A stretch of DNA of 38,837 nucleotides from a virus: positions 1 to 38,837 of the IMG/VR virus record IMGVR_UViG_3300044655_000285. The stretch is one strand, 5' to 3'. The notes below the pieces were generated by a model, which worked only from the letters and a program-made list of their open reading frames with translations, did no database searches and had not been told where the DNA came from. The number at the start of each line of letters is the position of its first letter. Within the stretch, counting starts at the first letter, position 1. The translations under genes and the position numbers were made by a program. This document shows positions 1 to 38,837 of this stretch, in pieces.

Positions 1-509
1 TCACGGAAATCAAACACAGGGTCAGACTTGCCAAGAGTGTAAGCTTTAACAAGAACTTTAACAGCATCTGCCCAACCTTCAATAGAGTCTCCAACTAAGA
101 ATCTCCTTTGTTTAGATGATGGCCCAACAATCGTAGGTAGATTTTCAACATGCCGCTTCTGAACAGAGAAGCCGACTCCAGATCCACCAAGTAAGTTAAA
201 CATTGTTTCGCTAAAGACTGCTGGATGATCAACAGCGGAGAAAGCACAATTAAACATGCGGTTATTACTAAGTTCAATAGGAGTACCTCCAAACTGTAAC
301 GAACGCATCGAAGGTAGAACTTGCCTATTAAATACAAACGTGTATGCACTTTTGATTTCCTCTTTCATCTTAGGATATTTACGTAAGTGCATTGCCATGT
401 TACGTTGCACTAACTCTTCCCATGTTTCTCGACGTTCTGCTTCTGGAACATACTTAGCATACTTGTTGAAGATTGTAATATCTGATAATACTTTCTGACT
501 AATATCCAT
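1..509 (-). CDS. Class II ribonucleotide reductase, N-terminal part, cut by window edge
   Basis: This minus-strand frame starts at an ATG at 509 and runs off base 1, giving about 169 residues. It matches the N-terminus of the complete RNR gene at 36011-37861 with only about five amino-acid differences (for example Y for F near residue 20, and KM for QI near 47). It includes the first active-site cysteine region (NCAF). An in-frame ATG at 590 would add 27 residues, as in the other copy. If the genome closes on itself, this is not a second gene but the same RNR gene seen from a second strain variant. There is no evidence here that it is a pseudogene; it is only truncated by the end of the sequence. 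Confidence 0.9.
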   Translation of the reverse strand, partial: MDISQKVLSDITIFNKYAKYVPEAERRETWEELVQRNMAMHLRKYPKMKEEIKSAYTFVFNRQVLPSMRSLQFGGTPIELSNNRMFNCAFSAVDHPAVFSETMFNLLGGSGVGFSVQKRHVENLPTIVGPSSKQRRFLVGDSIEGWADAVKVLVKAYTLGKSDPVFDFR

Positions 510-561
510 ATTGTTTCTTTCTTTTCTAGGATAGTTTAATAAATTAATAGGAGGAAACCAC

Positions 562-717
562 TCACTCCAACTCAGCACAAATGGTTTCATACCTATCTTC
601 AATCTTATCTGCAAAAGCGTATACAAGATCTTGAGTAGTTAATCCTAGTAGATCTATCAAGTCTACTTCATCAATCTGCTCAATTATTTTTTCTTGTAAT
701 TCAGTTATTGTTAACAT
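562..717 (-). CDS. Small conserved phage protein, 51 aa, upstream of RNR
   Basis: The ATG at 717 opens a 51-residue acidic, helical protein beginning MLTITELQEK and ending in YETICAELE. A homologue of exactly the same length lies at 37914-38069, also directly upstream of RNR, and the conserved core reads IDLLGLTT followed by KIEDRYET. Two diverged copies that both keep an open frame show that it is a real gene although very short. Its start overlaps the stop of the 44-aa gene upstream. Function is unknown; the position suggests co-transcription with the nucleotide-supply gene. Confidence 0.75.
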   Translation of the reverse strand: MLTITELQEKIIEQIDEVDLIDLLGLTTQDLVYAFADKIEDRYETICAELE

Positions 718-835
718 AATAACTTCCAACCTTATACTTAATATTGAATCCTTGATTATTTAAATAGCCTACCATACTATTATGAACCCACTCTAAAGGA
801 AACCCATAGTCTTTATACTGTTGAAGAGATAACAC
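701..835 (-). CDS. Hypothetical protein, 44 aa, GTG start
   Basis: A GTG at 835 is preceded by AAGGA at a spacing of seven bases and opens a 44-codon frame that begins LSLQQYKDYG and is rich in Tyr and Asn. It fits exactly between the stop of the gene at 837-1103 and the start of the 51-aa gene, overlapping the latter by 17 bases. The tight packing and good ribosome binding site are the support; I recognise no domain. The sibling region at the right end of the window has a different gene here (38053-38451), so this is an accessory position. Confidence 0.55.
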   Translation of the reverse strand: MLSLQQYKDYGFPLEWVHNSMVGYLNNQGFNIKYKVGSYYVNNN

Positions 836-836
836 T

Positions 837-1103
837 TTATTTTCCTTGTAGTCTATTTGCAACTAAGGTAACATATCCTGCAATGTCAACCCAGCTATCA
901 TCGTAATCAGGATCACCATTTAAGATTCGCCCTATCTTATGAGCTACCATCTCAAGCGATTCTTTCTGATCCTCTTTAAGTCTACTCCAGTTTTGCGTAT
1001 TCTGCATAATAAACTTAATACGTTGTGTAATGTTTGCGTGTCCTGCAAAATCACCATACCTACTACCACGTTCTGCTAAAGTATCTTGAATGTTAGATGA
1101 CAT
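837..1103 (-). CDS. DUF6378-like phage protein, 88 aa
   Basis: This 88-residue helical protein begins MSSNIQDTLAERGSRYGDF. The blocks ERGSRYGDF, HANITQ, LEMVAHKIGRILNGDPDY and DSWVDIAGY match my memory of the DUF6378 family, common in phages and of unknown biochemical role. The pattern of conserved E, H, K and D residues in helices recalls all-alpha nucleotide pyrophosphohydrolase-like folds, but that is only an impression. The start overlaps the stop of the exonuclease gene upstream by 11 bases, consistent with translational coupling. Confidence 0.7.
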   Translation of the reverse strand: MSSNIQDTLAERGSRYGDFAGHANITQRIKFIMQNTQNWSRLKEDQKESLEMVAHKIGRILNGDPDYDDSWVDIAGYVTLVANRLQGK

Positions 1104-1842
1104 TAACTACCCTTTCTGCTGTTCGACTACGTAAGTTTTTATTTCCTCGGAACCAGTTACCACAATCTTGACACTGATATCGTTGGAACTTACTTACTGT
1201 TGTTACTGCGTACCCACGTTTCTGGTGATGTTTACCACCACAGTTAGGACAAACAAGCTCATCATCGTTGAAGATGGATAAGTTTAAATGATGTTTAATC
1301 CATGGTCTAAACTTATAGTACACCTTCTCTAGAAGAACTACGTCTTGTTTGTTGTACTCTTCCATTAAAGCCCAAGCTTGAGGATTGTTAGCCATACATT
1401 GAATCCAAAGATCATGTCCTGTATGACTAGTCTTCTTACCTAGACCTAATGCTTGTGCTACATAGTCAAGTTTGTTTGACACAAACCTAAACTGTTTCTT
1501 AGCTACTTGAAGTAAATCAATATGTTTAACTGGTGACGGAGGAGTTAATCCATGTAGTAGGAACTCCTTGTTCAGTGTTGGCATATCAAACTTACTACCA
1601 TTGTAGTGAATTACTGCATCAGCTTCATCAATTAGATTGTGAATACCTGTTAACATGTCAATAGGATCTGATTTGTAGACACTATCGAAGTACATTGTAT
1701 CATCTTCTAACCACTTAGCTGAGTAACACATGGTATAAGACGACTCAAGAAGCTGACTTAATCCAATGTTCTGTTGCCAAATACCCCACACATGTGCTGT
1801 GTTAGGACTTGTTTCAATATCTAGTAGTAATATCTTAGCCAT
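1093..1842 (-). CDS. DEDDy 3'-5' exonuclease / RNase H-like nuclease with C-terminal zinc ribbon
   Basis: The 249-residue product has the three motifs of a DnaQ-fold nuclease: LLLDIETSP near residue 5 (DxE), HYNGSKFDMP near 100 (N..FD) and EYNKQDVVLL near 162 (YxxxD, the DEDDy subtype). The last 55 residues carry two CxxC pairs, CPNCGG and CQDCG, which form a zinc ribbon like those seen in transposase-associated and nucleic-acid-binding proteins. It is separate from the proofreading domain of the phage polymerase, so a role in host DNA or RNA degradation or in recombination is likely. Start and stop overlap both neighbours. The nuclease fold is secure; the substrate is unknown. Confidence 0.85.
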   Translation of the reverse strand: MAKILLLDIETSPNTAHVWGIWQQNIGLSQLLESSYTMCYSAKWLEDDTMYFDSVYKSDPIDMLTGIHNLIDEADAVIHYNGSKFDMPTLNKEFLLHGLTPPSPVKHIDLLQVAKKQFRFVSNKLDYVAQALGLGKKTSHTGHDLWIQCMANNPQAWALMEEYNKQDVVLLEKVYYKFRPWIKHHLNLSIFNDDELVCPNCGGKHHQKRGYAVTTVSKFQRYQCQDCGNWFRGNKNLRSRTAERVVNVI

Positions 1843-2098
1843 ATCCTACATTCCCATTCTGAGCTACTGCCCTATCTCGTTCATCTGACTGCCAATCTTC
1901 AGAGTACTTGGTAGCTATCCAGTTATCATGTAACCAAGACTCACCTAATTGATTGAAAGTTTTAGTTGCTATACCAAAGGAAGGTAAGACTTCAAACCAC
2001 ATCTTACCATCCTTCAGTTGATACTTAGCACCTACTTCAATTAGAGGAGTATTACGTAGTACATGGTAATAATCTAATTGCTTTAGGTCTTGGTTCAT
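1835..2098 (-). CDS. Hypothetical protein, 87 aa
   Basis: This 87-residue protein (MNQDLKQLDYYHVLRNTPLI) is rich in aromatic residues and charges and has no recognisable motif. It begins in a TAATG overlap with the gene upstream and ends overlapping the exonuclease start, so it is clearly part of the same translationally coupled operon between endonuclease I and the zinc-ribbon exonuclease. The mixed beta-strand-like pattern in the middle (KMWFEVLP) suggests a small globular protein. Function unknown. Confidence 0.65.
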   Translation of the reverse strand: MNQDLKQLDYYHVLRNTPLIEVGAKYQLKDGKMWFEVLPSFGIATKTFNQLGESWLHDNWIATKYSEDWQSDERDRAVAQNGNVGYG

Positions 2099-2292
2099 TA
2101 GCTAGGCTTTCTACCTTCATCTTTAAATAGAGCATATTGCTGCTCTGCTTCTTGTTCCTGAACCTTAATAACACCATGATGAATAAGATTCTTTACTGCA
2201 TGATCCATTAAGAAAGATGCTTCTTCAAGATCTACATGAAACTCAAAGTCTAAAGAACCATCTTCATTCCGTACACAGTTTTGTATAATCAC
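2098..2292 (-). CDS. Small conserved phage protein, 64 aa, GTG start
   Basis: The start is a GTG at 2292 with AAAGGA nine bases upstream. The 64-residue acidic product contains DFEFHVDLEEASFLMDHAV, a pattern I associate with short proteins found in many T7-like phages, without assigned function. It overlaps the end of endonuclease I by 29 bases and is joined to the next gene by TAATG. The acidic, helical character would fit a protein-binding or inhibitor role, but that is inference. Confidence 0.65.
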   Translation of the reverse strand: MIIQNCVRNEDGSLDFEFHVDLEEASFLMDHAVKNLIHHGVIKVQEQEAEQQYALFKDEGRKPS

Positions 2293-2641
2293 GTAACCAA
2301 TCCTTTCTAAAGTCTAACCATTCAAATCCATTATCATCAGCCCACATTGCATAGGTTGTTTTGCTCGTTTTACGAATCTTATTATCAGGATTCTGAAAGA
2401 GGATAATGACTCTAACATCTGGATTACAATCTCTAAACCACAACATCTTTTGTCTAGTTGCAAGATCCAACTTACCTTTAGCTTCGATATAAATATTCCC
2501 TATTTTAAAATCAGGAATATAATTTCTTTCTTTAGCAGGTTGTATGAAAGCAATCTTATCTGGTTCATACTTGACACTAGGATATGTAGTCTTTAATCTA
2601 GCCCAGACTTTTTCTTCTAACTTACTCTTGAATACTGGCAT
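2264..2641 (-). CDS. Endonuclease I, Holliday-junction resolvase (T7 gp3-like)
   Basis: The 125-residue protein matches phage endonuclease I, which resolves branched DNA and degrades host DNA for nucleotide supply. The catalytic set of the T7 enzyme is visible: a Glu in KSKLEEKVW near residue 9, the Asp of IPDF near 44, and the ExK of IEAKGK near 53. It is slightly shorter than the 149-residue T7 protein, mainly at the termini. It overlaps the 5'-3' exonuclease gene upstream and the 64-aa gene downstream, in the usual T7-like replication and recombination neighbourhood. Confidence 0.9.
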   Translation of the reverse strand: MPVFKSKLEEKVWARLKTTYPSVKYEPDKIAFIQPAKERNYIPDFKIGNIYIEAKGKLDLATRQKMLWFRDCNPDVRVIILFQNPDNKIRKTSKTTYAMWADDNGFEWLDFRKDWLRDYTKLCTE

Positions 2642-3350
2642 CGTTTGTTTTGTCTAACTCCTTGTATCTATTAAGGAAAGAGTCATCAGTATCTCGTAAG
2701 ATCCATAAGCATTGTGCGTTCATTTTAAATTCGTCATCATTGCTGTATGCTTGTCTTACAATATCAAACATCTCTTGTTCAGAAATACAATGTGCTAATA
2801 ACTTACGAGCTTTAACTTCACCAAGACCAGCAATACCTTTTACGTTATCTGCTTTGTCTCCTTTTAAGCACTGCTCGTAGAACAATCGTAACCCATCTAG
2901 ATCTGTTTGAGTAATAAACTTCTCATCCTTTTGCCACTTAGAAGTACCAAATGCCCATTGATAATGAAGGCCAGGTACTTGTAACATATCTTTATCAAGA
3001 GAACAGATAGTTGTTTGACCATCAATCTTATCTTGAAAGATACCCATTGCATCATCTGCCTCCAATGTAGGAGGAGCCAGTTCTGCACTGAGTTCTTTTA
3101 AAGAGTATTCTCTTAAAGCTTCTAAGTGTTTAGGTTTCTCAGCAGTTCTGTTAGCTTTATACTCTGGATAGATCTTCTTACGGAAGTTATCTCCGCCTGA
3201 TAAGAATGCTCTATATGAAGTAGCTTGAGTCTTTTCTAATAAAGTATCTAGAAGTTCATTGACCCTATAGATTGCTATACCTAAGTCATCGTTCTCAGCT
3301 GACGCTGCACAACGATACACTACTAAATCCATGTCAATTAATGCTTGCAT
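2622..3350 (-). CDS. 5'-3' exonuclease (flap/PIN-like nuclease)
   Basis: This 242-residue protein is a stand-alone 5' nuclease of the DNA polymerase I N-domain type. Metal-binding acidic clusters appear at the start (LIDMDLVVYR), at EADDAMG near 96 and at CSLDKDML near 116. A helix-three-turn-helix DNA-binding segment follows, KADNVKGIAGLGEVKARKLL near 165-184. It probably removes RNA primers or degrades DNA 5' ends beside the phage polymerase. It is the first gene after a 160-base gap (3351-3510) that could hold a leader or control element, and it overlaps endonuclease I. Confidence 0.9.
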   Translation of the reverse strand: MQALIDMDLVVYRCAASAENDDLGIAIYRVNELLDTLLEKTQATSYRAFLSGGDNFRKKIYPEYKANRTAEKPKHLEALREYSLKELSAELAPPTLEADDAMGIFQDKIDGQTTICSLDKDMLQVPGLHYQWAFGTSKWQKDEKFITQTDLDGLRLFYEQCLKGDKADNVKGIAGLGEVKARKLLAHCISEQEMFDIVRQAYSNDDEFKMNAQCLWILRDTDDSFLNRYKELDKTNDASIQE

Positions 3351-3435
3351 CTAGATACCTTAATAAAAAGAAACACATAACAAAACCTATTAATATCCCT
3401 TGACAAACGGAGGGCCCGTAGCATAGAATGTAATC

Positions 3436-3498
3436 AATCACCAGTGTCTCCATACGTTAGCTATTATGTGGAAGCAGGTGATTATTTCTAACCACCTG
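3436..3498. other. Three-arm alternative-pairing leader in the SSB / exonuclease gap
   Basis: The 160-base gap between the SSB-like gene and the 5'-3' exonuclease holds AATCACC at 3436-3442, CAGGTGATT at 3475-3483 and CACCTG at 3493-3498. The middle arm can pair with either flanking arm (7 bp or 6 bp) but not both at once. Such mutually exclusive pairing is typical of attenuators or switches. No T-run follows on either strand. I cannot tell which strand is transcribed here. Confidence 0.35.
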
Positions 3499-3510
3499 AT
3501 TAAAGATAAC

Positions 3511-4050
3511 TTATAGAGGAATGTCATCTTCAAAGTCAGCAGGATTACTTGGATCATATGATACTGTTGCTTTAGCATCTTTACCAAATACCCAATCACT
3601 AAGTTCAGTAGCTAGTGATAATACTTCTGCTTTGCTTACTGTCTTAGCACCTACTGTTAAGATAGAGATAGCATTAGACAAAGAAGATTGACGAACAATT
3701 AATTCTTGTCGAGCTGCACGTTCTTCTTTAGTTTCATAGTTACTACCTGTTACTCGTGCTCCACTTGTACTTGATGCTGGTGCTGGTGCCACTGGTGCTC
3801 CTCCTTCTGTACCAATTCCTGTCCATTGCCAGTAACCTTGATCATCTTTCTGTGATACTACTTCTACTACATCACCTTTATTCCAGCTACCAGCTGCTTT
3901 AAACACAGAAGGATTACTGAATGACATTAACTTCTTGTTACCAACCTTACCATCTGCACCCTTGTAAGTTACTTCTAATGACTGGTAACTACGACCATTC
4001 TTAGCAGCGTGGGTGTTAGGTGTACCTACATCAATTACTGTGATTTGCAT
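3511..4050 (-). CDS. Single-stranded DNA-binding protein-like (T7 gp2.5 role)
   Basis: The 179-residue product has a beta-rich N-terminal half (MQITVIDVG, SLEVTYK, GDVVEVVS) of the kind seen in OB folds, then a Pro/Ala/Ser linker (APVAPAPASSTSG). It ends in an acidic tail, DFEDDIPL, the hallmark by which SSB proteins bind replication partners. It lies directly after the polymerase palm gene, overlapping it by 16 bases, with GGAG eight bases before the ATG. I infer that it coats replicating ssDNA and recruits the phage polymerase. Primary-sequence similarity to a specific family is not certain; the tail and context carry the call. Confidence 0.75.
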   Translation of the reverse strand: MQITVIDVGTPNTHAAKNGRSYQSLEVTYKGADGKVGNKKLMSFSNPSVFKAAGSWNKGDVVEVVSQKDDQGYWQWTGIGTEGGAPVAPAPASSTSGARVTGSNYETKEERAARQELIVRQSSLSNAISILTVGAKTVSKAEVLSLATELSDWVFGKDAKATVSYDPSNPADFEDDIPL

Positions 4051-4757
4051 ACGATCTTCTCCATATTGCCCCAGTCAGGTCCAACTTCACATTCGACCCT
4101 CATAGGTAAGTTAAAATCTTGTCCGAACATTTTCTTAAAGTTAGCTGGTACGTCGTTGAAACACTTATCAACTAAACTTACTATACTATTATTATCCCAT
4201 ATTTTAGGATCGAAGTCAAGTATTATTGAATCATGTACTGTATTAACAAGTAGTACTCCTTTCTTTTCTTTTAGCCTGTTACGCAACGACACTCGTGCGA
4301 TGGACATGAGGTCTGCCCCGAGCCCCTGGACTGGGTAATTAAGGATTCTAGTTCTAGGCCATACGGCTTTTCCATACTTGATCTCTGGTTCGTAGTTGTA
4401 GACTCTTCCTGTAGGCATAACGAGTTTCCTGTCTCGTTTAGCTTGATCAAGGATTTTTGTATGCCAGTCCCTGAGTCCCACATATTTTCCATAGAACTGA
4501 TCGATAACTCCTTGCCAGAAATCTTCTCCACCAATGTCTTTAAAGTTAGGATCGTTTGCGTAACTATATGCCGATCCGCCATATATGAGTCGGAAGACGA
4601 ATGTTTTAGCGATAAGTCTACTTGGCAATCCGAATCGTTGTTGGTTATCTGCATGTTGATCAACTTCATTCCATATCTCCTTTAGTGCGACTGGATCTTG
4701 GCTAAGATAGGTAGCACCAACCCACTCTAATTGTTTAGCATCAGCTTGTAATAACAT
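4035..4757 (-). CDS. DNA polymerase family A, C-terminal part (palm and fingers), separate ORF
   Basis: This 240-residue protein starts almost exactly at motif A. QADAKQLEWV (residues 4-13) carries the catalytic Asp and the QxE of the family. Motif B appears near 50 (AKTFVFRLIYGG with its Lys and Tyr) and motif C near 172 (NTVHDSI, with the catalytic HD). All key residues are present, so the fragment looks functional when paired with the upstream ORF. The ATG at 4757 lies 29 bases after the stop of the N-terminal half and has only a weak AGGG ahead of it. All three frames contain a stop near the junction, so the two halves cannot be joined by one simple frameshift. Confidence 0.88.
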   Translation of the reverse strand: MLLQADAKQLEWVGATYLSQDPVALKEIWNEVDQHADNQQRFGLPSRLIAKTFVFRLIYGGSAYSYANDPNFKDIGGEDFWQGVIDQFYGKYVGLRDWHTKILDQAKRDRKLVMPTGRVYNYEPEIKYGKAVWPRTRILNYPVQGLGADLMSIARVSLRNRLKEKKGVLLVNTVHDSIILDFDPKIWDNNSIVSLVDKCFNDVPANFKKMFGQDFNLPMRVECEVGPDWGNMEKIVCKSQ

Positions 4758-4786
4758 TATAATCCCTATCTATTCTTTCGTATACG

Positions 4787-5989
4787 TCAAGCAAATCTTG
4801 TATAGAATAACTGTTTGATTTCTCCATCAAAGTTTTGCAGGTTTGGTCTACTACTTGAGAGTCGTCCTGTTCTTGCAACACATTGGTTAAGTTGTCCATG
4901 AATCTTTCCTTCCTTCCACTTAGATTCCTCTCGTAACTTAATGAGTCCTCTGTAGTATGTAGACACACGCTTCTCTAGTTCAGCTCGCTTGAGTAACAAC
5001 TCAATGACTTCAAGGGCTTTCTTAGATCCACGTAGTGATCGTAACGTTGATTCATCTGTAGAATACAAACCTTCCTTAGCTAACTCAGAACCTTTTAAAG
5101 GTTTAATTAGCCTAGGAAATTCTACTTCGTAGTCTTCCCACTTTTCTTTTGGTTCACCAGCTCTAGCACCAGTTTTAAAGAACCCGCAAGGAACTCTACG
5201 ACGGAGCCTAATGCTACCACCGTATAGGAAAGCGCTAAGATGATCGACGCTATTAAGGTTAAGACTATCACAAGAATGCTCGTTGTAAAGTAACCTGTCA
5301 AGTCTTTCAATGTCTTCGTCAAGTTGTTTAGCAAGCTCATTACTTTTCTCCTCATCATATAACAATCCATTAAATTCCATTTCTTGTAGTACAAGTAAGT
5401 CCTGATTGTGAAGACTAACTAACCTACGTAGTAATGGTTTGTCTTTAAGTTCTTCTAATTGTTTTAAGTACACTTGTCTAGTTAAGTCTAGATCTTTTAG
5501 TAAGTACTCTTCAAGAAGATCTCTTGGAATATCTGGTGTATCAATACCATTCTTCCAGTACTGCTCTGATACTACATCTAACTTTGATTCTAATCCATAG
5601 TATTCACATACTCCATTAAGACTAGGGTAAGTATCTTTCTGCCCTGTTAAAATAAAGTGTACTACTTGACAATCCCAAATACGTTTGTCTGAGAATGTAA
5701 TACCATATCGTGCTAACCAATGTAAGTCAAACTTAATGTTAAATCCTATGAGCACTTCTGCACTATCAATGGTAGATTGTATAGTACGTAAGTGATGGAC
5801 GTAAGGACTGCTATCATACTCAATTGAAAAGCAAGATCTATCCAAGCCGACATAACAGAGTTTATTTGTTTCATCAAATGGGTTTCCTTTATTTGAAATA
5901 GTTGTTTCTACATCTAAGACTAACTCATTAGCCACAGCAATCTCCGTTAGGTTCTTCAAACTCTGTACGTTTTTGATTAATATAATCAT
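4787..5989 (-). CDS. DNA polymerase family A, N-terminal part (3'-5' exonuclease and thumb)
   Basis: From an ATG at 5989 (an alternative is 6001) the product is 400 residues. The proofreading exonuclease is intact: LVLDVETT near 25 (DxE), IGFNIKFDLHWL near 85 (N..FD) and YLLKDLDLT near 155 (Y..KD). The thumb and the pre-palm motif ARTGRLSSSRPNLQN follow. The frame stops at TGA, nine residues past KQLFYTRF, just where motif A should begin. The chosen start keeps the first exonuclease strand (MIILIKNV). A GTG at 5935 with GGAG before it would remove part of the fold and is less likely. It overlaps the 50-aa gene upstream. Confidence 0.88.
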   Translation of the reverse strand: MIILIKNVQSLKNLTEIAVANELVLDVETTISNKGNPFDETNKLCYVGLDRSCFSIEYDSSPYVHHLRTIQSTIDSAEVLIGFNIKFDLHWLARYGITFSDKRIWDCQVVHFILTGQKDTYPSLNGVCEYYGLESKLDVVSEQYWKNGIDTPDIPRDLLEEYLLKDLDLTRQVYLKQLEELKDKPLLRRLVSLHNQDLLVLQEMEFNGLLYDEEKSNELAKQLDEDIERLDRLLYNEHSCDSLNLNSVDHLSAFLYGGSIRLRRRVPCGFFKTGARAGEPKEKWEDYEVEFPRLIKPLKGSELAKEGLYSTDESTLRSLRGSKKALEVIELLLKRAELEKRVSTYYRGLIKLREESKWKEGKIHGQLNQCVARTGRLSSSRPNLQNFDGEIKQLFYTRFA

Positions 5990-6080
5990 TGATACTTGCA
6001 ATTACATAATCAGTTTGTAATCCTTCAAGACTATTAGCTAACTTTTGAATCTCATCTAAAATTTCTAGTGCATCATCCAT
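5928..6080 (-). CDS. Small protein, 50 aa, between helicase and polymerase
   Basis: An ATG at 6080 with a strong GAGGAG eight bases upstream opens a 50-codon frame, MDDALEILDEIQKLANSLEG, ending in NGDCCG. It starts right after the helicase stop and its end overlaps the polymerase start in another frame. The ribosome binding site is better than that of the polymerase itself, so this short gene may couple translation into the polymerase. It is acidic and predicted helical, with a terminal Cys pair. No family recognised. Confidence 0.6.
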   Translation of the reverse strand: MDDALEILDEIQKLANSLEGLQTDYVIASINDYINQKRTEFEEPNGDCCG

Positions 6081-6081
6081 C

Positions 6082-7320
6082 TTACAACTCCTCGTATCGT
6101 GCTATCTCTGGTTTAATTAATACTTGTACTGAACCATGACGTAAGTCAGGTAGAGTATCAGTATCTCCTAATAACTTGTTCTTACAAATGTTAAAGTATC
6201 TAGATCTGCTGGTGTTGTCTTGTTCTTTCCCAATACCCATGATCCAATCAGCCTCACCTTGCTTGGCTGTCTTACTACCATCAACCATATCCATTGTTAA
6301 CCATAGCTTACCTTCTGCTTCACCACTTGCTTGTGATACAGCAATGACAGGTGCATATGTCTTAGCAATCTCACGAGCCCATTGATAAATCTGTTTAAGT
6401 TCAAGGTCATTACGATCACCTTTGAATCCTTTGATCTTATCAATCTGATCGAAGATAATTAACGACGGATTAGACTGTTTAAGGATCGCATCAATTCTAG
6501 ATCGAGAGCTTGAGTCTTCAAAGTCAAGGATCTTAATACGATTCCCTGTAACACTTTCGTACTGCCTCTGGCGTCTCTCTCTATCAGAAAACAGATGGTC
6601 TGTAGGGACACCAAGAGCTGCTTGATAACATCTAATTGCAACTTTGTTCCCTTGTTCCTCGTTATTAAACCATAAGACTTCACCATCTGTTTGAGTAACC
6701 ATGTGCGTAATCTCAGATGCGAGGAAGGTAGTCTTCCCTGTCTCAGGTCTAGCAAAGATAAAGCCAAAGTCTCCTTTGCGTAGCGAGCCAAGACTTTTGT
6801 TAAGCCAGTTGGTCCTCCAACGGAGACCTGGCGATGCGACTTGCGACTCATATAAATCCTCCAAATTCATGACAACAGGTTTAGCTTCATCAACTGTAAT
6901 CTCTTGATGCTCAAACTTTGAGAACAGTTCTAGTAAATCTTTTACAGGAGCTTTGCCATCTTCTACATCTAGTGCTAATTTAGCTACGTCTCCTGATAGA
7001 GAACGTCGTCGATGCTCTTCAAGTAATTCAATGACGACATCCCTATTAACTTCTAAAGAAAGAATCTCTGATACAAGATTATTAAAGTCAGTTCTTTCAG
7101 AATCTTTTAATAAATAATTACTATTATAAACTACTTCTAAATCATTACTATTAATATTATTACTATTACTATACGTAGTATAGTAGTTATTAATAGTTAT
7201 AAATAATTTATATATATTATTATAATTAATCTTAATATAATTAATGTTAACATATCTATAGTACTTTGTAAAGAGTTCTTTATCTTCACAGAACAATTTA
7301 ATTATTTGCTTTTCAACCAT
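6082..7320 (-). CDS. Replicative DNA helicase (DnaB / T7 gp4 C-domain type)
   Basis: The 412-residue protein contains a RecA-type helicase core. Walker A is ARPETGKTT at residues 190-198, Walker B is LIIFDQIDK near 290, and a Gln-containing segment APVIAVSQASGE near 325 matches the H3 region. The first 100 residues are unusual: residues 22-70 are packed with Asn, Tyr and Ile and come from a DNA stretch of only 12 percent GC. Unlike T7 gp4, the primase is a separate gene upstream, overlapping by 19 bases. AAAGGAG ten bases before the ATG supports the start. It should form the hexameric replisome helicase. Confidence 0.93.
   Translation of the reverse strand: MVEKQIIKLFCEDKELFTKYYRYVNINYIKINYNNIYKLFITINNYYTTYSNSNNINSNDLEVVYNSNYLLKDSERTDFNNLVSEILSLEVNRDVVIELLEEHRRRSLSGDVAKLALDVEDGKAPVKDLLELFSKFEHQEITVDEAKPVVMNLEDLYESQVASPGLRWRTNWLNKSLGSLRKGDFGFIFARPETGKTTFLASEITHMVTQTDGEVLWFNNEEQGNKVAIRCYQAALGVPTDHLFSDRERRQRQYESVTGNRIKILDFEDSSSRSRIDAILKQSNPSLIIFDQIDKIKGFKGDRNDLELKQIYQWAREIAKTYAPVIAVSQASGEAEGKLWLTMDMVDGSKTAKQGEADWIMGIGKEQDNTSRSRYFNICKNKLLGDTDTLPDLRHGSVQVLIKPEIARYEEL
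7111..7257. other. Extreme AT island with inverted repeat inside the helicase gene
   Basis: By hand count 18 of 150 bases in 7111-7260 are G or C. The island contains an 8-bp inverted repeat, TACTATAC-GTA-GTATAGTA, at 7167-7185, and many TAT/TAA runs. It encodes a low-complexity Asn/Tyr/Ile stretch of the helicase. An easily melted, palindrome-containing element inside the replication cluster is a plausible origin or unwinding element. A simple-sequence expansion in a tolerant linker would explain it equally well. Confidence 0.4.
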
Positions 7321-8000
7321 TCACTTAATTCTCCTTTACTATATTCTTTAGGATCTAAAGGACTGATCACTACTGAGGAATTAAATCCCCTCTGTTTCAA
7401 ATTTCTTGCTATCTTAATCGCTTCATTAGCCTTGTCCCTATCTAACCATATCACTACAGATTTAAAGTGTCCTGATAAGCGTTGTATAACTTCTTCCGAC
7501 ATACTACTACCAAGCAAAGGTAAGGCACAGAATTCTGGAGATAACCTAGAGATCTTAATTGCAGAAAGAATATCTTCTACACATACTATCTTATCAGCAT
7601 ATCCATAAAATGTCAATGGCTTGATTCCGTTTGACATGTACTTAACTTTGTGATTACCAAAAGTTCTAGCTTGCCAGTAGTCAGGGGTCTTGACAAGCAC
7701 AAGTAATTGTGCATCATCATTCCATCCTATACCGAAGTCATTGATTTCATTAGGAGTTATTCCGTATGACAGCAACCACTGCATTGCTGGCTTAGGAATA
7801 TCTTGACTAACTTCAATATCTTTTGGTAGGGTTCTCCGCATAGTGTGGTCTTGCTCTGCAATCCTATTACGAATACTTCCAATGTCATTCTTTAGTTTGT
7901 GATACTTACAACCAAAGCACCAGAAGTGGTCATCATATTCTGCCAAGTTATCTTTACTACCACAACGAGGACAATTGATATGTCTTAAAAATTTGCTCAT
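7302..8000 (-). CDS. DNA primase (zinc finger plus TOPRIM-like)
   Basis: The chosen ATG at 8000 gives 232 residues, MSKFLRHINCPRCGSKDNL. A zinc-binding module opens the protein (CPRCG near 10 and CFGCK near 28). The catalytic part has a TOPRIM-like pattern: VCVEDILSAIKI with its Glu near 140, and VVIWLDRDKANEA with DxD near 185. It therefore makes RNA primers for the phage replisome, the role of the N-terminal half of T7 gp4, here as a separate polypeptide from the helicase. A longer frame from 8057 overlaps the zinc-finger gene upstream and is less likely. AGGA lies about 12 bases before the selected start. Confidence 0.88.
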   Translation of the reverse strand: MSKFLRHINCPRCGSKDNLAEYDDHFWCFGCKYHKLKNDIGSIRNRIAEQDHTMRRTLPKDIEVSQDIPKPAMQWLLSYGITPNEINDFGIGWNDDAQLLVLVKTPDYWQARTFGNHKVKYMSNGIKPLTFYGYADKIVCVEDILSAIKISRLSPEFCALPLLGSSMSEEVIQRLSGHFKSVVIWLDRDKANEAIKIARNLKQRGFNSSVVISPLDPKEYSKGELSEWLKSK

Positions 8001-8007
8001 GAAGTAG

Positions 8008-8199
8008 TTAATCCTCGCTCCATTCACTATAGTCAGAGATGATTTCTGTTTGTACAAGTAGGTCTTCCCTATCTGTACTTAAGATATCATCTTTGATTGT
8101 AGCGTAACAATGATTACACATGTCAATGTAATCTCCATGTAAGTCTTTACGAGTTGCCTCATAGTCATTAAGTTCTGCATTACAAGCTAAACATCTCAT
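8008..8199 (-). CDS. Small zinc-finger protein, 63 aa
   Basis: Two CxxC pairs, CLACN at residue 3 and CNHC near 28, form a compact zinc ribbon, followed by an acidic tail ending SEWSED. The start overlaps the ATP-grasp stop as ATGA. Similar short proteins with MRCLACNAEL are common next to replication genes in T7-like phages, as far as I recall, with no defined function. Binding to nucleic acid or to a host protein is the natural guess. Confidence 0.75.
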   Translation of the reverse strand: MRCLACNAELNDYEATRKDLHGDYIDMCNHCYATIKDDILSTDREDLLVQTEIISDYSEWSED

Positions 8200-8981
8200 T
8201 GATTTAACTCCTGTAAATAATTATTAAAAGCTTCAGTGTACTTAGTAAGTGTAGTACCTACTAGTCCAGGTGCTGTGTTTACTTCGAACACAAATGCTTT
8301 GCCATCACGTTCACGATAACCAATATCAACAGCCCCGAAGTCGAGGCCAAGAATAGAGACAGCATGAACACTTGCATCGGTGATGATACTAGGTATGCTA
8401 ATGTCACTCCGAGCATAGATCCAACCGTTAGAATGATTACGAATCCCAGAACCAGAAGGGCCAAGCCCACGTTTTCTCTTTTTCTGCTGAACATCTAATA
8501 CCTTTCCTCTAAATACATGAACACGAAACTCATACTTATGTTTAGTTCCTACTGTATATAATGGAGCATCTACTAAATCATAAGTATTAGATGCTATTAC
8601 TATACCAGAACCTGAATGACCTGTCAATGATGTACGACAATATATTGCAGCAGAGGTAGTACCTCCTTCACTAGCAGTGTAGAGAAGTTGGTCAGCCTCA
8701 TATCTTGTAGTACACCATAAGGGAAGATGCTGAAAACCAGCAGCCTCTAATGCTTTAAATGTTTTAAGTTTATTACAAGCTAAAGCAATTGCACTATGGC
8801 TATTAAGATCATTAGGATGTGATTTAAAATTAGCTGGCCTAGAATTGCCCCAGTTAATAATAACATCACGACGTCTAGCATCGTACGTTGGGCGTACTCG
8901 CTTGACTCCTAGACTATTAGCTAAAGATTTAGAACTAATACTTCCTATCTTATAAGGAAATACTTTTAATCTAAAACGCAT
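8196..8981 (-). CDS. ATP-grasp ligase (RimK-like fold)
   Basis: This 261-residue protein has the signature of an ATP-grasp carboxylate-amine ligase. It shows a nucleotide-binding segment (KHKYEFRVHVFRGKVLDVQ near 150-168) with the Lys-rich KKRKRG following, and the metal-binding segment DFGAVDIGY with FVFEVNTAPGL near 230-240 (the E and N that hold Mg-ATP). The family forms amide bonds through an acyl-phosphate, adding amino acids to peptides or proteins. It is the last gene of an operon that also encodes a COOH-NH2 ligase and a class II glutaminase, linked by two small paralogues. AAAGGA seven bases before the ATG supports the start. The substrate is unknown. Confidence 0.85.
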   Translation of the reverse strand: MRFRLKVFPYKIGSISSKSLANSLGVKRVRPTYDARRRDVIINWGNSRPANFKSHPNDLNSHSAIALACNKLKTFKALEAAGFQHLPLWCTTRYEADQLLYTASEGGTTSAAIYCRTSLTGHSGSGIVIASNTYDLVDAPLYTVGTKHKYEFRVHVFRGKVLDVQQKKRKRGLGPSGSGIRNHSNGWIYARSDISIPSIITDASVHAVSILGLDFGAVDIGYRERDGKAFVFEVNTAPGLVGTTLTKYTEAFNNYLQELNQ

Positions 8982-9282
8982 ATTCTATTCCTTTCTTTCT
9001 ATCTTGGAAACGTCTATCTAATTGTTTAATCTTTTTAATAACATGACCATGAGGACCTGTTACTATTTCTTTTTCTTTAATTAACTCTAACCAATTAGGA
9101 CTAAAGTTATATGGTAAACCAACAAGATCTACTACATCATTACCAATCCATCTAATAATATATGATTCATCTAGATCAATCTCATCAGACATCTCACCAG
9201 TCCATGTTGGAAACTCATCCCAATCATCAGGAGGTGCAATAGAAACTTCATCTCCTACTTCAAAGTCAGAATTAAAAGGCAT
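8971..9282 (-). CDS. Small protein A of the amidoligase island, 103 aa
   Basis: The start is set at 9282 (MPFNSDFEVGDEV), with AAAGGAG seven bases upstream. The N-terminal half looks like a small beta barrel (DFEVGDEVSI, ESYIIRWIG, VVDLVGLP). The tail reads PHGHVIKKIK, then a basic helix, then EYAF at the end. The same tail, PHYHVIRKIK to GYAF, ends the neighbouring 99-aa protein, so the two are paralogues. The terminal Tyr-Ala-Phe codons overlap the ATG of the ATP-grasp gene. Possible roles are a substrate, a carrier or an adaptor of the ligases. No known domain name is claimed. Confidence 0.75.
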   Translation of the reverse strand: MPFNSDFEVGDEVSIAPPDDWDEFPTWTGEMSDEIDLDESYIIRWIGNDVVDLVGLPYNFSPNWLELIKEKEIVTGPHGHVIKKIKQLDRRFQDRKKGIEYAF

Positions 9283-9571
9283 ACCCTTGCTCCTTTCTTT
9301 TAGCATTCATTAGTTTAATCTTACGAATAACATGGTAATGAGGGTTAGCTATTAAAGAAGTGTCTGCTTTATCTACAACTTTCCAAGGATAGTCATCATT
9401 AATACCCATAAATAAAGTTCTAAATTTAATTTTATCTTCATCACCTTCTTGGAATACAGATTCTACTACAACTGCTTTAGGATTACCATTAGAATATACA
9501 TCAACTAGTACATATCTATCTGATGTAGATTTGCCATCTCTAAAGCATTGAATTATATCATACTTTTCCAT
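9272..9571 (-). CDS. Small protein B of the amidoligase island, 99 aa
   Basis: This 99-residue beta-rich protein (YVLVDVYSN, KAVVVESVF, WKVVDKAD) ends with PHYHVIRKIK, a basic segment and GYAF. It shares this end and the preceding W..V/L pattern with protein A at 8971-9282, which indicates tandem duplication with divergent N-termini. It starts in a TAATG overlap with the glutaminase gene. Its last codons overlap the start of protein A in the same register as protein A overlaps the ATP-grasp gene. Function unknown; genetic linkage to three ligase/amidase genes suggests that it works with them. Confidence 0.75.
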   Translation of the reverse strand: MEKYDIIQCFRDGKSTSDRYVLVDVYSNGNPKAVVVESVFQEGDEDKIKFRTLFMGINDDYPWKVVDKADTSLIANPHYHVIRKIKLMNAKRKEQGYAF

Positions 9572-10464
9572 TAGTAGTCACTCCATGAATCATAAGGATT
9601 GTATTTGTATGGTGATGTTTGTTTGTACTGTGTGTAGTCTGCTTCATAGTCATCATCATAAAAATCTAGATGACTGAAAGGTACATTGTAAGCAAAGTCT
9701 TTACCAGAGAACTCATCATCATTCATTAAGTTTGCAGTGTAGTCACTGTTAACATCAATGACTTCAAAGATCTCACCACGATTAAATAATACTTTAGTAT
9801 CTTCATCATAGAAGTTACGATTTAAACGAACAAGTTCACCTTCTTTAACTACTTGTTTAGGTTGAACAGTAGGTTTAGTAAATAAAGCTGGTTGATTATA
9901 CTGTACTTTAGGTACAACTACAACCTCTTTTGGTTTGTAACTTGAGTTAGAATACCATACACCTTGATCCCATACACCTTTGTTTTCGTTGAAGATCTCT
10001 GCATTTCCATGACGATCAAGGAAGATAAGCTTAGAATAACTAATACGAGACTCAATTAATTCTTTAATTGCTGGCTCAAACATAGCTAGGTTACCCCATT
10101 TATTTACTAATGGTTTAACAATCTCTTCATTAAAGTGATATGTATCTGAGAAATCTTTACTACCGAAACCTGAGATAACACCATTGTGTACAAACGCAAA
10201 GCTTTTGTTTACATTAAATGGATGACAGTTAGCTTCATTAATTACACCATGTGTTTTAATACGGAAGTGTAATACAGCTTGACGTTCTTGATGTGGAGCA
10301 TAAGCATCCCAGAATTCTTTAAATGTAAAGAAACCTTTTTGCACATGCAACTGTCGATTCTTAACATACATAAACCCTGCACCATCAGGATTGCTGTTGA
10401 AGCTTTGTTTAAGATTGTCGTATGGAATTACAATATCTTTGTCTTTATAAATAGCGATACACAT
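9571..10464 (-). CDS. Class II glutamine amidotransferase (Ntn hydrolase)
   Basis: The 297-residue product begins MCIAIYKDKD, so after Met removal Cys2 is the N-terminal nucleophile of class II glutaminases. Supporting motifs are NPDGAGFMY near 30, HFRIKTHG near 77 (Arg-Thr-Gly substrate loop), CHPF near 90 and FVHNGVISG near 102 (the HNG oxyanion motif). It should release ammonia from glutamine. The C-terminal 110 residues are beta-rich and end in a Tyr-rich tail (SPYKYNPYDSWSDY). Its ATG overlaps the amidoligase stop, so ammonia is probably delivered to that ligase. Glutaminase activity is well supported; the acceptor is unknown. Confidence 0.88.
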   Translation of the reverse strand: MCIAIYKDKDIVIPYDNLKQSFNSNPDGAGFMYVKNRQLHVQKGFFTFKEFWDAYAPHQERQAVLHFRIKTHGVINEANCHPFNVNKSFAFVHNGVISGFGSKDFSDTYHFNEEIVKPLVNKWGNLAMFEPAIKELIESRISYSKLIFLDRHGNAEIFNENKGVWDQGVWYSNSSYKPKEVVVVPKVQYNQPALFTKPTVQPKQVVKEGELVRLNRNFYDEDTKVLFNRGEIFEVIDVNSDYTANLMNDDEFSGKDFAYNVPFSHLDFYDDDYEADYTQYKQTSPYKYNPYDSWSDY

Positions 10465-12002
10465 TATGCGAATCCTTTCAATTTAGATACAAGTTCTGGA
10501 TATGCTTTACGTTGTGGCATTACCCAATTAATAAATGTTTGGTAGAATGTTTGTTGCTTAAGAGCAGCACCAAGATTACAAGGTTTAGCATAGTCAACAA
10601 TTGCTTGACAGAACTGTACTTTAGCAGCAAAGTCTTCATATGTCAAGGGAGTACTGAAGATACGGAACTCAATTGTATCTTTATTGTTTAGATTCAATGC
10701 GTTATAACGTGCACCTGAACGTTGTGTAATTGGAAATGTAATTGTACGATTACCTTGTGCACAATAACTATTTAAGTTACGACCTGCAATGTAGTTAATA
10801 AACTTATAATTGTCACTACGATTCATAAACTCAGTAAGTTTACCTACTGTAAGAGTTGATAAAGGTTTACGTGATACATGAACGTGCATACCTACTGATG
10901 GACCATTAGTAATTTCTTTAGGCTTATTCTCATAAAATAATTTAAAGACATCTAATTGAATATCAAGTGTTGCAGGACATGTAACTACTTCGAAGCCATG
11001 TTGAATTGAACCATCTGATTTCATAATGGCATGGCCTTTAAGTGCTCTGCCTACTTTCATACGTGCTACATCACGATCTGTAGTTTCGTATTCTAGTTCT
11101 ACACCTAGATATAATGTATCAGGTCGAACGTTCTTAGCTTTGAATTTAAGTAACTCAGGAACTTTAGTTGAGTAATTGTGAATACGATATGCTTGTTCAG
11201 CACATGATTTACATTCACCAAATTCATTTACTATAGATTGAGGAACTGTTCTACTACATGTAGGACAATTACAAGTTGTATCAGTTACTGTATTATATAC
11301 ATAACCATTGATTACAGCTTCATCTGGACGTAACCAGAATCCTGTTTCACTGTGATAACTATAGTTATATTCTTCAATATCTAAATCACGATGTATAAAT
11401 TGACGTTCACCACTAAGGACAGCACTAATTGCTTCATGTTTATAAATAAATTTACCAGATAAATAACAACATACAATAGTAAATATATTATTATCTCTTA
11501 GGAACTCTCCCATTTTAGTAAATAGTACTTGACTATTTTCTTCTAAGTTATACTCACGCATAAACTTAGTCTTGACGTGATTATGTACAGCATCTCTAAG
11601 ATCCATGGTTGGTTTGGAATAATAGAAAGCACTCAGTCTAACCCTAGTTCTAAGCTTTTCAACAACTGAGGCATAAATTTGCCCATTATTTTTAAGAATC
11701 TTCATAGGATTAAGTAAGTAATAAAGGCCATCAAGTATAGCAGAATAATTTGTATCTGCTGTTTGTGTAATGATACCCTTCTCTAAAGCATAATCTCGAT
11801 CAAGATAAAATACGTATGGATTCCATCCGTCTTTACTTGTTTTAAGAATATCTTTACCATCTAGTGTGAATGTTAGAGACTTCATTACATGATCATGAGT
11901 ATAAGGATGTTTAGCTTCTCCTTCTGTAATTACTAATCTACCATTACTATCTGGAATAGTTTGTCCAGCTTCTCTGAACTCTTTCCAACCAAAGCGTTTC
12001 AT
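10464..12002 (-). CDS. COOH-NH2 amidoligase (glutamine-synthetase-like fold) with zinc ribbon
   Basis: The 512-residue protein has three parts. Residues 1 to about 240 are unassigned. A zinc ribbon follows (CNCPTC and CKSC near 244-268). The C-terminal domain has amidoligase motifs: YLGVELEYE near 298 (metal-binding ExE), KSDGSIQHGFEVVT near 330, GMHVHVSR near 372 (HxH) and TIEFRIFSTP near 447. These enzymes activate a carboxylate with ATP and join it to an amine or ammonia. With the overlapping glutaminase gene it probably forms an amidating pair. AGGAGA seven bases before the ATG supports the start. The target could be a phage peptide, a host protein C-terminus or a cell-wall carboxylate. 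Confidence 0.85.
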   Translation of the reverse strand: MKRFGWKEFREAGQTIPDSNGRLVITEGEAKHPYTHDHVMKSLTFTLDGKDILKTSKDGWNPYVFYLDRDYALEKGIITQTADTNYSAILDGLYYLLNPMKILKNNGQIYASVVEKLRTRVRLSAFYYSKPTMDLRDAVHNHVKTKFMREYNLEENSQVLFTKMGEFLRDNNIFTIVCCYLSGKFIYKHEAISAVLSGERQFIHRDLDIEEYNYSYHSETGFWLRPDEAVINGYVYNTVTDTTCNCPTCSRTVPQSIVNEFGECKSCAEQAYRIHNYSTKVPELLKFKAKNVRPDTLYLGVELEYETTDRDVARMKVGRALKGHAIMKSDGSIQHGFEVVTCPATLDIQLDVFKLFYENKPKEITNGPSVGMHVHVSRKPLSTLTVGKLTEFMNRSDNYKFINYIAGRNLNSYCAQGNRTITFPITQRSGARYNALNLNNKDTIEFRIFSTPLTYEDFAAKVQFCQAIVDYAKPCNLGAALKQQTFYQTFINWVMPQRKAYPELVSKLKGFA

Positions 12003-12016
12003 TTTAAAATCTCCTA

Positions 12017-12205
12017 TTAATGAAAAGTTTCTACTTCTTCTTGACGAACAATCCTATTATACTTACGACGTAATACGTGTATAAGTTTAATAAGATTTGC
12101 ATTAGAGTATATAGCAGACTTGTGTGGAAATCTTTTATATACTTTAAAATACCAATAACAGAAGAGCTCGTCAAGAGCTTCCCTATTATGTTTACCTAGA
12201 CTCAT
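12017..12205 (-). CDS. Hypothetical protein, 62 aa, basic
   Basis: A 62-residue basic protein rich in His, Lys, Arg and aromatics (YWYFKVYKRF, LRRKYNRIVRQ). The start overlaps the preceding stop as ATGA with GAGG just ahead. The basic helical character would allow nucleic-acid or membrane-surface binding, but I recognise no family. It is the last small gene before the amidoligase, 14 bases away. Confidence 0.6.
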   Translation of the reverse strand: MSLGKHNREALDELFCYWYFKVYKRFPHKSAIYSNANLIKLIHVLRRKYNRIVRQEEVETFH

Positions 12206-12492
12206 TCTAATTCCTCCTCTAGTTTAATTTTGCCTATGTAAGTAACATGGTCATCTTTATGATGAATTTCTATATATCCACCATTTTCAACCATCCTTAC
12301 TATTCCATTTATCTTATACACATACAAATACTGTGGCTCTTTAGGCTGTGGTTTAATGCGGAATTCAAAATCATCTTGCCAAAAATATGGTTCATAATCT
12401 GTAATCCATTTATCTGAATTACAATGTTTTGCTTCAATCTCTGCACCATCAGCCCATGCTTTTATTTCTTTATGCCATTTATGCTGTGCCAT
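12202..12492 (-). CDS. Hypothetical phage protein, 96 aa
   Basis: The start at 12492 (MAQHKWHKEIKAWADGAEIE) is chosen because its ATG overlaps the preceding TAA and AGGAG lies about ten bases upstream; an ATG nine bases earlier sits too close to that site. The pattern KAWADGAEIE, then a Trp/aspartate segment and FEFRIKPQPKEP, resembles a short beta-strand protein found in many phages of enteric and aquatic hosts. Function is not assigned. It is coupled to both neighbours by overlapping codons. Confidence 0.7.
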   Translation of the reverse strand: MAQHKWHKEIKAWADGAEIEAKHCNSDKWITDYEPYFWQDDFEFRIKPQPKEPQYLYVYKINGIVRMVENGGYIEIHHKDDHVTYIGKIKLEEELE

Positions 12493-12647
12493 TATTGCCA
12501 TTCTCCTACTAAAACATGAACTTCATTACCACTACTAAATGTTACTTGACATTCTTTATCTTGTAACAAATGAAACAAACCTATTAATGCTAACAAAACA
12601 AAAACAAATTGCCCTATTAAATGGAACATCTCTTTATAATCTTTCAT
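12492..12647 (-). CDS. Single-pass membrane protein, 51 aa
   Basis: An ATG at 12647 with AAGAG upstream opens a 51-residue frame. Residues 8-28 (FHLIGQFVFVLLALIGLFHLL) form one clear transmembrane segment; the rest is a short polar domain ending HVLVGEWQ. The stop TAA overlaps the next ATG. Small early membrane proteins of phages often disturb the host envelope or block superinfection, but the sequence alone does not show this. The size and single segment make a holin role less likely than at the lysis cluster on the right arm. Confidence 0.65.
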   Translation of the reverse strand: MKDYKEMFHLIGQFVFVLLALIGLFHLLQDKECQVTFSSGNEVHVLVGEWQ

Positions 12648-12657
12648 GATATCTCTT

Positions 12658-12723
12658 TCAATAAAATTGCCCCAGTAAAGTGTACATCCTAAGGCCCCGC
12701 AGGGTTGGCACCTTAGAAGCCAT
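12658..12723 (-). CDS. Possible 21-aa peptide in the gap upstream of the membrane protein
   Basis: The gap between two small genes contains a frame, MASKVPTLRGLRMYTLLGQFY. Its ATG sits inside the last codons of the gene upstream (TATGGCTTCTAA), the same overlap geometry seen in the amidoligase island. Its end MYTLLGQF resembles MFHLIGQF of the next gene. The frame also spans an imperfect 9-bp hairpin (TAAGG to CCTTA, 12690-12715). It may be a leader peptide, a decayed copy or chance. Confidence 0.25.
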   Translation of the reverse strand: MASKVPTLRGLRMYTLLGQFY

Positions 12724-12895
12724 ACTGTCGGATAGATGCTTGACGTTTATTCTCATCAACTTGAAGATACTCATCTCCAGTAATAAAAGATAATTCTACA
12801 TAATGACGCCAACCTTCCTCGAATAAGAAGTCAGTTAACTCATCAACAATCATTGTTTCTTGAGGTTTGTGCTTATTAAATATTTTTATGAACAT
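12713..12895 (-). CDS. Hypothetical protein, 60 aa
   Basis: The start at 12895 (MFIKIFNKHKPQE) has GGAG seven bases upstream. The product is a small acidic alpha/beta protein ending KRQASIRQYGF. That end resembles the Y-A-F ends of the two small proteins in the amidoligase island, though only in three residues. The start codon lies directly behind a perfect terminator hairpin, so expression requires read-through. No known family. Confidence 0.6.
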   Translation of the reverse strand: MFIKIFNKHKPQETMIVDELTDFLFEEGWRHYVELSFITGDEYLQVDENKRQASIRQYGF

Positions 12896-12907
12896 ACAAT
12901 ACTCCAA

Positions 12908-12930
12908 TAAAAAAAGGGGCCGAAGCCCCT
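12908..12930 (-). terminator. Rho-independent terminator with TTCG tetraloop
   Basis: On the minus strand AGGGGC-TTCG-GCCCCT is followed at once by a run of seven or more T. The stem is perfect, the loop is the extra-stable UUCG type, and it follows the 100-aa gene by a few bases. It lies 13 bases ahead of the next start codon. Confidence 0.9.
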
Positions 12931-12935
12931 AATTA

Positions 12936-13238
12936 TTAAGCAACCTTACCTGCATCAGCTGAATTGCTGTGCGCTGTTGGTGTTAGTGCTGTATCATCTG
13001 TGCCACGATCGTTGCGAGTAGCTAGGTACTTCTTGTTATCGGCACGTAATTGTTCTAGCTCATCTACGATATCTGTAATATCTTTGATGAGAGGTGAGCG
13101 GTAGCGAACCATTGTTGCTTGAACATCCTGCAACATACGTTCAGCTAGGAATAAACGTAACCCAGAGTTAGCGGTATTCATTAGTGCATTAAAAGCATCA
13201 AAGTCGAATGATGAAGTTTGTTTAGTTTGTGAAGCCAT
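12936..13238 (-). CDS. Hypothetical protein, 100 aa, coiled-coil
   Basis: The start at 13238 is preceded by AGGAG at seven bases. The 100-residue protein has two long helices (DFDAFNALMNTANSGLRLF and DITDIVDELEQLRADNKKYL) with heptad spacing and a polar Ala/Thr/Asp tail. It is more GC-rich than the operon around it. It is the last gene before the strong terminator and is probably abundant early on. Function unknown. Confidence 0.7.
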   Translation of the reverse strand: MASQTKQTSSFDFDAFNALMNTANSGLRLFLAERMLQDVQATMVRYRSPLIKDITDIVDELEQLRADNKKYLATRNDRGTDDTALTPTAHSNSADAGKVA

Positions 13239-13260
13239 TTTGTTTCTCCTAATTAAAAAG

Positions 13261-13479
13261 TTAATTGCGATGTACTGCGGTGATTAGTAATCCTGCCGAT
13301 GAGGCAGCGTTGTCAAGGAAGCAGAGACTAGCAAGCTTCCGCTGAGCCACGACCAAAGGGAAGTGGGAAGCGTGAAGTTGATTGGCGATTGATCCTTGCA
13401 AGGATGACGGGCAGGATTTCAATCCACCGCTCAAGTACTCGCTATTTACTATTTTATTAGTTATATTTATGGCAAGCAT
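13261..13479 (-). CDS. Possible protein, 72 aa, over a structured GC-rich segment
   Basis: The frame opens at ATG 13479 behind an excellent GGAAGGAG site and fits exactly between its neighbours, which supports translation. The amino-acid sequence (ends SAGLLITAVHRN) does not look like a typical conserved protein. The DNA beneath it is about 51 percent GC by hand count and folds into several perfect hairpins. It may be a real small protein, a leader peptide or an open frame across a structured RNA. Confidence 0.4.
   Translation of the reverse strand: MLAINITNKIVNSEYLSGGLKSCPSSLQGSIANQLHASHFPLVVAQRKLASLCFLDNAASSAGLLITAVHRN
13281..13433. other. Hairpin-rich GC island
   Basis: Perfect short stems follow one another: CTGCC-GATGA-GGCAG (13292-13306), GGAAGC to GCTTCC (13317-13340), the palindrome ATCCTTGCAAGGAT (13392-13405) and GGAT-TTCA-ATCC (13413-13424). 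GCTTCC can also pair with a second GGAAGC downstream at 13366-13371. I cannot assign a strand. Confidence 0.35.
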
Positions 13480-13480
13480 A

Positions 13481-13786
13481 CTAAACTCCTTCCTCGATAT
13501 TGATATTACATGTCATGAATCTGTCATTCTGGTATATTACGTTTTCTACTAATGCTAGAACGATTTCATCATCTACATTGCGTTGTTCACGACTAGCTAA
13601 CTTGATAGTATAGTTATACTCGTGTTGATACTCCATGAGTGAATCAAGGGCAAACTTGACATACGCTTTGTCTCCAGTAATAGAGAAGCCAGTAGCAGTA
13701 TCGTAGATACAATACACGTCAGGCTTCTTGGTATTAGTAACATAGTCTAAGAACTCATCTAGTTCAATGTCGTTAGTATCAATCAT
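13481..13786 (-). CDS. Hypothetical early protein, 101 aa
   Basis: The start at 13786 (MIDTNDIELDEFLDYV) has AAGGAG eight bases upstream; a longer frame from 13840 lacks a site and overlaps the gene before. The product is acidic with alternating strands and helices (KPDVYCIYDTATGFSITG, FALDSLMEYQHEYNY, IVLALVENVIYQN). No motif is recognised. It is the second gene of the leftward early operon, where phages usually carry host-takeover or anti-defence proteins. Confidence 0.65.
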   Translation of the reverse strand: MIDTNDIELDEFLDYVTNTKKPDVYCIYDTATGFSITGDKAYVKFALDSLMEYQHEYNYTIKLASREQRNVDDEIVLALVENVIYQNDRFMTCNINIEEGV

Positions 13787-13790
13787 TTTA

Positions 13791-13955
13791 TTACTCCTTA
13801 TCAAATTCAATTGAAGCCATGTACAACCAGAATGCAGCACCGAACCATTGTGATACTAGGATAACTGTATCTGTAAGGTTAACAGCACCTAGAAGAAAGT
13901 GTAAGAAAGCCATAGAGCAGTATAAGAATAAACCAACTTGTTTTGCTGTAATCAT
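13791..13955 (-). CDS. Small membrane protein, 54 aa, two segments
   Basis: The ATG at 13955 has AAGGAG seven bases upstream. The 54 residues contain two hydrophobic stretches, GLFLYCSMAFLHFLLGAV and VILVSQWFGAAFWLYMA, with a short polar turn (NLTDT) and a charged C-terminus (EFDKE). This predicts a helical hairpin in the inner membrane. It is the first clear gene of the leftward operon, so early envelope modification or superinfection exclusion is possible; this is inference. Confidence 0.65.
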   Translation of the reverse strand: MITAKQVGLFLYCSMAFLHFLLGAVNLTDTVILVSQWFGAAFWLYMASIEFDKE

Positions 13956-13984
13956 TTTGAATCTCCTTAATGTTTTTGAAAGTA

Positions 13985-14122
13985 GTGTTAAGAGAAGCTC
14001 AACACCACGATGTCGCACATCTCATACGAGTCATAGGTGGAGACCACGAAGTTTACGAAGTGGTACTACCTTGACCGTATGGTAAGATGAAGACTCGTGT
14101 GTGAAGCCTAATAGCGGCTTTG
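13985..14122 (+). ncRNA. Candidate structured RNA, about 140 nt
   Basis: The fold I can draw by hand is as follows. Hairpin 1 is 13985-14005 (GTGTT/AACAC plus GAG/CTC). Hairpin 2 is 14009-14021 (GATGT-CGC-ACATC). A 10-bp stem (14023-14032 with 14092-14101) encloses a long hairpin (AGGTGG..ACCAC / GTGGT..CTACCT, 14035-14071) and a short one (14074-14083). Hairpin 4 is 14102-14122 (7 bp, 7-nt loop). Four pairs are G-U on plus-strand RNA and would be A-C mismatches on minus-strand RNA, which favours plus. GC is about 48 percent by hand count. No good plus promoter lies just upstream, so the strand remains open. Confidence 0.45.
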
Positions 14123-14540
14123 GAGCGGTCGTAAATAGGATGGAATTTAGCATTGAAAAGCGGATAAAGCAGGGTGAAACATAATGTTTTTGGGTACAAA
14201 ATTATATATCTAGAACATTCTGTAAGAACTCTAACAAAATCAGTGGGATAGGATCAATTATAATATATGATATCATAGGCATACAATGGTACAATATCAT
14301 AGCAATGTGTACCACATCATTATCATTCATTACATTAATTAATCTCACACTATAGTCATCATCATTACAATCTTCATATGGGGGGGATACTATCACCGTT
14401 AATAAGAAATTATTATAGGTACACACCTCATACAACAGAAGGTAAATTAGGGGATACTGGACATCGTTAGACTACAATAATAAAAAAGAACTTGACTACT
14501 GTGCTCGGTGGTGGTGTTAAGTCTACCACCCCTCGCAGGG
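14123..14540. other. Stretch without a convincing gene
   Basis: Between the RNA candidate and the divergent promoters there is AT-rich sequence with one 77-codon minus frame (14202-14435). That frame lacks a ribosome binding site and has odd composition (runs of Ile, Met, Pro, Asp). A run of seven G lies near 14380. GGTGGT and ACCACC near 14501-14530 form a hairpin that could be a leader structure. I see nothing firm. Confidence 0.5.
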
Positions 14541-14570
14541 ATTACAGTTGTGCTCACTGAATTATGTCAA
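14541..14570 (-). promoter_or_regulatory. Putative leftward early promoter
   Basis: Read on the minus strand there is a perfect TTGACA (14570-14565), an 18-bp spacer and TGTAAT (14546-14541). It points at the leftward operon and lies back to back with the rightward promoters. The -10 box is one mismatch from consensus and lacks the TGN extension found in the rightward set. Confidence 0.5.
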
Positions 14571-14593
14571 GTACTTTATTTAATTACTAAGTA

Positions 14594-14622
14594 TTGACAA
14601 ATGAATAAAAATATGATATAAT
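14594..14622 (+). promoter_or_regulatory. Sigma70-type promoter, rightward
   Basis: TTGACA at 14594-14599, exactly 17 bp, then TATAAT at 14617-14622 preceded by TGA (extended -10). It points to the packaging and structural arm and starts a leader of about 220 bases. Confidence 0.85.
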
Positions 14623-14637
14623 ATTTGTATTAGTAAA

Positions 14638-14652
14638 GCAATTATAAATTGC
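14638..14652. promoter_or_regulatory. Operator-like inverted repeat
   Basis: GCAATT-ATA-AATTGC lies just past the expected start of the promoter at 14594. A dyad in this place could bind a repressor or form a small 5' hairpin. No regulator gene is recognised in the window. Confidence 0.35.
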
Positions 14653-14726
14653 AAATAACTATTACTATAACTAATAAGAAAAAAAAAACAAATATTCTAT
14701 CTTAGATCATTCGGTGATAGTCTATC

Positions 14727-14741
14727 TAGAACTCTGTTCTA
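14727..14741. promoter_or_regulatory. Operator-like inverted repeat
   Basis: TAGAAC-TCT-GTTCTA is a perfect 6-bp dyad between the two rightward promoters. It differs in sequence from the dyad at 14638, so one protein binding both is unlikely. Confidence 0.35.
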
Positions 14742-14783
14742 AATCCTTCTTTATAAATAAACATAACCTTCTTTAAATTCTTC

Positions 14784-14812
14784 TTGACAAATTATATTCT
14801 TTGTGGTATAAT
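14784..14812 (+). promoter_or_regulatory. Sigma70-type promoter for the packaging genes
   Basis: TTGACA at 14784-14789, 17 bp, TATAAT at 14807-14812 with TGG immediately before. The first gene starts 35 bases downstream. It shares TTGACAAAT and GTGGTATAATTGT with the promoter at 26633. Confidence 0.9.
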
Positions 14813-14846
14813 TGTATCATATCCTTCGTAAAAGAAATAAGATACT

Positions 14847-15224
14847 ATGGCAGGTAGACGTTCAATTGATGAGACTAATAAGATCCGAGCTTCACTCGGT
14901 CTAAGTGTTATCCCTAAGGCTAAAAAGAAAAGTACTGCAATTCTTCCTAATGAAAGGAAGGCTAGAGCTCAAGAGATCTTGTCCGAGATGCTTACTAAGA
15001 AAAGTAAAGCTATCGTACAACGTATCATGGACAAAGCTCTTAATGATGAAGATGAAGATCAGATGGCTTGTCTCAAGCTATGTGTTGATCGTATGATTCC
15101 AGTTTCCTACTTTGAAAAAGAAAAGAGTGGGAACAAAGGTGTTACTATTCAGATTGTCGGAGTGGGACAAACTACAATCCAAGAGGATGAAGATGTTATT
15201 GATGGTGAAGTCATAGATGGCTGA
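14847..15224 (+). CDS. Putative terminase small subunit, 125 aa
   Basis: This 125-residue protein opens the packaging operon. It is basic and helical in the first two thirds (MAGRRSIDETNKIRASLGLS, KARAQEILSEMLTKKSK, IVQRIMDKAL) and has a beta/acidic end (GVTIQIVGVG, DVIDGEVIDG). Size, position ahead of TerL and the putative DNA-binding helices suggest the DNA-recognition subunit of the terminase. Sequence similarity to a named family is not visible to me, so the call rests on context. It overlaps the next gene by eight bases. Confidence 0.55.
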   Translation: MAGRRSIDETNKIRASLGLSVIPKAKKKSTAILPNERKARAQEILSEMLTKKSKAIVQRIMDKALNDEDEDQMACLKLCVDRMIPVSYFEKEKSGNKGVTIQIVGVGQTTIQEDEDVIDGEVIDG

Positions 15225-16143
15225 TAAGAACAATCCTTTCAAAGGTGGTAAGTTTACTCCTTATGGAGTAGTATCTGCTATAGAAGGTACACCTAAAAAT
15301 ATTTGGCAAGCTCTTCCTAAATATCTTAAAGAAAAAGGAAAGACTGCTGTTAATACCTATGAGACTATAGATAAAATATTTAAAGGTGAAATTGATCCTG
15401 AATCTCCTGAAGGTATGCAAGCAGCTATGTCTGCTGCTATGATGGTAGGTACTGGAGGAGTAGGAGCTTCTGGTGCTGTAGGTGGTCCTGGTACTATGGG
15501 AATGTTCATAGGTAGAAATGCTGCTACCTTTGATAAAGCTGCTGCAGAAGAAGCTCTTAATATGGCTAAGGCAGGATTTAATGCAACAGATATTTTAAAA
15601 CAAACAGGAACTCGTAGGTGGAAATCTGGTGCTAGACAAGAGTTAGATGATAGTTCTGCTATATTTAAAAAGGATTATCTAGATCTTCCTTTTGCAAATA
15701 CTAGATTAAAGTCTATGATAGATCATCCTGAACTTTTTAAAGCTTATCCAGAGTTAGAAAATCTTAAGATAATAGTTAGAGACGACCTTCCAGCAAAGAA
15801 TGCTGCAATGATCTTTAATAGGAATGAAGCTCATATTTCTAGAGAAGATGTTAATTCTAAAGATATTGAACCTTTGTTACATGAAATTCAACACTGGATT
15901 CAAAATAAAGAAGGATGGCAATCAGGTGCAAATCTTAATGATTTCATAGGAGGGCCTCATGTGCTTCCTTCAGGACAACAAGTTAATTTAACTCCTCTAG
16001 ATAAATATATAATGAGTCCTGGTGAAAATGAGGCTGTCGCTACAGAGGCTAGACGTTTACTAAGTAGTTCTGAAAGAAGAAATAGATTACCTGAAGAAGA
16101 CTTTCCAATAGACTACATAAACATGTATGATTTTTATAGATAA
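15217..16143 (+). CDS. Polyvalent-protein-type domain with HExxH metallopeptidase motif
   Basis: The 308-residue product starts with an Ala/Gly/Met-rich amphipathic segment (near 68-98). It continues with GMFIGRNAATFDKAAAEEAL and a helix, then a region ending in LLHEIQHWIQNKEGW near 218. HEIQH is a zincin HExxH motif with a downstream Glu-rich helix (ENEAVATEARRLL) that may hold the third ligand. The layout matches the large polyvalent protein-associated domains that Iyer and colleagues describe in phage proteins delivered into the host. Here it stands alone between the terminase subunits and overlaps both. It may be a capsid-borne protease, maturation protease or host effector. Confidence 0.7.
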   Translation: MADKNNPFKGGKFTPYGVVSAIEGTPKNIWQALPKYLKEKGKTAVNTYETIDKIFKGEIDPESPEGMQAAMSAAMMVGTGGVGASGAVGGPGTMGMFIGRNAATFDKAAAEEALNMAKAGFNATDILKQTGTRRWKSGARQELDDSSAIFKKDYLDLPFANTRLKSMIDHPELFKAYPELENLKIIVRDDLPAKNAAMIFNRNEAHISREDVNSKDIEPLLHEIQHWIQNKEGWQSGANLNDFIGGPHVLPSGQQVNLTPLDKYIMSPGENEAVATEARRLLSSSERRNRLPEEDFPIDYINMYDFYR

Positions 16144-17399
16144 TGGCTAACTTAGAAGTAAAGCTTCATGAGAAGCAACTAGAGATCTTTAATGATCAGC
16201 ATCGTTTTAAAGTTGTAGCAGCAGGACGTCGATTCGGTAAGTCTCGTCTAGCAGCCTGGACTTTAATTATTGAAGCTCTAAAGAGCTCAGATAAAGATGT
16301 ATTCTATGTAGCTCCTACTTATCAACAGGCTAGAGATATTCTCTGGTCTTTGTTAAAAGAAATTGGGCATGATGTTATTGCATCTGCTCATGAGAACACT
16401 TCAGTACTTACACTGATTAATGGTCGTAAGATCTATCTAAAAGGATCTGATAGACCTGATACACTTCGTGGTGTTGGTCTTGCATACGTCGTAATCGACG
16501 AGTACGCTGACATGAAACCACAGGTGTTTGAACAGATTCTGCGCCCAGCTCTAGCTGACGTACAGGGTGGAGCTCTATTCATTGGTACGCCTAAAGGTCG
16601 TAATCACTTCTACGAACTCTTTAAGTACTGTGAATCTGAGAAGGATGAAGAGTGGGCTGGCTTCCATTATACATCTTACGATAACCCATTATTGCCGCAC
16701 TCTGAGATTGAGAAGGCTAAACTCTCTATGTCTAGCTTTGCATTTAGACAAGAGTTTATGGCTTCTTTCGAAGCTGCAAGTAGAGATCTATTCAAAGAAG
16801 AATGGATTCAGATTGAAGAAGAAGAACCTTCCGACGGAAGATACTTTATTGCAGTCGACTTGGCAGGCTTCATTAATGTAGATAGAGAGTCTGGTAATAA
16901 GAACAAGAAGTTAGATGAAACTGCTATTGCTATTGTTAAGGTTCATGACAACGGTTGGTGGGTTGCTGAAATTAAACATGGTAGGTGGGACATCAAAGAA
17001 ACCTGTCAACAGATTATGAATGCTGTTGTTAACTACGAACCAGTAGCAGTAGGTATTGAGAAGGGGTCACTAAAGAATGCTGCCCTTCCTTATCTTACAG
17101 ATTTAATGAGACGGCATAATCACTACTTCCGAATAGATGACGTGACTCATGGAAACCAAAAGAAAACAGATCGTATTGTCTGGGCTCTTCAAGGTAGATT
17201 TGAACATGGTAAGGTACAACTTAACTATGGAGATTGGAATAACGAGTTTGTAGATCAACTTGTCAACTTCCCTAACTCACAGTTACATGATGACTTGATT
17301 GATGCTCTTGCTTATATTGATCAAATTCAAGTAGTTGAGTACTTCCAAGACTACGATGAAGAAGAGTATGAACCAATGGACGCTTATGCAGGATATTAA
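16143..17399 (+). CDS. Terminase large subunit (TerL)
   Basis: The 418-residue packaging motor has an ATPase with Walker A AGRRFGKSR (27-35), Walker B YVVIDEYAD (Asp-Glu near 119-120) and coupling motif FIGTPKGRN near 145. The RNase H-fold nuclease follows, with FIAVDLAG (Asp near 238), a second acidic site (KKLDETAIAI) and HDDLIDALAY near 382. It cuts genome concatemers and drives DNA into the procapsid through the portal. It starts in a TAATG overlap with the metallopeptidase-like gene. The C-terminus is acidic and Tyr-rich. Confidence 0.96.
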   Translation: MANLEVKLHEKQLEIFNDQHRFKVVAAGRRFGKSRLAAWTLIIEALKSSDKDVFYVAPTYQQARDILWSLLKEIGHDVIASAHENTSVLTLINGRKIYLKGSDRPDTLRGVGLAYVVIDEYADMKPQVFEQILRPALADVQGGALFIGTPKGRNHFYELFKYCESEKDEEWAGFHYTSYDNPLLPHSEIEKAKLSMSSFAFRQEFMASFEAASRDLFKEEWIQIEEEEPSDGRYFIAVDLAGFINVDRESGNKNKKLDETAIAIVKVHDNGWWVAEIKHGRWDIKETCQQIMNAVVNYEPVAVGIEKGSLKNAALPYLTDLMRRHNHYFRIDDVTHGNQKKTDRIVWALQGRFEHGKVQLNYGDWNNEFVDQLVNFPNSQLHDDLIDALAYIDQIQVVEYFQDYDEEEYEPMDAYAGY

Positions 17400-17413
17400 C
17401 TTAGGAAAAAAAG

Positions 17414-19384
17414 ATGCAGAATAAATTAGTAGAATGGGTTGTTGAATATGCTGACGAGTGGAGAGAACACCGTGATATCAACTATCTAGAAGACTGGAAA
17501 GAATTCGAACGTTTATGGCGAGGTGAGTGGGCTGCTGAGGATCGTACTCGTGAATCAGAACGTAGTCGTATCACATCACCAGCACTACAACAAGCTATTG
17601 AGAATCATACAGCTGAGATTGAAGAAGCTGTCTTTGGTCAAGGAGCTAACTTCTTTGACATTGAAGATGACATGAAGGACCAAGATAAAGGCGACATTGA
17701 ATACCTTAAAGCCTACATGAAAGAATGCTTCAAAAAGAATAAGACTCGTAAGAACATTGGTGATTCTATCTTATTAGGTTCTATCTATGGTACTGGTATT
17801 GGTGAAGTTATTACTAAGAAAGTAAAAGAATTAGTACCTGCTACTGAGAAACTAGAAGATATTAATGCTATGGTTATTGGTACACTAGAAACTGACAAGG
17901 TTAGTGTAACACTTAAACCAATTTCTCCTCAGAATTTCCTTATTGATCCTACTGCAACTACCATTGATGACGCTTTAGGCTGTGCTATTGAAGAGTTTGT
18001 ATCTGCACATACCATTGCTCAGAACATTAAGAAGGGTATTTACAAAGATGTTAAGTCTATGGGTGATGAATCTTCACCTGATTCTGACTTAGAAACATCA
18101 TGGATTGATCAAGAATTCCAAGATGACAAGATCCGTATCTTGCGTTACTATGGTTTAGTACCTAAACATTTGCTAGATGCCTCTAAAGAAGAGGGAGATA
18201 TAGTTGATCTCTTCGAACCAGAGGGAGAATCTGAGGTAATGGAAGAGTATGGTGACTTAGTAGAGGCTATTGTTGTCATTGCAGATGATCAATACCTACT
18301 AAAAGCTGAAGAAAATCCTTACATGATGAAGGATCGTCCAGTTGTAGCCTACCAAGATGACACAATTCCTAACAGATTCTGGGGTCGTGGTGTAGCCGAG
18401 AAGGGTTACAACATGCAAAAGGCTATTGATGCACAGATTCGTAGTCATATTGACTCATTAGCTCTAACAACTGTACCAATGATGGCTATGGATGCTACTC
18501 GTTTACCACGAGGTAGTAAATTTGAGGTACGTCCAGGTAAATCTATCTTGACAAATGGTAATCCTGCAGAGATCTTGATGCCATTCCGCTTTGGTACCAC
18601 AGATTCAGGTAATATTGAGACAGCTGCTAAGTTTGAAACCATGTTATTGCAGGCAACAGGTACCTTAGATACAGCTGCTATGCAGGCACAACCTGTGGGC
18701 GGTGAGTTATCTATTCAGTTGTCAAGCATTATTAAGAAAAACAAACGTACTCTTGTAAACTTCCAAGATCAATTCTTGATTCCTTTCATTGAGAAAGCAG
18801 CTTGGCGCTTTATGCAGTTTGATCCAGACAATTTCCCAGTTAAAGACTGGAAGTTTGTCCCTGCATCTACACTAGGTATGCTTGCTCGTGAAGTAGAACA
18901 ACAACAGTTTATTAACTTGATGAAGACTCTAGGACCTGACAGTCCCCTAGTACCTATCTTAATGCAAGGTGTGATTGAGACATCTAACCTAGCTAATAAA
19001 CAACAGTTGTTACAGATGCTAGCTCAAGCTATGCAACCTAATCCACAGCAACAACAGATGGAACAGATGCAAATGCAACTACAAGCTGGTCTTGTACAGG
19101 CACAAACAGCAGATCTTACTACTAAAGCTCAGAAGCAACAAGCTGAAGCTCAGAAGACTGCAGTTGAAACTCAATTACTACCTGAAGAAATTAAAGCTAA
19201 ACAGATTGCAGCTTTATCTACTAACTTAGATGCTGGTAATGGTGATGATAAAGAGTTTGAACGTCGTGTTAAAGTAGCAGACCTACTACTTAAAGAGAAG
19301 AAAGTAGATCTACAAGAGCAAGACATGATGCAGAATCGTGAGATTGTTAAGATGCAAATGAAAAACAACTTGACAAATGACTAA
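17414..19384 (+). CDS. Portal protein (head-tail connector)
   Basis: The 656-residue protein follows TerL by 14 bases and has the features of podoviral portals. These are an N-terminal segment with acidic and aromatic residues (LEDWKEFERLWRGEW), a central GSIYGTGIGEV turn, the domain PISPQNFLIDPTAT near 175, and RPVVAYQDDTIPNRFWGRGV near 313. It ends with a Gln-rich coiled tail (NPQQQQMEQMQMQLQ near 543, then Ala/Gln helix) forming the crown or barrel. It forms the dodecameric ring at the capsid vertex. A strong promoter for the next genes overlaps its last codons. Confidence 0.93.
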   Translation: MQNKLVEWVVEYADEWREHRDINYLEDWKEFERLWRGEWAAEDRTRESERSRITSPALQQAIENHTAEIEEAVFGQGANFFDIEDDMKDQDKGDIEYLKAYMKECFKKNKTRKNIGDSILLGSIYGTGIGEVITKKVKELVPATEKLEDINAMVIGTLETDKVSVTLKPISPQNFLIDPTATTIDDALGCAIEEFVSAHTIAQNIKKGIYKDVKSMGDESSPDSDLETSWIDQEFQDDKIRILRYYGLVPKHLLDASKEEGDIVDLFEPEGESEVMEEYGDLVEAIVVIADDQYLLKAEENPYMMKDRPVVAYQDDTIPNRFWGRGVAEKGYNMQKAIDAQIRSHIDSLALTTVPMMAMDATRLPRGSKFEVRPGKSILTNGNPAEILMPFRFGTTDSGNIETAAKFETMLLQATGTLDTAAMQAQPVGGELSIQLSSIIKKNKRTLVNFQDQFLIPFIEKAAWRFMQFDPDNFPVKDWKFVPASTLGMLAREVEQQQFINLMKTLGPDSPLVPILMQGVIETSNLANKQQLLQMLAQAMQPNPQQQQMEQMQMQLQAGLVQAQTADLTTKAQKQQAEAQKTAVETQLLPEEIKAKQIAALSTNLDAGNGDDKEFERRVKVADLLLKEKKVDLQEQDMMQNREIVKMQMKNNLTND

Positions 19385-19398
19385 TCTTATGGTATAAT
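19370..19398 (+). promoter_or_regulatory. Sigma70-type promoter for scaffold and capsid
   Basis: TTGACA at 19370-19375 lies inside the last codons of the portal gene, followed by 17 bp and TATAAT at 19393-19398 with TGG just before. It would boost the 78-aa, scaffold and capsid genes ending at the terminator at 21590. Confidence 0.9.
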
Positions 19399-19450
19399 TA
19401 TCTTAATAGAATGACTATTATAACATACTTTTTAAAAGGATGCAATAGTT

Positions 19451-19687
19451 TTGGATCAAGAATTACAAAAATATTATGAAGAACGTTTTACAACTATGGC
19501 AACACAAGGTTGGCGTGACTTCATAGAAGATGTAGAAAATTTCTATGAGAACTATAATAGGGTGAATACTATAGAAACCTTTGAAGAGTTCCATAAACGT
19601 AAAGGGCAGTTGGATATTCTACAATGGATTCTCTCACTAAAAGATGTGAGTGAACAAACCTACGAAGAATTACAACAAGAAGATTAA
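19451..19687 (+). CDS. Conserved small podovirus protein, 78 aa, TTG start
   Basis: The 78-residue acidic helical protein begins at a TTG (MDQELQKYYEERF), with AGGA about ten bases upstream. The N-terminal pattern LQKYYEERFTTMATQGWRDF and the RKGQLDILQWILSLKDVSE block match a short protein located between portal and scaffold in many T7-like phages, as I recall it, without assigned function. The conserved N-terminus argues for the TTG rather than the internal ATG at residue 16. It may act in head assembly, given its place. Confidence 0.75.
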   Translation: MDQELQKYYEERFTTMATQGWRDFIEDVENFYENYNRVNTIETFEEFHKRKGQLDILQWILSLKDVSEQTYEELQQED

Positions 19688-19704
19688 CTTAGGCTTTCCA
19701 AGTA

Positions 19705-19745
19705 TGGCAATTTACTTGGGTAAAAAAGTAAATATAATATTGCCA
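19705..19745 (+). promoter_or_regulatory. Nested inverted repeat upstream of the scaffold gene
   Basis: TGGCA (19705) and TGCCA (19741) enclose ATTTACTT - eight bases - AAGTAAAT. CCAAGTAT also occurs twice around it, at 19698 and 19765. It sits in the 128-base gap before the scaffold gene and could be an RNA stability or processing hairpin. Confidence 0.45.
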
Positions 19746-19815
19746 AAAAAGAAATTAGATACTGCCAAGTATTTAGTTCCTTTCCTACAATGCTATTAAG
19801 CACGGGAGAAATAAT

Positions 19816-20601
19816 ATGGCACAAGACTTAGATGATGTTTTAGTTAGTTCAATCGAAGAAGAGAACTTTGATCTTCCAGACAATCCTCAAGGTGAGGAAT
19901 CTGTAGCATCAGGGGCTCCATCTGAGGATGATCTACCAGAGAAGTATCGTGGCAAGACCGCAAAAGAAATTGCATCAATGCACCAAGAAGCTGAAAAGTT
20001 AATTGGAAAGCAGGGCAGTGAAGTCGGTGAGTTACGACGTGTGGTAGATGACTACATTAGAGCACAAACATCGAAAGACTTAAAGACAAAGGAACCAGAA
20101 CTAGATGATGGTGATTTCTTTGTTGATCCAAAGAGTACTGTTAATAAAGCAATTGATAATCATCCTGCTATTCTCGAAGCTAAGAAAGCTTCATTTGAGA
20201 TGAAGAAGGCCGATACTCTATCAAGGTTAGGTGCTAAATACCCTGACTTTATGGAGACTGTAGAAGATCCTGCCTTTGGTGACTGGATTAAAAGTTCTAA
20301 GGTACGTACAGAATTATTTGTTCGTGCTGAAAGTCAACTAGACTTTGATTCTGCAGATGAGTTATTAGCTACTTGGAAAGAGAAACAATCAATCACTAAG
20401 AAAGCATTGGACACTTCGAAGATGGACAGAGATAAACAACTTCAAACAGCCGACGTAGGTTCTAATTCATCTACTGAAAAGGTTTCTAAAAAGAAATATC
20501 GTCGAAGCGATATTATTAGACTTATGCAAACTGACCGAGCCAAGTATGACGCATTATCTGAAGAGATTTTGAAGGCATATGCGGAGGGTCGAGTAATATA
20601 A
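19816..20601 (+). CDS. Scaffolding protein
   Basis: The 261-residue acidic protein has a disordered Asp/Glu start, the block DDLPEKYRGKTAKEIASMHQ near 37, and EKLIGKQGSEVGELRRVVDDY near 60. Long helices and a basic C-terminus (KKKYRRSDIIRLMQ near 228) follow. This matches the capsid scaffold of T7-like phages, where the basic end contacts the coat protein. It lies directly before the major capsid gene (23-base gap). It should be removed or released after procapsid assembly. Confidence 0.88.
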   Translation: MAQDLDDVLVSSIEEENFDLPDNPQGEESVASGAPSEDDLPEKYRGKTAKEIASMHQEAEKLIGKQGSEVGELRRVVDDYIRAQTSKDLKTKEPELDDGDFFVDPKSTVNKAIDNHPAILEAKKASFEMKKADTLSRLGAKYPDFMETVEDPAFGDWIKSSKVRTELFVRAESQLDFDSADELLATWKEKQSITKKALDTSKMDRDKQLQTADVGSNSSTEKVSKKKYRRSDIIRLMQTDRAKYDALSEEILKAYAEGRVI

Positions 20602-20624
20602 CATTTTAGAAAAGGAAATTAATT

Positions 20625-21575
20625 ATGGCTTTAGGCTCTAATCACGTAACCACAACTACCGCTGCAAACTTTGTTCCAGAAATTTGGAGTGATGAGATTG
20701 TAGCAACTTATGAAAAGTCTCTTGTAGCTGCTAAGCTCTTTAAGACAATGCCAATGACAGGTAAGAAAGGTGATACAATTCACATTCCTACCCCTACTCG
20801 TGGCGCTGCTTCTTTAAAAGCTGCAAATACACAAGTAACTTTACAAGCATCAACAGATAGCGATATCGCTGTTGTTGTAGACAAACACTATGAATACTCA
20901 AAAGTTATTGAGGATATCGTAGAAGTACAAGCTCTAGCTTCAATGCGTCAATTCTACACTACAGATGCAGGTTATGCACTTGGTCGTCAAGTTGATAGCT
21001 CATTGTTACAACTAGGTCGTACATTCAATGGCGGTTCAGCAGGTGCTCGTTATAATGCTGCTTACATCGGTGGTGACGGTACTACATTGTTTGACTACAC
21101 AGCTAACACAAATACAGGTAATGCTTCTGCATTGACTGATGCTGCTATCCGTCGTACAATCCAACGTCTTGATGACAATGATATTCCTGAAGAAGGTCGC
21201 TTCATGATTATCCCTCCATCAGCACGTAACACATTGATGGGTATTGCTCGTTTCACTGAACAAGCTTTCGTTGGTGAAGTAGGTAATGGTAACACAATTC
21301 GTACAGGTCAAATCGGTAACATCTATGGTATTCCAGTTTATGTTTCATCTAACTGTGACTACTTGAATAGTGCTGCTGATGGTTCAGGTACAAACTTAGG
21401 CCGTGCAGTATTGATCGGTCACCGTGATGCTGCTGTTCTTGTTGAACAACAAAAAGTTCGTTCACAAGCTCAGTACAAACAAGAGTACTTAGGCACTCTA
21501 TACACTGCAGATACAATCTACGGTGTTAAAGAGTTGCGTGACAATGCTTGTTTCGCATTAGCAGTTCCTTTATAA
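20625..21575 (+). CDS. Major capsid protein
   Basis: This 316-residue protein (MALGSNHVTTTTAANFVPEI) shows the HK97-fold coat-protein style of podoviruses: an N-arm WSDEIVATYEKSLVAAKLF, MTGKKGDTIHIPTP near 46, and a long helix region VIEDIVEVQALASMRQFYTT near 98. The C-terminal A-domain segment contains GIPVYVSSNC near 240 and AVLIGHRDAAVLVEQQ near 265. It follows the scaffold gene and ends 14 bases before a strong terminator, as expected for the most highly expressed structural gene. Codon choice here is the most uniform in the window. Confidence 0.95.
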   Translation: MALGSNHVTTTTAANFVPEIWSDEIVATYEKSLVAAKLFKTMPMTGKKGDTIHIPTPTRGAASLKAANTQVTLQASTDSDIAVVVDKHYEYSKVIEDIVEVQALASMRQFYTTDAGYALGRQVDSSLLQLGRTFNGGSAGARYNAAYIGGDGTTLFDYTANTNTGNASALTDAAIRRTIQRLDDNDIPEEGRFMIIPPSARNTLMGIARFTEQAFVGEVGNGNTIRTGQIGNIYGIPVYVSSNCDYLNSAADGSGTNLGRAVLIGHRDAAVLVEQQKVRSQAQYKQEYLGTLYTADTIYGVKELRDNACFALAVPL

Positions 21576-21589
21576 GAAACTGATAGATG

Positions 21590-21616
21590 GCCCTTGCTTA
21601 GGCAGGGGCTATTTTT
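21590..21616 (+). terminator. Rho-independent terminator after the capsid gene
   Basis: GCCCTTGC-TTAG-GCAGGGGC forms an 8-bp stem with one G-U pair and a 4-base loop, followed by TATTTTT. It limits transcription from the 19370 promoter into the fibre genes. Confidence 0.92.
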
Positions 21617-21661
21617 ATGGGTACTTTTCTAGTATCTATAAGAATATTCAAGGAGATCTAA

Positions 21662-21829
21662 ATGAAATTCAAATGTTTACAATCAGGTGTGGTAATCGAG
21701 TTCGTTCAAGAACAAGATATTAAAACAACTCTAGATAATCCAGCTTATGAAGTATATGAAGAACCAGTAGTTGCTCCTAAAAAAGAAACTAAAAAAGTAG
21801 AAGTTAAAGTTGAATCTGTAGAGGAATAG
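21662..21829 (+). CDS. Small protein, 55 aa, Lys/Glu/Val-rich end
   Basis: An ATG at 21662 with AAGGAG seven bases upstream opens 55 codons, MKFKCLQSGVVIEFVQEQDI. The N-terminal 30 residues look like a small beta unit, and the tail is a charged Lys-Glu-Val repeat (KKETKKVEVKVESVEE). It ends one base before the fibre gene start. Similar short proteins sit after the capsid gene in related podoviruses; the role may be head decoration or connection, which is inference. Confidence 0.7.
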   Translation: MKFKCLQSGVVIEFVQEQDIKTTLDNPAYEVYEEPVVAPKKETKKVEVKVESVEE

Positions 21830-21830
21830 T

Positions 21831-23900
21831 ATGACTACTAGTAGAGGTATTTACAGAGCACCTGGTGGGGTTGGAGATGCAGTAGCAGATACAAGTAACC
21901 AGTCTGCCACAGCTGTTGCGGCTGCGGCTGCGGCTGAAGCTAGTGCATTAGCAGCTGCTTCTAGTGCTACAACTGCCGCTGGATCTGCAACTAGTGCCTC
22001 ATCAAGTGCAACTACTGCTACCAGTCAGGCAACTTCTGCAACAAGTTCAGCAAGTGCTGCAACCACTTCTGCTAGTAATGCTGCTACAAGTGCAACAGCT
22101 GCCCAAACTGCTGAAACAAATGCAGAGACTGCTGAAACTAATGCTATAGCTAGTGCAGAGTTAGCTCAGGATTGGGCTACTAAAACTACAGGGCCAGTTG
22201 CAGGGAGTGAATACTCTGCTAAATATAATGCAACTCTTGCAGCAACTTCTGCAAATAATGCAAGTACTTCTGCAAGTGCTGCTTCAAGCAGTGCTTCTTC
22301 TGCCTCATTAAGTGAATCAACAGCTATAACAAAAGCTTTAGAAGCTTCTACTAGTGCATCTAGTGCGGCAACGTCTGCAACTAATGCTTCTACATCAGCA
22401 TTAACAGCTACAACTAAAGCAAGTGAGGCTAGTTCTTCAGCTTCTAGTGCCGCATCTTCAGCATCAACAGCAACTACACAAGCCTCTAATGCTTCTACTA
22501 GTGCTTCTACTGCAACTACACAAGCTGGAATTGCTACAACTAAAGCAGGAGAAGCTGCTACTAGTGCATCTAATGCAGCATCAAGTGCATCAGCTTCAAG
22601 TACATCTGCTACAAATTCTGCTAACAGTGCTACTGCTGCAAGTACAGCTCAAACAGCAGCCGAAACTGCTTTATCTTCTACACAAGCTATCTATGATAAT
22701 TTTGATGATAGGTACCTAGGGGCTAAAGCAACAGATCCTACACTAGATAATGATGGTAATGCTCTAGTTATTGGAGCTTTATTTTTTAGTACAACAGACA
22801 ACATTATGAAAGTGTATACTTCAACAGGATGGTTGTCTGCTTATGCTTCTTCATCAGGAGGTTTATTAGCAAGTAATAATTTATCAGACGTAGCTAGTAG
22901 TTCAGCATCTAGAACAAATTTAGGTTTAGGTTCTATTGCAACTCAAAATTCTAATTCAGTAAGTATTACTGGAGGAACAATTGATGGTGTAAGTCTACTT
23001 AATATTGTTGATTTAGATGTAGCTAATAATGTTCAGATTGATGGTAACTTAACTGTATCTGGTACTACTGTAACTATTAATGCTACAAATTTAGCTGTTG
23101 AAGATAATATGATTTATCTTAATGAAGGGTCTATAGTATCAAACCCAGACTTAGGTATTGCAGGTAATTACAATGATGGTACTTATCGCCATGCTGGTAT
23201 GTTTAGAGATGCTTCAGATGGTCGTTGGAAATTCTTTCACCAATATACATTAGAACCTGATGCTTCTGCTTATATAGATACAAGTCATGCTTCTTTTGCT
23301 TTAGCTGACTTACAAATTAATACTCTTTATGGAAATGTATCTGGTAATGTTACAGGTAATTTAACTGGTAATGCAGATACTGTTACAAATGGAGTAGTTA
23401 CATCTGGAAGTTACTCAGATCCTTCTTGGATTGTATCATTAGATGATGGCAAAGTACTCCCATCAATGACTGGTAACTCTGGAAAAGTTTTATTTACTGA
23501 TGGTTCTAATAGTTATTGGGGAACTGTAGATTTAACTACTAAAGCAAATACTGATGGGTCTAATGCTACAGGTACTTGGGCAATATCTATCAGTGGAAAT
23601 GCTGCTACAGTAACTAATGGAGTATATACTTCAGGTAGTTATTCTAATCCATCTTGGATTACTAGTTTAAATTATTCTAAGCTTACTGGGACTATTCCAA
23701 CATGGAATCAAAATACAACAGGAAATGCAGCAACTGCTACAAACTCAACAAACGCAACAAAACTTGTTACTACAAATTGGACTGTAGAAGAAGTATCAGG
23801 CGCATTGCATTTTAAAGTTGGCGGAGTTGCAAAAGCTAAACTTGATTCAAACGGAAACTTAACTGTTGTTGGTAACGTAACAGCTTACGGAACTATTTAA
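21831..23900 (+). CDS. Tail fibre protein with long Ala/Ser/Thr-rich shaft
   Basis: The 689-residue protein has a short N-terminus (TTSRGIYRAPGGVGDAVADT) and then about 260 residues made almost only of Ala, Ser, Thr and Asn in heptad-like order, broken by WATKTTGPVAGSEYSAKYNA near 113. This is a trimeric coiled shaft. A beta-rich middle (NNLSDVASSSASRTNLGLGS near 347; GNLTVSGTTVTI near 403) follows. Two repeats, GNADTVTNGVVTSGSYSDPSW and GNAATVTNGVYTSGSYSNPSW, precede the tip. Such repeats are common in fibres of aquatic phages. GAGG six bases before the ATG supports the start. It probably carries or anchors receptor-binding parts. Confidence 0.88.
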   Translation: MTTSRGIYRAPGGVGDAVADTSNQSATAVAAAAAAEASALAAASSATTAAGSATSASSSATTATSQATSATSSASAATTSASNAATSATAAQTAETNAETAETNAIASAELAQDWATKTTGPVAGSEYSAKYNATLAATSANNASTSASAASSSASSASLSESTAITKALEASTSASSAATSATNASTSALTATTKASEASSSASSAASSASTATTQASNASTSASTATTQAGIATTKAGEAATSASNAASSASASSTSATNSANSATAASTAQTAAETALSSTQAIYDNFDDRYLGAKATDPTLDNDGNALVIGALFFSTTDNIMKVYTSTGWLSAYASSSGGLLASNNLSDVASSSASRTNLGLGSIATQNSNSVSITGGTIDGVSLLNIVDLDVANNVQIDGNLTVSGTTVTINATNLAVEDNMIYLNEGSIVSNPDLGIAGNYNDGTYRHAGMFRDASDGRWKFFHQYTLEPDASAYIDTSHASFALADLQINTLYGNVSGNVTGNLTGNADTVTNGVVTSGSYSDPSWIVSLDDGKVLPSMTGNSGKVLFTDGSNSYWGTVDLTTKANTDGSNATGTWAISISGNAATVTNGVYTSGSYSNPSWITSLNYSKLTGTIPTWNQNTTGNAATATNSTNATKLVTTNWTVEEVSGALHFKVGGVAKAKLDSNGNLTVVGNVTAYGTI

Positions 23901-23902
23901 TT

Positions 23903-25360
23903 ATGGCATTAAACTCATCAGGAAAAATTAGTCTTGCTGGATCCACTGCTGGAGAATCTGTTGCATTAGAGCTTGGAAAGTCTGCAACTGGCATGATTAG
24001 CATGAATGACACTGTTGTTCGTGCGCTTGCTGGCATTTCAACTGGCGTTATTCAGCTTGATGATTTTTATGGAAAAAGCTCTGAATCATTTTGGATTGCA
24101 TGTATTAACGGATTAACAAACACCCCTAGGATGGCTGATAGGCATAATATAGATGTAGATGCAGCTGGAAACTTATATGTTTCAATACTAACATCCAATA
24201 CATCAAATGCCAGCATATTGCGATACCTTGTTAAGCTAAATCCACAAGGACAAGTTTTATTTTCAAGAGTTTTTGGAAACGCAACAAATCCTTCAACTGG
24301 GAACGTTGGTACAAATTACGTTTACGTTGATAACGTAAATTCTTGGTATTATTTATTTGATAGCAATACGCTTGCAGCAACTACAGCTAATACATACACA
24401 AGAATCAGAAAATTTGATTTGAATGGCAATTTTATTTCAACTCAAATGGATTGGCATAAACCAAACAATTCATCAACCACACAAAGAACTGAGCCAACAT
24501 CTGTAACAAGAATGGAAAACGGAAATATTCTTGTTACTTACGGCGTTGGTCGAGGCGTAAATGTTGTTTATAACTCTGATTTTACTTCAATTGTTTGGAG
24601 GCAAGGTTATTCATCTTCAACTGAATCATATAGTGGAGCTATAATCCCAAGCACTACATCAATGGTTAATTATAATGGCCGTATAAATAAATTTAGTTAT
24701 ACTGGCGCTCTTGAAAAACAAATTAACCCTTCTTCTGGAGGATTGGCCGAATGTGCAGTTACAGCAACATCTGCTGGAGTTTTTACTATATACAGAGGAT
24801 CTAGCTCCGCTACGCCGCCTGAAACTGATATATTTATTAAGCTTAACAATAATTTAGATTTTGTATCTGCGGTATATTTTCAAAAAACTACGGCTACTCG
24901 CTACGATACCAATGCAGTAAATGCGGCGTTTGATTCAAGTGGGAATATTTACGCAGTAGGTTGCTCTAATCAATCCCCATCAGTCGCGCCTTACTTTACA
25001 CTGTATAAATTAGATTCCAACTTAAATGTTATTTGGCAAAGGGCAATTACTATTAGCCCAAATCCAAACTTTTTTGGCGGAACCACTCTTGCATTAAAAA
25101 GCCAAATTCGAATAATTGGTAATTCGCTGTATATAAACACTGGGCGCTTTGTATTTAAATTAAATACCAACGGAAGTGGAACTGGAACATATAGCGTAAA
25201 TGGATTTACTGTGACCTATTCAGCATTAAGTTTAGCTGCGGTTCCAATAACATACGCATTAACAACTACAGCTCTTTGGGCAACGCCAAGTATTGCTACA
25301 GGATCAATATCGCAAACCGATACAAATGTTACATTAACAGCAAGCGTGCAAAACGTATAA
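23903..25360 (+). CDS. Receptor-binding / tail protein with beta-propeller-like repeats
   Basis: The 485-residue protein begins with a module seen in aquatic phage tail proteins, MALNSSGKISLAGSTAGESV, with the pattern SATGMISMND and GVIQLDDFYGKSS. The rest has blade-like repeats with xDxxGNxYV signatures: DVDAAGNLYVS near 86, FDLNGNF near 170, FDSSGNIYAVG near 344 and LDSNLNVIWQR near 368. This suggests an SBBP/NHL-type propeller used for surface binding. Codon choice differs from neighbours (more GGA, GCA, ACA, GCG and fewer GCT/ACT/GGT), pointing to recent exchange. It starts two bases after the fibre stop. Confidence 0.75.
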   Translation: MALNSSGKISLAGSTAGESVALELGKSATGMISMNDTVVRALAGISTGVIQLDDFYGKSSESFWIACINGLTNTPRMADRHNIDVDAAGNLYVSILTSNTSNASILRYLVKLNPQGQVLFSRVFGNATNPSTGNVGTNYVYVDNVNSWYYLFDSNTLAATTANTYTRIRKFDLNGNFISTQMDWHKPNNSSTTQRTEPTSVTRMENGNILVTYGVGRGVNVVYNSDFTSIVWRQGYSSSTESYSGAIIPSTTSMVNYNGRINKFSYTGALEKQINPSSGGLAECAVTATSAGVFTIYRGSSSATPPETDIFIKLNNNLDFVSAVYFQKTTATRYDTNAVNAAFDSSGNIYAVGCSNQSPSVAPYFTLYKLDSNLNVIWQRAITISPNPNFFGGTTLALKSQIRIIGNSLYINTGRFVFKLNTNGSGTGTYSVNGFTVTYSALSLAAVPITYALTTTALWATPSIATGSISQTDTNVTLTASVQNV

Positions 25361-25400
25361 ATAAATGACAGATCTTGAACTTATAACTAAGGATTAAGGA

Positions 25401-25580
25401 ATGACTCCTGAAGAACAAAAAGAAATACACAAAGCTGCTATTAAAGAAGCTATAGGAGAGTGGCTAGATAAGCAGTTCATTACCTTAGGTAAGTGGACTC
25501 TTAAAGGATTATCTGCAATGGGCTTAGCAGTGCTTGTTTATCTGTGGGCAGCTGCTCATGGATGGACTATTAAACTATGA
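25401..25580 (+). CDS. Small membrane protein of the lysis cluster, 59 aa
   Basis: An ATG at 25401 directly after AAGGA opens 59 codons. A charged amphipathic N-half (MTPEEQKEIHKAAIKEAIGE, then WLDKQF) is followed by one transmembrane segment (LSAMGLAVLVYLWAAA). Its stop overlaps the endolysin ATG. Similar small proteins sit beside endolysins in many podoviruses and are holin or anti-holin candidates. A ten-codon frame MTDLELITKD just upstream (25364-25396) may be a relic of a longer N-terminus. Confidence 0.7.
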   Translation: MTPEEQKEIHKAAIKEAIGEWLDKQFITLGKWTLKGLSAMGLAVLVYLWAAAHGWTIKL

Positions 25581-25990
25581 TTAACTCTCGTAAGTTAGAA
25601 GACCTGCATCCAAAGGTTAAAACTCTTTGCGAAAAGTTTATTGCTTCTTGTGATAAACAAGGTATTGATATTTTAATTACTTCTACATACAGAGATGGGG
25701 AATCACAAAGTGCTTTATATACTCAAGGTAGAACTACTCCTGGAAAGATTGTTACAAATGCTAATGCTGGACAATCCTTCCACAACTGGCGTGTTGCTTT
25801 CGATTTTGTACCATTAGTAAATGGTAAGGCTCAATGGTCTGATGTAGGGCTATTTACTAAGTGTGGAGAAATAGCAGAGTCTGTTGGATTAGAGTGGGCT
25901 GGACGTTGGACTAAGTTTAAAGAGTTAGCACATTGTCAATATACTAATGGATTAAAGTTAGCAGACTTTCAAGCAGGTAAAACATTTTGA
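25577..25990 (+). CDS. Endolysin, M15-family peptidoglycan peptidase
   Basis: The 137-residue enzyme has the LAS-type zinc peptidase layout: TSTYRDGESQSALYTQGRTT near 37, the zinc ligands His in QSFHNW near 72 and Asp in VAFDFVP near 78, and the third His in ELAHCQY near 119, with the catalytic Glu/Asp region GLEWAGRW between. It resembles L-alanyl-D-glutamate / D-Ala-D-Ala peptidases such as the T5 endolysin and cuts peptide stems of peptidoglycan. No signal peptide is seen, so a holin is needed for export. Genes overlap on both sides. Confidence 0.92.
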   Translation: MINSRKLEDLHPKVKTLCEKFIASCDKQGIDILITSTYRDGESQSALYTQGRTTPGKIVTNANAGQSFHNWRVAFDFVPLVNGKAQWSDVGLFTKCGEIAESVGLEWAGRWTKFKELAHCQYTNGLKLADFQAGKTF

Positions 25991-26178
25991 GTAAACCTTG
26001 GTATAAAAGTAAAACAGTTTGGTTTAATGCAGCTTCGGCTGCTTTAATTGCTATTGAATCTAGTATACATGTTCTTCAAGATGTGCTAGGTCCAGCTTCT
26101 TATCTTCCTCTAGTTGGCTTAGTAGCTGCAGGTAATATTATATTAAGAACAGTATCAACAGGTAAACTTACTAGATGA
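25987..26178 (+). CDS. Holin-like membrane protein, 63 aa, TTG start
   Basis: The start is a TTG at 25987 that overlaps the endolysin stop. The start MSKPWYKSKTVWFN is typical of short phage membrane proteins beside endolysins. Two hydrophobic stretches follow, AASAALIAIESSIHVL and YLPLVGLVAAGNIILR, with a basic end (TGKLTR). Size, two segments and position make it the best holin candidate here, together with the 59-aa protein upstream. Confidence 0.7.
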   Translation: MSKPWYKSKTVWFNAASAALIAIESSIHVLQDVLGPASYLPLVGLVAAGNIILRTVSTGKLTR

Positions 26179-26621
26179 TTACTATTTTAGCACAGAAGTA
26201 TTGGAAACAGCTTGCAGGAATAGCCTTAATTCTCATTATCTTTTTGTTTGGATGGTATAAGGGCTATAGTTATGAACATGAGAAATTTAGTGCCTTTGTG
26301 TTGCAAACAGAAGTTAATGCTAAATTACAAGAACAAAAAGTAGAAGAGTTACAAAAGTCTCAGAAGAAAGTAACAGATAATGTATCTAAAGGATATTCAA
26401 ATGCTATTAAGAAGTTTAGTACTACTACTGTTAGTAAGCGGGTGTACAACAATACAACCTCAAGCAGTGAAGTGTCCAACATACCCAACTCCACCAGCAC
26501 AGTTGATGGAGAAACCAAGAGCAATTTATCTAGTACCATCAGAGATTGTTCCTTAGATGTAATACAATTACTTTATTTGCAACAATGGATTAAAGAACAA
26601 GAGATTATTAATGAGTGGTAA
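26175..26621 (+). CDS. Rz-like inner-membrane spanin
   Basis: The 148-residue protein has one N-terminal transmembrane anchor (LAGIALILIIFLFGWYKGY near 13-31) and then a long periplasmic helix with heptads (NAKLQEQKVEELQKSQKKV). It has a Ser/Thr-rich section and a final helix (LDVIQLLYLQQWIKEQ). This is the i-spanin layout. A lipoprotein gene for the outer-membrane partner is nested inside it in the +1 frame. The pair should fuse inner and outer membranes at lysis, which implies a Gram-negative host. It overlaps the holin-like gene. Confidence 0.9.
   Translation: MITILAQKYWKQLAGIALILIIFLFGWYKGYSYEHEKFSAFVLQTEVNAKLQEQKVEELQKSQKKVTDNVSKGYSNAIKKFSTTTVSKRVYNNTTSSSEVSNIPNSTSTVDGETKSNLSSTIRDCSLDVIQLLYLQQWIKEQEIINEW
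26401..26556 (+). CDS. Rz1-like outer-membrane spanin lipoprotein, nested in Rz
   Basis: An ATG at 26401, with AAAGGA seven bases upstream, opens 51 codons wholly inside the Rz gene in the +1 frame. The product MLLRSLVLLLLVSGC has a signal peptide and a lipobox (LVSGC, Cys15). It is followed by a Pro-rich mature part, CPTYPTPPAQLMEKP, the pattern of lambda Rz1. The lipidated Cys should anchor it in the outer membrane facing the Rz helix. The region where the frames overlap encodes the Ser/Thr-rich part of Rz, which is free to vary. Confidence 0.9.
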   Translation: MLLRSLVLLLLVSGCTTIQPQAVKCPTYPTPPAQLMEKPRAIYLVPSEIVP

Positions 26622-26632
26622 TTAAAAAGTAG

Positions 26633-26661
26633 TTGACAAATATACTATATTGTGGTATAAT
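26633..26661 (+). promoter_or_regulatory. Sigma70-type promoter for tail-tube and ejection genes
   Basis: TTGACA at 26633-26638, 17 bp, TATAAT at 26656-26661 with TGG before it. GTGGTATAA is repeated directly 10 bases downstream. The next ATG is 25 bases after the -10 box, giving a very short leader. Confidence 0.9.
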
Positions 26662-26685
26662 TGTGGTATAACTTAGGAAAGTATA

Positions 26686-27327
26686 ATGAATTATTTAGAT
26701 ATTGTCAATAGTATTTTACGTAGACTTAGAGAAAATGAGGTGTCTTCTGTTCAAGAAACTCCTTATAGTAAACTTATTGGCGATCTAGTTAATGTAGTTA
26801 AAAGAGAAGTAGAGGACACTTGGGATTGGTCGGCTCTACGTACAACATTAACTGCAGTAACTACTAGTACTTTATTTAACTATGAACTACAAGGTTCTAC
26901 TACTCGTATTAGAATCTTAGATATGTTTAATGATACTGATAATATCATTATGCAACAACGTAGTACTAAGTGGTTTGATAGACAATTCTTACTTACAAAT
27001 CCTGAGAATGGTTCTCCATATTACTATAATTTTAATGGTGTTTCTTCAGATGGAGATAGTCAAGTAGACTTCTATCCAATCCCTGATGGAGCTTATAGTA
27101 TTAGAATTAACTGTATTATTCCTCAAGAGAAGTTAGTAAACAATACAGATAGAATACTTGTACCTGCTGATGTAGTTATTGAAGGTACTATTTCTCGTGC
27201 TATTTCAGAACGAGGAGATGATGGTGGTAATGCAGAACATGAAATGCGTTATCGTAGTATGTTGGCAGATTATATTGCTATTGAATCTGGTCAACGTATG
27301 GATGAAATTACTTGGAGTCCTTACTAA
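26686..27327 (+). CDS. Tail tubular protein A (T7 gp11-like adaptor)
   Basis: The 213-residue protein (MNYLDIVNSILRRLRENEV) matches gp11-type gatekeeper proteins: an N-terminal helical part (LIGDLVNVVKREVEDTWDWS, with ALRTTLT following), then beta strands (STTRIRILDM, QVDFYPIPDGAYSIRINCI), and a C-terminal helix with MRYRSMLADYIAIESG. It forms the ring under the portal. The gene follows a strong promoter and overlaps the next gene as TAATG. Confidence 0.92.
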   Translation: MNYLDIVNSILRRLRENEVSSVQETPYSKLIGDLVNVVKREVEDTWDWSALRTTLTAVTTSTLFNYELQGSTTRIRILDMFNDTDNIIMQQRSTKWFDRQFLLTNPENGSPYYYNFNGVSSDGDSQVDFYPIPDGAYSIRINCIIPQEKLVNNTDRILVPADVVIEGTISRAISERGDDGGNAEHEMRYRSMLADYIAIESGQRMDEITWSPY

Positions 27328-28928
27328 TGCCTGGTGCTTTAAAAGCAGCAAGTAATGCTACGCTAGGTTTCTTGGGTTTAAATACTCAAGAGAGTGGTGT
27401 GACTCTTGAATCAGGGTACGCTAAGAAAGCTATTAACTGTGTAATTGATAAGTATGGTAGGTTAGGTAGTCGTCGTGGATGGCAGACTCTAACAACTAAT
27501 AATGGTGATCTAGCAGACTCAGAGTATATTGAATCTATCTTTGAGTTTAGAGATGTAGGAGGTAACTCTACTTTCTTATCTGCTGGTGGTGGTAAGTTAT
27601 TCTCAGGTACTACTACATTAACTAGAAAATTAGTTTATGGAGCAGACTCTGGTGGTCCAGTTCCTTTAGTAACTCAACCTACATTTTCAGGTAATCGTTG
27701 GCAATGGGCAGCATTACAAGAAAATGCAGGAGCTGCTGCTGAGTCTTATGCCTTTGCTGCTCAAGGTGGTAATAGAATGATGGTATACAGAGAAGGTGCT
27801 CATAGTGGCCCTTATGTATTTCAAAGAATTGGTGATTATGGAACAGCCCCAAGTGGTTTAGGTTTATTTGATCCTGATTGTGTTCATGCTGCTTTTGGTA
27901 GATTATGGACTGGTAGAGTTACTGAAAATAAAACAACAGTATTCTATAGTAGACTTTTAGATGGTGCTCATTTTTCAGGTACAGGATCTGGATTACTAGA
28001 CATTGGTGCAGTAGTTGGAGGCAACGATGAAATTGTTGCTATTAGTTCTTACAATAAATTTTTAATTATCTTTTGTTCTAATAACATTGTTGTTTATGAT
28101 AATGCAGATGATCCTACTACAATTGCACTAGCTGATGTTATTAATGGTGTAGGTTGTATTGCTAGAGATTCTGTACAACAAACAGGTACTGACTTAATCT
28201 TTTTGTCTAAGAGTGGACTACGTTCTTTACGAAGAACTGTTGAAGAAAAGTCTATGCCAATGAGAGAGCTATCTCTTAACATTCGTGATGACTTGGTTAA
28301 TTATATTAATGGTGAAAGTCTTACTAATGTTAAAAGTGTTTACTTTGAAAGAGATGCTTTTTATTTATTAGTTTTACCTGGACTTAAACAATCTATTTAT
28401 TTTGATTTACGACAAACACTTCCTAATGGCGCTTCAAGAACTACCATATGGAATAACTTAGTACCTAAGGCTTTATGTGCTACTTATGATCGTAACTTAT
28501 ATTTAGGTATGGCTGGTGGTATAGGAAGATATTTTGGATATGACGATAGAGGGGACTCTTATCGTTTAGAGTATACTACTTCTAATACAGATGTAGGTGA
28601 ACCATTTACTCTTAAGTTTTTAAAGAAAGCTAAAGTAATTGTAATTGCATCAGGTACTCAAGACATTATTATTAAGTATGGTTTTGATTACAGTAATACT
28701 TCTTCTTCTAGAACTTATGCTAAAGACTTTGTATCTGGAGCTTCACAATATAATATTTCAGAGTATAACATTGGTGAGTTTACCTCTGGAACTTCTATCT
28801 CTGAGATTGATTTAAACTTAGGTGGGTCTGGTAAAGTACTAGAGTTTGGTGTTGAATGTACTATTGATGGTGCTCCAGTAAGCTTACAACAAATGACAGT
28901 GTATTTAAAAACAGGAAAATTAGCATGA
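27327..28928 (+). CDS. Tail tubular protein B / nozzle (T7 gp12 role)
   Basis: With the TAATG-coupled start at 27327 (MPGALKAASNATLGF) the product is 533 residues. Signature blocks are GVTLESGYAKKAINCVIDKYG and LGSRRGWQ near 43-50, GGKLFSG near 95, CVHAAFGRLWTGRV near 190 and LIFLSKSGLRSLRR near 300. The protein is beta-rich throughout, as expected for the nozzle beneath the gp11 ring. It is shorter than T7 gp12 (794 aa). A longer frame from 27312 has no better start. Confidence 0.88.
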   Translation: MPGALKAASNATLGFLGLNTQESGVTLESGYAKKAINCVIDKYGRLGSRRGWQTLTTNNGDLADSEYIESIFEFRDVGGNSTFLSAGGGKLFSGTTTLTRKLVYGADSGGPVPLVTQPTFSGNRWQWAALQENAGAAAESYAFAAQGGNRMMVYREGAHSGPYVFQRIGDYGTAPSGLGLFDPDCVHAAFGRLWTGRVTENKTTVFYSRLLDGAHFSGTGSGLLDIGAVVGGNDEIVAISSYNKFLIIFCSNNIVVYDNADDPTTIALADVINGVGCIARDSVQQTGTDLIFLSKSGLRSLRRTVEEKSMPMRELSLNIRDDLVNYINGESLTNVKSVYFERDAFYLLVLPGLKQSIYFDLRQTLPNGASRTTIWNNLVPKALCATYDRNLYLGMAGGIGRYFGYDDRGDSYRLEYTTSNTDVGEPFTLKFLKKAKVIVIASGTQDIIIKYGFDYSNTSSSRTYAKDFVSGASQYNISEYNIGEFTSGTSISEIDLNLGGSGKVLEFGVECTIDGAPVSLQQMTVYLKTGKLA

Positions 28929-29692
28929 GTAATTATGTAAAAGCAACTAACTTCTATTCTAAAGATGCTCTTCTTTCTGGGGATCCAGATAAGATTATTA
29001 AAGGAGCTGAGATTGATGATGAGTATAATGCTATTGCTGTAGCTGTTGCTACTAAAGCAGACTTAAATAGTCCTAACTTTACAGGTACTCCTACTGTACC
29101 TACTGCTCCTAGTACAACTAATACAACTCAAGTAGCCTCTACTGCTTATGTAACAACCGCTATTGGTAATCTTGGTACAATGAAGAGTCAAGATGCTGAT
29201 GATGTAGAAATTACTGGTGGTTCTATTACAGGTATTACAGATTTAGCTGTAGCTGATGGTGGTACAGGTGCTTCTACATTAAGTGCTAATGCAGTATTGT
29301 TAGGTAATGGTACAAGTGCTTTACAAACAGTTGCTCCTAGTACATCAGGTAATGTACTAACATCTAATGGAACCACATGGACAAGTGTTGCTCCTGCTGG
29401 TGGTATTGGTATAGGGCAAACTTGGCAACAAGTAACAAGAACACTAGGAACAACTTATACAAATTCTACTGGAAAACCAATTATGTTAATTGGTAATGCA
29501 GTACGTAATGCAGTATCTACGGCAGGTCTTAATTGTACAATTAATGGCGTTGAAGTTCCTTTATGTTATAACACTAACTCTGATGGTGGTAACGAATCTG
29601 TAGGCTCTATTATTATTCCTATAGATGCAACATATGTACTTACTACTAAAGGTGAATCTTTATCTAGCTATAGAATTTTTGAGTTACGATAA
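28925..29692 (+). CDS. Short tail fibre / fibre adaptor protein
   Basis: The 255-residue protein has an N-terminus typical of podoviral tail-attached fibres (NYVKATNFYSKDALLSGDP, IIKGAEIDDEYNAI), then PNFTGTPTVPTAPS and VASTAYVTTAIG, a repeat type common in fibres, and a Gly/Thr-rich shaft (VADGGTGASTLSAN). The tip (QTWQQVTRTLGTTYTNSTGK) is a compact beta domain. It may be the fibre that plugs into the tail, while the 689- and 485-aa proteins form the distal receptor-binding parts. The start overlaps the nozzle stop. Confidence 0.85.
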   Translation: MSNYVKATNFYSKDALLSGDPDKIIKGAEIDDEYNAIAVAVATKADLNSPNFTGTPTVPTAPSTTNTTQVASTAYVTTAIGNLGTMKSQDADDVEITGGSITGITDLAVADGGTGASTLSANAVLLGNGTSALQTVAPSTSGNVLTSNGTTWTSVAPAGGIGIGQTWQQVTRTLGTTYTNSTGKPIMLIGNAVRNAVSTAGLNCTINGVEVPLCYNTNSDGGNESVGSIIIPIDATYVLTTKGESLSSYRIFELR

Positions 29693-30001
29693 ATGCAAGG
29701 TAATGTAGTACAGATAGATAACGAATTACAAACAGTACTATTTGATTATGTTGAGGCACTAGGTAAAAAAATAATTATAGCTCACTGTGATGTACACAAG
29801 TGGACTAAAGAAACAAAACCAGTAATTCTGAATCAGATAAAAGAACTGGCAAGTAAACAGACTCTTCCGATATTTGTAGTGTGGAATGGTAAAGATAAAA
29901 AGTTTTTAAAATGGATAACAATGTGTGGCTTTGTCTTCTCAGGCTTTTCCACTACTGATTATGGTGAAGAGGAATATATGTATATCTGGAGTAACAAATG
30001 A
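29693..30001 (+). CDS. Small protein, 102 aa, possibly gp13-like
   Basis: The 102-residue protein (MQGNVVQIDNELQTVLFDYV) has an alpha/beta pattern with KKIIIAHCDVHKW, LPIFVVWNGKDKKFLKWITM and CGFVFSGF. The last part recalls the end of a GNAT fold, as in the gp13 family of T7-like internal virion assembly proteins, and the position before the large ejection proteins agrees. The acetyl-CoA binding loop is not visible, so an enzyme function is unlikely. It starts right after the fibre stop. Confidence 0.5.
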   Translation: MQGNVVQIDNELQTVLFDYVEALGKKIIIAHCDVHKWTKETKPVILNQIKELASKQTLPIFVVWNGKDKKFLKWITMCGFVFSGFSTTDYGEEEYMYIWSNK

Positions 30002-31038
30002 GTAAAAAGAAACCTAAGGTCGCTAGACTACAGTTAAAACCTACTACTGTTTCTACAGGATATGGTTCGGGTACTTATGATCCTTCTACAGGTAATGTAA
30101 GTTACGCTCTTGATCCTCAACTTGCTGAGTTTAGAGATTACTTTTATAATGCTGCTGAGGAGTTTCAACCTACTCAAGAAGAAATGGACTATGCTTTTGA
30201 CTTAGGTCAAACAGGTCAGTCTTTCTTAGACAGAGGTTTAGGGTTAGATATTAATAAAGTAACCCAAGATTACTATAACAGAGGTACTAATCTTCTTGCA
30301 CCTACTCGTGCTCAAGAAGAGTCTCGATTAGCTGATACTTTATTTAAGACAGGCCGTACTGGTGCCGCTGTAGGGCGAGGTACTGGGTATGTTAATCCTG
30401 AACAGTTTGCATTACTTAAAGCTCGTGAGGAAGCTGATGCTTCTCGTATGTATGGTGCAGAGGAACGTGCTAGAGGTATTCAAGGTCAGGACATTCAACG
30501 TGGTTTAGGTTTAATTGACTCAAGTAATGCTTTAGCTATGCGTCCTTACAGTAATGTAAGTTCATTGTTTAACTTAGGTGCTGGTGTTGAAGGCTTAGGT
30601 TATAATGTTCTTAATACTGTAGGCAGCTTTGCTCCTATTCAAGCTGGCTGGCAACAAGCTTTACAATCTAATCAACAACAAATTAATAATGCTAAAGCAT
30701 CTGGTGGGGGCTTTGGTAGTGGTCTACTAGGTTCAGTAGTTAATGCTGGTGTAGGATATGCACTAGGTGGTCCTGCAGGAGCATTCTCTGGATTTACTGG
30801 TATTCCTACATTTGGTATGGGTGGAGGAACTCCAGGTCCATTAGCTAACTGGTTTAGTAGTGTAGGTACAAGTCCTTCTTCATCTTTATTTGGTGATGGA
30901 GGATTTGGTAATTTGGTAGGTACATTTAATAATACTTATAGTCCTCCTAGTTTTGGTAATAGTGGACTAAGCATGTTTGGAAATGCCCCTGCTAACTTTG
31001 GTGGTGGAACCATTGGGCCAAACTTTAGTACATTTTAA
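29998..31038 (+). CDS. Internal virion / DNA ejection protein, 346 aa
   Basis: This 346-residue protein begins basic (MSKKKPKVARLQLKP). It has a helical middle with Arg/Glu-rich stretches (REEADASRMYGAEERARGI) and a very Gly/Ser/Phe-rich C-terminal third (SGGGFGSGLLGSVVNAGVGY, FGMGGGTPGP). The glycine-rich amphipathic part may insert in membranes, as the small T7 ejection proteins do. Gene order (before two larger internal proteins) is the main support. GGAG precedes the ATG, which overlaps the previous stop as ATGA. Confidence 0.7.
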   Translation: MSKKKPKVARLQLKPTTVSTGYGSGTYDPSTGNVSYALDPQLAEFRDYFYNAAEEFQPTQEEMDYAFDLGQTGQSFLDRGLGLDINKVTQDYYNRGTNLLAPTRAQEESRLADTLFKTGRTGAAVGRGTGYVNPEQFALLKAREEADASRMYGAEERARGIQGQDIQRGLGLIDSSNALAMRPYSNVSSLFNLGAGVEGLGYNVLNTVGSFAPIQAGWQQALQSNQQQINNAKASGGGFGSGLLGSVVNAGVGYALGGPAGAFSGFTGIPTFGMGGGTPGPLANWFSSVGTSPSSSLFGDGGFGNLVGTFNNTYSPPSFGNSGLSMFGNAPANFGGGTIGPNFSTF

Positions 31039-31049
31039 TAGGATAGAAC

Positions 31050-32333
31050 ATGGCAACTAACATTGTACCTTCTTTATTTGGTTTAACTCAACAACAAGTT
31101 AGACAACAACAACTAGCTGGAGATAGACAGTTTGCTCAAGAGTTTGCAGCAACTCAAGCTACTCCTTATGCTAGAGAACGAGCTATGCTTGGTGCTACAT
31201 TAGGCAGTGCTTTAACTCGTGGTATTGCTGGATTATTTGGAATTAAAACTGCAGAAGAACAAAGAGCTTTCCAAATGGATGAAGCTTTAAAATCTGCTGT
31301 TTCTTCTTTACCTCCAGAAATGCGTAATAATCGTTCTGCAGTTATGGGTAAAGTATCTGAGATGCTTAGTGGTAATCCTGACTTTCAACGTGAAGCTTTA
31401 GAAGCTCAGTTCCAAGCTAATGAATTCGCTTTAGAAGATACTGCTACTAGAGCTAAAACAGCTTCTTATGTAGCTTCTGAAGAAGCATCACGAGCTTCTG
31501 CTAATCTTAATAAGGTAAGAGCTACTCAAGAAGTTCTTGATAATCAACAAAAACAATTAGAACTTCAAGGACAGTTTGCATCTGGTGCTTTAGAATCTTA
31601 CAAAAAGAATACAGATCCTCAAGCTAGAGCTAGAGTTTGGAATAATAGTCTTAAGTCTTTCAAGGGTTTAGGTATAGACACAACTGCTATTGAAGAACTT
31701 CCAGAGTCAGAGCGTCAAGGTTATCTAGAACAAGTAGTAGAGTCTTCTAAAAATACTATGAGTAGAATTAGAGAACAAGCTAATATAAATACTGCAGACT
31801 ATAGAAATCAAAAACTTGCTTTAGATAAAACTAAATTCCAAAGATCACAAGCATTTAAAGAAAAGCAAGCTAGTATCTCTAATAGTATTAAGCAAACTGC
31901 ACTTAACTTATCACTAGATAAGTTTACATTTGAGAAAAAGAAAGTATTATTTTCTCAAGCTAACGACTTGCTTAAAGCTAATGAACGTAATCTAGATGAT
32001 ATTCGTGCAGACTTACAAGATGATATTGATGAAAGAACTAAACTAGAAACTGGCAAACAGTTTGGATTATCAGAGGAAGAGACTAAGGTTCGTAAAGCAG
32101 AGCTTGATGCTAGAATTAAACAAGGGCGTACTACTGTTAAACAAGGTGAACTTATTTTAGAAGATGCTCGTAAACAACTAGAAGGTACTAAGTTTGATTC
32201 TGCTCCTAGCATGGTTTCAGATGCTTCTAAAAGTACTCCTCCTATTAACTTATTAACTGAAGGTAAAGAAACTAAATTTAAAAATGGTCAAGTTTGGACT
32301 CTTAAAAATGGTAGACAAACTAGGGTTAAATAA
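31050..32333 (+). CDS. Internal virion protein, 427 aa, coiled-coil
   Basis: The 427-residue protein is almost all helix and coiled coil, rich in Gln, Lys, Glu and Ala (SLFGLTQQQVRQQQLAGDR; LEAQFQANEFALEDTATRA; ILEDARKQLEGTKFD near 370). It has no enzyme motif. The position corresponds to T7 gp15, a core protein that forms part of the trans-envelope channel during ejection. It is joined to the next gene by an ATG overlapping the TAA. Confidence 0.75.
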   Translation: MATNIVPSLFGLTQQQVRQQQLAGDRQFAQEFAATQATPYARERAMLGATLGSALTRGIAGLFGIKTAEEQRAFQMDEALKSAVSSLPPEMRNNRSAVMGKVSEMLSGNPDFQREALEAQFQANEFALEDTATRAKTASYVASEEASRASANLNKVRATQEVLDNQQKQLELQGQFASGALESYKKNTDPQARARVWNNSLKSFKGLGIDTTAIEELPESERQGYLEQVVESSKNTMSRIREQANINTADYRNQKLALDKTKFQRSQAFKEKQASISNSIKQTALNLSLDKFTFEKKKVLFSQANDLLKANERNLDDIRADLQDDIDERTKLETGKQFGLSEEETKVRKAELDARIKQGRTTVKQGELILEDARKQLEGTKFDSAPSMVSDASKSTPPINLLTEGKETKFKNGQVWTLKNGRQTRVK

Positions 32334-35300
32334 TGACAAATGAATGGGAAGTTGTAGATGATTGGGAAGTAGATGATAGTACTATTTCTCAAGTAGAAGA
32401 TATTAAACAAAAACCTCAAAGTACTAATTGGGCTGGAACAGGTCCAGCTATGTCTACAAAAGAATACTTTAAGTCAGGCTTTGCAGGTAGATTTATTTCT
32501 AATGCTACTAGAGATGATCAAGAGTTACGTACTGAAGCAGATCGAATTGCTAAGCAACAGGTAGGTGCTTCCTGGAATAAAGTACCAGAGGCTAACAAAA
32601 GATATAGAGATATCTATAGTAGAGAATTTAGCAGACTAGCTAATGAAAGGGATGTTGCTGTCAGAGCAGAAAGACAAGCTACTCCTGAACCTACTGTTAC
32701 AGAAAGTCTTAAAGAATTTGGTAAGCAAGTTATTAATGATCCTTGGGGTGCAGCTAAGGGTATGTTTTATGAACTTGGAAAAGATCCTGAACTACTAATA
32801 GCTGGTCCTGCTGCTCTTCCTAAAGCAGGGGCTGCTGCTACTACTGTTGGTAAGGCTGCTAGAGTAGCTACTGATATTGGTAAGTCTGCTGCTAAAGCTG
32901 GAGCACTTGGTGCTACTGCAGAGACTCTAGCACAAACTGGGCAAGTTGGTGGATATGATACTCAACGTATTGCTAACACTGCTGCTACATTTGCAGCTGG
33001 TGGTGCTGCTATTAACACTGCAGTACGTGCAGTAAAACCTTTTCTTCCTGAGATTAAGTTTAAACCTAAAGCTGTTGCTGAAGAAACTAAAATCTTTGAA
33101 GATACTAAAGAGTTTGAAGAGTCTCTAAAAGAACCTGTTCAAAAAGAATTATTTGAATGGGAAATTGAAGATCCTGAAAGTATTAAAGAAACAGTATCTG
33201 CATTCGATGCTCAAGAAAACCTTGAGTTTAATACTACAAAAGCTGCTGCAGATCTTCTTAAAGATCCTTTAGAAGAACCTAGAACTTTTATTGGAGATGC
33301 TTTATCTAAGTATCGTGCTATAGAACGTACGATTAATAATGCTGCTGAAAAGATTAGAGAAGCTGTACCTGAACTAGGTATTCGTGAACGTATTACATTG
33401 GCTTTAGAAAAAGATAGATCTTATGATAAGATTTATACTGATGCTGAAAAAGCAGAAATGCTTTATGGTACTAATGAAGTAGATCCTATTACTAATCGTA
33501 GGGTTAATATAGGTATGACAGGAGCTTTCGAAATATATGATAATGCTTCTACATATTTAGGTTTACCTACTTCTAGTAGATTTGTTCCTAAAGTAGATGC
33601 TCAAGGTAATTTAAAAGGATTGTCTCCAAAAGGATTTGACACTTTTTGGGATAACTATTTAAAAAGAAATAATCTTGTAGGAAAATCAAGACAAGAACAA
33701 CTTAAACATTTTGAATTAAAGAAAAATAAATTAGAATTTGTAATTGACAGATTAGAAAAACTTCCTTCTGAAGAACATGCTCTTCCTGTTGTAGAGAACA
33801 TTCAGAAAGCTTTTACTGATATTGGTCAGCAAGCTGTTGACGCTGGTGTCTTTGAGTATCTACGTAATAACTACGTAACTCACATTCTTAACTATAAGAA
33901 CATGTCTGTGTCTAGAGACCAGTTAAATGCTATTTTAGATAAGATTTATAAAGCTCCTAAAGACAGTAGATTTGTGCGTAACTTTGCTGAGTCTCGTATC
34001 TATGATACTATCCGTGATTTAGATGAAGCACTACAAGGTACTGGTGTAGTAGTAGAAAGAGACATTGCTAAGATCTATGAGATCTATGCTAAGTCTATGC
34101 AGAATGCTATTATACAAAAAAGTATTGTAGATAAATTATTAGAAACTTCTATTGATGGTATGCCTGCTCTTACTAAAGACTTAGAGTTAGGTGTTAATGG
34201 TAAGTATGTAAAATTTGACAGTAAAGATTCTAGGATTGTTAAAGATTACATGGTACATCCTGATATAGCTAATATGTTAGGGTATGTATTTAGACAAACA
34301 GAACCATCACAAGCACTACGTGCATTGAGTGGTATATCTTATTTAACTAAAGCATTACAAACTTCTGCATCTTTATTCCATGCTACATCTTTAGCTTTTG
34401 CTAGGTTATCTGCAGCTCCTATCTCTACATTAAAAGACTTCTTGTCTGCAGGTGGTGGTACTAGGGAAGCTGTTAAGCTTTATAAGCAAGGAGGTCTTGG
34501 TGATGTTATTGATTTGGGTTTACGTAATAATCTAGTATTAGGTACTGAAGACGTAAGTCAAAGTATTATTGCTGATGCTGGTGTTATGGTAGATAAGATC
34601 CTAAGTAAAGTAGGACCTGAAATTACAGCTGCTCAGAAAGTAACAAGCCCATTTGACAAGTTCGTTATGCAAAAAATGAACAAGTTTACATGGGAGTACA
34701 TGCACACTGGTGGTAAGATCCATTTGTTTACTCATGTATTTACTACAATGAAAGCTAAAAACCCTACAATACCTGATGATGTACTTGCTAAAGAAGCTGC
34801 TAGCTTTGTCAATAATACTTTAGGAGGTCTTGATTGGTTTCAAGTAGCTAATTCAGTAGCAAATAGAATTGATAATATCTGGCTTAAAGATAAAGTTGTA
34901 AAAGCTGGCACTATTGCTGGTAGGGAATGGGCTCAAGTTCTTATGTTTGCTCCTGACTGGACAGTGTCTACTCTTAGAGCTGTTACTACAGCACTACCTA
35001 AAGAATTATCTAAACCTAAGAACTGGGAATTAAAAGAAGGTGTTAAAGGTATTTGGAATCCTAAGACCCAAGGTGATTTAGCTAGACGATACGTTCTTAA
35101 TACTGCTTTAATTTACTTGACATATATGAATGGTGTCAACTTAGCTATGGTAGGTAGAAACATTTGGGAGAATGAAGACCCTACTCGTGTAGATATTGGT
35201 GATGGTACAACAATGCAGTTAGCTAAACATAATATGGAAGCTGCTCATTGGGCACTAGATTTTTCTAAAACACTTAAAAATAAATTAGGCTTTATACCTA

Positions 35301-35566
35301 AAGCTGTTGGAACTATGCTTGATGATAGAATGACAGTTGTAGATAAAGCTACTCAGATTGGATCTAGTGCTTTACCATTCCAAGTTAGTGCTGCAGTACG
35401 TGCACCTAAAGGTGAGAAACTTAAAAGATCTTTCTGGAGCTTTATTGGTATGCCAATTTATGGTACACAACGTGAAGAGTTTCTTGATAGAGAAGTTGCT
35501 ATTGAAAAAGCTAGGGATCGTGCCATGAAAAAGTATGAGAATGCTAAAAAGAAAGCAGAGAGATAA
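32333..35566 (+). CDS. Large internal virion / ejection protein (T7 gp16 position)
   Basis: The 1077-residue protein is the largest in the window. An acidic Trp-rich start (NEWEVVDDWEVDDS) precedes TKEYFKSGFAGRF, a segment rich in Ala and Gly (near 150-235) that could line a membrane channel, and long helices to the basic C-terminus (EKARDRAMKKYENAKKKAER). I see no lytic transglycosylase catalytic motif such as T7 gp16 has at its N-terminus, and no RNA polymerase motif. It probably enters the cell with the DNA. It ends the rightward arm and is followed by a terminator. Confidence 0.75.
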   Translation: MTNEWEVVDDWEVDDSTISQVEDIKQKPQSTNWAGTGPAMSTKEYFKSGFAGRFISNATRDDQELRTEADRIAKQQVGASWNKVPEANKRYRDIYSREFSRLANERDVAVRAERQATPEPTVTESLKEFGKQVINDPWGAAKGMFYELGKDPELLIAGPAALPKAGAAATTVGKAARVATDIGKSAAKAGALGATAETLAQTGQVGGYDTQRIANTAATFAAGGAAINTAVRAVKPFLPEIKFKPKAVAEETKIFEDTKEFEESLKEPVQKELFEWEIEDPESIKETVSAFDAQENLEFNTTKAAADLLKDPLEEPRTFIGDALSKYRAIERTINNAAEKIREAVPELGIRERITLALEKDRSYDKIYTDAEKAEMLYGTNEVDPITNRRVNIGMTGAFEIYDNASTYLGLPTSSRFVPKVDAQGNLKGLSPKGFDTFWDNYLKRNNLVGKSRQEQLKHFELKKNKLEFVIDRLEKLPSEEHALPVVENIQKAFTDIGQQAVDAGVFEYLRNNYVTHILNYKNMSVSRDQLNAILDKIYKAPKDSRFVRNFAESRIYDTIRDLDEALQGTGVVVERDIAKIYEIYAKSMQNAIIQKSIVDKLLETSIDGMPALTKDLELGVNGKYVKFDSKDSRIVKDYMVHPDIANMLGYVFRQTEPSQALRALSGISYLTKALQTSASLFHATSLAFARLSAAPISTLKDFLSAGGGTREAVKLYKQGGLGDVIDLGLRNNLVLGTEDVSQSIIADAGVMVDKILSKVGPEITAAQKVTSPFDKFVMQKMNKFTWEYMHTGGKIHLFTHVFTTMKAKNPTIPDDVLAKEAASFVNNTLGGLDWFQVANSVANRIDNIWLKDKVVKAGTIAGREWAQVLMFAPDWTVSTLRAVTTALPKELSKPKNWELKEGVKGIWNPKTQGDLARRYVLNTALIYLTYMNGVNLAMVGRNIWENEDPTRVDIGDGTTMQLAKHNMEAAHWALDFSKTLKNKLGFIPKAVGTMLDDRMTVVDKATQIGSSALPFQVSAAVRAPKGEKLKRSFWSFIGMPIYGTQREEFLDREVAIEKARDRAMKKYENAKKKAER

Positions 35567-35601
35567 AATTTGACCTACACAATCAACGTATAACAAGAGA
35601 A

Positions 35602-35627
35602 AAGGGGACGGCTAATGCTATCCCCTT
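35602..35627. terminator. Hairpin terminator between converging operons
   Basis: AAGGGGA - 12 bases - TCCCCTT forms a perfect 7-bp stem between the end of the rightward arm and the end of the leftward RNR block. On the minus strand it is followed by TTCTCTTGTT, so it works best for the RNR operon; the plus side has only AATTCTT. Confidence 0.75.
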
Positions 35628-35668
35628 AATTCTTGCTAACTATTTGTTATAGAGCTTTGTAGATATGT

Positions 35669-35803
35669 CTATGACGTTTTCTTATATTTTTCCACTAAAA
35701 CTCGTACAATTCCCAGGTCAATGATGAAGTAATGTGTACTTTCTTCTTCAAGATACTCAACTCCTACAGTAAAACCTGTAATAAAGTCCATTGAAATAAA
35801 CAT
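35669..35803 (-). CDS. Small protein, 44 aa, last gene of the RNR operon
   Basis: An ATG at 35803 overlaps the preceding TAA (TAATG). The 44 residues include MDFITGFTVGVEYLEEES and HYFIIDLGIVRVLVEKYKK, a strand-turn-strand pattern that I recall from short proteins of many phages of aquatic and enteric bacteria. A weak hydrophobic segment is present but not a clear transmembrane helix. Function unknown. It ends 41 bases before the terminator hairpin. Confidence 0.65.
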   Translation of the reverse strand: MFISMDFITGFTVGVEYLEEESTHYFIIDLGIVRVLVEKYKKTS

Positions 35804-36000
35804 TAGTCACCTTTCTTAAAGTAAACTGTACGTTCAGTGAGAGTTTGAATATAAAACTTCATAGCTTGTACTTGCTGAGTAAGTAATTCAATCTCTTTTG
35901 TTTCAATCTGTGGGTCTGTTCGTAGAAAGTCAATTAACTTTTGTGTCTTTGCTACTAACTCATCACGTTCTTCTACTACTTTAGTTTGCCATGCTTGCAT
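35803..36000 (-). CDS. Short coiled-coil phage protein, 65 aa (crAss001_48-related type)
   Basis: With the start at 36000 (MQAWQTKVVEERDELVAKTQ), preceded by AAGGAG at six bases, the product is 65 residues. The pattern W.xKVVEERDEL, KLIDFLRT, IELLTQQVQAMKFYIQTL matches a small helical family found in very many tailed phages, which I recall as crAss001_48-related. No biochemical role is known. It follows the RNR stop by ten bases in the same operon. Confidence 0.75.
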   Translation of the reverse strand: MQAWQTKVVEERDELVAKTQKLIDFLRTDPQIETKEIELLTQQVQAMKFYIQTLTERTVYFKKGD

Positions 36001-36010
36001 ATTTTTCTCC

Positions 36011-37861
36011 TTAGTTAACTTCACAACTTCCACCTGAACAAGCTAAGTTATCCTTAGCCTCTGTTAAATCATCATGTTCAACTACCTGTGTTAAATCAAT
36101 AGCTGCCATATGTTTAAACATTTCTTCAAACACTTCTTTAGTACAATCTTCGAATGGTGCTTGTTGATATGTACCACCATTGTAAGGTAGAACAGAAATA
36201 CCTGTGTAGTCATAGCGATTATCCCACATCCACTTACCACACTCTTTCCATTCATCATCTTTCAATGAGATAGTGCATGATACATTATGTTTGTTGTTAC
36301 CACTAACATGACCATTAGCTACCCATTCTAGATTGAATCGTTTAACTCGTTCTAAAATCTCCTTATAACTTTCTGTTCGTAAAATTGCACCTTGTGGAGC
36401 ACGTTGTGGGAAACTCATTACAGCTTCTAAGTGAGGTTTGTATACACAGTCCTCAATTAAAGAAGGAAATCTGTCAACCATGTAGCTATATAACGGCTCA
36501 TTCTTTCCAACACGCATACGACGGATATAATAATCGTTATGCCAAGCATGAATTCCAGAACTACTTCCAAGAACCAACGACGTTGTCCCTGCAGGTTTAA
36601 CAGTAGTAATACGGGCAGAAGAATTAATACCGATAAGAGCAGCAACACGTTTATTCTCCTCTACTGTAACTGCAGCAGCTTCATTTAAGTCAAGTTTAAG
36701 TACACCAGCTGAGGCAATACCTGTCATTGATACACCAAGTAAAGCTTCTCGTTCTGTTGTTTCTTTCCAAACACTACGTAAGTAATGGAAGTCTGTATAT
36801 CCTGCTTGTAGTGTACCAATTAGAGTAGCTGCTTTGACTCGTGCATTTAACTCTTCTTGTGTTACTACATCTGATACGTTAACTTCTACTAGGTTACAGT
36901 ACTGATTAGAGTTAAGACTAATCTCTGCACATGGGTTAGTACCAATGTCATAGTCGTTAGTCCAGAATACACCAGGTTCTCCTGAACCAGATAACTCTAC
37001 TTTCTTCCAGATGTCATACCATTCTTGTTCAGTAACTTCTTCCCTATTAAGGACTACTGAATTGTTAGCACGACCTCGTTGTGGATTTAATTCCCACCAT
37101 GCACCTGACTTAGCTGATAACATATCTAAATCATCCTTGTCAAACAAGGAGATTAATGCAGCACGTCTAATGCCGCCAGATAAGACAGCATCGGCAATAT
37201 GACAAACCATGTCGTGTACTTCAATAGGCTTGAGTTTTCTTCCGATACTGTCATTAAGCACACTACGAAGCTTATCCAAACAGATACGTAAAGGGTCTGG
37301 TCCAGGTGCCTTCCCTCCACTTGTGATAAGCCTACTCCCTTTAGGACGAATATCACGGAAATCAAACACAGGGTCAGACTTGCCAAGAGTGTAAGCTTTA
37401 ACAAGAACTTTAACAGCATCTGCCCAACCTTCAATAGAGTCTCCAACTAAGAATCTCCTTTGTTTAGATGATGGCCCAATAATCGTAGGTAGATTTTCAA
37501 CATGCCGCTTCTGAACAGAGAAGCCGACACCCGATCCACCAAGTAAGTTAAACATGGTTTCGCTAAAGACTGCTGGATGATCAACAGCGGAGAAAGCACA
37601 ATTAAACATACGGTTATTACTAAGCTCAATAGGAGTACCACCAAACTGTAACGAACGCATCGAAGGTAGAACTTGACGATTAAATACAAACGTGTATGCA
37701 CTTTTAATTTCATCCTTAATTTGTGGGTATTTACGCAAGTGCATTGCCATGTTACGTTGCACAAGTTCTTCCCAAGTTTCACGACGTTCTGCTTCTGGCA
37801 CGAATTTTGCATACTTGTTAAAAATAGTAATATCAGAGAGTACTTTCTGACTAATGTCCAT
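36011..37861 (-). CDS. Adenosylcobalamin-dependent (class II) ribonucleotide reductase, monomeric type
   Basis: The 616-residue enzyme (MDISQKVLSDITIFNKYAK) has the class II monomer layout of the Lactobacillus RTPR. The catalytic cysteines are Cys88 (MFNCAF) and Cys322 (QYCNLVEVN), with the radical-site group NPCAEI (Cys311, Glu313) and a C-terminal swinging pair CSGGSC (608 and 613). It makes deoxynucleotides for replication with B12 and needs no second subunit. RTPR is about 739 residues, so this is a compact form. An in-frame ATG at 37942 would add 27 residues that are also open in the copy at base 1. SD signals are weak for both starts. Confidence 0.93.
   Translation of the reverse strand: MDISQKVLSDITIFNKYAKFVPEAERRETWEELVQRNMAMHLRKYPQIKDEIKSAYTFVFNRQVLPSMRSLQFGGTPIELSNNRMFNCAFSAVDHPAVFSETMFNLLGGSGVGFSVQKRHVENLPTIIGPSSKQRRFLVGDSIEGWADAVKVLVKAYTLGKSDPVFDFRDIRPKGSRLITSGGKAPGPDPLRICLDKLRSVLNDSIGRKLKPIEVHDMVCHIADAVLSGGIRRAALISLFDKDDLDMLSAKSGAWWELNPQRGRANNSVVLNREEVTEQEWYDIWKKVELSGSGEPGVFWTNDYDIGTNPCAEISLNSNQYCNLVEVNVSDVVTQEELNARVKAATLIGTLQAGYTDFHYLRSVWKETTEREALLGVSMTGIASAGVLKLDLNEAAAVTVEENKRVAALIGINSSARITTVKPAGTTSLVLGSSSGIHAWHNDYYIRRMRVGKNEPLYSYMVDRFPSLIEDCVYKPHLEAVMSFPQRAPQGAILRTESYKEILERVKRFNLEWVANGHVSGNNKHNVSCTISLKDDEWKECGKWMWDNRYDYTGISVLPYNGGTYQQAPFEDCTKEVFEEMFKHMAAIDLTQVVEHDDLTEAKDNLACSGGSCEVN
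37353..37479. repeat. Exact 127-base repeat of window bases 1-127
   Basis: Bases 37353-37479 equal 1-127 without a mismatch; base 37480 is T where base 128 is C. The match cannot be extended left because the window starts there. It lies inside RNR coding sequence. The length equals a common largest assembly k-mer. Confidence 0.95.
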
Positions 37862-37913
37862 ATAAATTCTTTCTTTTCTAGGATAGTTTAATAAATTAAT
37901 TGGCGGAAACCAG

Positions 37914-38069
37914 TCATTCCAACTCAGCAAGAAGGGTTTCATACTTGTCTTCTATCTTAAATGGGAAGGCTTCCACAATCTCTTCTGTTGTTAAACCGAG
38001 TAGGTCAATGATGTCTTCTTCACTCACCTGCTCAATTATTCTTTGTTTTAATTCACTTAGTGTTAGCAT
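37914..38069 (-). CDS. Small conserved phage protein, 51 aa (homologue of 562-717)
   Basis: This is the second form of the 51-residue protein directly upstream of RNR: MLTLSELKQRIIEQVSEEDI, with LLGLTTEE and KIEDKYETLLAELE. About two thirds of residues match the copy at 562-717, and many nucleotide differences fall at third codon positions, so both are under protein-level constraint. It overlaps the DUF3310-like gene upstream by 17 bases and the alternative RNR start downstream. Function unknown. Confidence 0.75.
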   Translation of the reverse strand: MLTLSELKQRIIEQVSEEDIIDLLGLTTEEIVEAFPFKIEDKYETLLAELE

Positions 38070-38451
38070 TTTCTAGTCTTTTTAATTCAGCATTTGCATA
38101 GAACAAGATTTTCTTAATTCCTCGTAGTTCATCACTATGACTGGCTTGTCCATAACGATAACACTCTCTAAATATTTCACCAATCTGTGCGTTCATATTC
38201 TTAGCACTAATTAAATCTTGCAACTCTTGTGAATTTCTTGGAAGTTCATAATAACTAGCAGTACTTCCATCACTTGTTACTTTTCTCCATCTAACTAAAG
38301 AATCAATGTATTGCTGTCGTTCTTCTACTGGCATTTTTAAATAGAGCCGTAGTTGAGTCGAGTTTACTGGAATGGGTTCTCCAGAATTTGCTTCAGCTAA
38401 TCTTTCCATAAACTCTTTAAATTCATCACTTGTGTAATCAGGTAGTCCCAT
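38053..38451 (-). CDS. DUF3310-like protein, 132 aa
   Basis: The C-terminal half has YYELPRNSQELQDLISAKNM, then IGEIFRECYRYGQ and ELRGIKKILFYANAELKRLE. This is the pattern of DUF3310, often annotated as nucleotide-kinase-like in phages on thin evidence. The N-terminal half (DYTSDEFKEFMERLAEANSG) is a separate helical part. It sits upstream of the 51-aa gene where the copy at the left end of the window has the 44-aa GTG gene instead. Confidence 0.7.
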   Translation of the reverse strand: MGLPDYTSDEFKEFMERLAEANSGEPIPVNSTQLRLYLKMPVEERQQYIDSLVRWRKVTSDGSTASYYELPRNSQELQDLISAKNMNAQIGEIFRECYRYGQASHSDELRGIKKILFYANAELKRLENANTK

Positions 38452-38467
38452 TTATTTCCTTTCTACA

Positions 38468-38692
38468 TTAAGCTTTGTCATCTAAATAAGAAGGCATAGT
38501 TTCTACTAATGGTTTTAAAATATCTAAATCAATCTTACCAATGTAGGGTTTTACCTTTTTGCCTTTTGCTAAATAGATGAACTCTTTGTCTCTTAAAAAT
38601 TTAGGGGAAGGGTAAGTGGTTTTAACAAAGTAATTATACTCTAGTTCTTCCCCATCGTCTGTTTTCCATACTACTAAAAATCCTCTATCCAT
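38468..38692 (-). CDS. Hypothetical protein, 74 aa
   Basis: The 74-residue protein (MDRGFLVVWKTDDGEELEYN) is beta-rich with a Lys-rich middle (YLAKGKKVKPYIGKI) and an acidic end. The ATG overlaps the last codons of the frame upstream. No family recognised. It belongs to the part of the window that has no counterpart at the left end. Confidence 0.55.
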   Translation of the reverse strand: MDRGFLVVWKTDDGEELEYNYFVKTTYPSPKFLRDKEFIYLAKGKKVKPYIGKIDLDILKPLVETMPSYLDDKA

Positions 38693-38837
38693 ATTTTTCC
38701 TTAATAAATTTAATTTCTTGGTTTAAACAATGGTAGTTTAATTTATCTTCTATAGATTCAGGGGGTATATTTATTTTATCTTTAAATACCCTAGAATATC
38801 GTTTACAAGAAGTAGAGTACATATACCCTAAATATTC
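38685..38837 (-). CDS. C-terminal end of a gene cut by the window edge, 50 aa
   Basis: A minus frame is open from the last base to a TAG at 38685 and overlaps the next ATG by eight bases in the style of this operon. The visible part is basic and aromatic (MYSTSCKRYSRVFKDKINIP, then IEDKLNYHCLNQEIKFIKEK). The start lies outside the window. No family recognised. Confidence 0.5.
   Translation of the reverse strand, partial: EYLGYMYSTSCKRYSRVFKDKINIPPESIEDKLNYHCLNQEIKFIKEKYG

What the first reader, a model, noticed from the sequence alone, without database searches (positions are those of the whole stretch)
8196..12002. Five-gene amide/peptide-ligase island embedded between early and replication genes
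Seen: five overlapping genes in one direction, encoding a zinc-ribbon COOH-NH2 amidoligase, a class II glutaminase with N-terminal Cys, two small paralogues and an ATP-grasp ligase. Known: amidoligases, GAT-II glutaminases and ATP-grasp enzymes co-occur in predicted peptide-tagging or amidation pathways surveyed by Iyer, Aravind and colleagues, and some are phage-borne, but targets are mostly unknown. Inference: the glutaminase supplies ammonia to the amidoligase, the ATP-grasp enzyme adds an amino acid or peptide, and the small proteins act as carrier, substrate or adaptor. Possible targets are a host protein C-terminus, a phage protein or peptidoglycan carboxylates (envelope change against other phages).
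Basis: partly seen in the sequence, partly recalled or inferred. Interest (0 to 1): 0.8.

Follow-up and report, generated by a model that had tools for sequence, protein, structure and literature searches.

The report
Phage amide-ligase cassette with SH3-like helpers
A lytic podovirus carries, just ahead of its DNA primase, a slimmed-down version of a known but biochemically untested phage cassette of amide-forming enzymes, plus a fast-evolving family of small SH3-like proteins that is found only in phages of this group that also have the RimK-like ligase.

Summary
Five co-directional, end-to-start overlapping genes (8196-12002, minus strand) encode a GS-fold amidoligase with a zinc ribbon, a class-II glutaminase, two small homologous proteins and a RimK-like ATP-grasp ligase, directly ahead of primase and helicase. 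Catalytic residues are invariant in over 100 homologues. Amidoligase and glutaminase co-diverge tightly and travel together.

The cassette is not new. A longer version (cyclotransferase, glutaminase, PF14395 ligase, amidoligase, ATP-grasp, primase) is published for phiEco32, LUZ24, RIO-1 and PSA-HP1 phages as a proposed peptidoglycan-modification/superinfection cassette, and amidoligase plus GATase for OM43 phages MEP401/402. The window variant lacks the PF14395 ligase and the cyclotransferase and has another gene order.

What looks undescribed is the small-protein family: SH3-like barrel plus C-terminal helix, 1-5 copies, faster-evolving than the enzymes, in 40 of 57 ATP-grasp-positive and 0 of 24 ATP-grasp-negative contigs lacking the PF14395 ligase. 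Its striking conserved C-terminus (RKxxGYAF) is not a substrate tag: it is the ribosome-binding site and ATG of the next gene, hidden in 11-nt overlaps.

Chemistry (glutamine-fed amide formation plus amino-acid ligation) is well supported by family; the target remains inferred.

The parts
10464..12002 (-). Amidoligase (AMDL): N-terminal domain, 4-Cys zinc ribbon (C246, C249, C264, C267), C-terminal GS-like Amidoligase_2 domain with E302/E304/D330/E338/H373/H375/R408/E445/R447
   Evidence: Pfam PF12224 27.8 bits over cut-off 22; invariant residues in 115 homologues and 45 aligned; AlphaFold pLDDT 90 with Foldseek best hits glutamine synthetase, YbdK, gamma-glutamylmethylamide synthetase, PafA, Dop
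9571..10464 (-). Class-II glutamine amidotransferase (GAT), nucleophile Cys2, with a C-terminal extension
   Evidence: GlmS-type profiles and structures; C2, R68, T71, H81, H93-N94-G95 invariant in about 115 sequences
9272..9571 (-). Small protein s2 (99 aa), member of the SH3-like + C-terminal helix family; its 3' end carries the SD and ATG of s1
   Evidence: family profile E 4.5e-12 and 3e-13; DNA junction AAAGAAAGGAGCAAGGGTATGCCTTTTAA
8971..9282 (-). Small protein s1 (103 aa from the ATG at 9282; first listed as 111 aa from 9306), SH3-like barrel plus helix
   Evidence: family profile E 9e-13; AlphaFold pLDDT 70: strands 12-15, 28-36, 40-45, 65-69, helix 79-96; ATG at -11 in the s2 overlap
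8196..8981 (-). RimK-like ATP-grasp ligase (ATPG): K71, R116, E151, R153, K167, D219, E233, N235
   Evidence: PHROG 2599 E 8e-73; RimK structures best in PDB, E 7e-8 with a 48-row profile; NCBIfam rimK_fam E 2e-6, below cut-off
8008..8199 (-). 63-aa zinc-ribbon protein with acidic C-terminus, downstream neighbour; belongs with the primase, not with the cassette
   Evidence: 17 of 35 contigs with it and enough upstream sequence have primase but no cassette gene
7302..8057 (-). DNA primase, continuing the same overlapping gene run
   Evidence: PHROG 47 E 1.7e-27; overlap series
6082..7320 (-). DnaB-like helicase, 63-69% identical to that of phages MEP401/402
   Evidence: PHROG 19 E 1.4e-50

Best explanation
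This is a reduced variant of the known podovirus amide/peptide-ligase cassette, expressed with the replication genes in one translationally coupled gene run. Core: the class-II glutaminase (GAT) releases ammonia from glutamine, and the GS-fold amidoligase (AMDL) activates a carboxylate with ATP and forms an amide with that ammonia, or with an amine (chemistry supported by family, fold and catalytic residues; coupling inferred from constant pairing and co-divergence). Add-on: the RimK-like ATP-grasp enzyme ligates an amino acid to a carboxylate (inferred from family), and the SH3-like small proteins bind and position the ligase or its target (inferred from fold, co-occurrence and rapid divergence). 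The substrate is probably cytosolic (inferred: the folds are those of soluble enzymes; no export signal was searched for). My leaning, as in the published proposal, is a cell-wall precursor carboxylate, altering the envelope against competing phages; a host protein target is almost as likely. Rough probabilities: cassette membership and chemistry 0.85; wall-precursor target 0.4; protein target 0.35; small metabolite 0.2.
For: Families and folds. Conserved catalytic residues in 104-115 homologues of each enzyme. Gene order AMDL-GAT-(small)-ATPG ahead of primase in dozens of viral contigs, and AMDL-GAT-small-small-ATPG in an independently binned contig, L260. AMDL-GAT distance correlation 0.945, or 0.88 after removing primase; ATPG with either 0.60-0.66 after removing primase. 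The same ATP-grasp family, amidoligase and glutaminase ahead of primase in classical cassettes of Vibrio, Escherichia and Pseudomonas phages. Published proposals of peptidoglycan modification and superinfection exclusion (PMC5498523; PMC10580990). From my own knowledge, not tested: the class-II GATase enzymes LtsA/AsnB1 amidate peptidoglycan meso-DAP, a precedent for this chemistry on the wall.
Against: I found no biochemistry for any member. ATPG is closer to RimK, a protein glutamate ligase, than to D-Ala-D-Ala ligase, which fits a protein or cofactor target at least as well as a wall precursor. GAT and ATPG fall below curated family cut-offs. The SH3-like family has no demonstrated partner. 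I found no experimental test of superinfection exclusion for any phage with the cassette.
Confidence: 0.55

Rival explanations
1. Protein-modification system: the RimK-like ligase adds one or more amino acids to the C-terminus or a side-chain carboxylate of a host protein (for example a ribosomal or RNA-polymerase protein), the amidoligase/glutaminase caps carboxylates as amides, and the SH3-like proteins are interchangeable target adaptors.
For: RimK is the closest solved relative. SH3/KOW-like domains bind proteins or RNA (fold; binding: general knowledge). The small proteins diverge faster than the enzymes (best-pair identity 0.39 against 0.53-0.67) and vary from one to five copies, and they track ATPG presence.
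Against: No target identified; 17 of 57 ATPG-positive contigs without PF14395 ligase lack a detectable small protein, so they are not obligatory; the classical cassettes have no such family detected.
Confidence: 0.35
2. The small proteins are ribosomally made precursor or carrier proteins modified at their conserved C-terminus (RKxxGYAF) by the ATP-grasp enzyme, as in amino-group carrier or graspetide pathways.
For: The tail is conserved and specific to the cassette: all 4 hits of a degenerate DNA pattern in 2.9 million viral contigs lie in the cassette, and the real hits of the second pattern also do. ATPG is RimK-like, a class that uses protein C-termini.
Against: In 22 of 22 tested proteins with the next gene's ATG at -11, the terminal residue is F or I; without this overlap only 9 of 41 end in F, and many members behind ATPG have other endings that again contain a Shine-Dalgarno-like sequence (FKFQGV = TTTAAATTTCAAGGAGTATAA). 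So the tail is explained by translation signals.
Confidence: 0.07
3. The acidic zinc-ribbon protein at 8008-8199 is a LysW-like amino-group carrier for the RimK-like ligase.
For: CxxC...CxxC ribbon, acidic C-terminus and position directly downstream of ATPG.
Against: It is present in the related phages that lack ATPG, and in 17 of 35 contigs with primase but no cassette gene at all; it follows the primase.
Confidence: 0.03
4. Small-metabolite pathway: the enzymes make or recycle gamma-glutamyl amides or peptides as nitrogen salvage or a small effector during infection.
For: The amidoligase fold neighbours include gamma-glutamylmethylamide synthetase and YbdK; many classical cassettes include gamma-glutamyl cyclotransferase.
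Against: Cyclotransferase and the PF14395 ligase are absent from the window variant; a metabolite role does not explain SH3-like helpers.
Confidence: 0.2

Closest known systems
Peptidoglycan-modification cassette of RIO-1/PSA-HP1, phiEco32, LUZ24-like and related podoviruses (PMC5498523; PMC3890496; PMC6209634; Iyer et al. 2009, not held)
   Same: Same ATP-grasp family (PHROG 2599), Amidoligase_2, class-II glutaminase, position ahead of primase/helicase
   Different: Window lacks the PF14395 COOH-NH2 ligase, the gamma-glutamyl cyclotransferase and the intervening 160-200-aa protein; order is AMDL-GAT-small-small-ATPG; it has the SH3-like family, not detected in the 30 contigs of the classical type
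OM43/Methylophilales phages MEP401 and MEP402 (PMC10580990)
   Same: Amidoligase + GATase pair (31-33% and 45-47% identical) ahead of Zn-ribbon, primase, helicase; helicase 63-69% identical
   Different: No ATP-grasp and no SH3-like small proteins in the fetched stretches
Mycobacteriophage Marvin group amidoligase + GATase
   Same: Adjacent AMDL and GAT
   Different: Distant (about 28-30% identity), no ATP-grasp detected in the fetched stretch, different genome context
RimK (ribosomal protein S6 glutamate ligase)
   Same: Best sequence match of ATPG among solved structures over about 200 residues
   Different: Well below the NCBIfam rimK_fam cut-off (27 against 143 bits); partners and target unknown

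Membership tests
Phage amide/peptide-ligase ('peptidoglycan modification') cassette | Amidoligase_2 next to a class-II glutaminase | tested here: met
Phage amide/peptide-ligase ('peptidoglycan modification') cassette | ATP-grasp of PHROG 2599, between these genes and primase | tested here: met
Phage amide/peptide-ligase ('peptidoglycan modification') cassette | Second ligase (PF14395, COOH-NH2 ligase) | tested here: not met
   no hit of the CNL profile in the window; present in 30 classical contigs. The window is therefore filed as a variant, not as a full member
Phage amide/peptide-ligase ('peptidoglycan modification') cassette | Gamma-glutamyl cyclotransferase (AIG2/GGCT) | tested here: not met
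   no hit in the window; variable in classical ones too
Phage amide/peptide-ligase ('peptidoglycan modification') cassette | Activity on peptidoglycan | not testable with these tools
   only proposed in the literature
Class-II glutamine amidotransferase (GlmS-type glutaminase) | N-terminal Cys nucleophile, Arg/Thr, HNG and Asp of the glutamine site | tested here: met
   C2, R68, T71, H93-N94-G95 invariant; D107 in 84 of 115 and in all 35 rows of the closer alignment
RimK family | Curated family score | tested here: not met
   27.3 bits against cut-off 143.4: RimK-like, not a RimK
RimK family | ATP-grasp metal/ATP residues (D, E, N) | tested here: met
   D219, E233, N235 and K71, R116, E151, K167 conserved at 97-100%
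Glutamine-synthetase-fold carboxylate-amine ligases | Fold and acidic/Arg active-site residues | tested here: met
   Foldseek top hits all in this superfamily, E 1e-4 to 2e-3; E302, E304, D330, E338, E445, R447 conserved. TM-scores are low (about 0.2-0.4), so fold class only
SH3-like domain proteins (small family) | Five-stranded SH3-like barrel | tested here: inconclusive
   AlphaFold pLDDT 70, four strands of three or more residues; Foldseek hits include SH3-type folds but all E > 0.1; Pfam SH3_12 in 3 of 44 members, best 1e-5
Amino-group carrier (LysW) system | Carrier linked genetically to the RimK-like ligase | tested here: not met
   the Zn-ribbon protein occurs without ATPG or cassette

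The most novel reading that the evidence does not exclude
The SH3-like small proteins are a rapidly diversifying set of specificity adaptors that direct one RimK-like ligase to different host targets, making the ATP-grasp half of the cassette a phage protein-tagging module with exchangeable adaptors, separable from the amidoligase/glutaminase core.
Probability: 0.15. Interest if true: 0.75.

Novelty: new variant of a known kind. Interest (0 to 1): 0.42.

Why it matters
Hundreds of phages of Escherichia, Pseudomonas, Vibrio and other bacteria carry these ligases (310 phage records hold the ATP-grasp), yet I found no reported substrate. The window lineage separates the cassette into a two-gene core and a ligase-plus-SH3 add-on, with natural presence/absence in close relatives, which gives a minimal system for finding the target. 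It also carries a warning: a conserved protein C-terminus can be a by-product of a ribosome-binding site in overlapping genes.

Tried and rejected
(1) The conserved C-terminal tail RKxxGYAF as a ligase substrate: two collection-wide pattern scans showed it is specific to the cassette, but codon-level inspection showed it encodes the SD and ATG of the next gene; rejected. (2) The zinc-ribbon protein as a LysW-like carrier: it follows the primase, not the ligase; rejected. (3) A defence-system reading: no PADLOC match for any of the five. (4) A bacterial origin or bacterial version of the cassette: the genome scan gave only three relatives, one a likely viral contig in an archaeal MAG (L260) with the identical order, two distant; little learned. 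(5) Primary papers (Iyer 2009, Hardies 2013, Marvin 2012) are not held, so their claims are cited through later papers. (6) Small-protein s1 against the annotated phage collection: no match.
Full report
Observation. The five genes are present exactly where reported, all on the minus strand. Read in the direction of transcription: amidoligase 12002-10464, class-II GATase 10464-9571, small protein s2 9571-9272, small protein s1, ATP-grasp 8981-8196. Overlaps are 1, 1, 11 and 11 nt, and the run continues without a break into a 63-aa zinc-ribbon gene, the primase and a DnaB-like helicase. s1 was listed from an ATG at 9306; the ATG at 9282, 11 nt before the end of the s2 gene and behind AAAGGAG, is the better start. 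The window is an IMG/VR virus record of 38,837 bases; its helicase is 63-69% identical to those of the Methylophilales (OM43) phages MEP401 and MEP402, filed under Zobellviridae in their records.

The enzymes. The amidoligase scores above Pfam's cut-off for Amidoligase_2. Its AlphaFold model (pLDDT 90) has glutamine-synthetase-superfamily ligases as its only significant structural matches: glutamine synthetase, YbdK, gamma-glutamylmethylamide synthetase, followed by PafA and Dop (TM-scores are low, so this supports fold class only). The zinc ribbon (C246, C249, C264, C267) is invariant in 45 homologues. The GATase matches the glutaminase domain of GlmS, and its nucleophile Cys2 and glutamine-site residues are conserved. 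The ATP-grasp protein belongs to PHROG 2599 (E 8e-73); its best solved relatives are RimK glutamate ligases, but it scores far below the RimK family cut-off, so it is RimK-like rather than a RimK. In 104-115 homologues of each enzyme the catalytic residues are conserved.

Gene-neighbourhood test. 167 sequences (the window and fetched loci) were laid out with profile HMMs. Collapsed to contigs with the GATase-to-primase stretch visible (111 contigs), three kinds appear: (i) contigs with ATPG but without the PF14395 ligase, as in the window (57); (ii) 30 contigs of the classical type with PF14395 ligase and ATPG, some with gamma-glutamyl cyclotransferase; (iii) 24 contigs, including MEP401/402, with AMDL-GAT but no ATPG. 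AMDL is undetected in only four contigs; in the layout such contigs begin at the GATase, i.e. truncation. In 42 contigs with AMDL, GAT, ATPG and primase and without PF14395 ligase, AMDL and GAT distances correlate at 0.945 (0.88 after removing primase), and ATPG with either at 0.85 (0.60-0.66 after removing primase); no permutation exceeded 0.37. So AMDL+GAT is the core and ATPG an add-on. An ATPG tree puts the window in supported groups of PF14395-less contigs (22 rows, 98/94; 57 rows, 96/92) and needs several changes of the PF14395 label overall; some 'no PF14395' rows there are truncated contigs.

The small proteins. s1 and s2 are only 23% identical but are found by one family profile. Members sit between GATase and ATPG, or behind ATPG, in 1-5 copies. 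Among contigs without PF14395 ligase, 40 of 57 with ATPG have at least one and 0 of 24 without ATPG has any (Fisher p 9e-10; contigs are related, so the p-value overstates independence). A contig binned with a thaumarchaeal genome (L260), probably viral, has the identical order AMDL-GAT-small-small-ATPG. The family is predicted as an SH3-like barrel with a C-terminal helix (pLDDT 70); Foldseek matches include SH3-type folds without significance, and a few members match Pfam SH3_12 or MIB_HERC2 weakly. The helix carries the only invariant column, K84. Best-pair identity between contigs averages 0.39 against 0.67 for ATPG, 0.60 for GATase and 0.53 for AMDL.

A tempting signal, explained. Many small proteins end in RKxxGYAF. 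A degenerate DNA pattern for KRKxxGYAF-stop hit only four contigs in all of IMG/VR, all cassettes; a second pattern gave nine, of which those that end real proteins are cassettes. This looked like a C-terminal ligation substrate. But at DNA level the tail is of the form AAAGGAGNNNGGNTATGCNTTTTAA: a Shine-Dalgarno sequence and the ATG of the next gene. All 22 family members with the ATG at -11 end in F or I; without this overlap only 9 of 41 end in F, and many members placed behind ATPG end in F[KQ]F[QK]G[VI], which again spells a Shine-Dalgarno-like AAGGAG ahead of the next start. The tail is a translational-coupling signal, so it is no evidence for a carrier or precursor role.

Zinc-ribbon neighbour. 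The 63-aa protein (8008-8199) resembles the amino-group carrier LysW superficially (CxxC...CxxC, acidic C-terminus). It occurs in the ATPG-less relatives, and in 17 of 35 informative contigs it occurs with primase and no cassette gene. It belongs with the primase.

What is known. RIO-1-like phages such as PSA-HP1 carry a seven-gene 'peptidoglycan modification cassette' hypothesised to prevent superinfection, said to be conserved in phiEco32, 7-11, PA11, tf, MR299-2, LUZ24, PaP3 and CW02 (PMC5498523). The UFV-P2 and TC6 papers list the same kinds of gene. OM43 phages carry amidoligase and GATase, with the wall-modification and secondary-metabolite proposals cited (PMC10580990). I confirmed the classical gene set in VPp1, Phriendly, vB_EcoP-101114UKE3, HZ2201 and two Melvirus genomes. 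The finding is therefore a new variant of a known kind; the SH3-like family and its link to the ATP-grasp gene were not mentioned in the passages I read.

Mechanism. Supported by sequence and fold: glutaminase, GS-fold carboxylate-amine ligase, RimK-like ATP-grasp ligase, all with intact active sites, encoded in one gene run with the replication proteins. Inferred: ammonia transfer from GATase to amidoligase; amino-acid ligation by ATPG; binding role of the SH3-like proteins. Unknown: the substrate. I lean to a cytosolic cell-wall precursor, as published, with a protein target nearly as likely. This is a leaning; nothing computed here separates them.

Noticed in passing
window 4035-6001: The DNA polymerase is split over two ORFs (4787-6001 and 4035-4757) with a small ORF (4741-4968) between, as in MEP401/402.
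   Followed up: no
window 36011-37942: A ribonucleotide reductase gene lies on the minus strand at the far end of the contig (PHROG 367, E 4e-126).
   Followed up: no
L074, L076, L088: In three ATP-grasp-less relatives a gamma-glutamyl cyclotransferase-like ORF occupies the slot between GATase and the zinc-ribbon gene where the ATP-grasp sits in others.
   Followed up: partly
L126, L129, L144, L156: Classical cassettes with a second ATP-grasp profile hit upstream of the GATase.
   Followed up: no
L088 2359-5678: GATase, zinc-ribbon and primase profile hits occur twice in a row, as if the cassette edge had been duplicated.
   Followed up: no
L260 (JAGWGB010000033.1): A contig binned as a thaumarchaeal MAG carries the same AMDL-GAT-small-small-ATPG order and is probably viral contamination.
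   Followed up: partly
   Followed up: partly
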